A stretch of DNA of 40,380 nt, from positions 1 through 40,380 of IMG/VR virus record IMGVR_UViG_3300010401_000025; one strand, written 5' to 3'. The notes under the pieces are model-generated. The model had not been told where the DNA came from, made no database searches, and saw only the letters and a list, made by a program, of their open reading frames with translations. This document shows positions 1 through 40,380 of this stretch, one piece after another (within the stretch, counting starts at the first letter, position 1; each line of letters starts with the position of its first letter). This stretch comes from a virus. Both the position numbers and the translations under genes were made by a program.

Positions 1-123
1 GACCGGGCTTGAATGCTCCGGCAAGGCGAATAGATTCGAGTTTGTTGAGCGTTAATGTCGTTTGGCTTTCGCTGACGTATGTTCCAGTGAAAAGATGTTG
101 GCCCATTGAATTATAGACCCGTA
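1..123. repeat. terminal direct repeat, left copy (circular overlap)
   Basis: Bases 1-123 are identical to bases 40258-40380, read by eye across the whole length. The most economical reading is that a circular or circularly permuted genome was cut open with an overlap, giving a unit of about 40,257 bp. The repeat lies inside a gene that is only intact when the ends are joined, which argues against true short terminal repeats ending in non-coding DNA. Whether the virion DNA is permuted or cohesive-ended cannot be told from this. Confidence 0.97.
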
Positions 124-262
124 TTTTCTGCTCGGCCTTATAGGTGAGGACTGTGGGTTCGGTTTTCTCGAGGGATAAAACTAAGGTACCGCCAAAGACG
201 CCCCCTAATAATATGGCGGTAACTGAATACAAGACAAAAATGATGGTGTCTGTTTTACTCAC
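1..262 (-). CDS. membrane-anchored hypothetical protein, 5' part (gene crosses the circular join)
   Basis: This is the first 87 codons of a 113-aa protein whose 3' end lies at 40178-40257 once the ends are joined. I chose the GTG at 260-262. It overlaps the TGA of the upstream gene as GTGA and has GAGG about 8 bases upstream. Residues 7-30 form one hydrophobic helix (IIFVLYSVTAILLGGVFGG) with a short N-terminal tail. The remainder is polar with beta-type spacing and a late KPGQDVTLYKNG segment. I do not recognise the family. A single-pass inner-membrane protein with its C-terminal domain outside the cytoplasm is plausible. It sits between a 55-aa gene and the kelch lipoprotein, so an envelope role is reasonable inference only. 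Confidence 0.75.
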   Translation of the reverse strand, partial: MSKTDTIIFVLYSVTAILLGGVFGGTLVLSLEKTEPTVLTYKAEQKIRVYNSMGQHLFTGTYVSESQTTLTLNKLESIRLAGAFKPG

Positions 263-426
263 AGCTTGGCCTCAGGTAATATAATCTCAGCGACTTCGCG
301 TACTTCGATGAGGAACACTTTGTCGTCTGACCTGAGTGTGGCCTTATTCTTGTCGAGTTTGGTAACGTCATACTGCAAGCTAAGCCAATCGTTTAAAATT
401 AATTCTAATAGCTTTGTTGAGGTCAT
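259..426 (-). CDS. small hypothetical protein, 55 aa
   Basis: A 55-codon frame starts at ATG 424-426, immediately after the TAA of the HD-phosphohydrolase gene, and ends in a TGA that overlaps the GTG of the next gene by four bases (GTGA). Both junctions fit the tight packing of this operon, which is the main evidence that it is real. The protein reads MTSTKLLELI at its start and VFLIEVREVAEIILPEAKL at its end, and is mixed charged and hydrophobic with no signal peptide or zinc motif. No family is recognised. Confidence 0.65.
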   Translation of the reverse strand: MTSTKLLELILNDWLSLQYDVTKLDKNKATLRSDDKVFLIEVREVAEIILPEAKL

Positions 427-1098
427 TTAGTCCTCCCACATTTCGCCGTATATGGCGGGCTGGGTTATTTCAGTTATTTCGTTAATTGTTGAGGTCTTGG
501 GTAAAGTGTGTTTGGCTTCGGCGAGGCGAGCGTTTTGGATGGCGCCTTGGAGTTCGATCCATTTGTCGAGCCATGCGCGGCCTGCTTGAGCATTGTTATA
601 TTTTAGATTACCTGTAAAGCCGACTGAGTTTACAGTGTCTTTCTCAAGAGTAAGGACTTCGTCGTCAGCGAAATCGACGAGAGCAAAGTCTACGTCGCCG
701 GATGAGCCATATTTAGTCCATATGATATCCATGAAGCTATCCTCGATGGGATTGTAAGCGCTGGCTACTTCGGGGAGAGATTTGACGGGAGAGATGATGT
801 CGCCGATGAGACCTTCTGGGGCGTCGTGTAATAAAGCGTAGAGTTGGGTGATGAGAGAGGCGCCCATTAGTTTGGCGAATTCGCATACGAGAAGGGAGTG
901 GGCTGCGACAGAATAGTGGGGCTTTGTTTGACCGGTAAAGCGGGCCGTATTGGCTAGACCGTGTGCTATGTCTAGAATGTGGATTGTAGCTGGATCTGGT
1001 TTTCGAACGTCTATCTGGCTTCCGGTTACGATCCCCATGAGTCTACTTCTGTCGCATTTTGATGTGCTGCCCATATTTAAGATTCTACTCGTTTTCAT
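427..1098 (-). CDS. HD-domain phosphohydrolase (YfbR-like 5'-deoxynucleotidase type)
   Basis: The protein (223 aa from the ATG at 1098) carries the metal-binding HD signature. There is an H in YSVAAHSLLV near residue 67, the HD pair in ALLHDAPEG near 91-92, and an acidic DDEVL cluster near 145. The stretch DIAHGLANTARFTGQT before it is typical of phage and bacterial HD nucleotidases and dNTP triphosphohydrolases. The family removes phosphate from deoxynucleotides in the cytoplasm, so a role in reshaping host dNTP pools is likely. The start is uncertain: a TTG lies at 1110, and ATGs at 1098, 1074 and 1038. The conserved part begins near the 1038 ATG and none has a convincing ribosome site. It overlaps the upstream gene. 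DatZ-like dATPase is possible, but no PurZ is present. Confidence 0.85.
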   Translation of the reverse strand: MKTSRILNMGSTSKCDRSRLMGIVTGSQIDVRKPDPATIHILDIAHGLANTARFTGQTKPHYSVAAHSLLVCEFAKLMGASLITQLYALLHDAPEGLIGDIISPVKSLPEVASAYNPIEDSFMDIIWTKYGSSGDVDFALVDFADDEVLTLEKDTVNSVGFTGNLKYNNAQAGRAWLDKWIELQGAIQNARLAEAKHTLPKTSTINEITEITQPAIYGEMWED

Positions 1099-1417
1099 TT
1101 TTAAAGTCAACTATTTTATCACGAATTAATTCGCGGAACCCAATCAACATTTCATAGCCGAATCTGTCAGCACGTTTTCGGGCTTCTTTTTCGGAGACTC
1201 CTTTATTGATCAAACTTTTATACATTGTTTCGGCACCGACCTTAGCCCCCGCTTTCATATCCTCGGTGGGTTCGGGGAGGGTGTCTTGCTCATATTTGAG
1301 GTAGAATTCGAGGGCGGCCGTTATGAACTCCTGTGGGGAGTCTATAAAGAGCTGGCGTTCGCAGAGCTTGGGGTAGAGGGCTGTGGGGATGTCGAAGCGA
1401 TGTCTTATCTGTTTCAT
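1085..1417 (-). CDS. hypothetical protein, 110 aa
   Basis: An ATG-started frame of 110 codons whose 3' end overlaps the HD-phosphohydrolase gene. The N-terminus (MKQIRHRFDIPTALYPKLCE) and the segment SPQEFITAALEFYLKYEQ resemble ribbon-helix-helix-like or small helical phage proteins. The rest is helical and basic, with a KGVSEKEARKRADRFGYEM motif. I cannot assign a function. It lies just downstream of an AT-rich intergenic segment bounded by a 13-bp inverted repeat, so it may be the first gene after a control point. Confidence 0.7.
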   Translation of the reverse strand: MKQIRHRFDIPTALYPKLCERQLFIDSPQEFITAALEFYLKYEQDTLPEPTEDMKAGAKVGAETMYKSLINKGVSEKEARKRADRFGYEMLIGFRELIRDKIVDFKNENE

Positions 1418-1421
1418 AAGG

Positions 1422-1551
1422 TAAGGACCTAAAAGAGGGGGGGTATAGAGTACTGGTTAGGGGATAGTGGACCAATATGATATTTAATATTTCTATATAT
1501 ATTTATTCGCATCTAATTACTCCTAGATAGGGTGGGGGTTTTAGGTCCTTA
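1422..1551. repeat. 13-bp perfect inverted repeat bounding an AT-rich gap
   Basis: TAAGGACCTAAAA at 1422-1434 is the exact reverse complement of TTTTAGGTCCTTA at 1539-1551. The arms are 104 bases apart and enclose the only sizeable gap between 259 and 1762, with an AT-rich centre (1476-1515) and G-runs next to each arm. The arms hug the 3' end of one gene and the 5' end of the next. They could be a protein-binding pair, an mRNA long-range stem that sequesters the ribosome site of the 1417 gene, or an origin element. No function is proven. Confidence 0.6.
1429..1512 (-). CDS. possible 27-aa microprotein inside the inverted-repeat gap
   Basis: An ATG at 1510-1512 is preceded by GGAG at a spacing of 7 bases and opens a 27-codon frame ending in TAG at 1429-1431. 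The stop lies inside the left arm of the inverted repeat. The peptide begins MRINIYRNIKYHIG and ends SIPPLF, and has no recognisable domain. The good ribosome site is the only support, and the AT-rich composition makes a chance frame quite possible. It could also act as a leader peptide for the gene that follows. Confidence 0.3.
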   Translation of the reverse strand: MRINIYRNIKYHIGPLSPNQYSIPPLF

Positions 1552-1552
1552 G

Positions 1553-1762
1553 TTAGAGAATTTTACGTAGTTTTCGCTTAAGTTCTTGATATTGTTCGGT
1601 GTTTAGCTCTTTTATGGCTTTATTCAGTTTCGCCTTTGGGGATGCTTTCTGGACCTGACGTTTCGCCCAATGTCTATATCCAACGCATAACCAACTGTCG
1701 AGTAGTTTCGGTTTGTCCTTAAAGAGTTCTCTAATCTGATTAGCTGTCAAGTCCTGATCCAC
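1553..1762 (-). CDS. small basic hypothetical protein, 69 aa
   Basis: A 69-aa frame opens at a GTG (1760-1762) with AGGAG about 7 bases upstream, which decides the start. It overlaps the preceding gene by 23 bases. The protein is helical and lysine-rich. It has TANQIRELFKDKPKLLDSWL near the start and ELNTEQYQELKRKLRKIL at the end, suggesting a short nucleic-acid or protein-binding helix bundle. No family is recognised. Confidence 0.6.
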   Translation of the reverse strand: MDQDLTANQIRELFKDKPKLLDSWLCVGYRHWAKRQVQKASPKAKLNKAIKELNTEQYQELKRKLRKIL

Positions 1763-1949
1763 CGGTCTCTCCTAGGCTATAAACTCTATACGAATCTTGG
1801 CTCTCCACTAAATGCCATTCCCCACCCTCACTATCTATAAGAAGCAGTCCACCGTTCGCAAGCACGAATCCATTAGCCGCCTCAGTTCCCCTAACAAGGC
1901 TAAGCGAGATATGGCGATTAATGTATACTTTTCGGTCCCTTGTCTTCAT
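1740..1949 (-). CDS. small hypothetical protein, 69 aa
   Basis: The start is set at ATG 1947-1949 because GGAGG lies 7 bases upstream. An in-frame ATG at 1979 would only add an arginine-rich extension lying inside the upstream gene. The product has a compact beta-rich appearance (GFVLANGGLLLIDSEGGEWHLVES). No motif identifies it. It overlaps both neighbours, as is usual in this early operon. Confidence 0.6.
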   Translation of the reverse strand: MKTRDRKVYINRHISLSLVRGTEAANGFVLANGGLLLIDSEGGEWHLVESQDSYRVYSLGETGGSGLDS

Positions 1950-2283
1950 CGGGCGCCTCCGTCGTCTTATTAGTCTCAACTATCGCTGTCGTCAGCCCCG
2001 CCGCTTTAGCCAAGCTACTAATAAAGCTCAACACTTCATTCTGGGCTTTTTCCCTATCATTCAGTGCGCTTAGCACCAATAGAGATCTCATGAATCCCCA
2101 CATAGAGATAAGCTCCGCCCGCCTCTGAATGTGCTCTGCGTTTAGATTCGGAGCGGCAGGCAAGGCGTCGACTAGCTTATCTAGGAATTTACCGTACTCT
2201 TCGCCGCTTGTGAAGCCATATGAATCTAGTAGCGATTGCTCTGGAGGGCTTTGAGTATATAGATCTCTAAAGAATGTATCCAT
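1918..2283 (-). CDS. hypothetical helical protein, 121 aa
   Basis: I use the ATG at 2281-2283 rather than an upstream one, because the extra 50 residues would lie over the zinc-ribbon gene and read as a shadow of it. AAGGGG lies about 7 bases before this ATG. The protein starts MDTFFRDLYTQSPPEQSLLD and continues as a mostly alpha-helical chain with NREKAQNEVLSFISSLAKAAG-like heptads, then a charged tail (TEAPDEDKGPKSIH). Function unknown. Confidence 0.65.
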   Translation of the reverse strand: MDTFFRDLYTQSPPEQSLLDSYGFTSGEEYGKFLDKLVDALPAAPNLNAEHIQRRAELISMWGFMRSLLVLSALNDREKAQNEVLSFISSLAKAAGLTTAIVETNKTTEAPDEDKGPKSIH

Positions 2284-2284
2284 G

Positions 2285-2521
2285 CTAGAACCCCTTGTTG
2301 ATTTTGCCGCAGCATTGGCATATATTCGCCGACACCACGCTAAGCCAGCTCGACTGACAGTAGTCGCACTTGATCCGATAGAACTTAGTAATCGGCGTAT
2401 CAATAATCTCATCCGTAAGGTCAATGATTTCATCCTTCGCTAGCTCCTCTTCAATTAGTTCGGCAATGCAGCTTGTCTTTAGAGCCGCTTGTCGTTTCTT
2501 CATAGCCTCAAACTTATTCAT
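2285..2521 (-). CDS. zinc-ribbon hypothetical protein, 78 aa
   Basis: An acidic N-terminal helix (ELIEEELAKDEIIDL) is followed by a C-terminal zinc-ribbon pattern. This is a CDYC knuckle near residue 53 and a CQCC knuckle near 69, consistent with a single structural zinc. Such small proteins commonly bind nucleic acid or a protein partner. The start ATG (2519-2521) sits in an 8-base overlap ATGAATAA with the stop of the preceding gene. The first five residues, MNKFE, are the same as in that gene. Confidence 0.7.
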   Translation of the reverse strand: MNKFEAMKKRQAALKTSCIAELIEEELAKDEIIDLTDEIIDTPITKFYRIKCDYCQSSWLSVVSANICQCCGKINKGF

Positions 2522-2681
2522 TTGGGTGTAAATTTCTAAGGATAAATAAATTCAATAATATCCAAATTAGGGCTGTTGACCCTATAAGAGGGTAGGAACT
2601 GTTAGTAATTGACAAATATATGACAGCGCTAGTTTGTAATAAAGTACAAAAACTAATTACGATTTTTTCAAATTTATTCAT
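2514..2681 (-). CDS. small two-helix membrane protein, 55 aa
   Basis: A 55-codon frame is locked to both neighbours by identical 8-base overlaps (ATGAATAA at 2674-2681 and at 2514-2521), strong evidence that it is translated. Two hydrophobic segments are visible, about residues 7-25 (IVISFCTLLQTSAVIYLSI) and 32-49 (LIGSTALIWILLNLFILR). An early-expressed inner-membrane microprotein is likely. Its function is unknown; membrane perturbation or superinfection immunity are possibilities without direct support. Confidence 0.65.
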   Translation of the reverse strand: MNKFEKIVISFCTLLQTSAVIYLSITNSSYPLIGSTALIWILLNLFILRNLHPNE

Positions 2682-2838
2682 TGTCTAATTCCTTTAACAT
2701 ATCTAATATAAGTTTTCTTTTTCTATAATAGGTGGATTTCGATATGATACCATACTTAATGCAGTCTAAATATATTTCAATAAAGTCTATGTAAAGTTGA
2801 GCTATTTTTTGCTCATTTTCTTGTTTTCTTTTACTCAT
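2674..2838 (-). CDS. small basic hypothetical protein, 54 aa
   Basis: The frame opens at ATG 2836-2838, inside an 8-base overlap (ATGAGTAA) with the preceding gene. A GGAG lies 11 bases upstream, so re-initiation is likely. The product starts MSKRKQENEQ and carries a possible helix-turn-helix-like stretch (IISKSTYYRKRKLILDML). It ends LDNE at the next 8-base overlap. Family not recognised; a small DNA-binding protein is a guess. Confidence 0.6.
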   Translation of the reverse strand: MSKRKQENEQKIAQLYIDFIEIYLDCIKYGIISKSTYYRKRKLILDMLKELDNE

Positions 2839-2983
2839 TTTCGCCTAACTCCTTGTTTTGTTGCTCCCATTTGTCAATCAACTCCTCACGGCTCCCCACA
2901 TTCTCTTTCTCTAGAAGCTCCGCAAGCTCTATCTCGCTGAGTTGCATAAGGTGATACCAGTAATCTGTTAGGTGCCATTTCAT
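2831..2983 (-). CDS. small acidic hypothetical protein, 50 aa
   Basis: ATG 2981-2983 has an excellent ribosome site (AAGGAGG, 5 bases away) and overlaps the upstream stop as ATGA. The peptide is helical and acidic, with a Trp/His-rich start (MKWHLTDYWYHLM) followed by LSEIELAELLEKENVGSREELIDKW. It looks like a soluble coiled or two-helix protein. No function can be assigned. Confidence 0.65.
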   Translation of the reverse strand: MKWHLTDYWYHLMQLSEIELAELLEKENVGSREELIDKWEQQNKELGENE

Positions 2984-3123
2984 TTGCGCCTCCTTAATAC
3001 GAGAGATAGTGCAGCGTCGAGAATCAACAAGAGAAAGGATATTACGCTGGCGATGATTAATAGAACCATTGCTAGTTGCCCCAAGAACAGATCCACGATT
3101 AGTGTGCCTATGCGGTTAATCAC
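2980..3123 (-). CDS. small membrane protein, 47 aa
   Basis: The frame starts at GTG 3121-3123, within an 8-base GTGATTAA overlap with the 16-aa frame upstream, and ends in a 4-base ATGA overlap with the next gene. The sequence is dominated by one long hydrophobic stretch (about residues 17-42, AMVLLIIASVISFLLLILDA) and ends in a basic LRRRK tail, which should stay cytoplasmic. It looks like a tail-anchored inner-membrane microprotein. Function unknown. Confidence 0.6.
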   Translation of the reverse strand: MINRIGTLIVDLFLGQLAMVLLIIASVISFLLLILDAALSLVLRRRK

Positions 3124-3166
3124 ATAGCACCAGCGCGACTATGAATCCGACTACGAACCAAACCAT
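3116..3166 (-). CDS. possible 16-aa hydrophobic peptide
   Basis: ATG 3164-3166 is preceded by GGAGG at 9 bases and opens a 16-codon frame, MVWFVVGFIVALVLCD, which is almost entirely hydrophobic. It ends in the 8-base GTGATTAA overlap with the next membrane-protein gene. It may be a real transmembrane peptide or simply a translational ramp that delivers ribosomes to the GTG start of the next gene. Length makes this uncertain. Confidence 0.4.
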   Translation of the reverse strand: MVWFVVGFIVALVLCD

Positions 3167-3168
3167 GA

Positions 3169-3348
3169 TTATTTACCTCCGCGACGGCAATAGTCTATAC
3201 GGCGCTGGACACCTTGTGCCTTTGCGATGCGCTCTAGTTCTTCGACGGTCAGCACTTTGATCTTTGAGGCTGGGCGCTTGGCATTAAGTTTTCTCTCTAT
3301 ACGGATCGAATCTACGAAGGTTTGAAGTATGTTCTTCTCTTTACTCAT
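3169..3348 (-). CDS. small basic hypothetical protein, 59 aa
   Basis: I chose the ATG at 3346-3348 because GGAGG lies five bases before it. An ATG four codons upstream would sit on that ribosome site. The product is basic and helical, with SKIKVLTVEELERIAKAQGVQRRIDYCRRGGK at its end written here as two helices around LTVEELERIAK. No family is recognised. Confidence 0.6.
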   Translation of the reverse strand: MSKEKNILQTFVDSIRIERKLNAKRPASKIKVLTVEELERIAKAQGVQRRIDYCRRGGK

Positions 3349-3391
3349 ATTGTCCTCCATGTCTTAATTCTCTCATGTTAGTAAACCAAAG

Positions 3392-3550
3392 TCAAATCCC
3401 TGCCTTGTTGTATGCGTATCTAAACAAATCGAAGTAAAGCCTGGCGTGGTAGCGGGCCTTGTCGCCATCGTACTTAATGAACTTAAGGAACAGCTGTTTA
3501 TACGCAAGTGCTTGATAATAATACTCTAACTGTGTTGGCTGACTATTCAT
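3392..3550 (-). CDS. small aromatic-rich hypothetical protein, 52 aa
   Basis: ATG 3548-3550 lies in an 8-base overlap (ATGAATAG) with the previous gene and has GAGG nine bases upstream. The 52-aa product is rich in Tyr and Lys (EYYYQALAYKQLFLKFIKYDG, then ARLYFDLFRYAYNKAGI), most likely a single helical hairpin. Nothing identifies its role. Confidence 0.6.
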   Translation of the reverse strand: MNSQPTQLEYYYQALAYKQLFLKFIKYDGDKARYHARLYFDLFRYAYNKAGI

Positions 3551-3746
3551 TGCGGTAATCCTCGTAGTTTATGTACATTTCCTGAACCACAAGAGCCCTA
3601 AGCTCGTCTATATTCTTGCGGCTCGTATTGTTAAGGAACTCTACTAACTCAACTTCGTTCCAGCTTTCAATATCTCGTTCAATCTGTTCGTAGAGCTCAT
3701 CATTCATGGCATTGATCTCAGTCTCGATATATAAGTCATAGTTCAT
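3543..3746 (-). CDS. small acidic hypothetical protein, 67 aa
   Basis: The start is ATG 3744-3746, which overlaps the stop of the zinc-ribbon gene upstream as ATGA and has AGGA about 9 bases before it. An upstream in-frame ATG would cover that gene and is disfavoured. The product is acidic and helical (ETEINAMNDELYEQIERDIESW, split by ELVEFLNNTSRKNIDEL). Small acidic phage proteins often act as inhibitors or DNA mimics, but nothing specific supports that here. Confidence 0.6.
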   Translation of the reverse strand: MNYDLYIETEINAMNDELYEQIERDIESWNEVELVEFLNNTSRKNIDELRALVVQEMYINYEDYRNE

Positions 3747-3925
3747 TTGGTTTTCCTTTCTTGACAAGTACATGAATCTTCGGGGCTGATATGGCAATCA
3801 TGCTCATCTATATTTTCTGCGCAATTTAAACAGATTAATTTAGTATCGTCTTTAGGGTCGACTTCGCAACCGTACCAATCTGAATCAATTAAGGTCTCAC
3901 ATATATTGCAAATATAACAGCTCAT
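3743..3925 (-). CDS. zinc-ribbon microprotein, 60 aa
   Basis: The protein has CYICNIC at residues 3-9 and CLNC near residue 32, followed by Cys/His-rich CHISPEDSCTC. This is enough ligands for one or two zinc sites. It is coupled by ATGA overlaps to both neighbours. Small zinc ribbons of this kind are frequent early phage proteins and can bind RNA polymerase or nucleic acids; which applies here is unknown. Confidence 0.65.
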   Translation of the reverse strand: MSCYICNICETLIDSDWYGCEVDPKDDTKLICLNCAENIDEHDCHISPEDSCTCQERKTK

Positions 3926-4113
3926 GATAGCACCTCGTAGTCTTCGATTAATATTATATCATCTTCAAAGTCAATTTTAAACAATCGTGGATTGTTTTCA
4001 GCCCAGTTTAAAACAATATTAATAGAACGTATTTGAGCACTTAGACCGGTTTCTTGTTTAAAAATCTTAGCTAAATTTTCTAAAGTTATGGGTTGATCTT
4101 TTTTGATGTACAT
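3922..4113 (-). CDS. small hypothetical protein, possible winged-helix fold, 63 aa
   Basis: The ATG has AAAGGAGATTTT directly upstream, a good ribosome site. The sequence (ITLENLAKIFKQETGLSAQ, then RLFKIDFEDDIILIEDYE) has a helix followed by a beta-strand pair, compatible with a minimal winged helix. That is only a visual impression. It is one of the first genes of the leftward early unit. Confidence 0.6.
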   Translation of the reverse strand: MYIKKDQPITLENLAKIFKQETGLSAQIRSINIVLNWAENNPRLFKIDFEDDIILIEDYEVLS

Positions 4114-4132
4114 AAAATCTCCTTTAATAAAT

Positions 4133-4351
4133 CTATTTAGATACTAAACAATGAGTGCAAGTCATAAGTTCATTATCATATGTTTTTGATAATGAACTAT
4201 ATTTACCACATTTATCACATAAAAACAACGAGTTAATATTAGGTTCATTATTGTTATTCGGAAAAACAGATTTAAATTTAATAGTTTCTAAATGGCTTAA
4301 ATCTTTTTCAACTATTTCAGGATGCCAAATCATTTTTTGTTTCTTTTTCAT
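4133..4351 (-). CDS. zinc-ribbon hypothetical protein, first early gene, 72 aa
   Basis: The C-terminal half has CDKCGKYSSL and CTHC knuckles, a classic four-cysteine ribbon. The N-terminal half is basic. Candidate starts are ATG 4369 and ATG 4351, neither with a good ribosome site. I use 4351 because 4369 lies very close to the promoter-like region. Being promoter-proximal in the leftward early unit, it may be among the first proteins made on infection, and could act on host transcription. That is inference from position only. Confidence 0.6.
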   Translation of the reverse strand: MKKKQKMIWHPEIVEKDLSHLETIKFKSVFPNNNNEPNINSLFLCDKCGKYSSLSKTYDNELMTCTHCLVSK

Positions 4352-4389
4352 AGTTATATAGTAATGCATGCTCTGTGCCAACCTGATAT

Positions 4390-4438
4390 ATACCTTAAAA
4401 AGTATGAAAAGCAATCAAATTAATACCTTATAGAGTAT
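4390..4438. promoter_or_regulatory. paired operator-like sites, ATAC-N8-GTAT
   Basis: ATACCTTAAAAAGTAT (4390-4405) and ATACCTTATAGAGTAT (4423-4438) are two copies of the same 16-bp motif in the same orientation, 33 bp apart centre to centre. Each is an imperfect palindrome (ATAC/GTAT ends). The flanking bases are also repeated. They lie just upstream of the first leftward early gene, where a TATATA -10-like sequence overlaps the proximal copy. A dimeric regulator binding both sites on one helix face is a natural reading. The regulator is not identified. Confidence 0.5.
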
Positions 4439-4440
4439 GG

Positions 4441-4898
4441 ACGATGAGCGATAAGCTGACCCTTTTATGCCCCATGTTAACAATAGTTTCGTTGAAAATC
4501 AATAGGTTATGATTAGGGTTGCCTAACGTGTTGATCTCTTTAGTAAGACGTTTGGTAATTAAAGTTTCCGCTTTGTAACTTTAGTTTATACTTATGTATA
4601 TGTATAGACATTACTTACACATTTAAATACACTACAAATTCCCGTAATATGCTCGGATGTAGTGTATGGTTGCTCGGCGATGCTATAAAGGTGGGGTTGA
4701 CGTGGCTAGCAGGAGGGTGCGAACAGTCGAGAAGCTCTACCGATTGGCGAGTGGCTTTGGTTGGATTCATTGGTCTCATCTGAATTCTCTCATCATTCCC
4801 TTCCGTTAGATCTTTCTCTCAACATAACAGTCTCATCGAAGCCATCAATGAATGATTGTTCGAAGCGTGCACACTCAACAGAAAGGCCATGCCATCCC
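4441..4898. promoter_or_regulatory. divergent control region with no convincing gene
   Basis: About 460 bases separate the leftward early genes from the rightward scaffold gene. The left part is AT-rich and contains ATAC-TTAT-GTAT (4588-4599) and a 10-bp inverted repeat (4627-4667). A possible rightward promoter is TTGTAA, 18 bases, TATATG, around 4575-4604, with only moderate matches. From 4690 on, the base composition shifts to GC-rich and the sequence looks like an untranslated leader. I see no tRNA and no clear terminator here. Confidence 0.55.
4627..4667. repeat. 10-bp inverted repeat in the control region
   Basis: ATACACTACA at 4627-4636 is the exact reverse complement of TGTAGTGTAT at 4658-4667, with a 21-base spacer. 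The arms begin and end with the same ATAC/GTAT tetramers seen in the two operator-like sites on the early side, which hints at a common binding protein. As RNA it could form a 10-bp hairpin early in the rightward transcript. There is no U-run after it, so it is not a standard terminator. Confidence 0.5.
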
Positions 4899-5969
4899 AT
4901 GTCAACACCGTCAAATAGCCCAAAATCCCCTTCGGCGATCCTCGCCGCACCCCAATCCGCACCTCAACCTACTCAAGCGGCGCAGAACACAACACCATCT
5001 GCGGTCCAATCGAACTCTGGTTCGAAGGAGACGCTTGCGTCGACTGAGAGGGGGGTCGGGGCCCCTGGCGAATCAGCGGTGCGTGTGGGCGCCCCCGCAC
5101 TGCAAGAGGTAAAAACACCCTCCACCGATGCAAAAGTTGAAGCAAATCAAGCACCTGAACCTATCACGCTCCCAGAACTAACCGACGCCCAGATCTCCAA
5201 ACTCATCGAAGGGCGCAAGTTCAAGGTCAAGATCGATGGCGTCGAACAAGAAGTAGGGCTCAACGATCTCACCTCAGATTACCAGCTCAAAACCGTCTCC
5301 CACAAACGCCTACAAGAAGCCGCCGAAGCGCGGAAAAAAGTAGAGGGCATAATCGAAATGGTCAAAGCGGATCCCATCAAAGCCCTTAAAGATCCAGCCC
5401 TTAGCCTAGATTTGAGAAAGCTTGCTGAGGATATCATCCAAGAGGAGATTGAGCGCGAAACCATGACACCGGAGCAACGCGAACTAGCCGATCTTAAAAG
5501 GGAAAAAGCCTCCCGCGAGGCCGAAGTGGAACGCGCCAAAGCAGAAGCCGCCGAAAAAGAGGCCGCCGCCAAGGACGAAGCAGAATTTCAATTCTATCTT
5601 AATGGAACCCAGACCGCTCTCAAAGCAGCAGGGCTCCCCATCAATAATCATAATATCCGCCGCATGGCCTCGATCATCGAAGATCTCCAATATAAAGGCG
5701 TAAAGGACTGGTCATTCGACAGTGCCGCCGCCGACCTCAAAGCGGACCATATCAGCGCCCAAAAAGAACTCATCTCCACACTCCCCGCGGATAGACTCGT
5801 TGAGTTACTCGGCGAGGATCTAATCAAGAAGGTTCGTGAATATGATGCATCTAGGATTAAGAAAGTAGCCCCGACGCCTGCATTGAAAGATCAAGGGGAA
5901 GCGCCGGCTGAACCGAAGAGAAAAGAGACCTGGGCCGAGCGTTGGAAGCGTATAGATGGCGGCCGGTAG
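4899..5969 (+). CDS. capsid scaffolding-type protein
   Basis: This gene directly precedes the major capsid gene, the normal place for a scaffold. From the ATG at 4899 it is 356 aa. The first 95 residues are Pro/Ser/Thr/Ala-rich and disordered. Then comes KFKVKIDGVEQEVGLNDL...HKRLQEAAEARKKVE, a stretch I associate with podovirus scaffolds. A long charged coiled coil follows (about residues 184-232), with a basic C-terminus (WAERWKRIDGGR), the usual capsid-docking end. The start is uncertain: the frame stays open back to a TTG at 4761, with an ATG at 4848. The 4899 ATG has AAAGG somewhat far upstream. The protein should guide procapsid assembly in the cytoplasm. Confidence 0.75.
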   Translation: MSTPSNSPKSPSAILAAPQSAPQPTQAAQNTTPSAVQSNSGSKETLASTERGVGAPGESAVRVGAPALQEVKTPSTDAKVEANQAPEPITLPELTDAQISKLIEGRKFKVKIDGVEQEVGLNDLTSDYQLKTVSHKRLQEAAEARKKVEGIIEMVKADPIKALKDPALSLDLRKLAEDIIQEEIERETMTPEQRELADLKREKASREAEVERAKAEAAEKEAAAKDEAEFQFYLNGTQTALKAAGLPINNHNIRRMASIIEDLQYKGVKDWSFDSAAADLKADHISAQKELISTLPADRLVELLGEDLIKKVREYDASRIKKVAPTPALKDQGEAPAEPKRKETWAERWKRIDGGR

Positions 5970-6077
5970 CAGGAGAGAGTAGAGCCTTCGCCATAGCCCC
6001 GACGGGTAACTATCAGAAGCCACTCAAAAAAGAACGTAACTGTTTGAATTTAATTATTATTTTAAAGGAATTTTAAA

Positions 6078-7337
6078 ATGGCAGATGTAACCACATTAGT
6101 CGAAGCTAATGGTATTGCTAAAGACGTCTTCGGACCAGATTATTTAGAACTGCGTCCGGAACTCAAGATCTTAGCAGACCGTATCCCTTTCACCGAGCAA
6201 CAGCGCCTCGGCGAATTATATAGCGTACCCGCTATTCTCTCTAGCGCGCAAGGTTTTACCTATGCGGGTCCAGATGAAGATGGGATTACCCTTAACGCTG
6301 CAGTTTCAATGATCTCGAAAGAAGCCCAGGTCAAAGGCTCACAGATCGCAGGGAAAGTCGAAGCCGGCTTTAAGATGCTAGCTTCTCTCCCAGCCAAAGG
6401 TCCCAAGGCCTTTGCCAACGGCTTAAAGCTGTTGATGGAAGATCAGCAAAAGTCGGCGGCTTTCCGCTTAGACTTAGCTATCCTCTATGGTCAAGTTGGT
6501 CTCGGCGTAACTGTCGATTCAGCTAACGTTGACACGACTCATACGGTTGTTGAATTCACAGACGCCTCATTCGCTCCAGGAATCTGGATCGACTTGTCAG
6601 GCGCTCCTGTAGAATTCTGGGACGGCGACACCCTAATCGCAGAACTCACAGTTGTTAAGATCGAAGACCGAGTGAACCAAAAGGTTCTCTTTGTCGGCGA
6701 CACTGGCGAAATCTCGGCATTAGATGCGGCCATGCCTGACGACCTGAATGTCTATGCTAAAGGTGCCAAAGACGGCGCGACCTTAAAAGAAATGGTCGGG
6801 ATCGATAAGATCATCACCACTTCCGGTCAGCTCTTCGGTATCGATAATACTCAGTACCATCTTTGGAAAGGCCAAGAATACAACGTTGGCGGCGCTCTCA
6901 ACTTTGATAAGTTGACAGACGCTCTAGTCGGCGCGATTCTGTTCGGCTTGAATGATAAGGTCTCCTGCCTAGTGTCTCCAAGAACTTGGCAAGATCTGAA
7001 CAAAGATGAAGCTGCTCTACGTCAGTACGATGCTAGCTATAAGAGAGACGAAGCCGCAAAAGGCGTGCGCAGTATCTCTTTCAGCATCATGAATGTTGAC
7101 GTTGAGATCCTATCCTGTAACATCGTTAAAGAAGGCGAAGGCTTTATTATCGACTTCAACGATCTAATCAGAGTAGGCGCTTACGAACTATCGATGAAAG
7201 CCCCAGGTCGCGGAGACGATTTATTCTATCCAATTCCTGGAACAACCAAGTTCGAAATGGTAATGTACACGGACCAAGCAGTATTCTGCAAACGTCCAGC
7301 ACGCATGACCAAATTGACTGGCATCACCAACAGCTAA
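6078..7337 (+). CDS. major capsid protein
   Basis: The 419-aa protein follows the scaffold gene, has a strong ribosome site (AAAGGA) and no signal or catalytic motif. It shows the features of an HK97-fold coat protein. There is an N-terminal helical arm (EANGIAKDVFGPDYLELRPE), a long helix rich in KGSQIAGKVEAGFKML, and the LVSPRTWQDL...ALRQYDASY segment near residues 298-321. A late VGAYELSMKAPGRGDD region follows. It forms the icosahedral shell. A hairpin terminator-like sequence follows at once, consistent with extra expression relative to downstream genes. Assignment is by position and pattern. Confidence 0.88.
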   Translation: MADVTTLVEANGIAKDVFGPDYLELRPELKILADRIPFTEQQRLGELYSVPAILSSAQGFTYAGPDEDGITLNAAVSMISKEAQVKGSQIAGKVEAGFKMLASLPAKGPKAFANGLKLLMEDQQKSAAFRLDLAILYGQVGLGVTVDSANVDTTHTVVEFTDASFAPGIWIDLSGAPVEFWDGDTLIAELTVVKIEDRVNQKVLFVGDTGEISALDAAMPDDLNVYAKGAKDGATLKEMVGIDKIITTSGQLFGIDNTQYHLWKGQEYNVGGALNFDKLTDALVGAILFGLNDKVSCLVSPRTWQDLNKDEAALRQYDASYKRDEAAKGVRSISFSIMNVDVEILSCNIVKEGEGFIIDFNDLIRVGAYELSMKAPGRGDDLFYPIPGTTKFEMVMYTDQAVFCKRPARMTKLTGITNS

Positions 7338-7352
7338 GCTGATCTAAACTAG

Positions 7353-7380
7353 TCCGAGGGTGGAGAAATCTGCCCTCGGA
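7353..7380 (+). terminator. hairpin after the capsid gene (terminator or attenuator)
   Basis: TCCGAGGG and CCCTCGGA form a perfect 8-bp GC-rich stem around a 12-base loop, followed by TATTTTCT. The stop of the capsid gene lies 16 bases before it and the next start 21 bases after it. The T-run is broken, so partial read-through is likely. That would lower expression of the tail genes relative to the coat protein. Confidence 0.65.
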
Positions 7381-7400
7381 TATTTTCTAAAAGAGGCACA

Positions 7401-8510
7401 ATGGCTATCAATCTAACCGTAGACGGCGTCACTTACCCCTACCCCCAGCGAGGGGACACAAACTGGGGACAAGACGCAACAAACTGGGCCCAAGCCGTCA
7501 CCGCAGTCGTTTCCTCTTTAAGATCCCCCTCATTACCCGTAGCAACAACTGGCAAGATTCGCCTAGGAAACACTGATCCGATTTCATGGCGCAATTTCGC
7601 AAACGGCGGGAACATAACTCTCTTCGTAAATACCAGCGACCGGCTCATATACGACGACGGTATAACCCAAAAAGATTTATCCCTAACTGGCGGCGGAAAC
7701 GTTCAAATGAACACGCCATCTCTCGACAACGAAGTCCCTCGTTTCGATGGCGTCTCTGGTGGCGTCATCCAAAACAGCGGAATCCTCATCGATGACAGCC
7801 AAGTCATCAGCGAAGTGTCTGATCTCGTCTTTGGAGCAACCGATCTCGAACTCAGTAAAGTTCTTCCCCCTATCGGAACCGTAATATGGCATTATGACTT
7901 CAATGCAGGTATTCCTCTTCCCGATTCAGCATACTGGGCCGCATGCGATGGATCAGCCGCAACCGTAAATGGCGGACCTCAGACACTACCTGACCTAAGC
8001 GGACGCTACATTGTCGGCTTCGGAACAGACGGCGGAACAGATATAGACTCCGCAGCTTTTGCAACCGCCGCAGTCGGTAACGCCGGACACACAATAAACA
8101 TCCAGCACTCTCACACAGTCAACGCGCACCAGCATAGCGGGAATACTGGCTCAACAGCTTTAACCACAAACACAGACGGAGCCCATTCTCACGCCGCGGG
8201 AACTCTAGCAGCGGCTATAGATCCTTTCTCTGTTTCAAATAAAATTTATTATAATTTATCAGGTAACTCTACAGCATTTAGTCGGGACAGAGAGCATTCA
8301 GTTAACTCTACGGCTACGCCGGGGGGAACATCCACTCAAAGCGTATCAGTTTTCGGCAGCACAGCAACAGATGGCGCCCACCAACACACTATCAACACCC
8401 ATAGCCACACAATCGCTAACGAATCACCAGCAACAGATGCTCAGCTCTCTACAACTCAAAGCATCCAACCTCGTTCTATTCGCATGCGCGCGTATCTAAG
8501 GAAAAAGTAA
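7401..8510 (+). CDS. tail fibre protein with collar-type domain
   Basis: The 369-aa product starts with an anchor-like segment (LTVDGVTYPYPQRGDTNWG, then ATNWAQAVTAV) and ends in a collar/fibre-tip region. That region has LPDLSGRYIVGFG near 196-208, then a His-rich block (HSHTVNAHQHSG near 236-247), repeated HSH/HQH pairs and the terminal IQPRSIRMRAYLRK. His-x-His pairs in such tips bind metal ions along the trimer axis and the tip contacts the host. It is unusual, though not unique, for a collar fibre to sit directly behind the capsid gene. A head or neck fibre is an alternative to a tail fibre. Confidence 0.75.
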   Translation: MAINLTVDGVTYPYPQRGDTNWGQDATNWAQAVTAVVSSLRSPSLPVATTGKIRLGNTDPISWRNFANGGNITLFVNTSDRLIYDDGITQKDLSLTGGGNVQMNTPSLDNEVPRFDGVSGGVIQNSGILIDDSQVISEVSDLVFGATDLELSKVLPPIGTVIWHYDFNAGIPLPDSAYWAACDGSAATVNGGPQTLPDLSGRYIVGFGTDGGTDIDSAAFATAAVGNAGHTINIQHSHTVNAHQHSGNTGSTALTTNTDGAHSHAAGTLAAAIDPFSVSNKIYYNLSGNSTAFSRDREHSVNSTATPGGTSTQSVSVFGSTATDGAHQHTINTHSHTIANESPATDAQLSTTQSIQPRSIRMRAYLRKK

Positions 8511-8770
8511 TGTTTAGCTTCATGAAACCTAAAATCAATGCCGACTGCCCGGATTTCTGGGTTGCGACAGTTCAGTTTCTAACGGGCCGCACTCGTGAAG
8601 TCCATGTAGTCTCTCAGAACATCTCTGATGGGATGGTGTCTTTCCTAACAACCGATGATAAACATGTTTTGATTCCTCTTTCATCTATCGAGACAATCGA
8701 GTTCAATAAAGATTATACAAAGATAAAGGAGCGAAACAATGCCGAAAGAATCCGTTCTACAGCGGCTTAA
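8510..8770 (+). CDS. small hypothetical virion-region protein, 86 aa
   Basis: It starts in a TAATG junction with the fibre gene. The product reads as a small beta-rich domain (WVATVQFLTGRTREVHVVSQN, then MVSFLTTDDKHVLIPLSSIE) with a basic tail, reminiscent of SH3-like or Tudor-like barrels. No family is recognised. Its place between fibre and neck genes suggests a structural or assembly role. Confidence 0.65.
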   Translation: MFSFMKPKINADCPDFWVATVQFLTGRTREVHVVSQNISDGMVSFLTTDDKHVLIPLSSIETIEFNKDYTKIKERNNAERIRSTAA

Positions 8771-8903
8771 GCGTTTCTTTCTCCCTTCACCTGAACTCTT
8801 AGCCCAGCCACAAGCGAAGCCTGAAGAGACAGAAGAAGAGAAGAAGGCTCGCGAAGAAGCTGAGAGAAACCGCAAAGAACTCAATAAATTATTGGGGAAC
8901 TAA
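8739..8903 (+). CDS. small charged coiled-coil protein, 54 aa
   Basis: ATG 8739 has AAAGGAG 8-9 bases upstream. The frame overlaps the previous gene by 32 bases and ends in a TAATG junction with the neck gene. The peptide begins MPKESVLQRLKRFFLPSP and continues as a highly charged helix (PEETEEEKKAREEAERNRKE). It is probably a minor structural or assembly factor. The strong ribosome site and both junctions support it despite its size. Confidence 0.65.
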   Translation: MPKESVLQRLKRFFLPSPELLAQPQAKPEETEEEKKAREEAERNRKELNKLLGN

Positions 8904-9838
8904 TGATAGATTATACCATCGCTCAGTTGATTGAAGATGTCAAGCGGCAGGCCTCTATCCCCACATCGCAGAACACCTATGGGGAGCAAGAGTTTGCCGA
9001 AGCGTTCGATCATTGCCAAAAACGCCACATCGTGCCCATGATGCTAAAGACTCGCGAAGAGTTCTTTGTCACCAAACGCGACTACGATTGGTCCGAACTA
9101 GAAGCTCAGGATGATGGCTATTTAAAGTTGGAGATTCCCGAGCGTGTAATCGGCGGGCGGATCCGTGGCATGCACGTAATCCAAGAATCCACCGGAAAAG
9201 TCCTATACAATCTCAAAAAGAATGTCCTAGATAGTGACGACCGCGCTAACAACCTTTATCTCTCCCAAGCTCTCCAGAACCCTTCCGAGTATTATCTCGA
9301 GGGAAACAATATTTACATTCCCGACACTCATGCCGCCGGAGGTACTAAACTTCGCTTTCGTTATTTTAGGCGCCCTAACAAAATCGTTCACCTAGAACGA
9401 GCCGGCCGAGTAATCGCGATCAACACCATGACGGGTTCTCTCACTCTAGATAATTTTCCAGAAGATTTCGCAGTCGGCGTTAAGGTCGACATCATTTCTC
9501 ATATCGAACCCTTTAAATCAGTCGTCGATTCCTTTGCTATCTTAGGTGTCGGCGCTAACTCAGTTCTGGTGACTCCAGCTCTAGCGGCAGAAGTTCAGCT
9601 CGGTGATTATGTGAACTATGAATTCGAGACGGTTATCCCACAGATCCCCGTAGACTTATTTCCTATTTTGACAGACTATGCGGCTTCGCAGATAATTAAA
9701 TCTTTGAAGGATGTGGTGGGATATCAGCTAGCGGCGAGTGAGTTTGCTTCTATGACCGATGAGCTTTTTGAGATGATTGAAGACAGAGATAATTCTAGCC
9801 CACAGAAAATTCCTAAGGGGCGTGGCGGGATCTGGTAA
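8903..9838 (+). CDS. putative head-to-tail adaptor (neck) protein
   Basis: The 311-aa protein sits between head genes and the nozzle gene, where podoviruses keep the adaptor (T7 gp11- or P22 gp4-like). It has helical ends and a beta-rich middle. The N-terminal helix has TIAQLIEDVKRQASIP, the middle includes LEGNNIYIPDTHAAGGTKLR, and the C-terminal helical part includes PVDLFPILTDYAASQIIKSL, a pattern common in adaptor proteins. It probably forms a ring on the portal. The assignment rests on context and general pattern, not on a recognised motif. Confidence 0.6.
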   Translation: MIDYTIAQLIEDVKRQASIPTSQNTYGEQEFAEAFDHCQKRHIVPMMLKTREEFFVTKRDYDWSELEAQDDGYLKLEIPERVIGGRIRGMHVIQESTGKVLYNLKKNVLDSDDRANNLYLSQALQNPSEYYLEGNNIYIPDTHAAGGTKLRFRYFRRPNKIVHLERAGRVIAINTMTGSLTLDNFPEDFAVGVKVDIISHIEPFKSVVDSFAILGVGANSVLVTPALAAEVQLGDYVNYEFETVIPQIPVDLFPILTDYAASQIIKSLKDVVGYQLAASEFASMTDELFEMIEDRDNSSPQKIPKGRGGIW

Positions 9839-12228
9839 TGGCCTCGCAAGTCCCTATCGTACGGGTGCGAGGGCTCTGGTCTAATCCAAATCCATTCTCC
9901 GAAGTCCCTCAAGGTGCCCTCACCATCGCTAGCAACGTAGTTGTCGACCGAGACAGCATCGCAGAGAGCCGCCGTGGCTTTAAACAATACGGGGATCCCC
10001 TCGCCGACGTTACAAAATATCTCAGCTTTGAAGACACTCTCCTCGCTCACACCGACGATACTCTCTATCATGATGTCGCCGGCACCCTCACCGCATACAC
10101 CGGAACCATCGAAGAAGCCTCCGGAAAACTTCGCAGCGCAAAACTATCAGAAAGCCTTTACCTAACAACCGCGGCCGGAATCTATCGCCTCGATGATGTA
10201 GACAGCGATCCTATCCGAGCCGGCGTAGGTCGGGCCCTTGACGGCACAGCTGTCACTGATGCAGCCGGCGGTTTCTTACCAAACGGAAGCTCCGTCGCAT
10301 ATCGCATCATATGGGGTTACAAAAACGAGAACAACCGCCTTATATTGGGTGCTCCCAGCGCAAGGATCATCTGCCGTAACAGCTCTGGCGGCGCAAAAGA
10401 CGTTGACCTAGAATTCACCGTTATACCAGAAGCCACCGAAGATTATTTCTATCAGGTTTATCGATCAGAGAGCGTCGCCTCTCTAACCGCACAGCCCAGC
10501 GAGCTTATGCAGCTTGTGTTTCAGAAGAATGTCTCGGCTGCCCAAATAACTGCTGGCGTCGTCACGATGACCGATGTCATGACAGACGACCAAAAAGGTG
10601 CATTTATTTACACCGCTCCTACACAGGATGGTCCTCTAAAAGAGAACATTCGTCCCCCTTTCGCGAACGATATCTGTGAGTTCCGCGGCCATCTATTCTA
10701 CGCCAACACCTCATTGCCGCACAAAGTAGTCCTTAAGATGATAGAGAATTTTGTGATTGCGGATACAGTAGAGGTTGACGGCGAGACTTATACTGCGACG
10801 GCTGCAGAGAACATCGCCGCAGATCAATTTGAAGTCTTTGCAAGTCTTACTGATACAATGCGCTCTTTGATTCGCGTCATAAATCGCTCGGCGTCAACAA
10901 CTACAGTAAACGCCTTCGAGATTGATGAGGCCAGTTTCTTTATAGAGACTCGCTTGACACCCGGAACGCAATTTGAATTTGACTGCTCGAACGACGACGT
11001 ATTTTCTCAACCAGTTCCCCTCGATTCAGATAGTGAAGCGGTTGTAAACAGAGTCTATGTGTCTAAACCTCTAGAAGGAGACGCAGTTCCTCTAGTATTC
11101 TCATTTGACGTGGGCGCCGGAACAGAGCCGATTAAGAGAATTCTTTCAGTCCGCGATGCAGTGTTCGTTTTAAAGACCGACGGAGTTTATCGTATAACTG
11201 GAACCGATCTCGATAACTTTGTTGTCGAACCGCATGACACAACTGTTATTATAAATGGCCCAGAAACCGCTGTGGTATTAGATAATCAAGTATATTTCAT
11301 GTCGGATCGCGGAATTGTCGCAATTTCCGTAACCGGTCTCAATGATACAATCGGTCGTCCTATTGAGGTTGACCTACTTCGCTTGGGCGAGCTTGTAAAT
11401 TTCTCAGATGTGGCTTGGGCAGTAAACTATGATAATGCTCGTAGATATATCCTTGCGACGCCGACTTTATTTGACGATACCGTTGCTAACAAAATATGGG
11501 TTTATAATTATTTTACGAAGGCATGGACTAATTGGGATCTAGAAGGGCCCACCGCTACGGTCGTTCAAAATAAGCTTTTCTTTCATCGCGCCTCAGACGA
11601 CCAGCCTCTTAAAGAACGAAAGGATTTCTTAGATTCAGATTTCGCGGACGATGAGTATGACGTGACTATTACTACGGCTACAGGAGACGAAGTCACGGTT
11701 GTCAGCGTGCCGAGTGGGGTCGAGGTGGGCATGACTTTGATCCAAGGCCTCAACCAAGCAATCATAACAGATATAACGGGGCTTGTTTTGACTGTTTCTA
11801 TCTCTACTTTAACATGGGCAGCGGCCGCAGCGAAGGTTTATACCCCAATTCCAGTCGAAATCGAGACCATAAAGGACTCTCAAGGCACTCCCGGCCTCGT
11901 AAAGTACTTCCCGGAGACGGAATTGTTGTTCGAGGATGCGAATTTTGAGTCAGTTACGGGCTCTTTTAGCACAGATTTCTCTCAGGGATCGTATGTTGTC
12001 GACATAATTTCGAAAAATGGGGCTGCTTGGGGCTTATTTTCATGGGGCGAGGAAGAATGGGGCGGTTCTTTGGGCGGTGACCAAGCAATTCGAGTGTTTA
12101 ACCCTCGAGAAGCGAGCATGGGGCACTGGCTGCGGCTCAATTTGAGGCTAGAAGAGGCATATACCAGCCTTTCATACAGTGGATATGTCGCGAATGTCGT
12201 CCCAATGAGCGAAAGAACGAGATTATAG
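9838..12228 (+). CDS. tail nozzle / DNA stabilisation protein (beta-propeller type)
   Basis: This 796-aa protein starts with the typical opening of podovirus nozzle proteins, a NPFSEVPQGALTIASNVVVDR segment in which map-like positions are followed by ESRRGFKQYG. It continues as long beta-propeller-like repeats (for example VFVLKTDGVYRITG, VYFMSDRGIVAIS, KIWVYNYFTKAWTNWDL). This matches P22 gp10 / T7 gp12-type proteins, which close the portal channel and form the tail tip. The C-terminal third contains an extra beta domain (VTITTATGDEVTVVS). It starts in a TAATG junction with the adaptor gene. Confidence 0.8.
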   Translation: MASQVPIVRVRGLWSNPNPFSEVPQGALTIASNVVVDRDSIAESRRGFKQYGDPLADVTKYLSFEDTLLAHTDDTLYHDVAGTLTAYTGTIEEASGKLRSAKLSESLYLTTAAGIYRLDDVDSDPIRAGVGRALDGTAVTDAAGGFLPNGSSVAYRIIWGYKNENNRLILGAPSARIICRNSSGGAKDVDLEFTVIPEATEDYFYQVYRSESVASLTAQPSELMQLVFQKNVSAAQITAGVVTMTDVMTDDQKGAFIYTAPTQDGPLKENIRPPFANDICEFRGHLFYANTSLPHKVVLKMIENFVIADTVEVDGETYTATAAENIAADQFEVFASLTDTMRSLIRVINRSASTTTVNAFEIDEASFFIETRLTPGTQFEFDCSNDDVFSQPVPLDSDSEAVVNRVYVSKPLEGDAVPLVFSFDVGAGTEPIKRILSVRDAVFVLKTDGVYRITGTDLDNFVVEPHDTTVIINGPETAVVLDNQVYFMSDRGIVAISVTGLNDTIGRPIEVDLLRLGELVNFSDVAWAVNYDNARRYILATPTLFDDTVANKIWVYNYFTKAWTNWDLEGPTATVVQNKLFFHRASDDQPLKERKDFLDSDFADDEYDVTITTATGDEVTVVSVPSGVEVGMTLIQGLNQAIITDITGLVLTVSISTLTWAAAAAKVYTPIPVEIETIKDSQGTPGLVKYFPETELLFEDANFESVTGSFSTDFSQGSYVVDIISKNGAAWGLFSWGEEEWGGSLGGDQAIRVFNPREASMGHWLRLNLRLEEAYTSLSYSGYVANVVPMSERTRL

Positions 12229-12233
12229 TATCT

Positions 12234-12605
12234 ATGCGGCTTCCTCCCCTAAAAAGGCTCGTAAAAGCCGAACTGGTCGGTCTGGCGGGGTGGTTTGAGC
12301 CTGTTCTAGTCCTGTTAAATAACGTTTTTCAGGTCATCTGGCAGTCGTTAGACCGAAACATCACTCTACAAGATAACATCCGGTGCCAGATAGCGGAAGT
12401 AGGGTACATTGGGGGCAGCGCGATCACTTTATCGACAAACTTGACCAGCCCTATCATGGGCATACTAATTTTGGAAGTCTCGGGCGAGGGCATAACCGCA
12501 GCGAGCATGCCGATTTGGAAACAAGTCGGCCAAACTATTGAAATATCAAGCATTACCGGTCTAACCGCGGGTAATAGCTATAAGGTACGACTGTTACTCG
12601 TGTAA
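12234..12605 (+). CDS. small virion-associated hypothetical protein, 123 aa
   Basis: The protein has a helix (LVLLNNVFQVIWQSLDRNITLQDN) followed by a beta-rich domain (AITLSTNLTSPIMGILILEVSG, ... SYKVRLLLV). This architecture is common for small proteins next to podovirus tail genes, where the helix joins the particle and the beta part is exposed. Its place between nozzle and GNAT genes supports a structural or fibre-adaptor role. Function not established. Confidence 0.65.
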   Translation: MRLPPLKRLVKAELVGLAGWFEPVLVLLNNVFQVIWQSLDRNITLQDNIRCQIAEVGYIGGSAITLSTNLTSPIMGILILEVSGEGITAASMPIWKQVGQTIEISSITGLTAGNSYKVRLLLV

Positions 12606-12625
12606 CAGCAGGAAAGAGTAGAATC

Positions 12626-12997
12626 ATGATTAGACGCTATGAAGAAAGTGATTACGAGATGATAGCTGAGTGGTATGATTCTTGGGGACTGGCTGCACCG
12701 TCTAAAGACTTGCTTCCCCCCATCGGGCTGATAGTAGACGACACCGTAGCTGGCTTTTTATACAATGCCGACGGTAAGCTCGCCCTGCTTGAGGGTTTTA
12801 TCAGCGACCCAAACACTAATCTCGATGCTCGTAGCCAAGCTCTAGACCGATTAGTCGCGGGACTCGTATCTCTAGCTCACAAAAATGGTCTTCGCTATGC
12901 TATGGCGACCCTGCACAATGAGTCTCTGATCCGTCGAGCAAAGAAATTTGGTTTTATAGCGCGGCCAACAACTTATCTTTTTAAGGAACTAAAATAA
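12626..12997 (+). CDS. GNAT-fold acetyltransferase-like protein
   Basis: The 123-aa chain follows the GNAT order. It opens with strand 1 and helix 1 (MIRRYEESDYEMIAEWYDSWG), has IVDDTVAGFLYNADGKLALLEGF in the central sheet, and an acetyl-CoA-side helix region (ARSQALDRLVAGLVSLAHKNG). The end is NESLIRRAKKFGFIARPTTYLFKEL. Such proteins occur among podovirus internal-virion genes, where the role is unclear. It may modify a virion or host protein, or be a non-catalytic structural relative. The pyrophosphate-binding loop is weak (no clear RxxGxG). Confidence 0.7.
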   Translation: MIRRYEESDYEMIAEWYDSWGLAAPSKDLLPPIGLIVDDTVAGFLYNADGKLALLEGFISDPNTNLDARSQALDRLVAGLVSLAHKNGLRYAMATLHNESLIRRAKKFGFIARPTTYLFKELK

Positions 12998-13959
12998 TGG
13001 GCGATTTTTTCTCTGACATAACTGACGTAGTCACGCAGCCTCTCGGCCTCTCAAAAGGCGACGCCGAAAAAGCCCAGCAACGGAATCTGCAGCGCTTAGA
13101 ACAACTTCAAGCGCCAAACCTACAGAACTTCTCATATCAGCAATATGCTACGCCCGCAGACTTACAATCTCAGCTAGGTCAACTCCAAGTAGCGCCAGAG
13201 GGCAGGGCCGCTCAACTTAACGCTCTCCAAAGAATTCAAGACGTCGCTAACCAGGGTGGGCTGACCGCAGAAGACCGTGCCATGCTTGATCAAATCTCTC
13301 GCCAAGAGCAAACTCAGCTCCAAGGCGAACGCGGCTCCATTATGCAAGGGGCTCAGCGTAGAGGTATTGCCGGCTCTGGTCTCGAACTCGCTTCTCAACT
13401 CGGTGCGACTAGCCAAGCAGCGGATCGTCAGGCCCAACGTGATCTCGGAGTAGCAGCTCTCGGTCAAAACCGTGCCCTTCAAGCCCTCCAACAAACCGCC
13501 AGCATAGGCGGGCAATTACGTGGAGCAGATTATGAAGAGGCAGCTCGTAAAGCAGAGGCAACAGATGTCATCAATCGCTACAATGCCGGCGTACGCAACA
13601 CAATCGCCCAGAATAACGTGGACATGTTAAATAGACAGAACTTTTATAACCAACAACAGCTCCCTCAACAGAACTATCAGAATCAGCTAGAACGGCTTCA
13701 AGGAATCGGCCAAGCAGATCTTGCTAAAGGCCAGATGGCGGATAAACGAGGTTCTAGGCTATTGAATAATATAGGCGCAGGAATTGAATATGTTTCGACC
13801 GGCGGATTGGGCAATACTCTGTCAGGTCTTTATAATAACACCGTAGGCCGCCTAAGAAGCACTCCTACACAAGCTCCACAAGGTCAGCAATATTCGATAA
13901 CTGGAAATGATTATGGTCAAATTTATGATCCTTATTCTATCCCGAAGGTAAACTATTAA
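12997..13959 (+). CDS. internal virion (ejection) protein, Gln-rich
   Basis: The 320-aa product is very rich in Gln, Ala and Asn, largely helical, and lies in the cluster after the nozzle where podoviruses keep their ejection proteins. It starts MGDFFSDITDVVTQPLGLSK, contains ERGSIMQGAQRRGIAGSG, a motif I associate with this class, and has a small C-terminal glycine-rich region. It is likely packed inside the head and released into the host envelope at infection. TAATG junctions on both sides. Confidence 0.65.
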   Translation: MGDFFSDITDVVTQPLGLSKGDAEKAQQRNLQRLEQLQAPNLQNFSYQQYATPADLQSQLGQLQVAPEGRAAQLNALQRIQDVANQGGLTAEDRAMLDQISRQEQTQLQGERGSIMQGAQRRGIAGSGLELASQLGATSQAADRQAQRDLGVAALGQNRALQALQQTASIGGQLRGADYEEAARKAEATDVINRYNAGVRNTIAQNNVDMLNRQNFYNQQQLPQQNYQNQLERLQGIGQADLAKGQMADKRGSRLLNNIGAGIEYVSTGGLGNTLSGLYNNTVGRLRSTPTQAPQGQQYSITGNDYGQIYDPYSIPKVNY

Positions 13960-15026
13960 TGCCAACTTTAGATGAATTATTGGCGCAACGTCAGCGCCTC
14001 TTAGAACTCCAACAGAATCAGCCTCAGCAAGCGCCGGTCAACGTGCCGTCTAGTGGTCTAGGTCGTGCTGCCTACGGCCTCAGTCAGATCTTTCAGGGCC
14101 GCAACCCAACTGAGCAACTCGGAAATCTACAACGCCGTCAGCAACAGCAGATTCAGGGCGCCAATGAACAGGATCTCGGAAACGTCGACCAACAGATCAA
14201 AACTCAGCAAGCTATTCAAAATGACGCTTTATCAAAATATGATTCTCCTGAAAGTCGAAATGTTCAGAAAAGATATAAGGATATTCTAAAAGCAGCGGTG
14301 CCTCACATTGATACAAGCTTCATAGACATTGTCCCAGGAGATTCTTTGGGCCAGTTTACTGCTAAAGATGTTGTCAATTTTGCTATAGACCAACAGCGGA
14401 ATAGAGTTCTTGCTGAACAAAAGGCCGGATCTCAAGAAGATAAACAAAAAGAGCTCGCAGCTAAGAAAGTTGACGAGCATATTAAAATCCTGCGCGGTGT
14501 TATGCGAGGTGCTGGCCCACAAACAGCTCTCGGTCGTAGCATTAATCGCGTAACTAACTCTAATGATCTTTTATCCACAATTGATCAAATAAATGCTGGA
14601 GAAATTAAAGATACCCGACAAGCCGCCAGCGAACTAATAACCGGACTTAATAATCTTCTTACTTCGAGCAATCAGACATCTATTGAAGGATTCCGAAATT
14701 TGTTTCCTAAAGATTTTAAAGGTGACATTCAAGCAGGCGTACAATATATAACCGGCCATCCTCAAGAATATCTTCGTCCTGAAATGCTCAAACAGATCGA
14801 GCACCTGGTCGAACGTCAGAATCAATTCTGGGGCGCCGAATACAACTCTCAAGTAAACGCGGCTCGAAATCAACTCGAACCCGAATTCAAAAAATACCCA
14901 GAATATAAAGACCTCTTTAATAACACTCTTAATGAATTCGTTAGGGCCAGAAATCGCGGCCAATATAAAGAACAAGCTGGTGAACAAACCCCCGTCTCCA
15001 ATCTAATGTCTAAATTGAAGTTCTAA
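13959..15026 (+). CDS. putative internal virion protein, 355 aa
   Basis: A Gln-rich N-terminal part (LLAQRQRLLELQQNQPQQ...) leads into a long helical protein with little hydrophobic patterning, between two other ejection-type proteins. The start overlaps the previous stop as TAATG and the following gene starts one base after its end. Composition and position suggest it forms part of the ejected channel. No catalytic motif is seen. Confidence 0.6.
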   Translation: MPTLDELLAQRQRLLELQQNQPQQAPVNVPSSGLGRAAYGLSQIFQGRNPTEQLGNLQRRQQQQIQGANEQDLGNVDQQIKTQQAIQNDALSKYDSPESRNVQKRYKDILKAAVPHIDTSFIDIVPGDSLGQFTAKDVVNFAIDQQRNRVLAEQKAGSQEDKQKELAAKKVDEHIKILRGVMRGAGPQTALGRSINRVTNSNDLLSTIDQINAGEIKDTRQAASELITGLNNLLTSSNQTSIEGFRNLFPKDFKGDIQAGVQYITGHPQEYLRPEMLKQIEHLVERQNQFWGAEYNSQVNAARNQLEPEFKKYPEYKDLFNNTLNEFVRARNRGQYKEQAGEQTPVSNLMSKLKF

Positions 15027-15027
15027 G

Positions 15028-16584
15028 ATGCCTAGCAAAGAATATACACAACAAGTTCTCTCTGAGTTAGTTAAGAGAGGAAATAATGCAGATGAGATTG
15101 GCAAAGCTCTCGATGCAATGGGCGCCGATGATCAATATAAGTTCATCCAACAAGCCGGCGCTAAGCTCGGTATATCTGAGCAGGCCCTACCAGAAAAACG
15201 TGGTTTAAGATTCACCTCAGATAATCCATCAACGTCCTCGATGGAAGCTCGTGCTCGCGGTTTCGAGCAGCAAAATCCTCTGGCGGATGAAGCGGCGGGA
15301 GTCGGTTCAGCTATAGCATCAGTTTTAGATCCTAATACCGGCAAACCTCTTCTACAACGTGTATCCGAAGGATATCAACAGGGCAAACAATCTGAGAAAC
15401 AAGATATCGCCCAAGCCGAACAAGAACGCCCATTAGAATTTCAACAAGGGCAAGGCCTAGGTTTCGCCGCAAATATCGCTGGTCCAGCGAAGTTCGCTAA
15501 ATCTGCGCCAATCTTAGCTCCTGCGATTCAGGGAGCTGTTGAAGGTTTCGGTCAAGGTGAGGGACTTTACGATTCTCTTTATCAGGCTGCAAAAGGTCTC
15601 ACAATTGGTGCGGGTCTTGGCGCGAGCCTCAAAAAAGCAGCGAGTCTTAGTCAAACTGGTGAGAATCTCCAACAAAGTGCTCGAGATAAAGCAGTGTCTT
15701 TATTAAATCTTCCAAAAGGTGACCTTGCTCCTAAAGAAGGTATTAATAAGGCCGCTAAAAATCTCGAAAATCTCGGCCGTGTTTTAGTCGAAGGGAAATT
15801 CACAACCCCTGGAACTCTACGTCAAGTTGCTACACGAGTAGACAAAGAGACGGGCAATGTAGGTAAAGCCTTAGGCGATCTTTATGGGTCATTAGATAAT
15901 TCGGCCGCCAATCTGTCTCCACAAATACTCGCAGATGATCTTGGTGAGCGTCTATCACAGACCGAATCTGTTGCCACATTAAAAGACGCTGATTCTGCAG
16001 TTAAAGCTGTTATTGAGCGTGGACAAAAACTCATGTCAGAGCTTCGTAAGGATAAACTTTCTCTCAAAGATACGTGGGAAATTGCTAAACGCCTTGAGAA
16101 TGAGGGACGAGTCTTTACCGCGGCAGATGCTGTCACCGAAGGCACTGTGTATCGTGAGGCTGCAAAAGCTTTGCGCAATCAGATCCAAGACCGCGCTGCA
16201 AATCTCAGCCCAGCTAATGTCAACGAGATTTCACAACTTGGTCGACAATATTCTATGCTCTCGGATGCTAATCATGCACTTCAAAGTCGCGTTAACATAA
16301 ACCGCTTTAAACAGACAGCTTTTACTCCCTCGCACGGTGTGGCACAAAAAGTATTCTCGACCACAGTGGGTAGCACTCCCGTTCGTACTTCTCTAATCAC
16401 CCTCCAAGATAGGGTCGGACGTATGTTACAAAAAGGTAAACTCCCAGCCGGTGTCATAAAGAGAGTGGCCGAAGCATATGCTCGTGGCCCCCAAGCAATC
16501 GCCACAACCCATTTTATACTTCAACAACAGTCCCCCGAATATCAACAAGCTATGCAAGAGGAGGCCGACAATGAGTCAAAATGA
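15028..16584 (+). CDS. putative internal virion / ejection protein, 518 aa
   Basis: The protein has a disordered Gln/Glu-rich section up to about residue 150, then a Gly/Ala-rich amphipathic region (GLGFAANIAGPAKFAKSAP..., VEGFGQGEGLYDSLYQAAK, LTIGAGLGASL). Such a region could insert into a membrane. A long helical C-terminal part follows. That order is what is seen in proteins ejected with the DNA by podoviruses. No lytic transglycosylase motif is visible. The lysis genes begin within its last codons. Confidence 0.6.
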   Translation: MPSKEYTQQVLSELVKRGNNADEIGKALDAMGADDQYKFIQQAGAKLGISEQALPEKRGLRFTSDNPSTSSMEARARGFEQQNPLADEAAGVGSAIASVLDPNTGKPLLQRVSEGYQQGKQSEKQDIAQAEQERPLEFQQGQGLGFAANIAGPAKFAKSAPILAPAIQGAVEGFGQGEGLYDSLYQAAKGLTIGAGLGASLKKAASLSQTGENLQQSARDKAVSLLNLPKGDLAPKEGINKAAKNLENLGRVLVEGKFTTPGTLRQVATRVDKETGNVGKALGDLYGSLDNSAANLSPQILADDLGERLSQTESVATLKDADSAVKAVIERGQKLMSELRKDKLSLKDTWEIAKRLENEGRVFTAADAVTEGTVYREAAKALRNQIQDRAANLSPANVNEISQLGRQYSMLSDANHALQSRVNINRFKQTAFTPSHGVAQKVFSTTVGSTPVRTSLITLQDRVGRMLQKGKLPAGVIKRVAEAYARGPQAIATTHFILQQQSPEYQQAMQEEADNESK

Positions 16585-16771
16585 CTTCCTTCACAGTAAG
16601 CTCTCTGAGATCGATAATCGACTTCTTCGATTAGAGGATAAGACCGGAGATATTCGTGATGAGATTGTGCGTTTACGAGAGTCTAATAAATGGGCCATAC
16701 GTCTCGGGCATGCTATATGGGCCGTTATAGTAGTTGCCATATCTGCAGTCATTGAGCTATTAAAGAAATAA
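16571..16771 (+). CDS. holin-like protein with coiled coil and C-terminal membrane helix (XhlA-like)
   Basis: ATG 16571 has a strong GAGGAGG ribosome site, so I start here rather than at an ATG 31 codons upstream that would overlap the ejection gene more deeply. The 66-aa product has a charged coiled coil (SKLSEIDNRLLRLEDKTGDI) and one C-terminal transmembrane helix (AIWAVIVVAISAVIELL). This is the layout of haemolysin XhlA-type accessory holins. It begins a lysis cassette with the spanin-like and M15 genes. Confidence 0.65.
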   Translation: MSQNDFLHSKLSEIDNRLLRLEDKTGDIRDEIVRLRESNKWAIRLGHAIWAVIVVAISAVIELLKK

Positions 16772-16773
16772 CT

Positions 16774-17175
16774 ATGGAAATTAACTGGAAAGCAATAATA
16801 CTTCTACTAGGAGTACTCGCCGTCGGGTTGGGTCTTGGATATTACTTTGCGCCAGAAAAAGTTAAAGAAGTTGAGAAGATCGTGGTCAAAGAACACCGCG
16901 ACGTGGTGACAGTTGTCAAAGAGCGACCAGATGGGACTAAAGAGACGGTCATAACTGATCGCACCACCGTAGATACTGATAAGACTAAAGAGCGCGAAGT
17001 GACGAGGGATAAGAAGGACTGGATCTTAACAGCAGGAGCAATTAACGATGAATTGGCTTTTACTAATCCAAAATATTTTGGTCTTGTTCAGAAACGCATT
17101 CTCGGAGAAATCTACGTCGGTGGCATGCTCACAACCTCTGGTGAATTTGGCCTCGCCCTCACGTACCGATTCTAA
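16774..17175 (+). CDS. membrane-anchored spanin-like or lysis-cassette protein
   Basis: The 133-aa product has one N-terminal membrane helix (residues 7-25, AIILLLGVLAVGLGLGYYF) followed by a charged, repetitive, helical or beta stalk (VKEVEKIVVKEHRDVVTVV, ETVITDRTTVDTDKTKE). The C-terminal part ends GEFGLALTYRF, a pattern like a beta-barrel terminal strand. An inner-membrane spanin is plausible from position between the holin-like and M15 genes, but no lipobox or Rz motif confirms it. Its end lies 13 bases before the endolysin start. Confidence 0.55.
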   Translation: MEINWKAIILLLGVLAVGLGLGYYFAPEKVKEVEKIVVKEHRDVVTVVKERPDGTKETVITDRTTVDTDKTKEREVTRDKKDWILTAGAINDELAFTNPKYFGLVQKRILGEIYVGGMLTTSGEFGLALTYRF

Positions 17176-17188
17176 GATAACCCTCGAT

Positions 17189-17557
17189 ATGTACTTCGCC
17201 AAAAATAACGCCCAGAATTACCCCAATGATTGGAAAGACATCTATTATACTAACGCCGCAGACCTTCTTGGGCGGGTAAACCCTCTCCTCGAAGAAATTG
17301 GCGCTACTAAGCCTGTCGTAAATAGCGGTTGGCGCCCTTCTAGCTATAACGCTCGTATCGGCGGAGCCCCACACTCTAATCATATCACCTGCAAGGCCGT
17401 AGACCTTAATGACCCTTTTGGAGGCCTTAAGTCTTTAATCACTGCAGAGTTGTTAGAGAAGCATGATCTGGCAATGGAACACCCAGATGCAACACCTGGT
17501 TGGTGTCATCTACAGACAGTCCTGCCGGCGAGTGGGCGAAGGATATTTAAACCTTAA
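17189..17557 (+). CDS. M15-family D,D-/L,D-peptidase endolysin
   Basis: The 122-aa protein carries the M15 zinc-site pattern. SNH near residue 65 and AVDLNDPFG (Asp 72) supply the H-x6-D pair, and WCHLQ (His 107) the third ligand. The preceding VNSGWRPSSYNARIGGAPHS block is typical of the peptidase M15_3 group. Such enzymes cut peptidoglycan cross-links or stem peptides for lysis. The length fits a bare catalytic domain with no cell-wall-binding part. The ATG at 17189 gives the domain. The frame is open upstream, but that region lies over the previous gene and no strong ribosome site is seen. Confidence 0.85.
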   Translation: MYFAKNNAQNYPNDWKDIYYTNAADLLGRVNPLLEEIGATKPVVNSGWRPSSYNARIGGAPHSNHITCKAVDLNDPFGGLKSLITAELLEKHDLAMEHPDATPGWCHLQTVLPASGRRIFKP

Positions 17558-17580
17558 CTGTTACTGCGAGGAGTTATGTT

Positions 17581-17748
17581 ATGCCAAAAGCACTAGAAGA
17601 TAAGCTGAAACATGAAGCTGCGATGAAGGGTCTAAGCAAAGACCGCTTTGGGGCCTATGTTTACGGAACCATGAATAAGATAGAGAAGAAAAAGAAGCGC
17701 AAGAAGAAGAGCCCCCTAGAGCGGCTCAAGACCTATCAGTCTTACTAA
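17581..17748 (+). CDS. small basic conserved-type phage protein, 55 aa
   Basis: The ATG has a GAGGAG ribosome site 7 bases upstream. The peptide has the pattern K-L-K-H-E-A-A-M-K-G-L-S-K followed by AYVYGTMNK and a lysine tract (KIEKKKKRKKKS). The GLS..R.GAYVYGT pattern is one I recognise from many small phage proteins of unknown role, often coded near structural or lysis genes. It is the last gene of late operon 1 and overlaps the last gene of late operon 2 tail to tail by four bases. Confidence 0.65.
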   Translation: MPKALEDKLKHEAAMKGLSKDRFGAYVYGTMNKIEKKKKRKKKSPLERLKTYQSY

Positions 17749-17903
17749 CCAAAGAATACTTCAAAAACAGCTTTCACGATCGCTATCATCGTGCGTTTAA
17801 ATCGGCGCCAGCTTTTCCTCACGTTCATAAGCCTCGAGAGCGCCTCTTTGTTCGTATAGGGTCTTGCAAGTTTGTAGTTGGGTTTCTTTAAAGCAAATCT
17901 CAT
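17745..17903 (-). CDS. small basic hypothetical protein, 52 aa, last gene of late operon 2
   Basis: ATG 17901-17903 overlaps the stop of the fibre gene as ATGA and opens a 52-codon frame. The frame ends in TAG at 17745-17747, inside the stop of the opposing gene. The peptide is strongly basic (RKSWRRFKRTMIAIVKAVFEVFFG at the end, given here as its amphipathic helix) and could bind membrane or nucleic acid. The tight junction is the main evidence. No family recognised. Confidence 0.5.
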   Translation of the reverse strand: MRFALKKPNYKLARPYTNKEALSRLMNVRKSWRRFKRTMIAIVKAVFEVFFG

Positions 17904-19711
17904 AACTCTTCGACCGTTAGATTGAGCAGATAACGTCGAGTGTCGCTGGCAGTTCCATTATCAGCTTGTCTAATAACAATCCCTTCACCAGGTCCTAGAA
18001 CCAGCCCCTCATTTGGTCTAAAATTCTTTGAATCAATCCCCGCGGCGCTATATGCGACTGCTGTAGCGGAGGCTACTGGTAGAAATGTGCAAACTCCATT
18101 ACCCGCTGTCAGGGAGAGGCCTGTGCTAGCAGTTCTGAATGAGCCAGTGTTTGCGGGTGCAGAAGAGATATTCTTTGCTGGGTTAATCTGCGCACCACTT
18201 GCTGTTCCCGTGAAGGTTACGAGCTCCACAGTTATACGAGGCGATGTCACAGCGACTAATGCACTGCCCAGCTGAGAGGTAAAGGTGATGTCTAAAAGCT
18301 TTAGTGAAACCGCACTGCCAACAGGATTGATAAGCCATCCTCTACCTGCAGTAGCTGCATCTGCTGTCGCCTGGACCGTAAAAGCACTCGTAGAATAATA
18401 GTAAAGGCCTGTTCGATTCTTGTTTATGTTCGCAACGGTTACTGTCGCTAAGCTAACTCCTATTGGACTCTGATCCGAGGCCATCGTGACCGGCTGACTA
18501 GCTGACATCGTGGTCTGACCAAGCGCTGCTGGGGTTCCCGCATCGATACTTGCCAAAGAAGCGCTCTGAGTTTGTTGCTCTGTTAATGTCGCCGCACCGG
18601 TAGGCAAAGAAACCGTACCACTAATATTATTAATGTTCCAGGTCCCGCTTTGGCTTGCAGGAACTGCGGTTTGATCACTAGCAATTACAATCGGCGTACT
18701 CGCTGCCATTGTTTTTTGGCCCTGAGTATTGATTCGGCCTGTGAAAGTTGTGTCAGCGAGACGAGTTCCTAAAGTTGTTTCTGTAGCTGCTCCAGTAGGT
18801 AAAGGCAATGAGGTCGCATCTATAGTAATTGAATTGCCGCCATCTTGAATATTAACAGCGCCTGCTCCGGCTGCATTATTTATGGTTACATCACCAATGT
18901 CTACTCCGGGTTGGGCTGTAGAGGTCACGGTACCGCTAACTGCAACAGGACTTTGATCGCTAGAAATAACCACTGGAACAGAGGCAGCCATAGTTTTCTG
19001 ACCTAGTGAGTTCAGTTTTCCATCGATATTGCTTAATGAGGTATTTCCAGTTGTTTGTAGGGCTGAAGTTGCAGCGCCAGAGGGCAGAGGTAAAGCAGCG
19101 GCACTAATCGGCTGGGTATCTGTGGGCTCAGTTTTTTGTTGTAGTTCAGTTAGGACGGAGCCTAGTGTGGTCTCTAAAGCGAATCCTGTGATTGGGTTGC
19201 TGACTGTAACCTGATGGTTATTAGGAAGTTGATTTGCGGCCGTGGCAGCTCCGGTCGGTAAAGGTAGAGTCGCTGCGCTAACAGGCTGTGTATCAGCCGG
19301 GGTTGTGGCCTTATAGAAAGCGGCTCCGTCTGTTAAACGTGCTGCGTGGGGGCTAGCTGCGCTGGTATGTTCTGCAGCGCGGGTTGAAAGGGCGACATCT
19401 AAGTTAATAGCGGAGATGGGGATAGGGTTCCCGACATCGTTTGAGATTTCGAAGCCAGAACCTGCGATATTTACGTTAAGGGAGCCGTCTGCGTTGGGGA
19501 GAAGGGGGTTTGTGCCGTCTGGACGGACTATAGCGATGTTATCGCCGTCTGAGGCGTCTACAGTGACTTCTAGGGTAGCATTGTCAATTATTACGTGGCC
19601 AGCGGAGCCTTCAACGATGTTGACGTTTATGCCGCCGTCGGTTACGCCTACGGGATTGCCATCAATATCAGTGATTATTGCCTGGACTTTTTTACCGATA
19701 GATAACGACAT
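17900..19711 (-). CDS. long repetitive fibre/appendage protein, 603 aa
   Basis: The chain is rich in Ala, Thr, Ser and Gly and built from short repeats. LPLPTGAAT-type units occur four times, and QKTMAAS-P-VVI-SSDQ-type units three times, each followed by a variable beta-strand. This repeat style is typical of phage fibres and host-contact appendages. The C-terminal about 200 residues are non-repetitive and beta-rich (ending LNLTVEEL) and may be the tip. I start at ATG 19709-19711; a TTG seven codons upstream overlaps the predicted promoter. It follows the first fibre gene in the portal operon. Confidence 0.7.
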   Translation of the reverse strand: MSLSIGKKVQAIITDIDGNPVGVTDGGINVNIVEGSAGHVIIDNATLEVTVDASDGDNIAIVRPDGTNPLLPNADGSLNVNIAGSGFEISNDVGNPIPISAINLDVALSTRAAEHTSAASPHAARLTDGAAFYKATTPADTQPVSAATLPLPTGAATAANQLPNNHQVTVSNPITGFALETTLGSVLTELQQKTEPTDTQPISAAALPLPSGAATSALQTTGNTSLSNIDGKLNSLGQKTMAASVPVVISSDQSPVAVSGTVTSTAQPGVDIGDVTINNAAGAGAVNIQDGGNSITIDATSLPLPTGAATETTLGTRLADTTFTGRINTQGQKTMAASTPIVIASDQTAVPASQSGTWNINNISGTVSLPTGAATLTEQQTQSASLASIDAGTPAALGQTTMSASQPVTMASDQSPIGVSLATVTVANINKNRTGLYYYSTSAFTVQATADAATAGRGWLINPVGSAVSLKLLDITFTSQLGSALVAVTSPRITVELVTFTGTASGAQINPAKNISSAPANTGSFRTASTGLSLTAGNGVCTFLPVASATAVAYSAAGIDSKNFRPNEGLVLGPGEGIVIRQADNGTASDTRRYLLNLTVEEL

Positions 19712-19720
19712 GGTCTGGCG

Positions 19721-19749
19721 ACCATACCACAACTTACGCTATGTGTCAA
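19721..19749 (-). promoter_or_regulatory. sigma-70-type promoter before the second fibre gene
   Basis: TTGACA (19744-19749), a 17-base spacer and TATGGT (19721-19726) read on the minus strand. The -35 is a consensus match, the spacer is optimal and the -10 has 4 of 6 bases. Transcription would start around 5 bases before the ATG at 19711, so the message would be nearly leaderless. It lies in the 31-53-base gap between the two fibre genes. Confidence 0.6.
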
Positions 19750-19762
19750 GAACTATTATTGA

Positions 19763-21994
19763 TTAATCTACGGTGACTTCGACTTGGAGGCAACCTGCCG
19801 GAACTACTACCCCAGTTCCACCTTTTGAGATCTCCCAAGTGATAACTGCACCAGCCGCAATAGCTGAGTTAGTAATAGTGCCGAGATCTTTACCATCAAA
19901 AGCAGTCCAGTTGCCTGAAGCCACGTTCGTGGTTAGAGTAGCTATGGTCACTTTAGTGGCTCCAGCTGAATCTCTACGCGAAACTAAGAGAACTGCGTTA
20001 TTCGTGTCATCTGCAGTAAGGGCTGCATCTGGTAGATAGAAGACTTTCGTGACGGTGACTGCATCTTGAGCCTGGAAGAGCATATGTTCAGCAAGCGTAT
20101 CAGCCGCCGCGCCATCCGCTGCGTGTTTCTCGCCATGAACCATCCTGCGACGATCTTTTGCCGCCAGTCTCGTTTGGCCTGAGCTTGAACTGTGATCATG
20201 AGCGCTAACATCTACACCGTCAACCGTGCTAGCTAGAGTTATTGCTCCAGCTGCGCTGACTGAGAAGTTCGCTGAGTCAATTAGGTTACCAGAACCGTCT
20301 TGTTGAATTGAGAGGGCTGCTTGATCATCAGAGGCATGATCTTGATGAATGAATACTACTGGACTATCAGTTGAGGTTGAGGTTAGGTTGCGATAAGCTT
20401 GGAGGGTATAACCAGTCGTTCCAGTAACACCTGCCATGCGAACGCGATTTGTGTTTGCCGCTGAACGATTGATATCGAAGAGATATCCAGGAGTAGTTGT
20501 ATTGATACCAACGCGGATCGCACCAGCTACATCACCAGGCTTGATGACCACACCGATATCAGTTCCAGCATTGTCTCTGTTGATCACGTCAATATTAACT
20601 TGATTCTCAGTGAAATCTGAACCGTTTGTCTTAACGCGGATACCGCCGATATGAGTAGGTGTGCCACTGAGATCAGCTTGGAATGCGATCAGATGGTTAT
20701 AAGTAGCAACCGTGTCTTTAAAGAACGATGTGCCCCAACCGGCAGAAGCAGAGGTACTAAAATTAATACCTAGATAGGTTATAGCATTTGCGGCGTGGTG
20801 ATAAAAGAAGTTTGAATTTACAGTCGTGAGGTTCGTCGACATATTCTGGATAGCAAAGATCGCCCCGTTACTGTTTATTCGTTGAACACCGTTTGGAGTA
20901 CAAAAGTAATGCAGACAGTCTTCTGTGGTCTGGGTCGCTGAATCTGAGTTCTGGAAAATAACAGAGTGAAGGGCTTCGTTACCGCCGCTATCAAACACAT
21001 CAACTTGAATACCTTGATAGAGATGAGAAGCGCTATCAGTTAACGTCCCACCAGAGGCGGTCGTTGCAAACGGTGTGTTATCGTTTATCGCAGCGCGGCG
21101 ATTCTCTTGCACTCTAAACAGAGCAGTCTCTGTGCCCGGTGTAGTGACATTCTTATAGAGACTATAAGCTTCAGTTGTTGAATTATTATCGTTGTCGATG
21201 AAAGCTGTGAGTGAGGTCGCTGAGGTCATGCTCGCAGGAGCAGCGGATAATGTTGAGACGTCAACACCGTCGACAGTTCCGGCAATAACTATGTTACCTT
21301 GGAAATATGCGTCCTTGAAACGATTGGCATTGGTTCCGATGTCATAAGTGTTGTGTGTGGTTGAAAGTCTGTTTCCACCAGTCTGGCTGCCAGTTCCGGT
21401 ATCGATGTTATCATTGGCGGTATGGGGAGATAAAGTTGAACCGCTTCGATCCCATGTGTTCTCTAGTGCAATCGAGGCGCTTAGAGTTCCAAGAGAGCTG
21501 TTAATTGCAGATACGGTTGTTTCGAGATCAGTAGGAGTTCCAGCGATGTTTACATAAGTTCCTTCGACGTCAATTTCAGAAGCATCATGCTTATTAGCAC
21601 CACCATTCAGATGGGCATCAAGAGCAGCTCCATCTGTAGAAACGTCTCGGCCATCCACATTACCTGCGACAACTAAGTTTCCTTGTAGATAGGCGTCTTT
21701 GACTCGAGCGGCGTTTGTGCCGATATCATAAGTATTGTGTGTAGTGACTAGGCGATGACCACTTGTGATAGAACCTGTTCCAACATTCACGCTATCATTC
21801 GCGGTGTGAGGACTTAAAGTGGTAGCAGCTCGGTCCCAGAGATTCTCGTTACCGAGAGCGGTGTTGATCGATGAAATTGTTGATTCTAGGTCTGTGGGAG
21901 TACCGGGTATATTAGAATAAGTACCCTCAACAGCGACATCAGAAGCTGTAGAGCTACCTGAGCCTCCACCGAAAGGTGTCAGTCTGCCGTACAT
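19763..21994 (-). CDS. tail fibre/appendage protein with internal duplication, 743 aa
   Basis: GGAG lies 9 bases before the ATG. Residues about 18-121 and 140-253 are a tandem duplication. Both contain VEGTY-NI-GTPTDLE, then W-DR--TTLSPHTAND, then THNTYDIGTNA-R-KDAY-QGN and end DG-DVST. The middle is a long beta-rich region with a VGINTTTPGYLFDI motif, a phrase seen in phage fibres and peptidase-cleaved appendages. The C-terminal part has HDHSSSSGQTRLAAKDRRRMVHGEKHA followed by a jelly-roll-like end. It is likely to be a receptor-binding or base-plate-like appendage attached to the portal-side tail. Confidence 0.7.
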   Translation of the reverse strand: MYGRLTPFGGGSGSSTASDVAVEGTYSNIPGTPTDLESTISSINTALGNENLWDRAATTLSPHTANDSVNVGTGSITSGHRLVTTHNTYDIGTNAARVKDAYLQGNLVVAGNVDGRDVSTDGAALDAHLNGGANKHDASEIDVEGTYVNIAGTPTDLETTVSAINSSLGTLSASIALENTWDRSGSTLSPHTANDNIDTGTGSQTGGNRLSTTHNTYDIGTNANRFKDAYFQGNIVIAGTVDGVDVSTLSAAPASMTSATSLTAFIDNDNNSTTEAYSLYKNVTTPGTETALFRVQENRRAAINDNTPFATTASGGTLTDSASHLYQGIQVDVFDSGGNEALHSVIFQNSDSATQTTEDCLHYFCTPNGVQRINSNGAIFAIQNMSTNLTTVNSNFFYHHAANAITYLGINFSTSASAGWGTSFFKDTVATYNHLIAFQADLSGTPTHIGGIRVKTNGSDFTENQVNIDVINRDNAGTDIGVVIKPGDVAGAIRVGINTTTPGYLFDINRSAANTNRVRMAGVTGTTGYTLQAYRNLTSTSTDSPVVFIHQDHASDDQAALSIQQDGSGNLIDSANFSVSAAGAITLASTVDGVDVSAHDHSSSSGQTRLAAKDRRRMVHGEKHAADGAAADTLAEHMLFQAQDAVTVTKVFYLPDAALTADDTNNAVLLVSRRDSAGATKVTIATLTTNVASGNWTAFDGKDLGTITNSAIAAGAVITWEISKGGTGVVVPAGCLQVEVTVD

Positions 21995-21995
21995 G

Positions 21996-22307
21996 TTATA
22001 AAACTCCTAATTTAAACACTAAGCTAGCTGTTACGCCCGCCGGAACCGAAACTCTCACATATTCTGTGCTGTTCCCATAAATATCCCATATTTCGCTGTC
22101 TGCGAGAGTATTTAGGGTGCGAGTGGCCGCGGGATCAATCGTAAAGTTTTCGCCGTCATTCGAGAAGTATAGATCAACATCCACGCCAGCATTAGCTCCG
22201 TGTATTAGTTGGATTGCGAAGTCTTTGAAGTTTCGGATATGAAGGTCATAATCAAAAGGACCTGCCGCAGCGGCTACTTCGAGGTCGTTTAATATTTTAC
22301 TTTGCAT
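21996..22307 (-). CDS. small virion-type protein, 103 aa
   Basis: AGGA lies 8 bases before the ATG. The product is beta-rich (FDYDLHIRNFKDFAIQLIHG, VDVDLYFSNDGENFT, YVRVSVPAGVTASLVFKL) and resembles the small accessory beta domains that join fibres to tails. It lies between portal and first fibre gene with two-base spacing on each side. Function inferred from position only. Confidence 0.65.
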   Translation of the reverse strand: MQSKILNDLEVAAAAGPFDYDLHIRNFKDFAIQLIHGANAGVDVDLYFSNDGENFTIDPAATRTLNTLADSEIWDIYGNSTEYVRVSVPAGVTASLVFKLGVL

Positions 22308-22310
22308 TGG

Positions 22311-24266
22311 TTATCCTCTCGGGGGTTTAGGCGGCTGAACCGAGGCCGCTTTTTGTTCAATAAAGGGTTCGTTACTAAGATTTTCGGATATAGCCCCGGC
22401 CGTATGCCCTATAGACTGTCCTGCTTCCTGCTCCTGGGGGTTCGCCATACCCGGAACCGGCGGTAAAGAGGCAGTAGCTAATTGTCCTTTTAAAACTGTA
22501 TGTTGCATTATATGGTCAAGGACGGTCTTTAACAGAACTGGGTTCTTTCTAACCTCAGTAGAGGACAAAGGCACATGATGCTCAGAGATATGGAGATCGT
22601 GGTTATCAGAGATCAAAGCGTCAACTGGTTCACCGTCTATTAGGCGCTCATTTTCGTCACGAATTAGGTCCATTTCAGCAATCTGAGCCTCATACATAGG
22701 ATCTATACGCCCGCTAGTGATAGTCTCATAGTAATGATTTGGGCTAGTTACAAGGCCTCGCTGCAGCATAGAATCGGCCACCGCTACTCGACCGGCGAAC
22801 GTATTTATGAGAGGGTTACCCATATCTACAGTTACCTTGACTATTAGTTTAAGGTCTTCGCCCTTGAAGGATTGCATGTAACTACGCTGGCTCTTACCTG
22901 AGATTAAGGCCAGGCGAGGGGTGTTAGCATAATCTTGCAGGTTCTCGATGAGAGCTGTGTAAACGTCCTCGATGAGCTGGGCGTAAGATTGTTGGAGACC
23001 CTGGGCGAATTGCAGTGCTTGAGATTGGACTAGGGCGAGGGCGGTGCCGCTAGTATCTTTTAAGGATTTTTCGGGATTTCCCCGAGCCACCGAATTCACC
23101 CCTGATAGGGTCTCCATATCAGCCTTCAAAGCCGCACGATAACTAAACAGTTCAATAGGGGTCTGCAAAAGAGCTAAGGGTGTTGGAGGTAGCGCACCGG
23201 GATTCACCTCAATAACATTCATCCCTTCCCGGATATTGATTAGATTGAGGCCTGAACCTTTTGAGGTGACGATGTTTTGTGTGCCGAAAGCTGCAATATT
23301 GCTTAAAATCGTCGAATCTAGCTTAAAAAGCGCCTCTTGGAGGGGTAAAAGATCAAAAAACAGCGTTTTTCCAAACATTGTCCGATCATCTTCTCCGCTC
23401 GCAATGCGATAAACAGGTATGTCTCGATATGGTAGGTCACCGTCAAAATAGACTATATCTGGGGCAGAAAATTCAAAAATACGACCTTCCGGCAATGCAT
23501 CGGTCTTACGATGAATAAACGTATATATTGCAATGTCGTCACTATTCCGCTCTTCAAAACTATACCCACCCTCATCAAACCCTTGCTCGGCATTCTGTTG
23601 TCCATGATCACATGTTAAATTCTCTATGCGGTCTTTGAGCAACGGATACTTAGCAGCGCGGTTATGCTTATTCTCAAACTTCCGGATCATTATCCAATCT
23701 TGTTTCTTACGGCTGCCCACACCACACGGTCTAATAGCGTCGAATGTATTCCCTGCCCAGCATTCAACATCACCGTCGAATAAGGGGTTGCCGTCTTGAT
23801 CTAAGCCGAACCTCTCGCCGAGTGTGGGGTTCCAGAACACGCCTACGAATCCCTCTGCATACTTAATAGCATATTCTGTGGCTTGGTTTATGAAGCGCTC
23901 AATTCTTTTAGTCTTGCCATAATACTCTAAGAGGCTTGAGCCGATGCGGCAAGCGCGCTGGCTCTCGACATCTGTGTTGGTGGCTTTAGGTTCAGGGACA
24001 ATGCGTTGTGAAGTGGTGAGAGTGAGACGATGTTGGGCTAAGTTAGCGTAATCATTGACGCCAATATGGACATATTCGTTGTGTTCGCCGCTGTTTATGA
24101 GTCCCCCGCCGACGTTGATCGAGAAATTATCTGCGTTGAAGGAGCGCATTAAGAGAGAGAATCGGCCGCTGTTTTCAAGATAGCGATAATACTCGTCTTT
24201 TTTCTCTAATAGCGCGTCTCCCAGCTTATTTGTAGGCAGGAGTGCGAAATACTTTGGTAAATCCAT
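22311..24266 (-). CDS. portal protein
   Basis: The 651-aa size, the place directly after the large terminase and the sequence style (N-terminal helices, RACRIGSSLLEYYGKTKRIERF, then EGFVGVFWNPTLGERFGLDQDG, and a C-terminal helical crown/barrel region) fit a podovirus portal. It forms the dodecameric DNA channel at one vertex, to which the terminase, the adaptor and then the nozzle attach. Pro/Glu-rich tail residues are probably disordered. It joins the terminase gene by a TAATG overlap. It lies 14 kb away from the capsid genes and on the opposite strand, an uncommon arrangement. Confidence 0.85.
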   Translation of the reverse strand: MDLPKYFALLPTNKLGDALLEKKDEYYRYLENSGRFSLLMRSFNADNFSINVGGGLINSGEHNEYVHIGVNDYANLAQHRLTLTTSQRIVPEPKATNTDVESQRACRIGSSLLEYYGKTKRIERFINQATEYAIKYAEGFVGVFWNPTLGERFGLDQDGNPLFDGDVECWAGNTFDAIRPCGVGSRKKQDWIMIRKFENKHNRAAKYPLLKDRIENLTCDHGQQNAEQGFDEGGYSFEERNSDDIAIYTFIHRKTDALPEGRIFEFSAPDIVYFDGDLPYRDIPVYRIASGEDDRTMFGKTLFFDLLPLQEALFKLDSTILSNIAAFGTQNIVTSKGSGLNLINIREGMNVIEVNPGALPPTPLALLQTPIELFSYRAALKADMETLSGVNSVARGNPEKSLKDTSGTALALVQSQALQFAQGLQQSYAQLIEDVYTALIENLQDYANTPRLALISGKSQRSYMQSFKGEDLKLIVKVTVDMGNPLINTFAGRVAVADSMLQRGLVTSPNHYYETITSGRIDPMYEAQIAEMDLIRDENERLIDGEPVDALISDNHDLHISEHHVPLSSTEVRKNPVLLKTVLDHIMQHTVLKGQLATASLPPVPGMANPQEQEAGQSIGHTAGAISENLSNEPFIEQKAASVQPPKPPRG

Positions 24267-25705
24267 TATTGCCCTCTACGCTTTCCTGCTAATGCTCTAG
24301 ACAATGCTTCATAGCCAGCATTTGTCTTCTTTTTCGAGTGGTTAAAAGGCCCTTTTTCGAGTTCTTTCTCATATCGCCAATCTGTTAGAGTGTCGGATGT
24401 CTCATCTAGACCCCATACGAGGTACACCAAGGCCATCAGGTGATCGAAGTGACCGAGTTCTTGAGCTCTGGTAAGCTTTGTCCTCTCTTTGTTCCATATA
24501 GCGCCTTTTAAGCATCTCGCCAACAAAGCGCACCGCGGATGGATCACCAGTCGTCCGTCGTTTATGAGCCATCGCAGCTTATTAATCATGGTATGAAGTT
24601 CGCTCTTCTGAACCGGCAAAAAATGAAGATCGTGTAGAATACCGAGATCTTGTAAAAGCAGCGGGTTATTATTATCAGCAATCCGATAATAACACTCATG
24701 CGGATTCCACAGCTCGCGTTCTTTGCGTTTGATCTGAGAATGTAAGAGTGGGGTAGTCATTTCGGGACCAGTCATCGAAGTCTCATCTTCAATAAACAAA
24801 GTGCGTAGGGCGGGGTCGTAGAATCCATACACATTAGCTGTTAAGTCGACCTTGGTGCCAAGATCCATTGCATTATATCTGTGAAGATGGTGAAAGTATT
24901 CTGGCCGCGTAAACTCTCGCACGATCTCTTCTGAGTACTCTGGAATGACGGCAAGGTTCTGGTCTGTGACGAACTGGCACATATATTCTCGTAGCCAATC
25001 TGTTTCGGTGAGGCAGCCTTTGCGGGCCTTCTCAATCATTGCATCGGTCATGAGCGGATTCTGGTAGATGTTCAGTTCGATGTAAGATTTTGATTCCTTG
25101 GCCATGTTGCAGAAGCGCTGGAATGGATGCTCTGGTGTTGCGGGAGGTGTTGAGGCGAATATGATCTTAGAGTTCTTACGCTCGAGAGTCATAGGGCCAA
25201 TGACGGAGCTATAGAGATAGTCCAACTGATCGACGTAGGCGCACTCGTCAACTATAACGAGGTCCGCATAATTACCACGCAAGGCATTAGGATTCTTGTC
25301 AAGACCTACGAGTTGTATCTCGGCGCCGTTAGGAAAACCCACAAACTTTTTCTTTGAGCGGACGTAGCCGTTGAGCCAGCCGGGCCAGATGTCTTCGGGG
25401 CAATCGTCAAGGACTAATTGAAAAGCGACAAGGATGAATTCTTCGAGATCTTTGGCGGTAGCGCTGGCTATTTTTACGCGGGGTAGACTATTGGGACATT
25501 TAATGGCCCACTCAAGGGCTTTAACAACACTCCAAAAGGATTTTCCAAAGCGACGAGCGCAGTTCGCAACGAAAAAATTACCTTTTATAGCGGAGTAGTT
25601 TGACTCAATAACCTGTTGGCCTTCATGGAGCTTCCAGGACAGGTTACCCATGGCCCAGAGTTTTTCTCGGGCGAGGATTGTGCGGCTACTTGGACCCTTT
25701 GGCAT
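24266..25705 (-). CDS. terL: terminase large subunit
   Basis: The 479-aa protein has a Walker A-like CARRFGKS at residues 49-56 and a Walker B LVIVDEC near 149-155. A coupling motif IIFASTPP follows, then a C-terminal RNase H-like nuclease domain with MDLGTKVDLT and, near the end, HFDHLMAL. It would cut concatemeric phage DNA and pump it into the procapsid through the portal. It follows a putative small subunit whose 3' end overlaps its start by 20 bases. Confidence 0.92.
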   Translation of the reverse strand: MPKGPSSRTILAREKLWAMGNLSWKLHEGQQVIESNYSAIKGNFFVANCARRFGKSFWSVVKALEWAIKCPNSLPRVKIASATAKDLEEFILVAFQLVLDDCPEDIWPGWLNGYVRSKKKFVGFPNGAEIQLVGLDKNPNALRGNYADLVIVDECAYVDQLDYLYSSVIGPMTLERKNSKIIFASTPPATPEHPFQRFCNMAKESKSYIELNIYQNPLMTDAMIEKARKGCLTETDWLREYMCQFVTDQNLAVIPEYSEEIVREFTRPEYFHHLHRYNAMDLGTKVDLTANVYGFYDPALRTLFIEDETSMTGPEMTTPLLHSQIKRKERELWNPHECYYRIADNNNPLLLQDLGILHDLHFLPVQKSELHTMINKLRWLINDGRLVIHPRCALLARCLKGAIWNKERTKLTRAQELGHFDHLMALVYLVWGLDETSDTLTDWRYEKELEKGPFNHSKKKTNAGYEALSRALAGKRRGQ

Positions 25706-25928
25706 ATTTCACCAACTGTTCCTCACTAGTCTGACCGAGAGGCCCGCCTCCTTTGATCGACTTATGCCAACGATTCTGATTCAGCTTCCATATCTCAGTT
25801 AGAGTTTTGAGCACCTCAATCTCACTCACATCGAGGATACCGGCCTTAGACTTTTTGCCTAGCGCAGTGACTTGCTCTTCAACAATATCATTTATGTCCT
25901 CAGTTATGGTGCGACGGACGTTTGACAT
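25686..25928 (-). CDS. putative small terminase-like protein, 80 aa
   Basis: This small helical protein directly precedes the large terminase gene. It has a helix-rich DVSEIEVLKTLTEIWKLNQNRW stretch and a basic linker (WHKSIKGGGPLGQ). Position and size suggest a DNA-recognition small subunit, but no helix-turn-helix can be named with certainty and 80 aa is short for the class. It overlaps the large subunit and is preceded by a TAATG junction. Confidence 0.5.
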   Translation of the reverse strand: MSNVRRTITEDINDIVEEQVTALGKKSKAGILDVSEIEVLKTLTEIWKLNQNRWHKSIKGGGPLGQTSEEQLVKYAKGSK

Positions 25929-26221
25929 TACTTCATGCCCTTTAGGTTCATGATCATTTCGATGCGATTAATTCTGTCGTTTATAACCGACACATTGGCC
26001 GGACTTTCGATCATTTGTTTCTCAGATGTTTTATGTTGTCTATACCGCTTGTAGGTATAGTTACCCATTACAGGCAACAAGAGGGCCGCATCAGACATGC
26101 TAAATGTTTTAAGCATAGCTATCTTTACGAGCATGACAATTACAGCGAGATTCGACAGAGACAAAACACCGTCTTCGTCGAGTAGCCTAAACCAGTCAAG
26201 GACTTTAAATAGACGGTTCAT
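25928..26221 (-). CDS. membrane protein, possible holin, 97 aa
   Basis: Two adjacent hydrophobic stretches are visible: residues 22-42 (LSNLAVIVMLVKIAMLKTF) and a shorter one near 45-52. A basic segment (YTYKRYRQHKTSEK) and an amphipathic tail follow. A pattern like this, next to the terminase genes, occurs in several podoviruses and is often called a holin. It may equally be a virion membrane protein. It sits between two small genes with TAATG junctions. Confidence 0.55.
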   Translation of the reverse strand: MNRLFKVLDWFRLLDEDGVLSLSNLAVIVMLVKIAMLKTFSMSDAALLLPVMGNYTYKRYRQHKTSEKQMIESPANVSVINDRINRIEMIMNLKGMK

Positions 26222-26457
26222 TATGCGGCTTCTTTTGGTTCTTCGTCAGGCGGGAGTTGAGAGATTCGGTTCTTAAGATCTGCGACGACTGGGTTGAGAG
26301 CGTTATTTACTCGAGTTAAGAAATCCTGGGCGCCAGCGACGAGGGGGGCGACATGAGCGGGGAAAAATCCACGCTTAATCACCTTCATGAGAAGCTTATT
26401 GTTCTCTATGGTTTGTTCGTTGGCGGCGAGTTGTTCTGTGAGTTGTTTTCGGTCCAT
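26221..26457 (-). CDS. small hypothetical protein at the head of late operon 2, 78 aa
   Basis: AAGGAGATAACGA precedes the ATG, a strong ribosome site. The protein is a helical coil with NEQTIENNKLLMKVIKRGFFP and ends in an acidic Pro/Glu tail (PPDEEPKEAA). It is the first gene of the leftward late unit and lies opposite a + strand zinc-ribbon gene, from which it is separated by 49 bases. No family recognised. Confidence 0.6.
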   Translation of the reverse strand: MDRKQLTEQLAANEQTIENNKLLMKVIKRGFFPAHVAPLVAGAQDFLTRVNNALNPVVADLKNRISQLPPDEEPKEAA

Positions 26458-26506
26458 TCGTTATCTCCTTGACAAGTTAGCTAATATGTGATAAGGCATA
26501 TCATAG
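26458..26506. promoter_or_regulatory. divergent promoter region between early/late boundary genes
   Basis: This 49-base gap separates two divergent genes. On the + strand it contains TTGACA at 26469-26474 and the 13-mer CTTGACAAGTTAG (26468-26480), also present once on the minus strand at 38358-38370. No good -10 lies at the usual spacing, so promoter identity is unproven. Its left half holds the ribosome site of the leftward gene. Control of late operon 2 must lie here or within the zinc-ribbon gene. Confidence 0.35.
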
Positions 26507-26893
26507 ATGAAAAAGAAAGTCAAGAAAAAACGTTACGACTTTAAGCACACCCGCTGGGCCAATGATTCCGACTATTTAGAGCGGCTTCCCGAAGCTGAGA
26601 GGGCTTGGATGGAAAAATTCCTCGATGAATATTATAATGGCAAGATAAAAAAAGGCGACCCTAAAGCATTTAATAAAGGCGTCATTCAGTGTCCAAAATG
26701 CAAAGGAAAGAGATTTGAGATGATTAGGGGCGTGAAAGTCGACTGCCAAACGTGCCGAGTAGCTGATAAATCATTAGGGTTTATAGACCGGCGTAAAGAG
26801 ATCTATCGGCGTAAGAATGTGAGTGAGCTTGATGTGTTGTCTTTTAAAGGTGCGATCGGGCAGGTCGTCAAGCTGAATGAAGACGAGAATTAA
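26507..26893 (+). CDS. lone + strand zinc-ribbon protein, 128 aa
   Basis: The protein is basic at its start (MKKKVKKKRYDFKHTRW). It carries one CPKCKGKRFE and CQTC pair near residues 65-85, then a charged tail (RRKEIYRRKNVSEL). This is a small zinc-finger-like nucleic-acid-binding protein. It is the only + strand gene between 17.75 and 40.4 kb, with its 3' end overlapping the last early gene by 26 bases. Its place at the border of the early unit and late operon 2 makes a late-transcription regulator an attractive inference. Confidence 0.75.
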   Translation: MKKKVKKKRYDFKHTRWANDSDYLERLPEAERAWMEKFLDEYYNGKIKKGDPKAFNKGVIQCPKCKGKRFEMIRGVKVDCQTCRVADKSLGFIDRRKEIYRRKNVSELDVLSFKGAIGQVVKLNEDEN

Positions 26894-27611
26894 ACTGTCT
26901 AATTGATCCGCAATCATTACAACGAACCCTATCAACTATTTTAGTTAAATAAACTCTTTGTCCATGGCCCGCTACATTTTTAGAACCACATGTTGCACAT
27001 GTATCTTTTCCACAAAGTAATCGCCTATCAAATTTAGGTTTGCAGTAGGGTCGAACTTTATCCCAAACCGCCTGTGTCTTTATCACATCACGTTTGCAGT
27101 AATGCTTCATTTTTATAAGTGCGGATTTACTCTTACTCTCAACCACGTCAACCCAGTCTGCTTCTTCCATTCGAGATTTACCTTCGCCGGTCAGTAGTTT
27201 TGCCATATAATCTAAAGAACTGCTAGTAACATAAAAATTTCTTTTCACCTGCTTCATAAGATCCTCTGAGAGGGGCCAGGCTATTGGAGTCTGACCGTGA
27301 ATAAGACGCTGAGTATTGATTTGCTTAATATCAAAAGCATCACTATTTTGTCCCAATACTAAATCTGCTTGCTCAATTATTTTCCCAAACTTTTTTATCA
27401 TCGGACCGCTGTTTTGTTCATGTAAGCCCCAGTCTAAACAATAAACCCGCTTTTGATGGGCCCATTTATATGCCACACAAATTATGTCAAATTTCTCTCC
27501 CTTACAAATCTGCCCATGCCTGACAATTTGCTTTCCGGTACGCCAAATTCGAGCCTTAACATATTTTGTTTCTACATCAAAAATTAGAACTTTAGGTTCT
27601 CTCGTTTTCAT
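26868..27611 (-). CDS. DnaQ-like 3'-5' exonuclease with C-terminal zinc ribbon
   Basis: The 247-aa protein has the exonuclease order. Motif I is IFDVETK (Asp 11, Glu 13), motif II VLGQNSDAFDIKQI near 86-99, and motif III YCKRDVIKT near 172, matching predicted RNase H-like exonucleases (RNase_H_2 / DEDD group). The C-terminus adds CATCGSKN and VRCNDCGS, a zinc ribbon likely to bind DNA. It could proofread, trim recombination ends or degrade host DNA. It has GGAG 8 bases before the ATG, overlaps the helicase-like gene by 20 bases, and ends the early unit. Confidence 0.8.
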   Translation of the reverse strand: MKTREPKVLIFDVETKYVKARIWRTGKQIVRHGQICKGEKFDIICVAYKWAHQKRVYCLDWGLHEQNSGPMIKKFGKIIEQADLVLGQNSDAFDIKQINTQRLIHGQTPIAWPLSEDLMKQVKRNFYVTSSSLDYMAKLLTGEGKSRMEEADWVDVVESKSKSALIKMKHYCKRDVIKTQAVWDKVRPYCKPKFDRRLLCGKDTCATCGSKNVAGHGQRVYLTKIVDRVRCNDCGSIRQFNSRLHSA

Positions 27612-28806
27612 TTTCGTCTCTCCGTTTGTATATGATAGTTCCGTCTTTCTTTTTTTCTACTCGAATTAGGCCCGCTCGGTATAGACCATCCACTGCCCCA
27701 GAGTACTCGTGATCTGCGGGCACCGCCTGTCCGTCCGCAATGAACCTCTGAAGGATAGTCTGCTCGGTTACGCCCATCGGGGTGATCTTATCGAGGATCT
27801 TTGCGAGTAGGTGAGGGTCGCCTTTGATCGCAGTCATGCCGAATGCTTTAGTCATGTTGGGCTCGATGTCGCGCAGCATGAGGTCGGCCTGTGTGATGTG
27901 CGCCAGCGTAATCTCTTGAGAGGTTCCTTCGCAGACTGAGAGAAGCATGGAGATTTTTTTGAGGTGCGTCATGCGGCGGGCCATATATTGAGAGAAGAGG
28001 GTTTCACTTTGATTCTGTGCAAACCATTCAGCATTCAGACTCATTAAGTCTGATAGGCGGTTAGAGGCCTCTTTTGTTAGGGTGAAGGGGCCGCGAAGGG
28101 CGCGTAATACTTGACACCTAACTTGGAGTTCCTTTAAGACCGTCGAGGTCTTGATGTCTACTAATTGTCTACAGCCACGAGGTCTAATTGTCTCGTGTAC
28201 GAACAAGAATCGTGAGACGATGCCATTAGAGGCGTGGATCATCATCTTGGTGTCCATGATTGCTTTTTGGGTGGCGCAGCCGAGTATGGTAAGCGCCGGG
28301 CTGACTATCTCGAACTGCGAAGCCTCTTTCACGATCTCTTTGGTTAGGGCTACGCCAGGTGGTTTAGGGTCAAAGAAACTAAGGAGATCACGTATCAGTT
28401 CCCCGCCGCCGATGTCTGCGTAGAATTGTTGCCACTCGGGAGCATAGATGAACATAGGAGAGGACTTGAAATCGTTTGCGATGTTCTTTTTGTTATGGCG
28501 CACAAAAGCTCGTATTAGGCCTGCAGGACTTGCTATATTTGGGCCCATGAAGGGGACCTCGGTGCCGGTCATGAGAGGTCTGAGCAAGTCTTCGACGACG
28601 CGATCACACGTCGTGGTTTTGAAGGTGGCGGGGGCCCCTACAAGGAGGGTGTAGAGTGTGGGGTATAAATAACCCCCGCCGTGGTCCATCAAATAACATC
28701 TATTCTCTAAAAGCGAGCTGATTGAGGTCAAAAAGCTCCACCGAACGAAACGCTCGGAGAAGCCGAAGGGCTGGATCAGCTCGACCCATTGATCGAGCAT
28801 GTTCAT
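27592..28806 (-). CDS. DUF3987-like P-loop ATPase (helicase/primase-type replication protein)
   Basis: The 404-aa protein has a Walker A-type LLVGAPATFKTTT near residues 55-67 and a long middle domain including FIYAPEWQQFYADIGGGELIR and TILGCATQKAIM (a sensor-like strand). A helical C-terminal region follows, with a winged-helix-like tail (GVTEQTILQRFIADGQ...). This is the pattern of DUF3987-type ATPases, common in phage replication modules and thought to load or drive replication. Exact activity is unknown. It begins with an ATGA overlap on the preceding gene. Confidence 0.7.
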   Translation of the reverse strand: MNMLDQWVELIQPFGFSERFVRWSFLTSISSLLENRCYLMDHGGGYLYPTLYTLLVGAPATFKTTTCDRVVEDLLRPLMTGTEVPFMGPNIASPAGLIRAFVRHNKKNIANDFKSSPMFIYAPEWQQFYADIGGGELIRDLLSFFDPKPPGVALTKEIVKEASQFEIVSPALTILGCATQKAIMDTKMMIHASNGIVSRFLFVHETIRPRGCRQLVDIKTSTVLKELQVRCQVLRALRGPFTLTKEASNRLSDLMSLNAEWFAQNQSETLFSQYMARRMTHLKKISMLLSVCEGTSQEITLAHITQADLMLRDIEPNMTKAFGMTAIKGDPHLLAKILDKITPMGVTEQTILQRFIADGQAVPADHEYSGAVDGLYRAGLIRVEKKKDGTIIYKRRDENENERT

Positions 28807-29093
28807 GACACATCCGAATTCAGGATCTTGCAGATTTCGAGGAGTTCATCGGGGTGGAGAGTTAGCGTAGATTGCCCGAGTTTGCCTTCTTTGAAGGTCA
28901 TCATGCGCTCTTCGAGGATTAGTTCCCCGTTGTTAGAGATCTTGACTAGCACATCATTCTGATGATTTTGATTGAAATCGAATAGTTTTGACATTATCTC
29001 ACTTTTCAGATCAGCGATGGCGAGGAAGGTTTGTTTGCGAGAGGCGTCGGCTACCAGCGCGAGTTCCTGAATCTTTTCTAGCTTTCGTCGCAT
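28803..29093 (-). CDS. small hypothetical protein, 96 aa
   Basis: A coiled N-terminal helix (MRRKLEKIQELALVADASRKQ) leads into a beta-rich domain (DVLVKISNNGELILEERMMTF) ending in LHPDELLEICKILNSD. The following gene ends in a similar SIDEIKAIYKTLCDE, and both share the helix-then-strand layout, so the two may be diverged tandem paralogues. It overlaps the preceding gene by 16 bases and the ATPase gene by four (ATGA). Function unknown. Confidence 0.65.
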   Translation of the reverse strand: MRRKLEKIQELALVADASRKQTFLAIADLKSEIMSKLFDFNQNHQNDVLVKISNNGELILEERMMTFKEGKLGQSTLTLHPDELLEICKILNSDVS

Positions 29094-29356
29094 AGAGTCT
29101 TGTAGATCGCCTTGATCTCATCGATTGAGAGTTCGAAATGGTCATAATTTCTATGAAAGCGAAATTTACGATCCGCAGAGTAGACCTTATCAAAACGAAC
29201 GCTAACTTTTGGCTCGTTAAGTTCAATAACTGCATTGAGGGCAGAAATAGTTTCTTCGCTTTTTCGTTTTAGAGCGATTCGAGTGTCGTGTTCAGAGTTT
29301 CTGAGTTCTTCGTGGCGTTTCTCGAGGACGGCGTGGGCTTCTAATAAATCTTTCAA
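29078..29356 (-). CDS. small hypothetical protein, TTG start, 92 aa
   Basis: The start is a TTG at 29354-29356, strongly supported by GGAGG six to seven bases upstream and by the lack of an alternative. The N-terminus is a coiled coil (LLEAHAVLEKRHEELRNSEHD) and the C-terminal half is beta-rich (VSVRFDKVYSADRKFRFHRNYDHFEL). It lies just after the DNA polymerase gene, so a replication-accessory role is plausible. No family is recognised. Confidence 0.65.
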   Translation of the reverse strand: MKDLLEAHAVLEKRHEELRNSEHDTRIALKRKSEETISALNAVIELNEPKVSVRFDKVYSADRKFRFHRNYDHFELSIDEIKAIYKTLCDES

Positions 29357-29398
29357 AGGGACCTCCTAATCAATACTTACCATAGATAGAGCCTAAAG

Positions 29399-31642
29399 TC
29401 AAGACCAATGATCGCTCACAGAGATGTCGATATCGAAATGACGCTCTGCGCCATTAATCATAAAAGTCTCAGTGCGATATATCTCTCGTAGCAGCTTCTC
29501 GAGGCGCCAGACGTCGTCTTTGTGGCATGAGAATGTCAAAGAATCATGACATTGGATCATCATGCGGGCTCTCATAGAGCCTTTCTCTTTAGCAAAGCGT
29601 AGCCAGCCTTTATTTAAGACGTCGCTGACGAGATTAGGAGGTATGTAGGCGCATGCTTCTTGGATCACCTTGTAGTTCATAGACCCCCAGAAGTGGCGAG
29701 CCCTTCCTAGAGGAGTTCTTAGAGTGCGAGTTTTTGTGATCTCAGCTTCGATATCTTTTTGCCACTGTTTTATATTAGGATAAAGTCTGAAATATGTGTC
29801 TATGGCGTGCTTGGCTTCGGCCTCAGTTAAGATAAGGCCCATTGAGTCGAAGCAAGTGTCGATGAATCGTTTTAGGCCCATCAGGTAGTTTAGGCCGTTA
29901 TTACAGGCTTTCCCGAGCTTACGGAAATGGTTAGTTTTGGCGTCATAGTCTGAGGCTTTAGTTATGTCTCGTCCGGCTATGGCACTTGCGGTGTAGGCGT
30001 GGATGTCTTGACCGGAGTCCATAATATCTAGCATCTTCTGTTCCCCGGCGAGCCAGGCGACGACATGAGGATCCGCGGCTTTAAAGTCCATGTTGACAAT
30101 TTTATGGTCTGTTCGATCTGGAAGAATGATTGAGCGGAAGTGGCTGGGAATGTTTTGGACGTTACATCCGGTGCCCCATGCGGTTTGTCGCGAGGAGAAT
30201 CTCGATGAGACAGTGCCAGGGACTGTGATATGGGAGCGAAGGCGATTATCATTATCTAATTTAATAGCGCAGTAGGTTGTGAGAATCTTTGATTTCTCAC
30301 GATATTCGAGGAGTTGGGAATAAAAAGGGTGCTTAGTCTTTAGCCGCAACTTCTTGAGTGCAAATTCGTCAGTGGTCTCTTTAGTACCTTTTGCGACGTC
30401 TTTCTTGGAGGGAACTTTGTGGCCTAGGGCTCGGATAACCTCTTTTACTAGAGGCGGTGAAGAGGGGTTAAAGACCTGAGTAGAGACCTTTTGCTCAAAG
30501 ACTTTGAAAGGCAGCTTTTTGAGCATTTTGATGTCTGCGGGTATCTCTATTACCTCGCCGACCTCGTTAATATAAACCGTACCGTCTCGTTTTACTCGAC
30601 CTTTGCGCTCAATCAGCTTAGTTTTGGGGAGAATGTATTCTCTAGCGAAAATTTCGAGATCTTGGCGAAGATTGCTCACTTCAGCCTCATACGACTTTGA
30701 AAGCGCTGTGAGTTTGTCAGTATCGATGCGAAGACCCTCAACCATCATACTATAAACCGCCGTGTGGAGGGGGACAAGATGGTTGAGATAGAAATCGTAA
30801 CGAGTTTTATCTGCGGCGAGAGTAGAGAGTTGTTCGTCGTGGATCTTAAGGGTGTAAAGGGCATCCCGGGCATTGTAACGCCATAGGGATTCATTTGAGA
30901 CCCAGCTTTTGATGTCTTTCCAGGTGTCACAGTAGAGGTAAATGCGGGCGAGGTCAGAGAGGCCTTTAGGGAGCTCGGGTTGGATGAGGTGGGCAAGGGT
31001 CATTGTGTCATATATGGCTCCGCCGATAAGAATGCCCCAATAGGAGAGAATCGTTGAGTCGAACGAGAAATTCTGGAAAAGCTTGGGATTGGTGTGAGAG
31101 AGAAAGCGAGCGATCATTTTCCATAGAACGGCTTCTTCTTCCAAAGACCAATATCGGCGGTCTTCATGTTGAAGCGGCACGGACATAGCTTCACCATTGA
31201 TCGCGAAGCCTATGCAAGTGAGTTCTTGGTTTTCTTTGTTGCACTCTATGTCAACCGAGACTAGTTCACTGGAGAGAATGATTCGCTTAAAAAATTTCAC
31301 GACGTCGTCTAGTGTTTTGGGGATGAACAGGTTATTGTCTATGTTGAGGATCTCGGCGCTCTCCTCGGCTAGGTTCTTGGCTTTTGCGAGGGCTTGGCGG
31401 ATAAAAAACTCGGCGTGCGGGTCGAGATATACCCGGGCGGGGTCGAGACATGAGATGATCGGCGTAGATTGATGCTGCTGGATGTAGCAGTGCGTTGCGT
31501 AGACACCGGGTCCGCCCACATACACGATTACTTTTGTTTCGCTGCTAGGCTGCCCACCCCATTGGACTTTGGTGGGGTCGATGCCTTCATCTGCGAGATA
31601 GGGAAGGAGAGAGACTTTGTTGTATGTGTGGATTAGGATCAT
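29399..31642 (-). CDS. family A DNA polymerase with 3'-5' exonuclease domain
   Basis: The 747-aa enzyme carries an exonuclease domain: SVDIEC with Asp near 131, QNFSFDSTI near 195 and YNARDALYT near 260. The polymerase domain has motif A NMDFKAADPHVVAW near 517-530, motif B RKLGKACNNGLNYLMG near 574-589 and motif C QCHDSL near 698-702. Unusual are Asp for Glu in motif A, Asn at the O-helix position normally Phe or Tyr, and HDS in place of HDE. It would replicate the phage genome. ATG 31640-31642 overlaps the upstream stop as ATGA, with GAGGAGG adjoining it; the frame is open further but only over the previous gene. Confidence 0.92.
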   Translation of the reverse strand: MILIHTYNKVSLLPYLADEGIDPTKVQWGGQPSSETKVIVYVGGPGVYATHCYIQQHQSTPIISCLDPARVYLDPHAEFFIRQALAKAKNLAEESAEILNIDNNLFIPKTLDDVVKFFKRIILSSELVSVDIECNKENQELTCIGFAINGEAMSVPLQHEDRRYWSLEEEAVLWKMIARFLSHTNPKLFQNFSFDSTILSYWGILIGGAIYDTMTLAHLIQPELPKGLSDLARIYLYCDTWKDIKSWVSNESLWRYNARDALYTLKIHDEQLSTLAADKTRYDFYLNHLVPLHTAVYSMMVEGLRIDTDKLTALSKSYEAEVSNLRQDLEIFAREYILPKTKLIERKGRVKRDGTVYINEVGEVIEIPADIKMLKKLPFKVFEQKVSTQVFNPSSPPLVKEVIRALGHKVPSKKDVAKGTKETTDEFALKKLRLKTKHPFYSQLLEYREKSKILTTYCAIKLDNDNRLRSHITVPGTVSSRFSSRQTAWGTGCNVQNIPSHFRSIILPDRTDHKIVNMDFKAADPHVVAWLAGEQKMLDIMDSGQDIHAYTASAIAGRDITKASDYDAKTNHFRKLGKACNNGLNYLMGLKRFIDTCFDSMGLILTEAEAKHAIDTYFRLYPNIKQWQKDIEAEITKTRTLRTPLGRARHFWGSMNYKVIQEACAYIPPNLVSDVLNKGWLRFAKEKGSMRARMMIQCHDSLTFSCHKDDVWRLEKLLREIYRTETFMINGAERHFDIDISVSDHWS

Positions 31643-32067
31643 CCTCCTCGAGCCTTTTTCACCAATCCTGCTGGGATCAATTCTTTGTAGTCTGCAGGGA
31701 GGATAATTTCTTTTATGAGGTGGGGCCACTTTTTTACGGCAAGGGTATATGCTCGACCGTATATGAAGGCTTGCCATCGGTTTATTATAGTTCGACTCCA
31801 ATCAAAGCAACTATGAGTATATATAGTCAGATCGGCGGCCCACATCCAATTATTATACCATTTTTTCCATTGACAGTATGCATATCCCGGATATATAAGA
31901 TCGTGAATCTGATAATGGAACTTTGCGTAGAAACGAACACCGCCCCATTTCTCTTTTGCTTGCCCGCCTAGGCGACCATATCGGAGGCAATATGATTCGA
32001 TGAACCTGACGGCAGCGTCTAGATCTTCGCCGTATAAAGCAAACCAAGAATCTCCCCATTGATGCAT
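31639..32067 (-). CDS. Trp/Tyr-rich hypothetical protein, 142 aa
   Basis: The protein contains KEKWGGVRFYAKF near residues 38-50. This is a version of the EKFGGLRFY motif found in many uncharacterised phage and bacterial proteins, preceded here by GDSWFALYGEDLDAAVRFIE. It is strikingly rich in Trp, Tyr and Ile. Function is unknown for the motif family. Coupled to the polymerase gene by ATGA and to its upstream neighbour by TAATG. Confidence 0.65.
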   Translation of the reverse strand: MHQWGDSWFALYGEDLDAAVRFIESYCLRYGRLGGQAKEKWGGVRFYAKFHYQIHDLIYPGYAYCQWKKWYNNWMWAADLTIYTHSCFDWSRTIINRWQAFIYGRAYTLAVKKWPHLIKEIILPADYKELIPAGLVKKARGG

Positions 32068-32351
32068 TAGAGTTGTTTCCAGATGAGATAGAGGTTGTTT
32101 AGGACAGCGCCGAGGAGGAGACCGTCAGTGAGAATGAACCATAAGATGAGCCAGCGAGAGATATGATTGCGTAGGGCTATTAAAATTAGCGCCGGGCCGA
32201 GTTTGAGGATGAAGAACCAGGCAACCCCGGCGTCGAGGATTGCTTGGGCGACAGGGTTTCCTTCTTTGATGCCTGGGAATGAGAGGCCGCAGAGAGTGGT
32301 GATGCAGTCCGCCCATTGGAGAAAGAAGTAGAGATAGATTAGGTTAGTCAT
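32067..32351 (-). CDS. DUF5658-like membrane protein, 94 aa
   Basis: Three hydrophobic segments are visible (about 4-20, 43-62, 67-88). The loop ADCITTLCGLSFPGIKEGNP carries the D..TT..GL...EGNP signature I associate with DUF5658-like integral membrane proteins. The family has no known activity. It starts in an 8-base overlap (ATGACTAA) with the preceding gene. It is likely an inner-membrane protein expressed with the replication genes. Confidence 0.65.
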   Translation of the reverse strand: MTNLIYLYFFLQWADCITTLCGLSFPGIKEGNPVAQAILDAGVAWFFILKLGPALILIALRNHISRWLILWFILTDGLLLGAVLNNLYLIWKQL

Positions 32352-32880
32352 TGAGAGGTTTTACTATAAAAGAATGAATTTTACTAGTTTTTGGCCAGTC
32401 CTTACTTCCACACACATATCGAATTTTATTCGTTTTCACGTATTCAAGTAAATTATACCTTGAGTCATATCGACGAATTGCTGATTCTTCGTCTTGAAGA
32501 GATTCAAAATCTCTAGGATCAAGCCAAATAATTTTAGGGAAGTTATCATCATTAAAAGTTAAACAAAAATCAAAAATCGCATCTAGTACGCTCCGTTTTG
32601 TATATGGCATAATAACTTTTTTCATAGGTTCTCCTCGATTCAGTCCTTCAAGGGCGAAGTCGATGGTTCGTTGGGCTTCGGCGTACTTATCAAACATTAA
32701 GTATAAATGAGACTTATCAAACCCATTTTTTCTGAGGCATATATTTTCTTTACAATAATATCCTACAAAAGAAATTTCTGGTGGGTCATATGAATCATAT
32801 TGTTTTTCAAGAATATACATATTCTCAATTATTTTATAGGCTCTAATCTTTGCGGCTTGCCAGAGTGTTAGCAATTTCAT
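32344..32880 (-). CDS. mosaic early protein with a capsid-like segment, 178 aa
   Basis: Two blocks, LTLWQAAKIRAY (residues 4-15) and AEAQRTIDFAL (67-77), recur in the gene at 33207-33632 and are nearly identical at DNA level. Between them the two genes differ. Residues 100-142 here, with WLDPRDFESLQ...AIRRYDSRY, align without gaps over 21 residues with capsid residues 301-321 (9 identical, 8 similar). What such a segment does in an early gene is unknown; a capsid-interacting factor is one idea. The C-terminal end overlaps the next gene by eight bases. Confidence 0.65.
   Translation of the reverse strand: MKLLTLWQAAKIRAYKIIENMYILEKQYDSYDPPEISFVGYYCKENICLRKNGFDKSHLYLMFDKYAEAQRTIDFALEGLNRGEPMKKVIMPYTKRSVLDAIFDFCLTFNDDNFPKIIWLDPRDFESLQDEESAIRRYDSRYNLLEYVKTNKIRYVCGSKDWPKTSKIHSFIVKPLND
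32651..32679. repeat. 29-bp repeat block, copy 1
   Basis: AGGGCGAAGTCGATGGTTCG followed by TTGGGCTTC is identical to 33331-33359. It encodes the AEAQRTIDFAL block on the minus strand. Such a long exact match within otherwise divergent genes suggests recent duplication or recombination at short homologies. Confidence 0.85.
32840..32865. repeat. 26-bp repeat block, copy 1
   Basis: GCTCTAATCTTTGCGGCTTG followed by CCAGAG is identical to 33499-33524 and encodes LWQAAKIRA on the minus strand. Together with the 29-bp block it brackets a variable segment (32680-32839 here; 33360-33498 in the other gene). Confidence 0.85.
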
Positions 32881-33116
32881 AGTACTTCCTCACAGTTGAC
32901 GACAGTTAACTGTGATTCTTTTATATAAAAGGGGCTAGAACCCACTATTTTATATATAATTTCATGGAAAGAATCTATCTGATAATAGCTTTCAATTTGC
33001 CCTTTCTGACCTACATAAAAACCGCTGATTATGATAACACATTCTTTGTAGTGAAATTTCGGTTCTGAAGAACAGGCTGATAATAAGAATAGGCTAGTCA
33101 AGATTAGAGTTTTCAT
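32877..33116 (-). CDS. small lipoprotein with SH3-like core, 79 aa
   Basis: The first 17 residues (MKTLILTSLFLLSACSS) are a classic lipoprotein signal, with lipobox LSAC and lipidated Cys 15. The mature part, CVIIISGFYVGQKGQIESYYQ and YIKESQLTVVN, has the strand order of a KOW/SH3-like barrel. It should be anchored in the envelope of a Gram-negative host. Such small early lipoproteins often block receptors or DNA entry, but no homologue is recognised. ATGA overlaps join it to both neighbours. Confidence 0.7.
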   Translation of the reverse strand: MKTLILTSLFLLSACSSEPKFHYKECVIIISGFYVGQKGQIESYYQIDSFHEIIYKIVGSSPFYIKESQLTVVNCEEVL

Positions 33117-33196
33117 TTTACATCTCCATTTTCTTTAATCTTTTTATCTTCGTAAGGGGCGCCGCATTTGCCGCAATGTCCGGTGATTGATTTCAT
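33113..33196 (-). CDS. 27-aa zinc-knuckle microprotein
   Basis: ATG 33194-33196 has a very strong AAAGGAG ribosome site. The 27-aa peptide is MKSITGHCGKCG..., a single CxxC knuckle, with a lysine-rich tail ending DVK, and it overlaps the lipoprotein start as ATGA. One knuckle alone needs dimerisation or a partner to bind zinc. The strong translation signal makes a real product likely. Confidence 0.55.
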   Translation of the reverse strand: MKSITGHCGKCGAPYEDKKIKENGDVK

Positions 33197-33206
33197 TTTT
33201 TCTCCT

Positions 33207-33632
33207 TTATGCGCAATTCCAACATATTCCGTCTTTTCGATATGGTGTATCAGTTAATATTATATGCGATTTACATTTTTTACACCGTTCGCCTAAATCA
33301 AATGGGTCCTTGAGCTCTTCTATTTTCTGGAGGGCGAAGTCGATGGTTCGTTGGGCTTCTATCGCATCAGTGTTATATATACTTTCAGATTCAAGCTTGT
33401 TGTTCCATGTTTTAAAGCCCTGGTTTAAAAGTTTATCAATTGCGTAAATATATAAATCATCTACGCATGTAAGAACGGGATCATTACTAATGACGTAAGC
33501 TCTAATCTTTGCGGCTTGCCAGAGGCTAAGAGGTTTCTCATCTTTAGCACAATACGAACAACGACATTTACAGTCATCGCCAAAGCAAGCTCTAATACCC
33601 ATATGATAGCATGAACATCGTTTCTTTTTCAC
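33207..33632 (-). CDS. Cys-rich mosaic early protein, 141 aa
   Basis: The start is the GTG at 33630-33632, with GGAGG 5-6 bases upstream and a GTGA overlap with the previous frame. The N-terminus has CSCYHMG...CFGDDCKCRCSYC, a dense cysteine cluster. The C-terminus has CKKCKS and CWNC, a zinc ribbon. Between them lie the LSLWQAAKIRAY and IEAQRTIDFAL blocks shared with the gene at 32344-32880. It looks like a modular early regulator. Role unknown. Confidence 0.7.
   Translation of the reverse strand: MKKKRCSCYHMGIRACFGDDCKCRCSYCAKDEKPLSLWQAAKIRAYVISNDPVLTCVDDLYIYAIDKLLNQGFKTWNNKLESESIYNTDAIEAQRTIDFALQKIEELKDPFDLGERCKKCKSHIILTDTPYRKDGICWNCA
33331..33359. repeat. 29-bp repeat block, copy 2
   Basis: Identical to 32651-32679. 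In this copy the block lies in the Cys-rich gene and codes for EAQRTIDFAL; the next bases diverge at once, giving sharp edges. Confidence 0.85.
33499..33524. repeat. 26-bp repeat block, copy 2
   Basis: Identical to 32840-32865. In this copy it codes for the LWQAAKIRA block of the Cys-rich gene. The flanks differ on both sides. Confidence 0.85.
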
Positions 33633-33688
33633 AAGCCCTCCCCTTCGAGGATGTCTATTAGGATGAGTTTGTTTGGCAGGTGTCTCAC
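33629..33688 (-). CDS. possible 19-aa microprotein
   Basis: A GTG at 33686-33688 has AGGA five bases upstream and opens a 19-codon frame, MRHLPNKLILIDILEGEGL. It fits exactly between two genes by GTGA overlaps on both sides. That double fit is unlikely by chance, but the peptide may serve only as a translational bridge. No motif is seen. Confidence 0.4.
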   Translation of the reverse strand: MRHLPNKLILIDILEGEGL

Positions 33689-33867
33689 AGTAATCCTAAA
33701 AGTTGAAGGCCATAGAAAAAAGAAACACATAAACTAAGGGCGATAGCTATTATAAACAGTCTTACAATGATCTCATACAGACCAATTTCACGCACCACAA
33801 TTATTGCCGCGTATGAACATATAGAACTTATTGGAAGCATTAATAAAATACCTAAGATAGTTTTCAT
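33685..33867 (-). CDS. small two-helix membrane protein, 60 aa
   Basis: I use the ATG at 33865-33867, which overlaps the stop of the lipoprotein gene as ATGA. Two hydrophobic helices are evident, residues 3-25 (ILGILLMLPISSICSYAAIIV) and 33-58 (IIVRLFIIAIALSLCVSFFYGL). It is likely an inner-membrane protein expressed with the lipoprotein. No family recognised. Confidence 0.6.
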   Translation of the reverse strand: MKTILGILLMLPISSICSYAAIIVVREIGLYEIIVRLFIIAIALSLCVSFFYGLQLLGLL

Positions 33868-34079
33868 TGTTGGACTTCGCATCCTTTAGGGCCGTGGCCT
33901 TTATTTTTGCAGATAATTACTACGGTATCGCTGGGGACTTCGACTTGCGTTCCGTCATCACATGAGATCAAGGCCCCGCCGTCTGTGGGGGAGACTGCGC
34001 ATGACGTGCCATCTTTCCCGTCGCCGCATGCTGTGATCATTGAGATTAAGATGAGAATGAAACATAAGGACTGAAACAT
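33864..34079 (-). CDS. small lipoprotein, 71 aa
   Basis: A signal sequence (FILILISMITAC) places the lipidated Cys at residue 18. The mature part starts GDGKDGTSC and continues ALISCDDGTQVEV, a short Gly/Asp/Cys module that I associate with surface lipoproteins of several Gram-negative groups. The start has the full AAGGAGGT ribosome site five bases upstream, just after a stable hairpin, so high expression is likely. It lies with another lipoprotein and membrane proteins in one block. Confidence 0.7.
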   Translation of the reverse strand: MFQSLCFILILISMITACGDGKDGTSCAVSPTDGGALISCDDGTQVEVPSDTVVIICKNKGHGPKGCEVQQ

Positions 34080-34099
34080 GAGGACCTCCTTAGGGACTG

Positions 34100-34125
34100 T
34101 ACGGGGTGAGCGAACCCACCCCGTA
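34100..34125 (-). other. stable UUCG-type hairpin before the lipoprotein gene
   Basis: On the minus strand, TACGGGGTGGG and CTCACCCCGTA form an 11-bp stem (10 of 11 pairs Watson-Crick) closed by TTCG, a very stable tetraloop. It lies between the ssDNA-binding gene and the lipoprotein start. There is no U-run, so it is probably an mRNA processing or protective structure, or a weak terminator. Confidence 0.6.
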
Positions 34126-34152
34126 ATTACGATCTTGAAGTAAAGTTGCTCT

Positions 34153-34635
34153 TTACTTTGCTACGATGAAACGGCTGACTTTGTTCTTGATTGATGTTTT
34201 GCCGTTAAAGGTCTCTTCTTTGTTCGTTAGGTAGACAGAGACAGTGCGGCCTGCTACTTGCAGTTCGTCGCCGTTGATTGCGATTACTCCAGCTTGACGG
34301 CCCTTTTCGTCGGCTTCGTCTGAGCGGGTGCCCCATTGGGCCTGAGCTACGTCGCCTGCGCTAATGCCGAGGGCGAGTAATAGCTGGGAGAACTGAGCTT
34401 GGCCAATTTCGTTGAGATTGAAATTGGGATACACGGCTGGTGCATTCTTTACGTCGCCAGTGTGGGTTAGCATGAGTTGCAGATACTTGTTGCCAGCCTT
34501 GCTGGTTAACACGAATGGTTCGTTTTGAATAACCATTTCATAGGTTCCGGCTTCGACTGGGGTCTTTGCAGGAAACTTAGAAGCGGTTGCCTCAGAGATG
34601 TCCGAGGTCGTTGGTTTTGGGGATAATAGATCCAT
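34153..34635 (-). CDS. putative single-stranded DNA-binding protein (DUF669-like)
   Basis: The 160-aa protein resembles the DUF669-type phage ssDNA-binding proteins. It has a VEAGTYEMVIQNEPFV strand opening, KAGNKYLQLMLTHTGD, and a C-terminal GRTVSVYLTNKEETFNGK...NKVSRF segment. An OB-type beta fold is likely. It is coupled by TAATG to its upstream neighbour and lies next to the Sak4-like ATPase, its usual partner in recombination modules. Known SSB acidic tail is absent. Confidence 0.6.
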   Translation of the reverse strand: MDLLSPKPTTSDISEATASKFPAKTPVEAGTYEMVIQNEPFVLTSKAGNKYLQLMLTHTGDVKNAPAVYPNFNLNEIGQAQFSQLLLALGISAGDVAQAQWGTRSDEADEKGRQAGVIAINGDELQVAGRTVSVYLTNKEETFNGKTSIKNKVSRFIVAK

Positions 34636-34874
34636 TATTTGGGTCCTTTCGTTTTGGGTTGTTTGGTTTTTCTCGTCTTCCGAGAAATCGTTAAATCTCT
34701 AGAAAATGAAAGAGTTAGTCGGGGGTTCTTTTTAATACACTCTAATGCCACTTTACATACATTTTCCGGATTAGTTCTTAAGTCTAGAAAAATGGGCCAA
34801 CCACCATTCTTACGAAGTGTGAAGTGATAAAGTATATCTTCTACTTGCTCTTTTTGGCTAGCGCTTAAAGGCAT
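34635..34874 (-). CDS. small basic hypothetical protein, 79 aa
   Basis: I start at ATG 34872-34874; a TTG three codons upstream is an alternative. The product has SASQKEQVEDILYHFTLRKN and a very basic C-terminus (ISRKTRKTKQPKTKGPK), consistent with nucleic-acid binding. It lies between the Sak4-like ATPase and the ssDNA-binding gene, so a recombination accessory role is plausible. Family unknown. Confidence 0.6.
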   Translation of the reverse strand: MPLSASQKEQVEDILYHFTLRKNGGWPIFLDLRTNPENVCKVALECIKKNPRLTLSFSRDLTISRKTRKTKQPKTKGPK

Positions 34875-35568
34875 AGTCGTCAAATATCTCTAGGCTAAAG
34901 GTTGTTGCGAATCCGTTGCGATCGATGTATTTAGGGTCGATAGAAGTGTTGACAGAGAGTTTATCTGAGTTCTTTACACGCACCTTATACTTATCGTATT
35001 CGAACACCAAGAACTGAGCGTCGGAGCATTTTCCTTGGAGGGTCGTTCTGAAGCCTCCACGCCCTGCCGGTTCGAATGAGACCTGATTGGTTCGGGCATC
35101 TTCGATCTCTTTGATGTGAGCATTTATGATAAGATTGCAGGGGAGGGCTTGGAGGAGGTTCCAAATGTAGAGAAGCTTGTCGCCGATGACGGTGAAGACT
35201 TCATACTTATTAGACTCTTGAGTGCCGGTTTCGAGTTTCTCGCCGCGATATTCTACGTAGATCATGTCATTGAGGGCAGTGAAGGTGTCGATGCAAACAG
35301 TCGCATAATCTTCGCCACCGTTATCTTTTAGCTTCTTGAGGCGAGTAATGAGATCTTTAGTTGAGCCGAAGCTCTCTGTGACGACTTTGTCTTTCCAGTC
35401 GGCCCCGAGCTTTAGCTCTGCGGGGGGATTGCGTAGAGCGCCATATGACTTTTGATCTAGATCGAGAATGAGGAGTTTACCGAAGCGGGTGGCGCTGAGG
35501 GTGCGTGTTGTTTTGCCGGCGCCGCTGTAGGCGATCTGCATAAGGGTGAAGCGTTTTAGGAGATTCAT
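34858..35568 (-). CDS. Sak4-like RecA-type ATPase (AAA_24 family)
   Basis: The 236-aa protein has Walker A AYSGAGKTT at residues 13-21, LLILDLDQK (strand 2) near 32-40, Walker B-like TVCIDTFTAL near 89-98 and LIINAHIKE near 145-153. This is the pattern of phage Sak4/AAA_24 single-strand annealing ATPases. They pair ssDNA and work with an SSB partner, here the downstream gene. GAGG lies 7 bases before the ATG, which overlaps the stop of the secreted protease gene. Confidence 0.8.
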   Translation of the reverse strand: MNLLKRFTLMQIAYSGAGKTTRTLSATRFGKLLILDLDQKSYGALRNPPAELKLGADWKDKVVTESFGSTKDLITRLKKLKDNGGEDYATVCIDTFTALNDMIYVEYRGEKLETGTQESNKYEVFTVIGDKLLYIWNLLQALPCNLIINAHIKEIEDARTNQVSFEPAGRGGFRTTLQGKCSDAQFLVFEYDKYKVRVKNSDKLSVNTSIDPKYIDRNGFATTFSLEIFDDYAFKR

Positions 35569-36797
35569 TGGACTACCTCATAGTAATCATCTGCCAGACC
35601 GTAGCGGATTGCTAGGTCTGATGGGATCATACCACTTCGATCGCCAAATTGCAAGAGCAATTCGAATGTCTCAGGTTTGAGACCAAGAGCAGCGGCGGTT
35701 TCGTCATAGAGTTTAGAGAGAGTAAAGCCGACCCATATGCTTTGGACAGGATTCAATGTAGCAGTGATTGTAGCGTGGTGAAACATCAAGAGGCTTTCTT
35801 TTTGGACATAAACCTTGTCGCAGTATGCTGTGAGAAAGGCCGCAGCAGATTGGGCTAGTTTTCCTACATAGCATTCAGATGGGAGTCTGCTGTACTTAAG
35901 AGCCATGATTAGATTCTCTAGGGAATAAACATCGCCGCCTGGAGAGTTTATATAGATAGGAAGGACCGATTGATTTTTGTTGGCAAGGATCTCATCGATA
36001 GTTTTTAGAGCGGTTTCTGGAGTAATGCGGCCGAGCACTGCCGGAATGCGAAGAAATTCTTTTTCGCTGATCTTGACTTGCATTCGGGGATCGATATCGA
36101 ACAGACCTCTGTCTTCCCTAAACTCTCGGTCGACCTTTTTCTCGTTAAGCTTAGTGGGATTGTCGAGATGGAAATAGTCGTAAGCGATACCATTCACGAA
36201 GCCGGCCGTTGCAGAATCCTCGTAGTCAAACCATGCTTCGTCATCCCTCATGGCGAGATAATCAGCTTCGGACATACCTAGTTGAGCCGCCAAAGCCTTC
36301 TCAATTTTGGCTAGATACCGGTCTAGGAATATGAAGCGACTACGGACTTGTTCGCTGTCTCCGCCGACGCTATAGCTAGCTTTATGGAACATCAAGAAAC
36401 TCCCAAAAGTCATATAACTCTCATCGCAGTAAGAGACAATGATAGCGGCCATTGAAGCGGCTACACCGTCGACGACGCATGTTAGTTTTAGGCCGAAATT
36501 ATCTCTAGCACCATGAATCGCATTTATGAAACGTAGCCCCGCAGAGACCGAGCCGCCAGGGGATGAGATTTCGAGATAGGCTCGTTTGACGCCTTTTTCG
36601 CTAAAGGTTTTGAGTTGCTCAATGAGGGGATCGATTGTGTATTCGTCGACTTCTTCGGTGAGAGACATGATGAGGGCTGGGTTGGTGTCCTTGAAGGACT
36701 TATAGGTGAGAGGAAGCGGCGCGGCTGAATATTTTTGGGTGTCTGAGGCGATTGCTGGGCTAGATAACAAGAGAGCGATAATTGCGGCGTATTTCAT
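35565..36797 (-). CDS. secreted tandem ClpP-like serine protease, 410 aa
   Basis: Residues 1-18 (MKYAAIIALLLSSPAIAS) form a signal peptide without a lipobox, predicting export to the periplasm. Two ClpP/SDH-type domains follow. Domain 1 has SSPGGSV near 78-84, Ser 115 in GVAASMAA, His 138 in LMFHKA and an Asp near 185. Domain 2 has NSPGGDV near 284-290, Ser 317 in LAQSAAA, His 340 in LMFHH and Asp 386 in FGDRSG. Both triads look intact, and matched cysteines (107/124 and 309/325) are suggestive of disulfides. ClpP is normally a single-domain cytosolic enzyme, so an exported double form in a replication operon is remarkable. Target unknown. Confidence 0.8.
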   Translation of the reverse strand: MKYAAIIALLLSSPAIASDTQKYSAAPLPLTYKSFKDTNPALIMSLTEEVDEYTIDPLIEQLKTFSEKGVKRAYLEISSPGGSVSAGLRFINAIHGARDNFGLKLTCVVDGVAASMAAIIVSYCDESYMTFGSFLMFHKASYSVGGDSEQVRSRFIFLDRYLAKIEKALAAQLGMSEADYLAMRDDEAWFDYEDSATAGFVNGIAYDYFHLDNPTKLNEKKVDREFREDRGLFDIDPRMQVKISEKEFLRIPAVLGRITPETALKTIDEILANKNQSVLPIYINSPGGDVYSLENLIMALKYSRLPSECYVGKLAQSAAAFLTAYCDKVYVQKESLLMFHHATITATLNPVQSIWVGFTLSKLYDETAAALGLKPETFELLLQFGDRSGMIPSDLAIRYGLADDYYEVVQ

Positions 36798-36808
36798 TGG
36801 CTTCCTTT

Positions 36809-36934
36809 TTATTGAATGGTTAGTTTGAAGAGGGCGTATGCGATGTGGGCCATTAAAAGAAAAGTATAGATTGTTAGGACAAAGGCTATGCCGTAGATAA
36901 AAGATTCGACGACTGCGTGAAGGAGCTTACTCAT
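36809..36934 (-). CDS. small membrane protein, 41 aa
   Basis: The frame starts at ATG 36932-36934 in an 8-base ATGAGTAA overlap with the nuclease gene and ends just before the secreted protease gene. It is almost wholly hydrophobic (SFIYGIAFVLTIYTFLLMAH, then AYALF), one or two membrane segments. Position makes a partner or anchor of the exported protease possible but unproven. Confidence 0.6.
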   Translation of the reverse strand: MSKLLHAVVESFIYGIAFVLTIYTFLLMAHIAYALFKLTIQ

Positions 36935-37817
36935 TTTCGAACTCGACGGAGAAGCCGCGGAAGGAGGGTTTGGTTTCGTACTCATTCTTAATTACTATAG
37001 CACGTTCTTGTGGGAGATTGCAACATATTTTTCTATAGTCACATTTGTCGCCCAGCGTACAGGCGCAGTTAAATCGGCCAGTTTCTATATCCTCTTGAAT
37101 TCGTTGGGCGTCCTTTACTAAGGCGGCATGCCATTCGTTGACTGCCTCTGAGGTCGGCGTGTATGAGAACTCTAAGAAGAGGGGCGGGCGCTGTTTTTCA
37201 TCGCCAGCTCGATTCTTAGGGATATATGTTGGATCTAGGAGCTTTTGATCGGTTGAGATGCCTCGAAAGGTGAATGTCTCTGCAGCATGCCCGGCTTGCC
37301 ATGCGAGCCATAGATAGCCCAGTGCTGCGTTGTTAGGGTTAGAGGTCAAGGAGAGATCGAAGTAGAGATGCTTGGAGCTGGTCTTGAAGTCCATTATGAT
37401 GGGTGGCTCTGATAAGATGAGTTTATCTATGTGGCCTACATAGGTCACCACCTCAGTAAGCGGCGCTGAGAGTTCAAGTTCGCTGAGAGCGTTTTGTGTG
37501 GGGGGAAAGGCGGCTGCGTATTGGGTGATGAGTTCGATGAGGTGCTCTTTGCTGCGGAGACCTTTTTCTGGTAGTTGGGGATACTCTGAGAGGACTTGCT
37601 CGAGGAGAAGGGCGATATCACCCTTTTCAGGGGTATATAGTTCTTCAAAGCGGTGAAAAGCTTGGCCGAAGTCGAGAGGAGGACCATAGCGGACTGTGCG
37701 AGCAACTGGTCGGGGGGTGATGCCCAGGACGTATGAATAGTAAAATGCGCGGGGGTTTTTGCGCCAGGCGGCGATAGAGGTCGCACTTAGTGTAAGCCGC
37801 TTGAGACGTTTAATCAC
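36927..37817 (-). CDS. PD-(D/E)XK nuclease, Cas4/RecB-like, with Cys cluster
   Basis: The protein (296 aa, GTG start at 37817 within a GTGATTAA overlap) has LTLSATSIAAWRKNPRAFYY at its start and FGQAFHRFEE. The nuclease core is VGHIDKLI with MDFKTSS near residues 155-161, the D..D(F)KT form. A C-terminal cluster CACTLGDKCDYRKICC probably holds an iron-sulfur cluster. This is the Cas4/AddB-like layout. Such phage enzymes degrade DNA ends for recombination or host takeover. It lies with the recombination genes, so a role in strand resection is likely. Confidence 0.82.
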   Translation of the reverse strand: MIKRLKRLTLSATSIAAWRKNPRAFYYSYVLGITPRPVARTVRYGPPLDFGQAFHRFEELYTPEKGDIALLLEQVLSEYPQLPEKGLRSKEHLIELITQYAAAFPPTQNALSELELSAPLTEVVTYVGHIDKLILSEPPIIMDFKTSSKHLYFDLSLTSNPNNAALGYLWLAWQAGHAAETFTFRGISTDQKLLDPTYIPKNRAGDEKQRPPLFLEFSYTPTSEAVNEWHAALVKDAQRIQEDIETGRFNCACTLGDKCDYRKICCNLPQERAIVIKNEYETKPSFRGFSVEFENE

Positions 37818-38334
37818 AGATGCCGTGCTTTCGGCATTCGTCCGGCGTAAAATACCTATTGCGGTCGATCTTTTTCCAGAACTCGGCAGGCTTTGCGGAG
37901 TGTGAGGCGAGTAACTCTATACGGATCTTTTCGAGGCGATTTATTTCTTTTGCTTCGATGCGAATGTCCGGTGCGGAGGCTTCAAGCCACATTGAAACGG
38001 GGTGAATCATTACACAGGCAGTGTCTGTCATGTATCGTTTGTCCCCGGCGAGATAGATTATTGCGGCAATTGAGGCGACGATGCCAGTACCGATTGTAAT
38101 CACGTCTACTTGGAGACTCATTAAAGTGTCATATATTGCGAACCCTCCGTAGACGTCCCCGCCTATAGAATTTATATAGACCTTGATGGGTTCTTCACTT
38201 TTGGCTTCGAGATATTTAAGAGCCCTAATTACCCTACCGGTCAAGGCGTCGTCAATCTCATCGTCGATGTAGATTGTGCGATTTGCGAGATCTATGCCGT
38301 TATCGAATAGGTGAGTGAGGGAGTCGATTGACAT
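37810..38334 (-). CDS. cytosolic ClpP-like serine protease, 174 aa
   Basis: A single ClpP-type domain, with NSIGGDVYGGFAIYD near residues 55-69 (the usual SPGG is SIGG here), Ser 88 in GIVASIAA, His 111 in VMIHPVS and Asp 157 in KIDRNRYFTPDE. The triad appears complete and there is no signal peptide. ClpP in phages is mostly a prohead protease, but this one is in the early replication module and far from the capsid genes. It may remodel host proteins or pair with host Clp ATPases. The gene is 8 bases overlapped with the nuclease gene. Confidence 0.82.
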   Translation of the reverse strand: MSIDSLTHLFDNGIDLANRTIYIDDEIDDALTGRVIRALKYLEAKSEEPIKVYINSIGGDVYGGFAIYDTLMSLQVDVITIGTGIVASIAAIIYLAGDKRYMTDTACVMIHPVSMWLEASAPDIRIEAKEINRLEKIRIELLASHSAKPAEFWKKIDRNRYFTPDECRKHGICD

Positions 38335-38340
38335 AGTCCT

Positions 38341-38369
38341 ATCATCTCATTTCGAGTCTAACTTGTCAA
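38341..38369 (-). promoter_or_regulatory. possible internal promoter before the ClpP-like gene
   Basis: TTGACA (38364-38369) and GATGAT (38341-38346) are separated by 17 bases on the minus strand, with the ATG seven bases after the -10. The -35 is perfect, the -10 matches 4 of 6. It lies over the end of the preceding gene, so it may be a chance match. The CTTGACAAGTTAG 13-mer here is repeated in the 26.47-kb divergent region. Confidence 0.3.
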
Positions 38370-38562
38370 GCTTTTCTATGGCGCTTAGGATGGTGTTTTC
38401 GGCGAGCCCGAGGTCTTTGGCGAGAGAGTTTATGGAGAAAGGGCGGTCTTTTTTCTTGACTTTTTTGTAAACATATGCTTTCTGCGCGGCGATGCGATCC
38501 TCAACGAATTCCCGTAGCTCTTTATCGGACATGATGAGTATATTAGGACCTATGGTTTTCAT
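38347..38562 (-). CDS. small helix-turn-helix protein, 71 aa
   Basis: The C-terminal half, FSINSLAKDLGLAENTILSAIEKLDKL, has the spacing of a winged-helix or HTH reader. The N-terminal half is basic (AAQKAYVYKKVKKKDR). It starts with an ATGA overlap on the diphosphohydrolase gene. It could regulate early transcription, for example by binding the ATAC-type sites at 4.4 kb, but nothing links them directly. Confidence 0.6.
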   Translation of the reverse strand: MKTIGPNILIMSDKELREFVEDRIAAQKAYVYKKVKKKDRPFSINSLAKDLGLAENTILSAIEKLDKLDSK

Positions 38563-39023
38563 TTCTTTGACTCACGACTATCTTGTCCTAAGCCTTCGGT
38601 GGCATATTCATAAAGAAAAGCGGCGCAGCAGAATGCGTGGGCCCAGTGGGGGAGCCCTGTATCTGCGTCGACTGTTTCGTTGAGAGTGAGCGGATAATAA
38701 TATACGTGGCGTCTAAATGCTGAGAATAGACGTATGTAGCTGAGCCCTTTGCGGTAATTAAGGAGGCCGTATTTTTGGGCGCCGAACTTAAGTACGCTTA
38801 ATATGCTCTGCAGATCATTATTAGAGTTGATTAAGATGTTCTGCAGGACAAGTTTTAGTGACTCTATGTCGTTGCGAAGCCAGAATTCATCCATCTGGTG
38901 AGAGAGAGCATATAAGAACGCTGCCTCTCCCTTTCCAGATCGGAGGTCGGCGCGCCACCATGTGTCGGTGCGGCCGAGGTAGCCGAGTTCAGGTTTGTTA
39001 GAATCATCCTTTTTACCGGTCAT
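38559..39023 (-). CDS. dATP/dGTP diphosphohydrolase-like protein (MazZ/DUF5664 type)
   Basis: The 154-aa protein opens KKDDSNKPELGYL and has LKFGAQKYGLLNYRKGLSYIRLFSAFRRHVYY, split here as KFGAQKYG and RLFSAFRRH. It ends DTGLPHWAHAFCCAAFLYEY. This is the pattern of the phage dATP/dGTP diphosphohydrolase N-terminal domain family (PF18909, formerly DUF5664), in which MazZ-like members cleave purine dNTPs to the monophosphate. It would act in the cytoplasm on nucleotide pools. Overlaps neighbours by ATGA on both sides. Confidence 0.78.
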   Translation of the reverse strand: MTGKKDDSNKPELGYLGRTDTWWRADLRSGKGEAAFLYALSHQMDEFWLRNDIESLKLVLQNILINSNNDLQSILSVLKFGAQKYGLLNYRKGLSYIRLFSAFRRHVYYYPLTLNETVDADTGLPHWAHAFCCAAFLYEYATEGLGQDSRESKK

Positions 39024-39217
39024 TTTTTAGGGTCCCCACATGGGATATCGAGGTCTATGCCTAAGCTTTTCCAGTCTTCGTCCGTAAAGTCGAGACTGTA
39101 AGGGTTAGGGATTTCGGGGTCGTTCTTTGAAATCGCGGGGACTTCGGCGTCGCATTCGGGGCAATACATCGACGAGAACAAGGGCTTGAGGCAGCATTTG
39201 TGTTTAGGGCAGATCAT
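39020..39217 (-). CDS. zinc-ribbon microprotein, 65 aa
   Basis: The start MICPKHKCCLKP and MYCPECDAEVPA supply two Cys pairs in zinc-ribbon spacing. The C-terminal half is acidic (LDFTDEDWKSLGIDLDIP). The gene overlaps the kelch lipoprotein by 14 bases and the diphosphohydrolase gene by four. A protein-binding or nucleic-acid-binding ribbon is likely. Function unknown. Confidence 0.65.
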   Translation of the reverse strand: MICPKHKCCLKPLFSSMYCPECDAEVPAISKNDPEIPNPYSLDFTDEDWKSLGIDLDIPCGDPKK

Positions 39218-40181
39218 AGCTCAGTGCTCCAATTTGAATCACATTAAGTTTGTTGCTTGTTGCAGGCAAGAGAGCCTCGCCGCCAACTATGTAGATGAGG
39301 TCTTCGTTGAGAGAGATTTGGATGTCGTTTGCGGCTTGAGGCATCACTATGTCTAGTTGAGTGATTTCGTTTGTGTGCATGTTTAGATCGAAGATTAGGT
39401 TGCTGTATTCATAAGTTTCGGGGACTGTGGGGTAGGCGTATGAGCCGCCCATTATGAGAACATGATTGTTCCACACAATAGAAGCCATCCCGCTGAGTCC
39501 AATAGGAAGTTCAGCGATGCGAATCCAGGCCTGGCCGTCAAGTTTGTAGATACCGCGGTGATAATCTCTAGTTCCATCGTTTGCGGGATAAAAGCCGCCG
39601 TAGATGTAGGGCTCGCCTTTGTAGGTGAAACCGTCGGCGTGAGTTGTGGGGCCCTCTGGCATCTTTGTTTCGAGTTCGATCCAGCGGTTAAAGAGGGGCT
39701 GATAGAGTTCGAGAGAGTCTGTTGCGGTGTCTAGGGGCCCGTTATAGCCTCCGCCTATGAGGACATCTCCGTTGGGCAGTGTGTTGAGAGAGAATGAGAG
39801 ACGAGGAATACGTGGAGTCGGCAAAGTATTTACCATTCCGTTTAGATTGACTTTGAGGAATGAGGATTGTGCTTCCATGCCTTTGCGGCCGCTAATTACA
39901 TATAGACTGTCATTTAGAGCAAAGCCTTTGGTGTATGCGCGGTCAAAGTCTGTGTCAATCGTCTCTACAGTTCCGAGAGGACCAAACTTGACGAGAGCGG
40001 AGCGTTCTTCCCAGGGGAATCCCATGCCGCCAAAGATAACTAATCCTTCGTTGGGTATGTAGGCCTGGGCCATGCCGGATGCGTGGAAGGGCATTGTGGT
40101 TGTGGTCCAGTCGATGTGGACTAGGCGTTCATCGGCTCCGCATGCGGCGAATAATAGGGCCCCGATTAATAAGGGTTTCAT
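39204..40181 (-). CDS. kelch-repeat beta-propeller lipoprotein, 325 aa
   Basis: The first 14 residues (MKPLLIGALLFAAC) are a lipoprotein signal, with Cys 14 the lipidation site; position -3 is Phe, slightly atypical. Kelch-like units follow, each with a strand ending in GG or SG: VIFGGMG, YVISGRK, VLIGGGY, YIYGGFY, VLIMGGS and YIVGGEA. Together they make six blades, as in a closed kelch propeller, and aromatic residues follow the glycines. A kelch propeller on a lipid anchor is most likely a surface or periplasmic binding protein. No phage family is known to me. A role in receptor blocking or superinfection exclusion is inference. It starts with ATGA coupling to the junction gene. Confidence 0.75.
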   Translation of the reverse strand: MKPLLIGALLFAACGADERLVHIDWTTTTMPFHASGMAQAYIPNEGLVIFGGMGFPWEERSALVKFGPLGTVETIDTDFDRAYTKGFALNDSLYVISGRKGMEAQSSFLKVNLNGMVNTLPTPRIPRLSFSLNTLPNGDVLIGGGYNGPLDTATDSLELYQPLFNRWIELETKMPEGPTTHADGFTYKGEPYIYGGFYPANDGTRDYHRGIYKLDGQAWIRIAELPIGLSGMASIVWNNHVLIMGGSYAYPTVPETYEYSNLIFDLNMHTNEITQLDIVMPQAANDIQISLNEDLIYIVGGEALLPATSNKLNVIQIGALSYDLP

Positions 40182-40380
40182 TTAGTTGCCCATTTAAGAT
40201 CAGGTTGATTTGCAGCGATTAATAGATAGACGCCGTTTTTGTAGAGGGTGACGTCTTGACCGGGCTTGAATGCTCCGGCAAGGCGAATAGATTCGAGTTT
40301 GTTGAGCGTTAATGTCGTTTGGCTTTCGCTGACGTATGTTCCAGTGAAAAGATGTTGGCCCATTGAATTATAGACCCGTA
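40178..40380 (-). CDS. membrane-anchored hypothetical protein, 3' part (gene crosses the circular join)
   Basis: This is the C-terminal part of the protein that starts at GTG 260-262. The window end cuts the gene; bases 40258-40380 are the same as 1-123. The end of the protein reads KPGQDVTLYKNGVYLLIAAN and DLKWATK. An ATG at 40361-40363 could be mistaken for a start of a 61-aa protein, but it is internal to the longer frame once the circle is closed. The stop overlaps the kelch start as ATGA. Confidence 0.75.
   Translation of the reverse strand, partial: RVYNSMGQHLFTGTYVSESQTTLTLNKLESIRLAGAFKPGQDVTLYKNGVYLLIAANQPDLKWATK
40258..40380. repeat. terminal direct repeat, right copy
   Basis: Identical to bases 1-123. 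It shows that the window is slightly more than one circular genome length. Remove one copy before counting genes. Confidence 0.97.

Follow-up and report, generated by a model that had tools for sequence, protein, structure and literature searches.

Locus and tandem gene

The window, that is the whole stretch of DNA analysed, corresponds to an IMG/VR virus record in full (40,380 bases). On its minus strand it carries a gene for a tandem ClpP-like protein that is predicted to be exported (Table 1); the open reading frame, its strand and its length are confirmed. The Shine-Dalgarno sequence of the gene, AAGGA at positions 36803-36807, is rated as good and lies 5 nt ahead of the ATG. The N-terminus of the protein, MKYAAIIALLLSSPAIA followed by SD, has a basic n-region, a hydrophobic core (mean hydropathy 3.23) and an Ala-x-Ala motif, and cleavage probably occurs after Ala17 or Ser18. 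Signal-like N-termini were found in 3 of the 43 window genes, the tandem gene among them, with a loose, home-made heuristic that also scores about 8% of random N-termini as positive; the recurrence of signals in homologues is for this reason the stronger support for export. The signal peptide proposed initially is thus consistent both with the N-terminal layout, as far as the heuristic goes, and with the signals of the homologues, export itself being a prediction. Genes for replication and recombination (PD-D/EXK exonuclease, Sak4-like and SSB-like) surround the tandem gene, which is adjoined by a gene for a small membrane protein. A second, single-domain ClpP-like protein is encoded nearby, and the lysis pair of the window (16774-17557) does not adjoin the tandem gene. 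Two other products of this phage appear to be exported, a 71-aa putative lipoprotein (33864-34079, ITAC/GDGKDG) and a kelch-repeat protein of 325 aa that carries the lipobox FAAC (39204-40181). Genes resembling those for dATP/dGTP pyrophosphohydrolase (38559-39023) and dNMP phosphatase (427-1110) suggest editing of the nucleotide pool by the phage.

Table 1. Positions of the tandem gene, its parts and the related genes. Positions are those of the window unless preceded by the L number of another record.
Feature	Position	Strand	Basis or remark
Exported tandem ClpP-like protein, 410 aa	35565..36797	-	ORF, profiles, domain alignment; export predicted
Predicted Sec signal peptide MKYAAIIALLLSSPAIAS, residues 1-18	36744..36797	-	Layout and signals in homologues
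ClpP domain 1, ~residues 41-214: GGS loop 81-83, Cys107, Ser115, Cys124, His138, acid Asp186/Glu187	36155..36677	-	Profile, alignment, model
Inter-domain linker, ~residues 215-241	36074..36154	-	AlphaFold; low confidence in model
ClpP domain 2, ~residues 242-410: SPGGD loop 285-289, Cys309, Ser317, Cys326, His340, Asp386/Ser388 at acid position	35568..36073	-	Alignment, model
Small membrane protein, 58 aa	36809..36985	-	Ends 12 nt before tandem gene; no family
Second single-domain ClpP-like protein, 174 aa, no signal, no Cys pair	37810..38334	-	Profile, tree
N-terminal-TM protein of lysis block, 133 aa	16774..17175	+	34% identical to product of gene directly after exported ClpP in L155
Endolysin, phrog_894	17048..17557	+	44% identical to L155 endolysin (Peptidase_M15_3)
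Non-exported partner ClpP-like gene	L021:3575-4441
Non-exported partner ClpP-like gene	L058:5813-6649
Non-exported partner ClpP-like gene	L060:6407-6988
Non-exported partner ClpP-like gene	L147:127-969
Exported ClpP-like gene	L026:5023-5760		Signal-bearing or lipoprotein
MlaD/MCE gene	L026:3969-5081
Exported ClpP-like gene	L037:1467-2198		Signal-bearing or lipoprotein
MlaD/MCE gene	L037:320-1399

Domains, catalytic residues and cysteine pairs

The profile PF00574 (CLP_protease) matches the tandem protein in two stretches (89.4 bits against a cut-off of 20.2, E 3.5e-25), and the two domains align with each other at 31% identity (E 2e-13; z = 20 over shuffles). AlphaFold gave a ClpP fold for domain 1 with a pLDDT of about 97 and for domain 2, modelled alone, with 86, and Foldseek places both domains on ClpP structures (TM 0.79 for domain 2; 0.85 of target for domain 1). 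The two ClpP-like domains recognised in the initial annotation are therefore confirmed by profile, mutual alignment and predicted fold. In the full-length AlphaFold model domain 2 is poor and the two domains are not placed relative to each other; this model is unreliable in domain 2 because all of the alignment rows fell on domain 1.

The Gly-rich loops lie at residues 78-84 and 284-290. Ser115 and His138 of domain 1, as well as Ser317 and His340 of domain 2, align with Ser and His columns that were checked for losses and are invariant over 45 homologues. The acid column of ClpP is occupied in domain 1 by Glu187, preceded by Asp185 and Asp186, and in domain 2 by Ser388, with Asp386 two residues earlier. 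Homologues carry Glu (L021, L056, L057) or Asn (L058) in this column, and the bacterial proteins L026 and L037 carry Ala, with Asp one position before. Domain 2 also has Ser-Ala in place of a nearly invariant Ser-Met. A Gly-rich loop, Ser, His and Asp had been assigned to both domains; the loops, Ser and His hold, but two complete Ser-His-Asp triads are an overstatement, since domain 2, to judge from the alignment, probably has no acid at the canonical place. Of the two active sites, that of domain 1 (Ser115-His138-Asp186/Glu187) would be the better preserved, whereas domain 2 may form the weaker half of the enzyme or a structural half. A missing GER motif in the axial loop was rejected as a distinguishing mark, nearly all phage ClpPs being without it.

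An exported but catalytically weak or dead protein, in which domain 2 or both domains would form a binding or inhibitory scaffold (serving, for example, superinfection exclusion or capping an envelope protease of the host), would suit the changed acid and Ser-Met positions of domain 2 and its branch length, the greatest in the tree described below, and it has a parallel in the bacterial paralogues L046, L053 and L054, which keep their signals and have apparently lost Ser/His signatures. The retention of Ser and His in both domains argues against such a protein, which is considered unlikely.

The matching cysteine pairs noticed at the outset, Cys107/Cys124 and Cys309/Cys326, are spaced identically around the Ser residue (C-x7-S-x8-C). 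In the models, the strand that leads into the Ser-bearing helix holds the first Cys of each pair, and the second comes right ahead of the following strand. Because those strand ends are neighbours in a parallel beta-alpha-beta unit, the models make disulfides Cys107-Cys124 and Cys309-Cys326 plausible.

Exported relatives and clade placement

The whole tandem protein, used as a query, gave no close relative in viral or genome contigs, and neither did the DNA polymerase or the terminase of the window phage in the contig scans, so that the phage is regarded as an orphan. A scan with a two-row alignment of the domains was likewise unsuccessful. A pattern based on the shared Cys/His region matched viral contigs 22 times, with L021 as the only real match; the match in L025 was rejected as chance. 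L021 is a phage contig of 112 kb and encodes a 242-aa protein with a signal sequence, one ClpP domain and the same Cys pair. The DNA polymerase and RecA-like genes of L021 (78-1937 and 9667-11673) have apparent intein insertions. A second pattern matched genome contigs 18 times, mostly by chance, and recovered the bacterial proteins L026 and L037, both with the same Cys pair and with a signal or lipoprotein sequence; L026 is from a Deltaproteobacteria MAG (Myxococcota by NCBI name). A strong match was present in 5 of the 189 genomes sampled from Myxococcota, and the single match among 398 sampled genomes of Pseudomonadota was an ordinary ClpP adjoining ClpX. Profile scans of IMG/VR brought the count of exported members in phages to at least twelve. 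Signal-bearing single-domain relatives were found in phages (L021, L056, L057, L058, L147, L154, L155, L059, L060, L151, L107, L080) and in bacteria (L026, L037, L050-L052). The bacterial proteins L046, L053 and L054 are also signal-bearing and ClpP-like, and have apparently lost Gly-loop, Ser or His signatures; they are possible non-catalytic paralogues.

The tandem architecture was found in the window protein only, among 139 distinct ClpP-like open reading frames. The initial annotation knew of no exported tandem ClpP in phages; the tandem arrangement is unique in this set, but export is not, single-domain exported proteins occurring in other phages and in bacteria. The C-x7-S-x8-C pair was present in 11 of 15 exported ClpP-like reading frames versus none of 124 others. 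With the window protein and the rows selected by the Cys pattern left out, the counts are 7/11 versus 0/124 (Fisher p 2.4e-9, a value that overstates the association of Cys pair and export because the tree holds only about two independent origins of export). The exported members devoid of the pair are L059, L151, L060 and L080. By sequence, the window protein is a member of a small group, apparently not described before, of secreted, Cys-paired relatives of ClpP in phages and in some bacteria of Myxococcota or soil type. No exported or tandem phage ClpP is described in the literature searched, which covered few subscription journals.

A tree of 53 rows places both window domains with ten exported proteins (support 95/90) and the head-maturation proteases in a separate clade. 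The exported group was kept when more exported rows were included (93/86), with long branches that make the exact place of domain 2 unsure. A constraint that makes the two domains sisters is not rejected (AU 0.54). Domain 2 has the longest branch in the tree and has diverged faster than domain 1.

These placements bear on the reading of the protein as a prohead (head-maturation) protease whose domain has been duplicated and whose N-terminus is hydrophobic by coincidence. Head-maturation proteases (NF045542, phrog_94/133/2976) are the nearest annotated sequences, with about 30% identity over one domain, and give the best PHROG matches; the tandem protein scores 126.3 against the NF045542 cut-off of 120, a score summed over two stretches, and the structural genes of the window include no other recognisable prohead protease. 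The head-maturation proteases are, however, single-domain proteins without a signal sequence, made with portal and capsid genes, and the portal and terminase genes are some 10 kb or more away from the tandem gene, which belongs to the replication cluster. The signal and the Cys pair recur in the relatives of the tandem protein and in no head protease seen. Forcing the tandem protein into the head-protease clade is 22.6 log units worse (AU p 0.042, a weak rejection), and the grouping with prohead proteases for which a check had been suggested was not found. A role in head maturation is accordingly held to be very improbable.

The second ClpP-like protein of the window clusters with non-exported ClpP-like proteins of L060, L021 and L058 (92/86; 94/92 with more rows). 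An exported ClpP-like protein is paired with a related non-exported one in five phages, namely the window phage, L021, L058, L060 and L147; the other records with exported ClpP that were tested, several of them short fragments, gave no clear match of the partner type. The triad acid is Asn in the window copy of the partner.

The exported ClpP gene is flanked by small membrane proteins in L021, L057, L058 and L147. In the distant relative L155 it stands between a weakly XhlA-like gene and genes for a TM protein and an M15 endolysin. The location is thus envelope-flavoured but variable, with membrane or lysis neighbours in some phages and a replication cluster in the window. A specific role in lysis, in which the protein would sever links within the envelope when infection ends, in the manner of a spanin or an auxiliary lysin, would agree with the L155 cassette, whose TM protein and endolysin are homologous to the lysis pair of the window, with the XhlA-like gene upstream in both L154 and L155, and with a coiled-coil TM neighbour in L058 that has weak Rz-like matches. 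Such a dedicated function is nevertheless rather doubtful, as the gene lies in replication or packaging regions away from the endolysin in the window, L021-type phages, L060 and L080. In L107 the exported ClpP-like gene (1021-1572) is followed just downstream by genes for a ClpX-like AAA+ protein (2067-3083) and an SbmA/BacA-like ABC transporter (3165-4082).

Comparison with known proteases and proposed role

ClpP is known from the cytosol (or from organelles) as a chamber that needs an unfoldase driven by ATP, and from phages as a capsid protease. Both tandem domains share with ClpP (MEROPS S14, PF00574) the fold, the Gly-rich loop, the placement of Ser and His and the handle helix. The tandem protein differs in its predicted export, the fusion, the Cys pairs and the shifted or replaced acid, and no ClpX/ClpA-type ATPase (AAA_2, PF07724) was found in the window record. 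SppA (S49) is an envelope protease of the same superfamily, and in E. coli it has a tandem two-domain form. It relies on Ser-Lys chemistry and a membrane anchor, whereas the tandem protein keeps His at the ClpP position in both domains and reaches 43.2 bits with TIGR00706 (SppA), below the cut-off of 155.45; the distinction from Ser-Lys SppA drawn initially is supported by this score. SppA of B. subtilis is a single-domain octamer and gives resistance to lantibiotic peptides (PMC7568657). The N-terminal domain of NfeD1b (PF25145), a membrane protease of the ClpP class, gives a weak match (41.7 bits in total for two stretches, cut-off 40), far weaker than that of PF00574, and the tandem protein has neither an NfeD domain nor C-terminal membrane segments. 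The exported single-domain proteins (L057, L021, L037, L026 and others) share the signal sequence, the Cys pair and the clade, and differ in having one domain. COG3904 is a periplasmic ClpP-like group. The bacterial genes of L026 and L037 differ further in lying directly upstream of an MlaD/MCE gene, and a link between ClpP-type proteolysis and phospholipid transport is possible in bacteria of this type.

The tandem protein is interpreted, with somewhat more confidence than doubt, as a Sec-exported, disulfide-bearing serine protease of S14 fold that would need no Clp ATPase and would act in the envelope of the host, its likeliest job being the trimming of envelope proteins or peptides in takeover or lysis. 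Once the signal is removed, each ClpP domain would fold and its Cys pair would link two adjacent strands at their starts, around the helix that bears Ser. Duplication of an exported protein with one domain is the probable origin of the tandem form; SppA would offer a parallel, being a one-domain octamer in B. subtilis and having two domains in E. coli. Domains fused in side-by-side pairs cannot complete a ring of seven, and the expected assembly is therefore a ring of even number, a pair of unlike rings or a small oligomer. The Clp ATPase of the host would be out of reach for an enzyme in the periplasm, whose proteolysis would be ATP-independent. Since the tandem protein belongs to the secreted ClpP group, ClpP chemistry is probably used outside the cytoplasm, where it has no ATP-driven Clp partner. 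Takeover or lysis of the host envelope is the leading guess for the role in infection, with exclusion or peptide defence as alternatives. Receptors and host stress sensors, proposed initially as targets, are speculative candidates. More tentatively, and with less confidence than doubt, some phages may run ClpP in two compartments, with one enzyme in the cytosol and an exported, disulfide-stabilised one working free of ATP in the periplasm; in the window phage the latter would be a fused two-domain form with a symmetry that ordinary ClpP cannot have.

A secreted, Cys-paired ClpP branch that phages share with bacteria of Myxococcota type, and that includes one tandem protein, would be a case of the fold at work as an ATP-independent envelope protease. 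The tandem protein would also offer a direct test of how a ring protease of seven-fold symmetry can be remade out of fused pairs.
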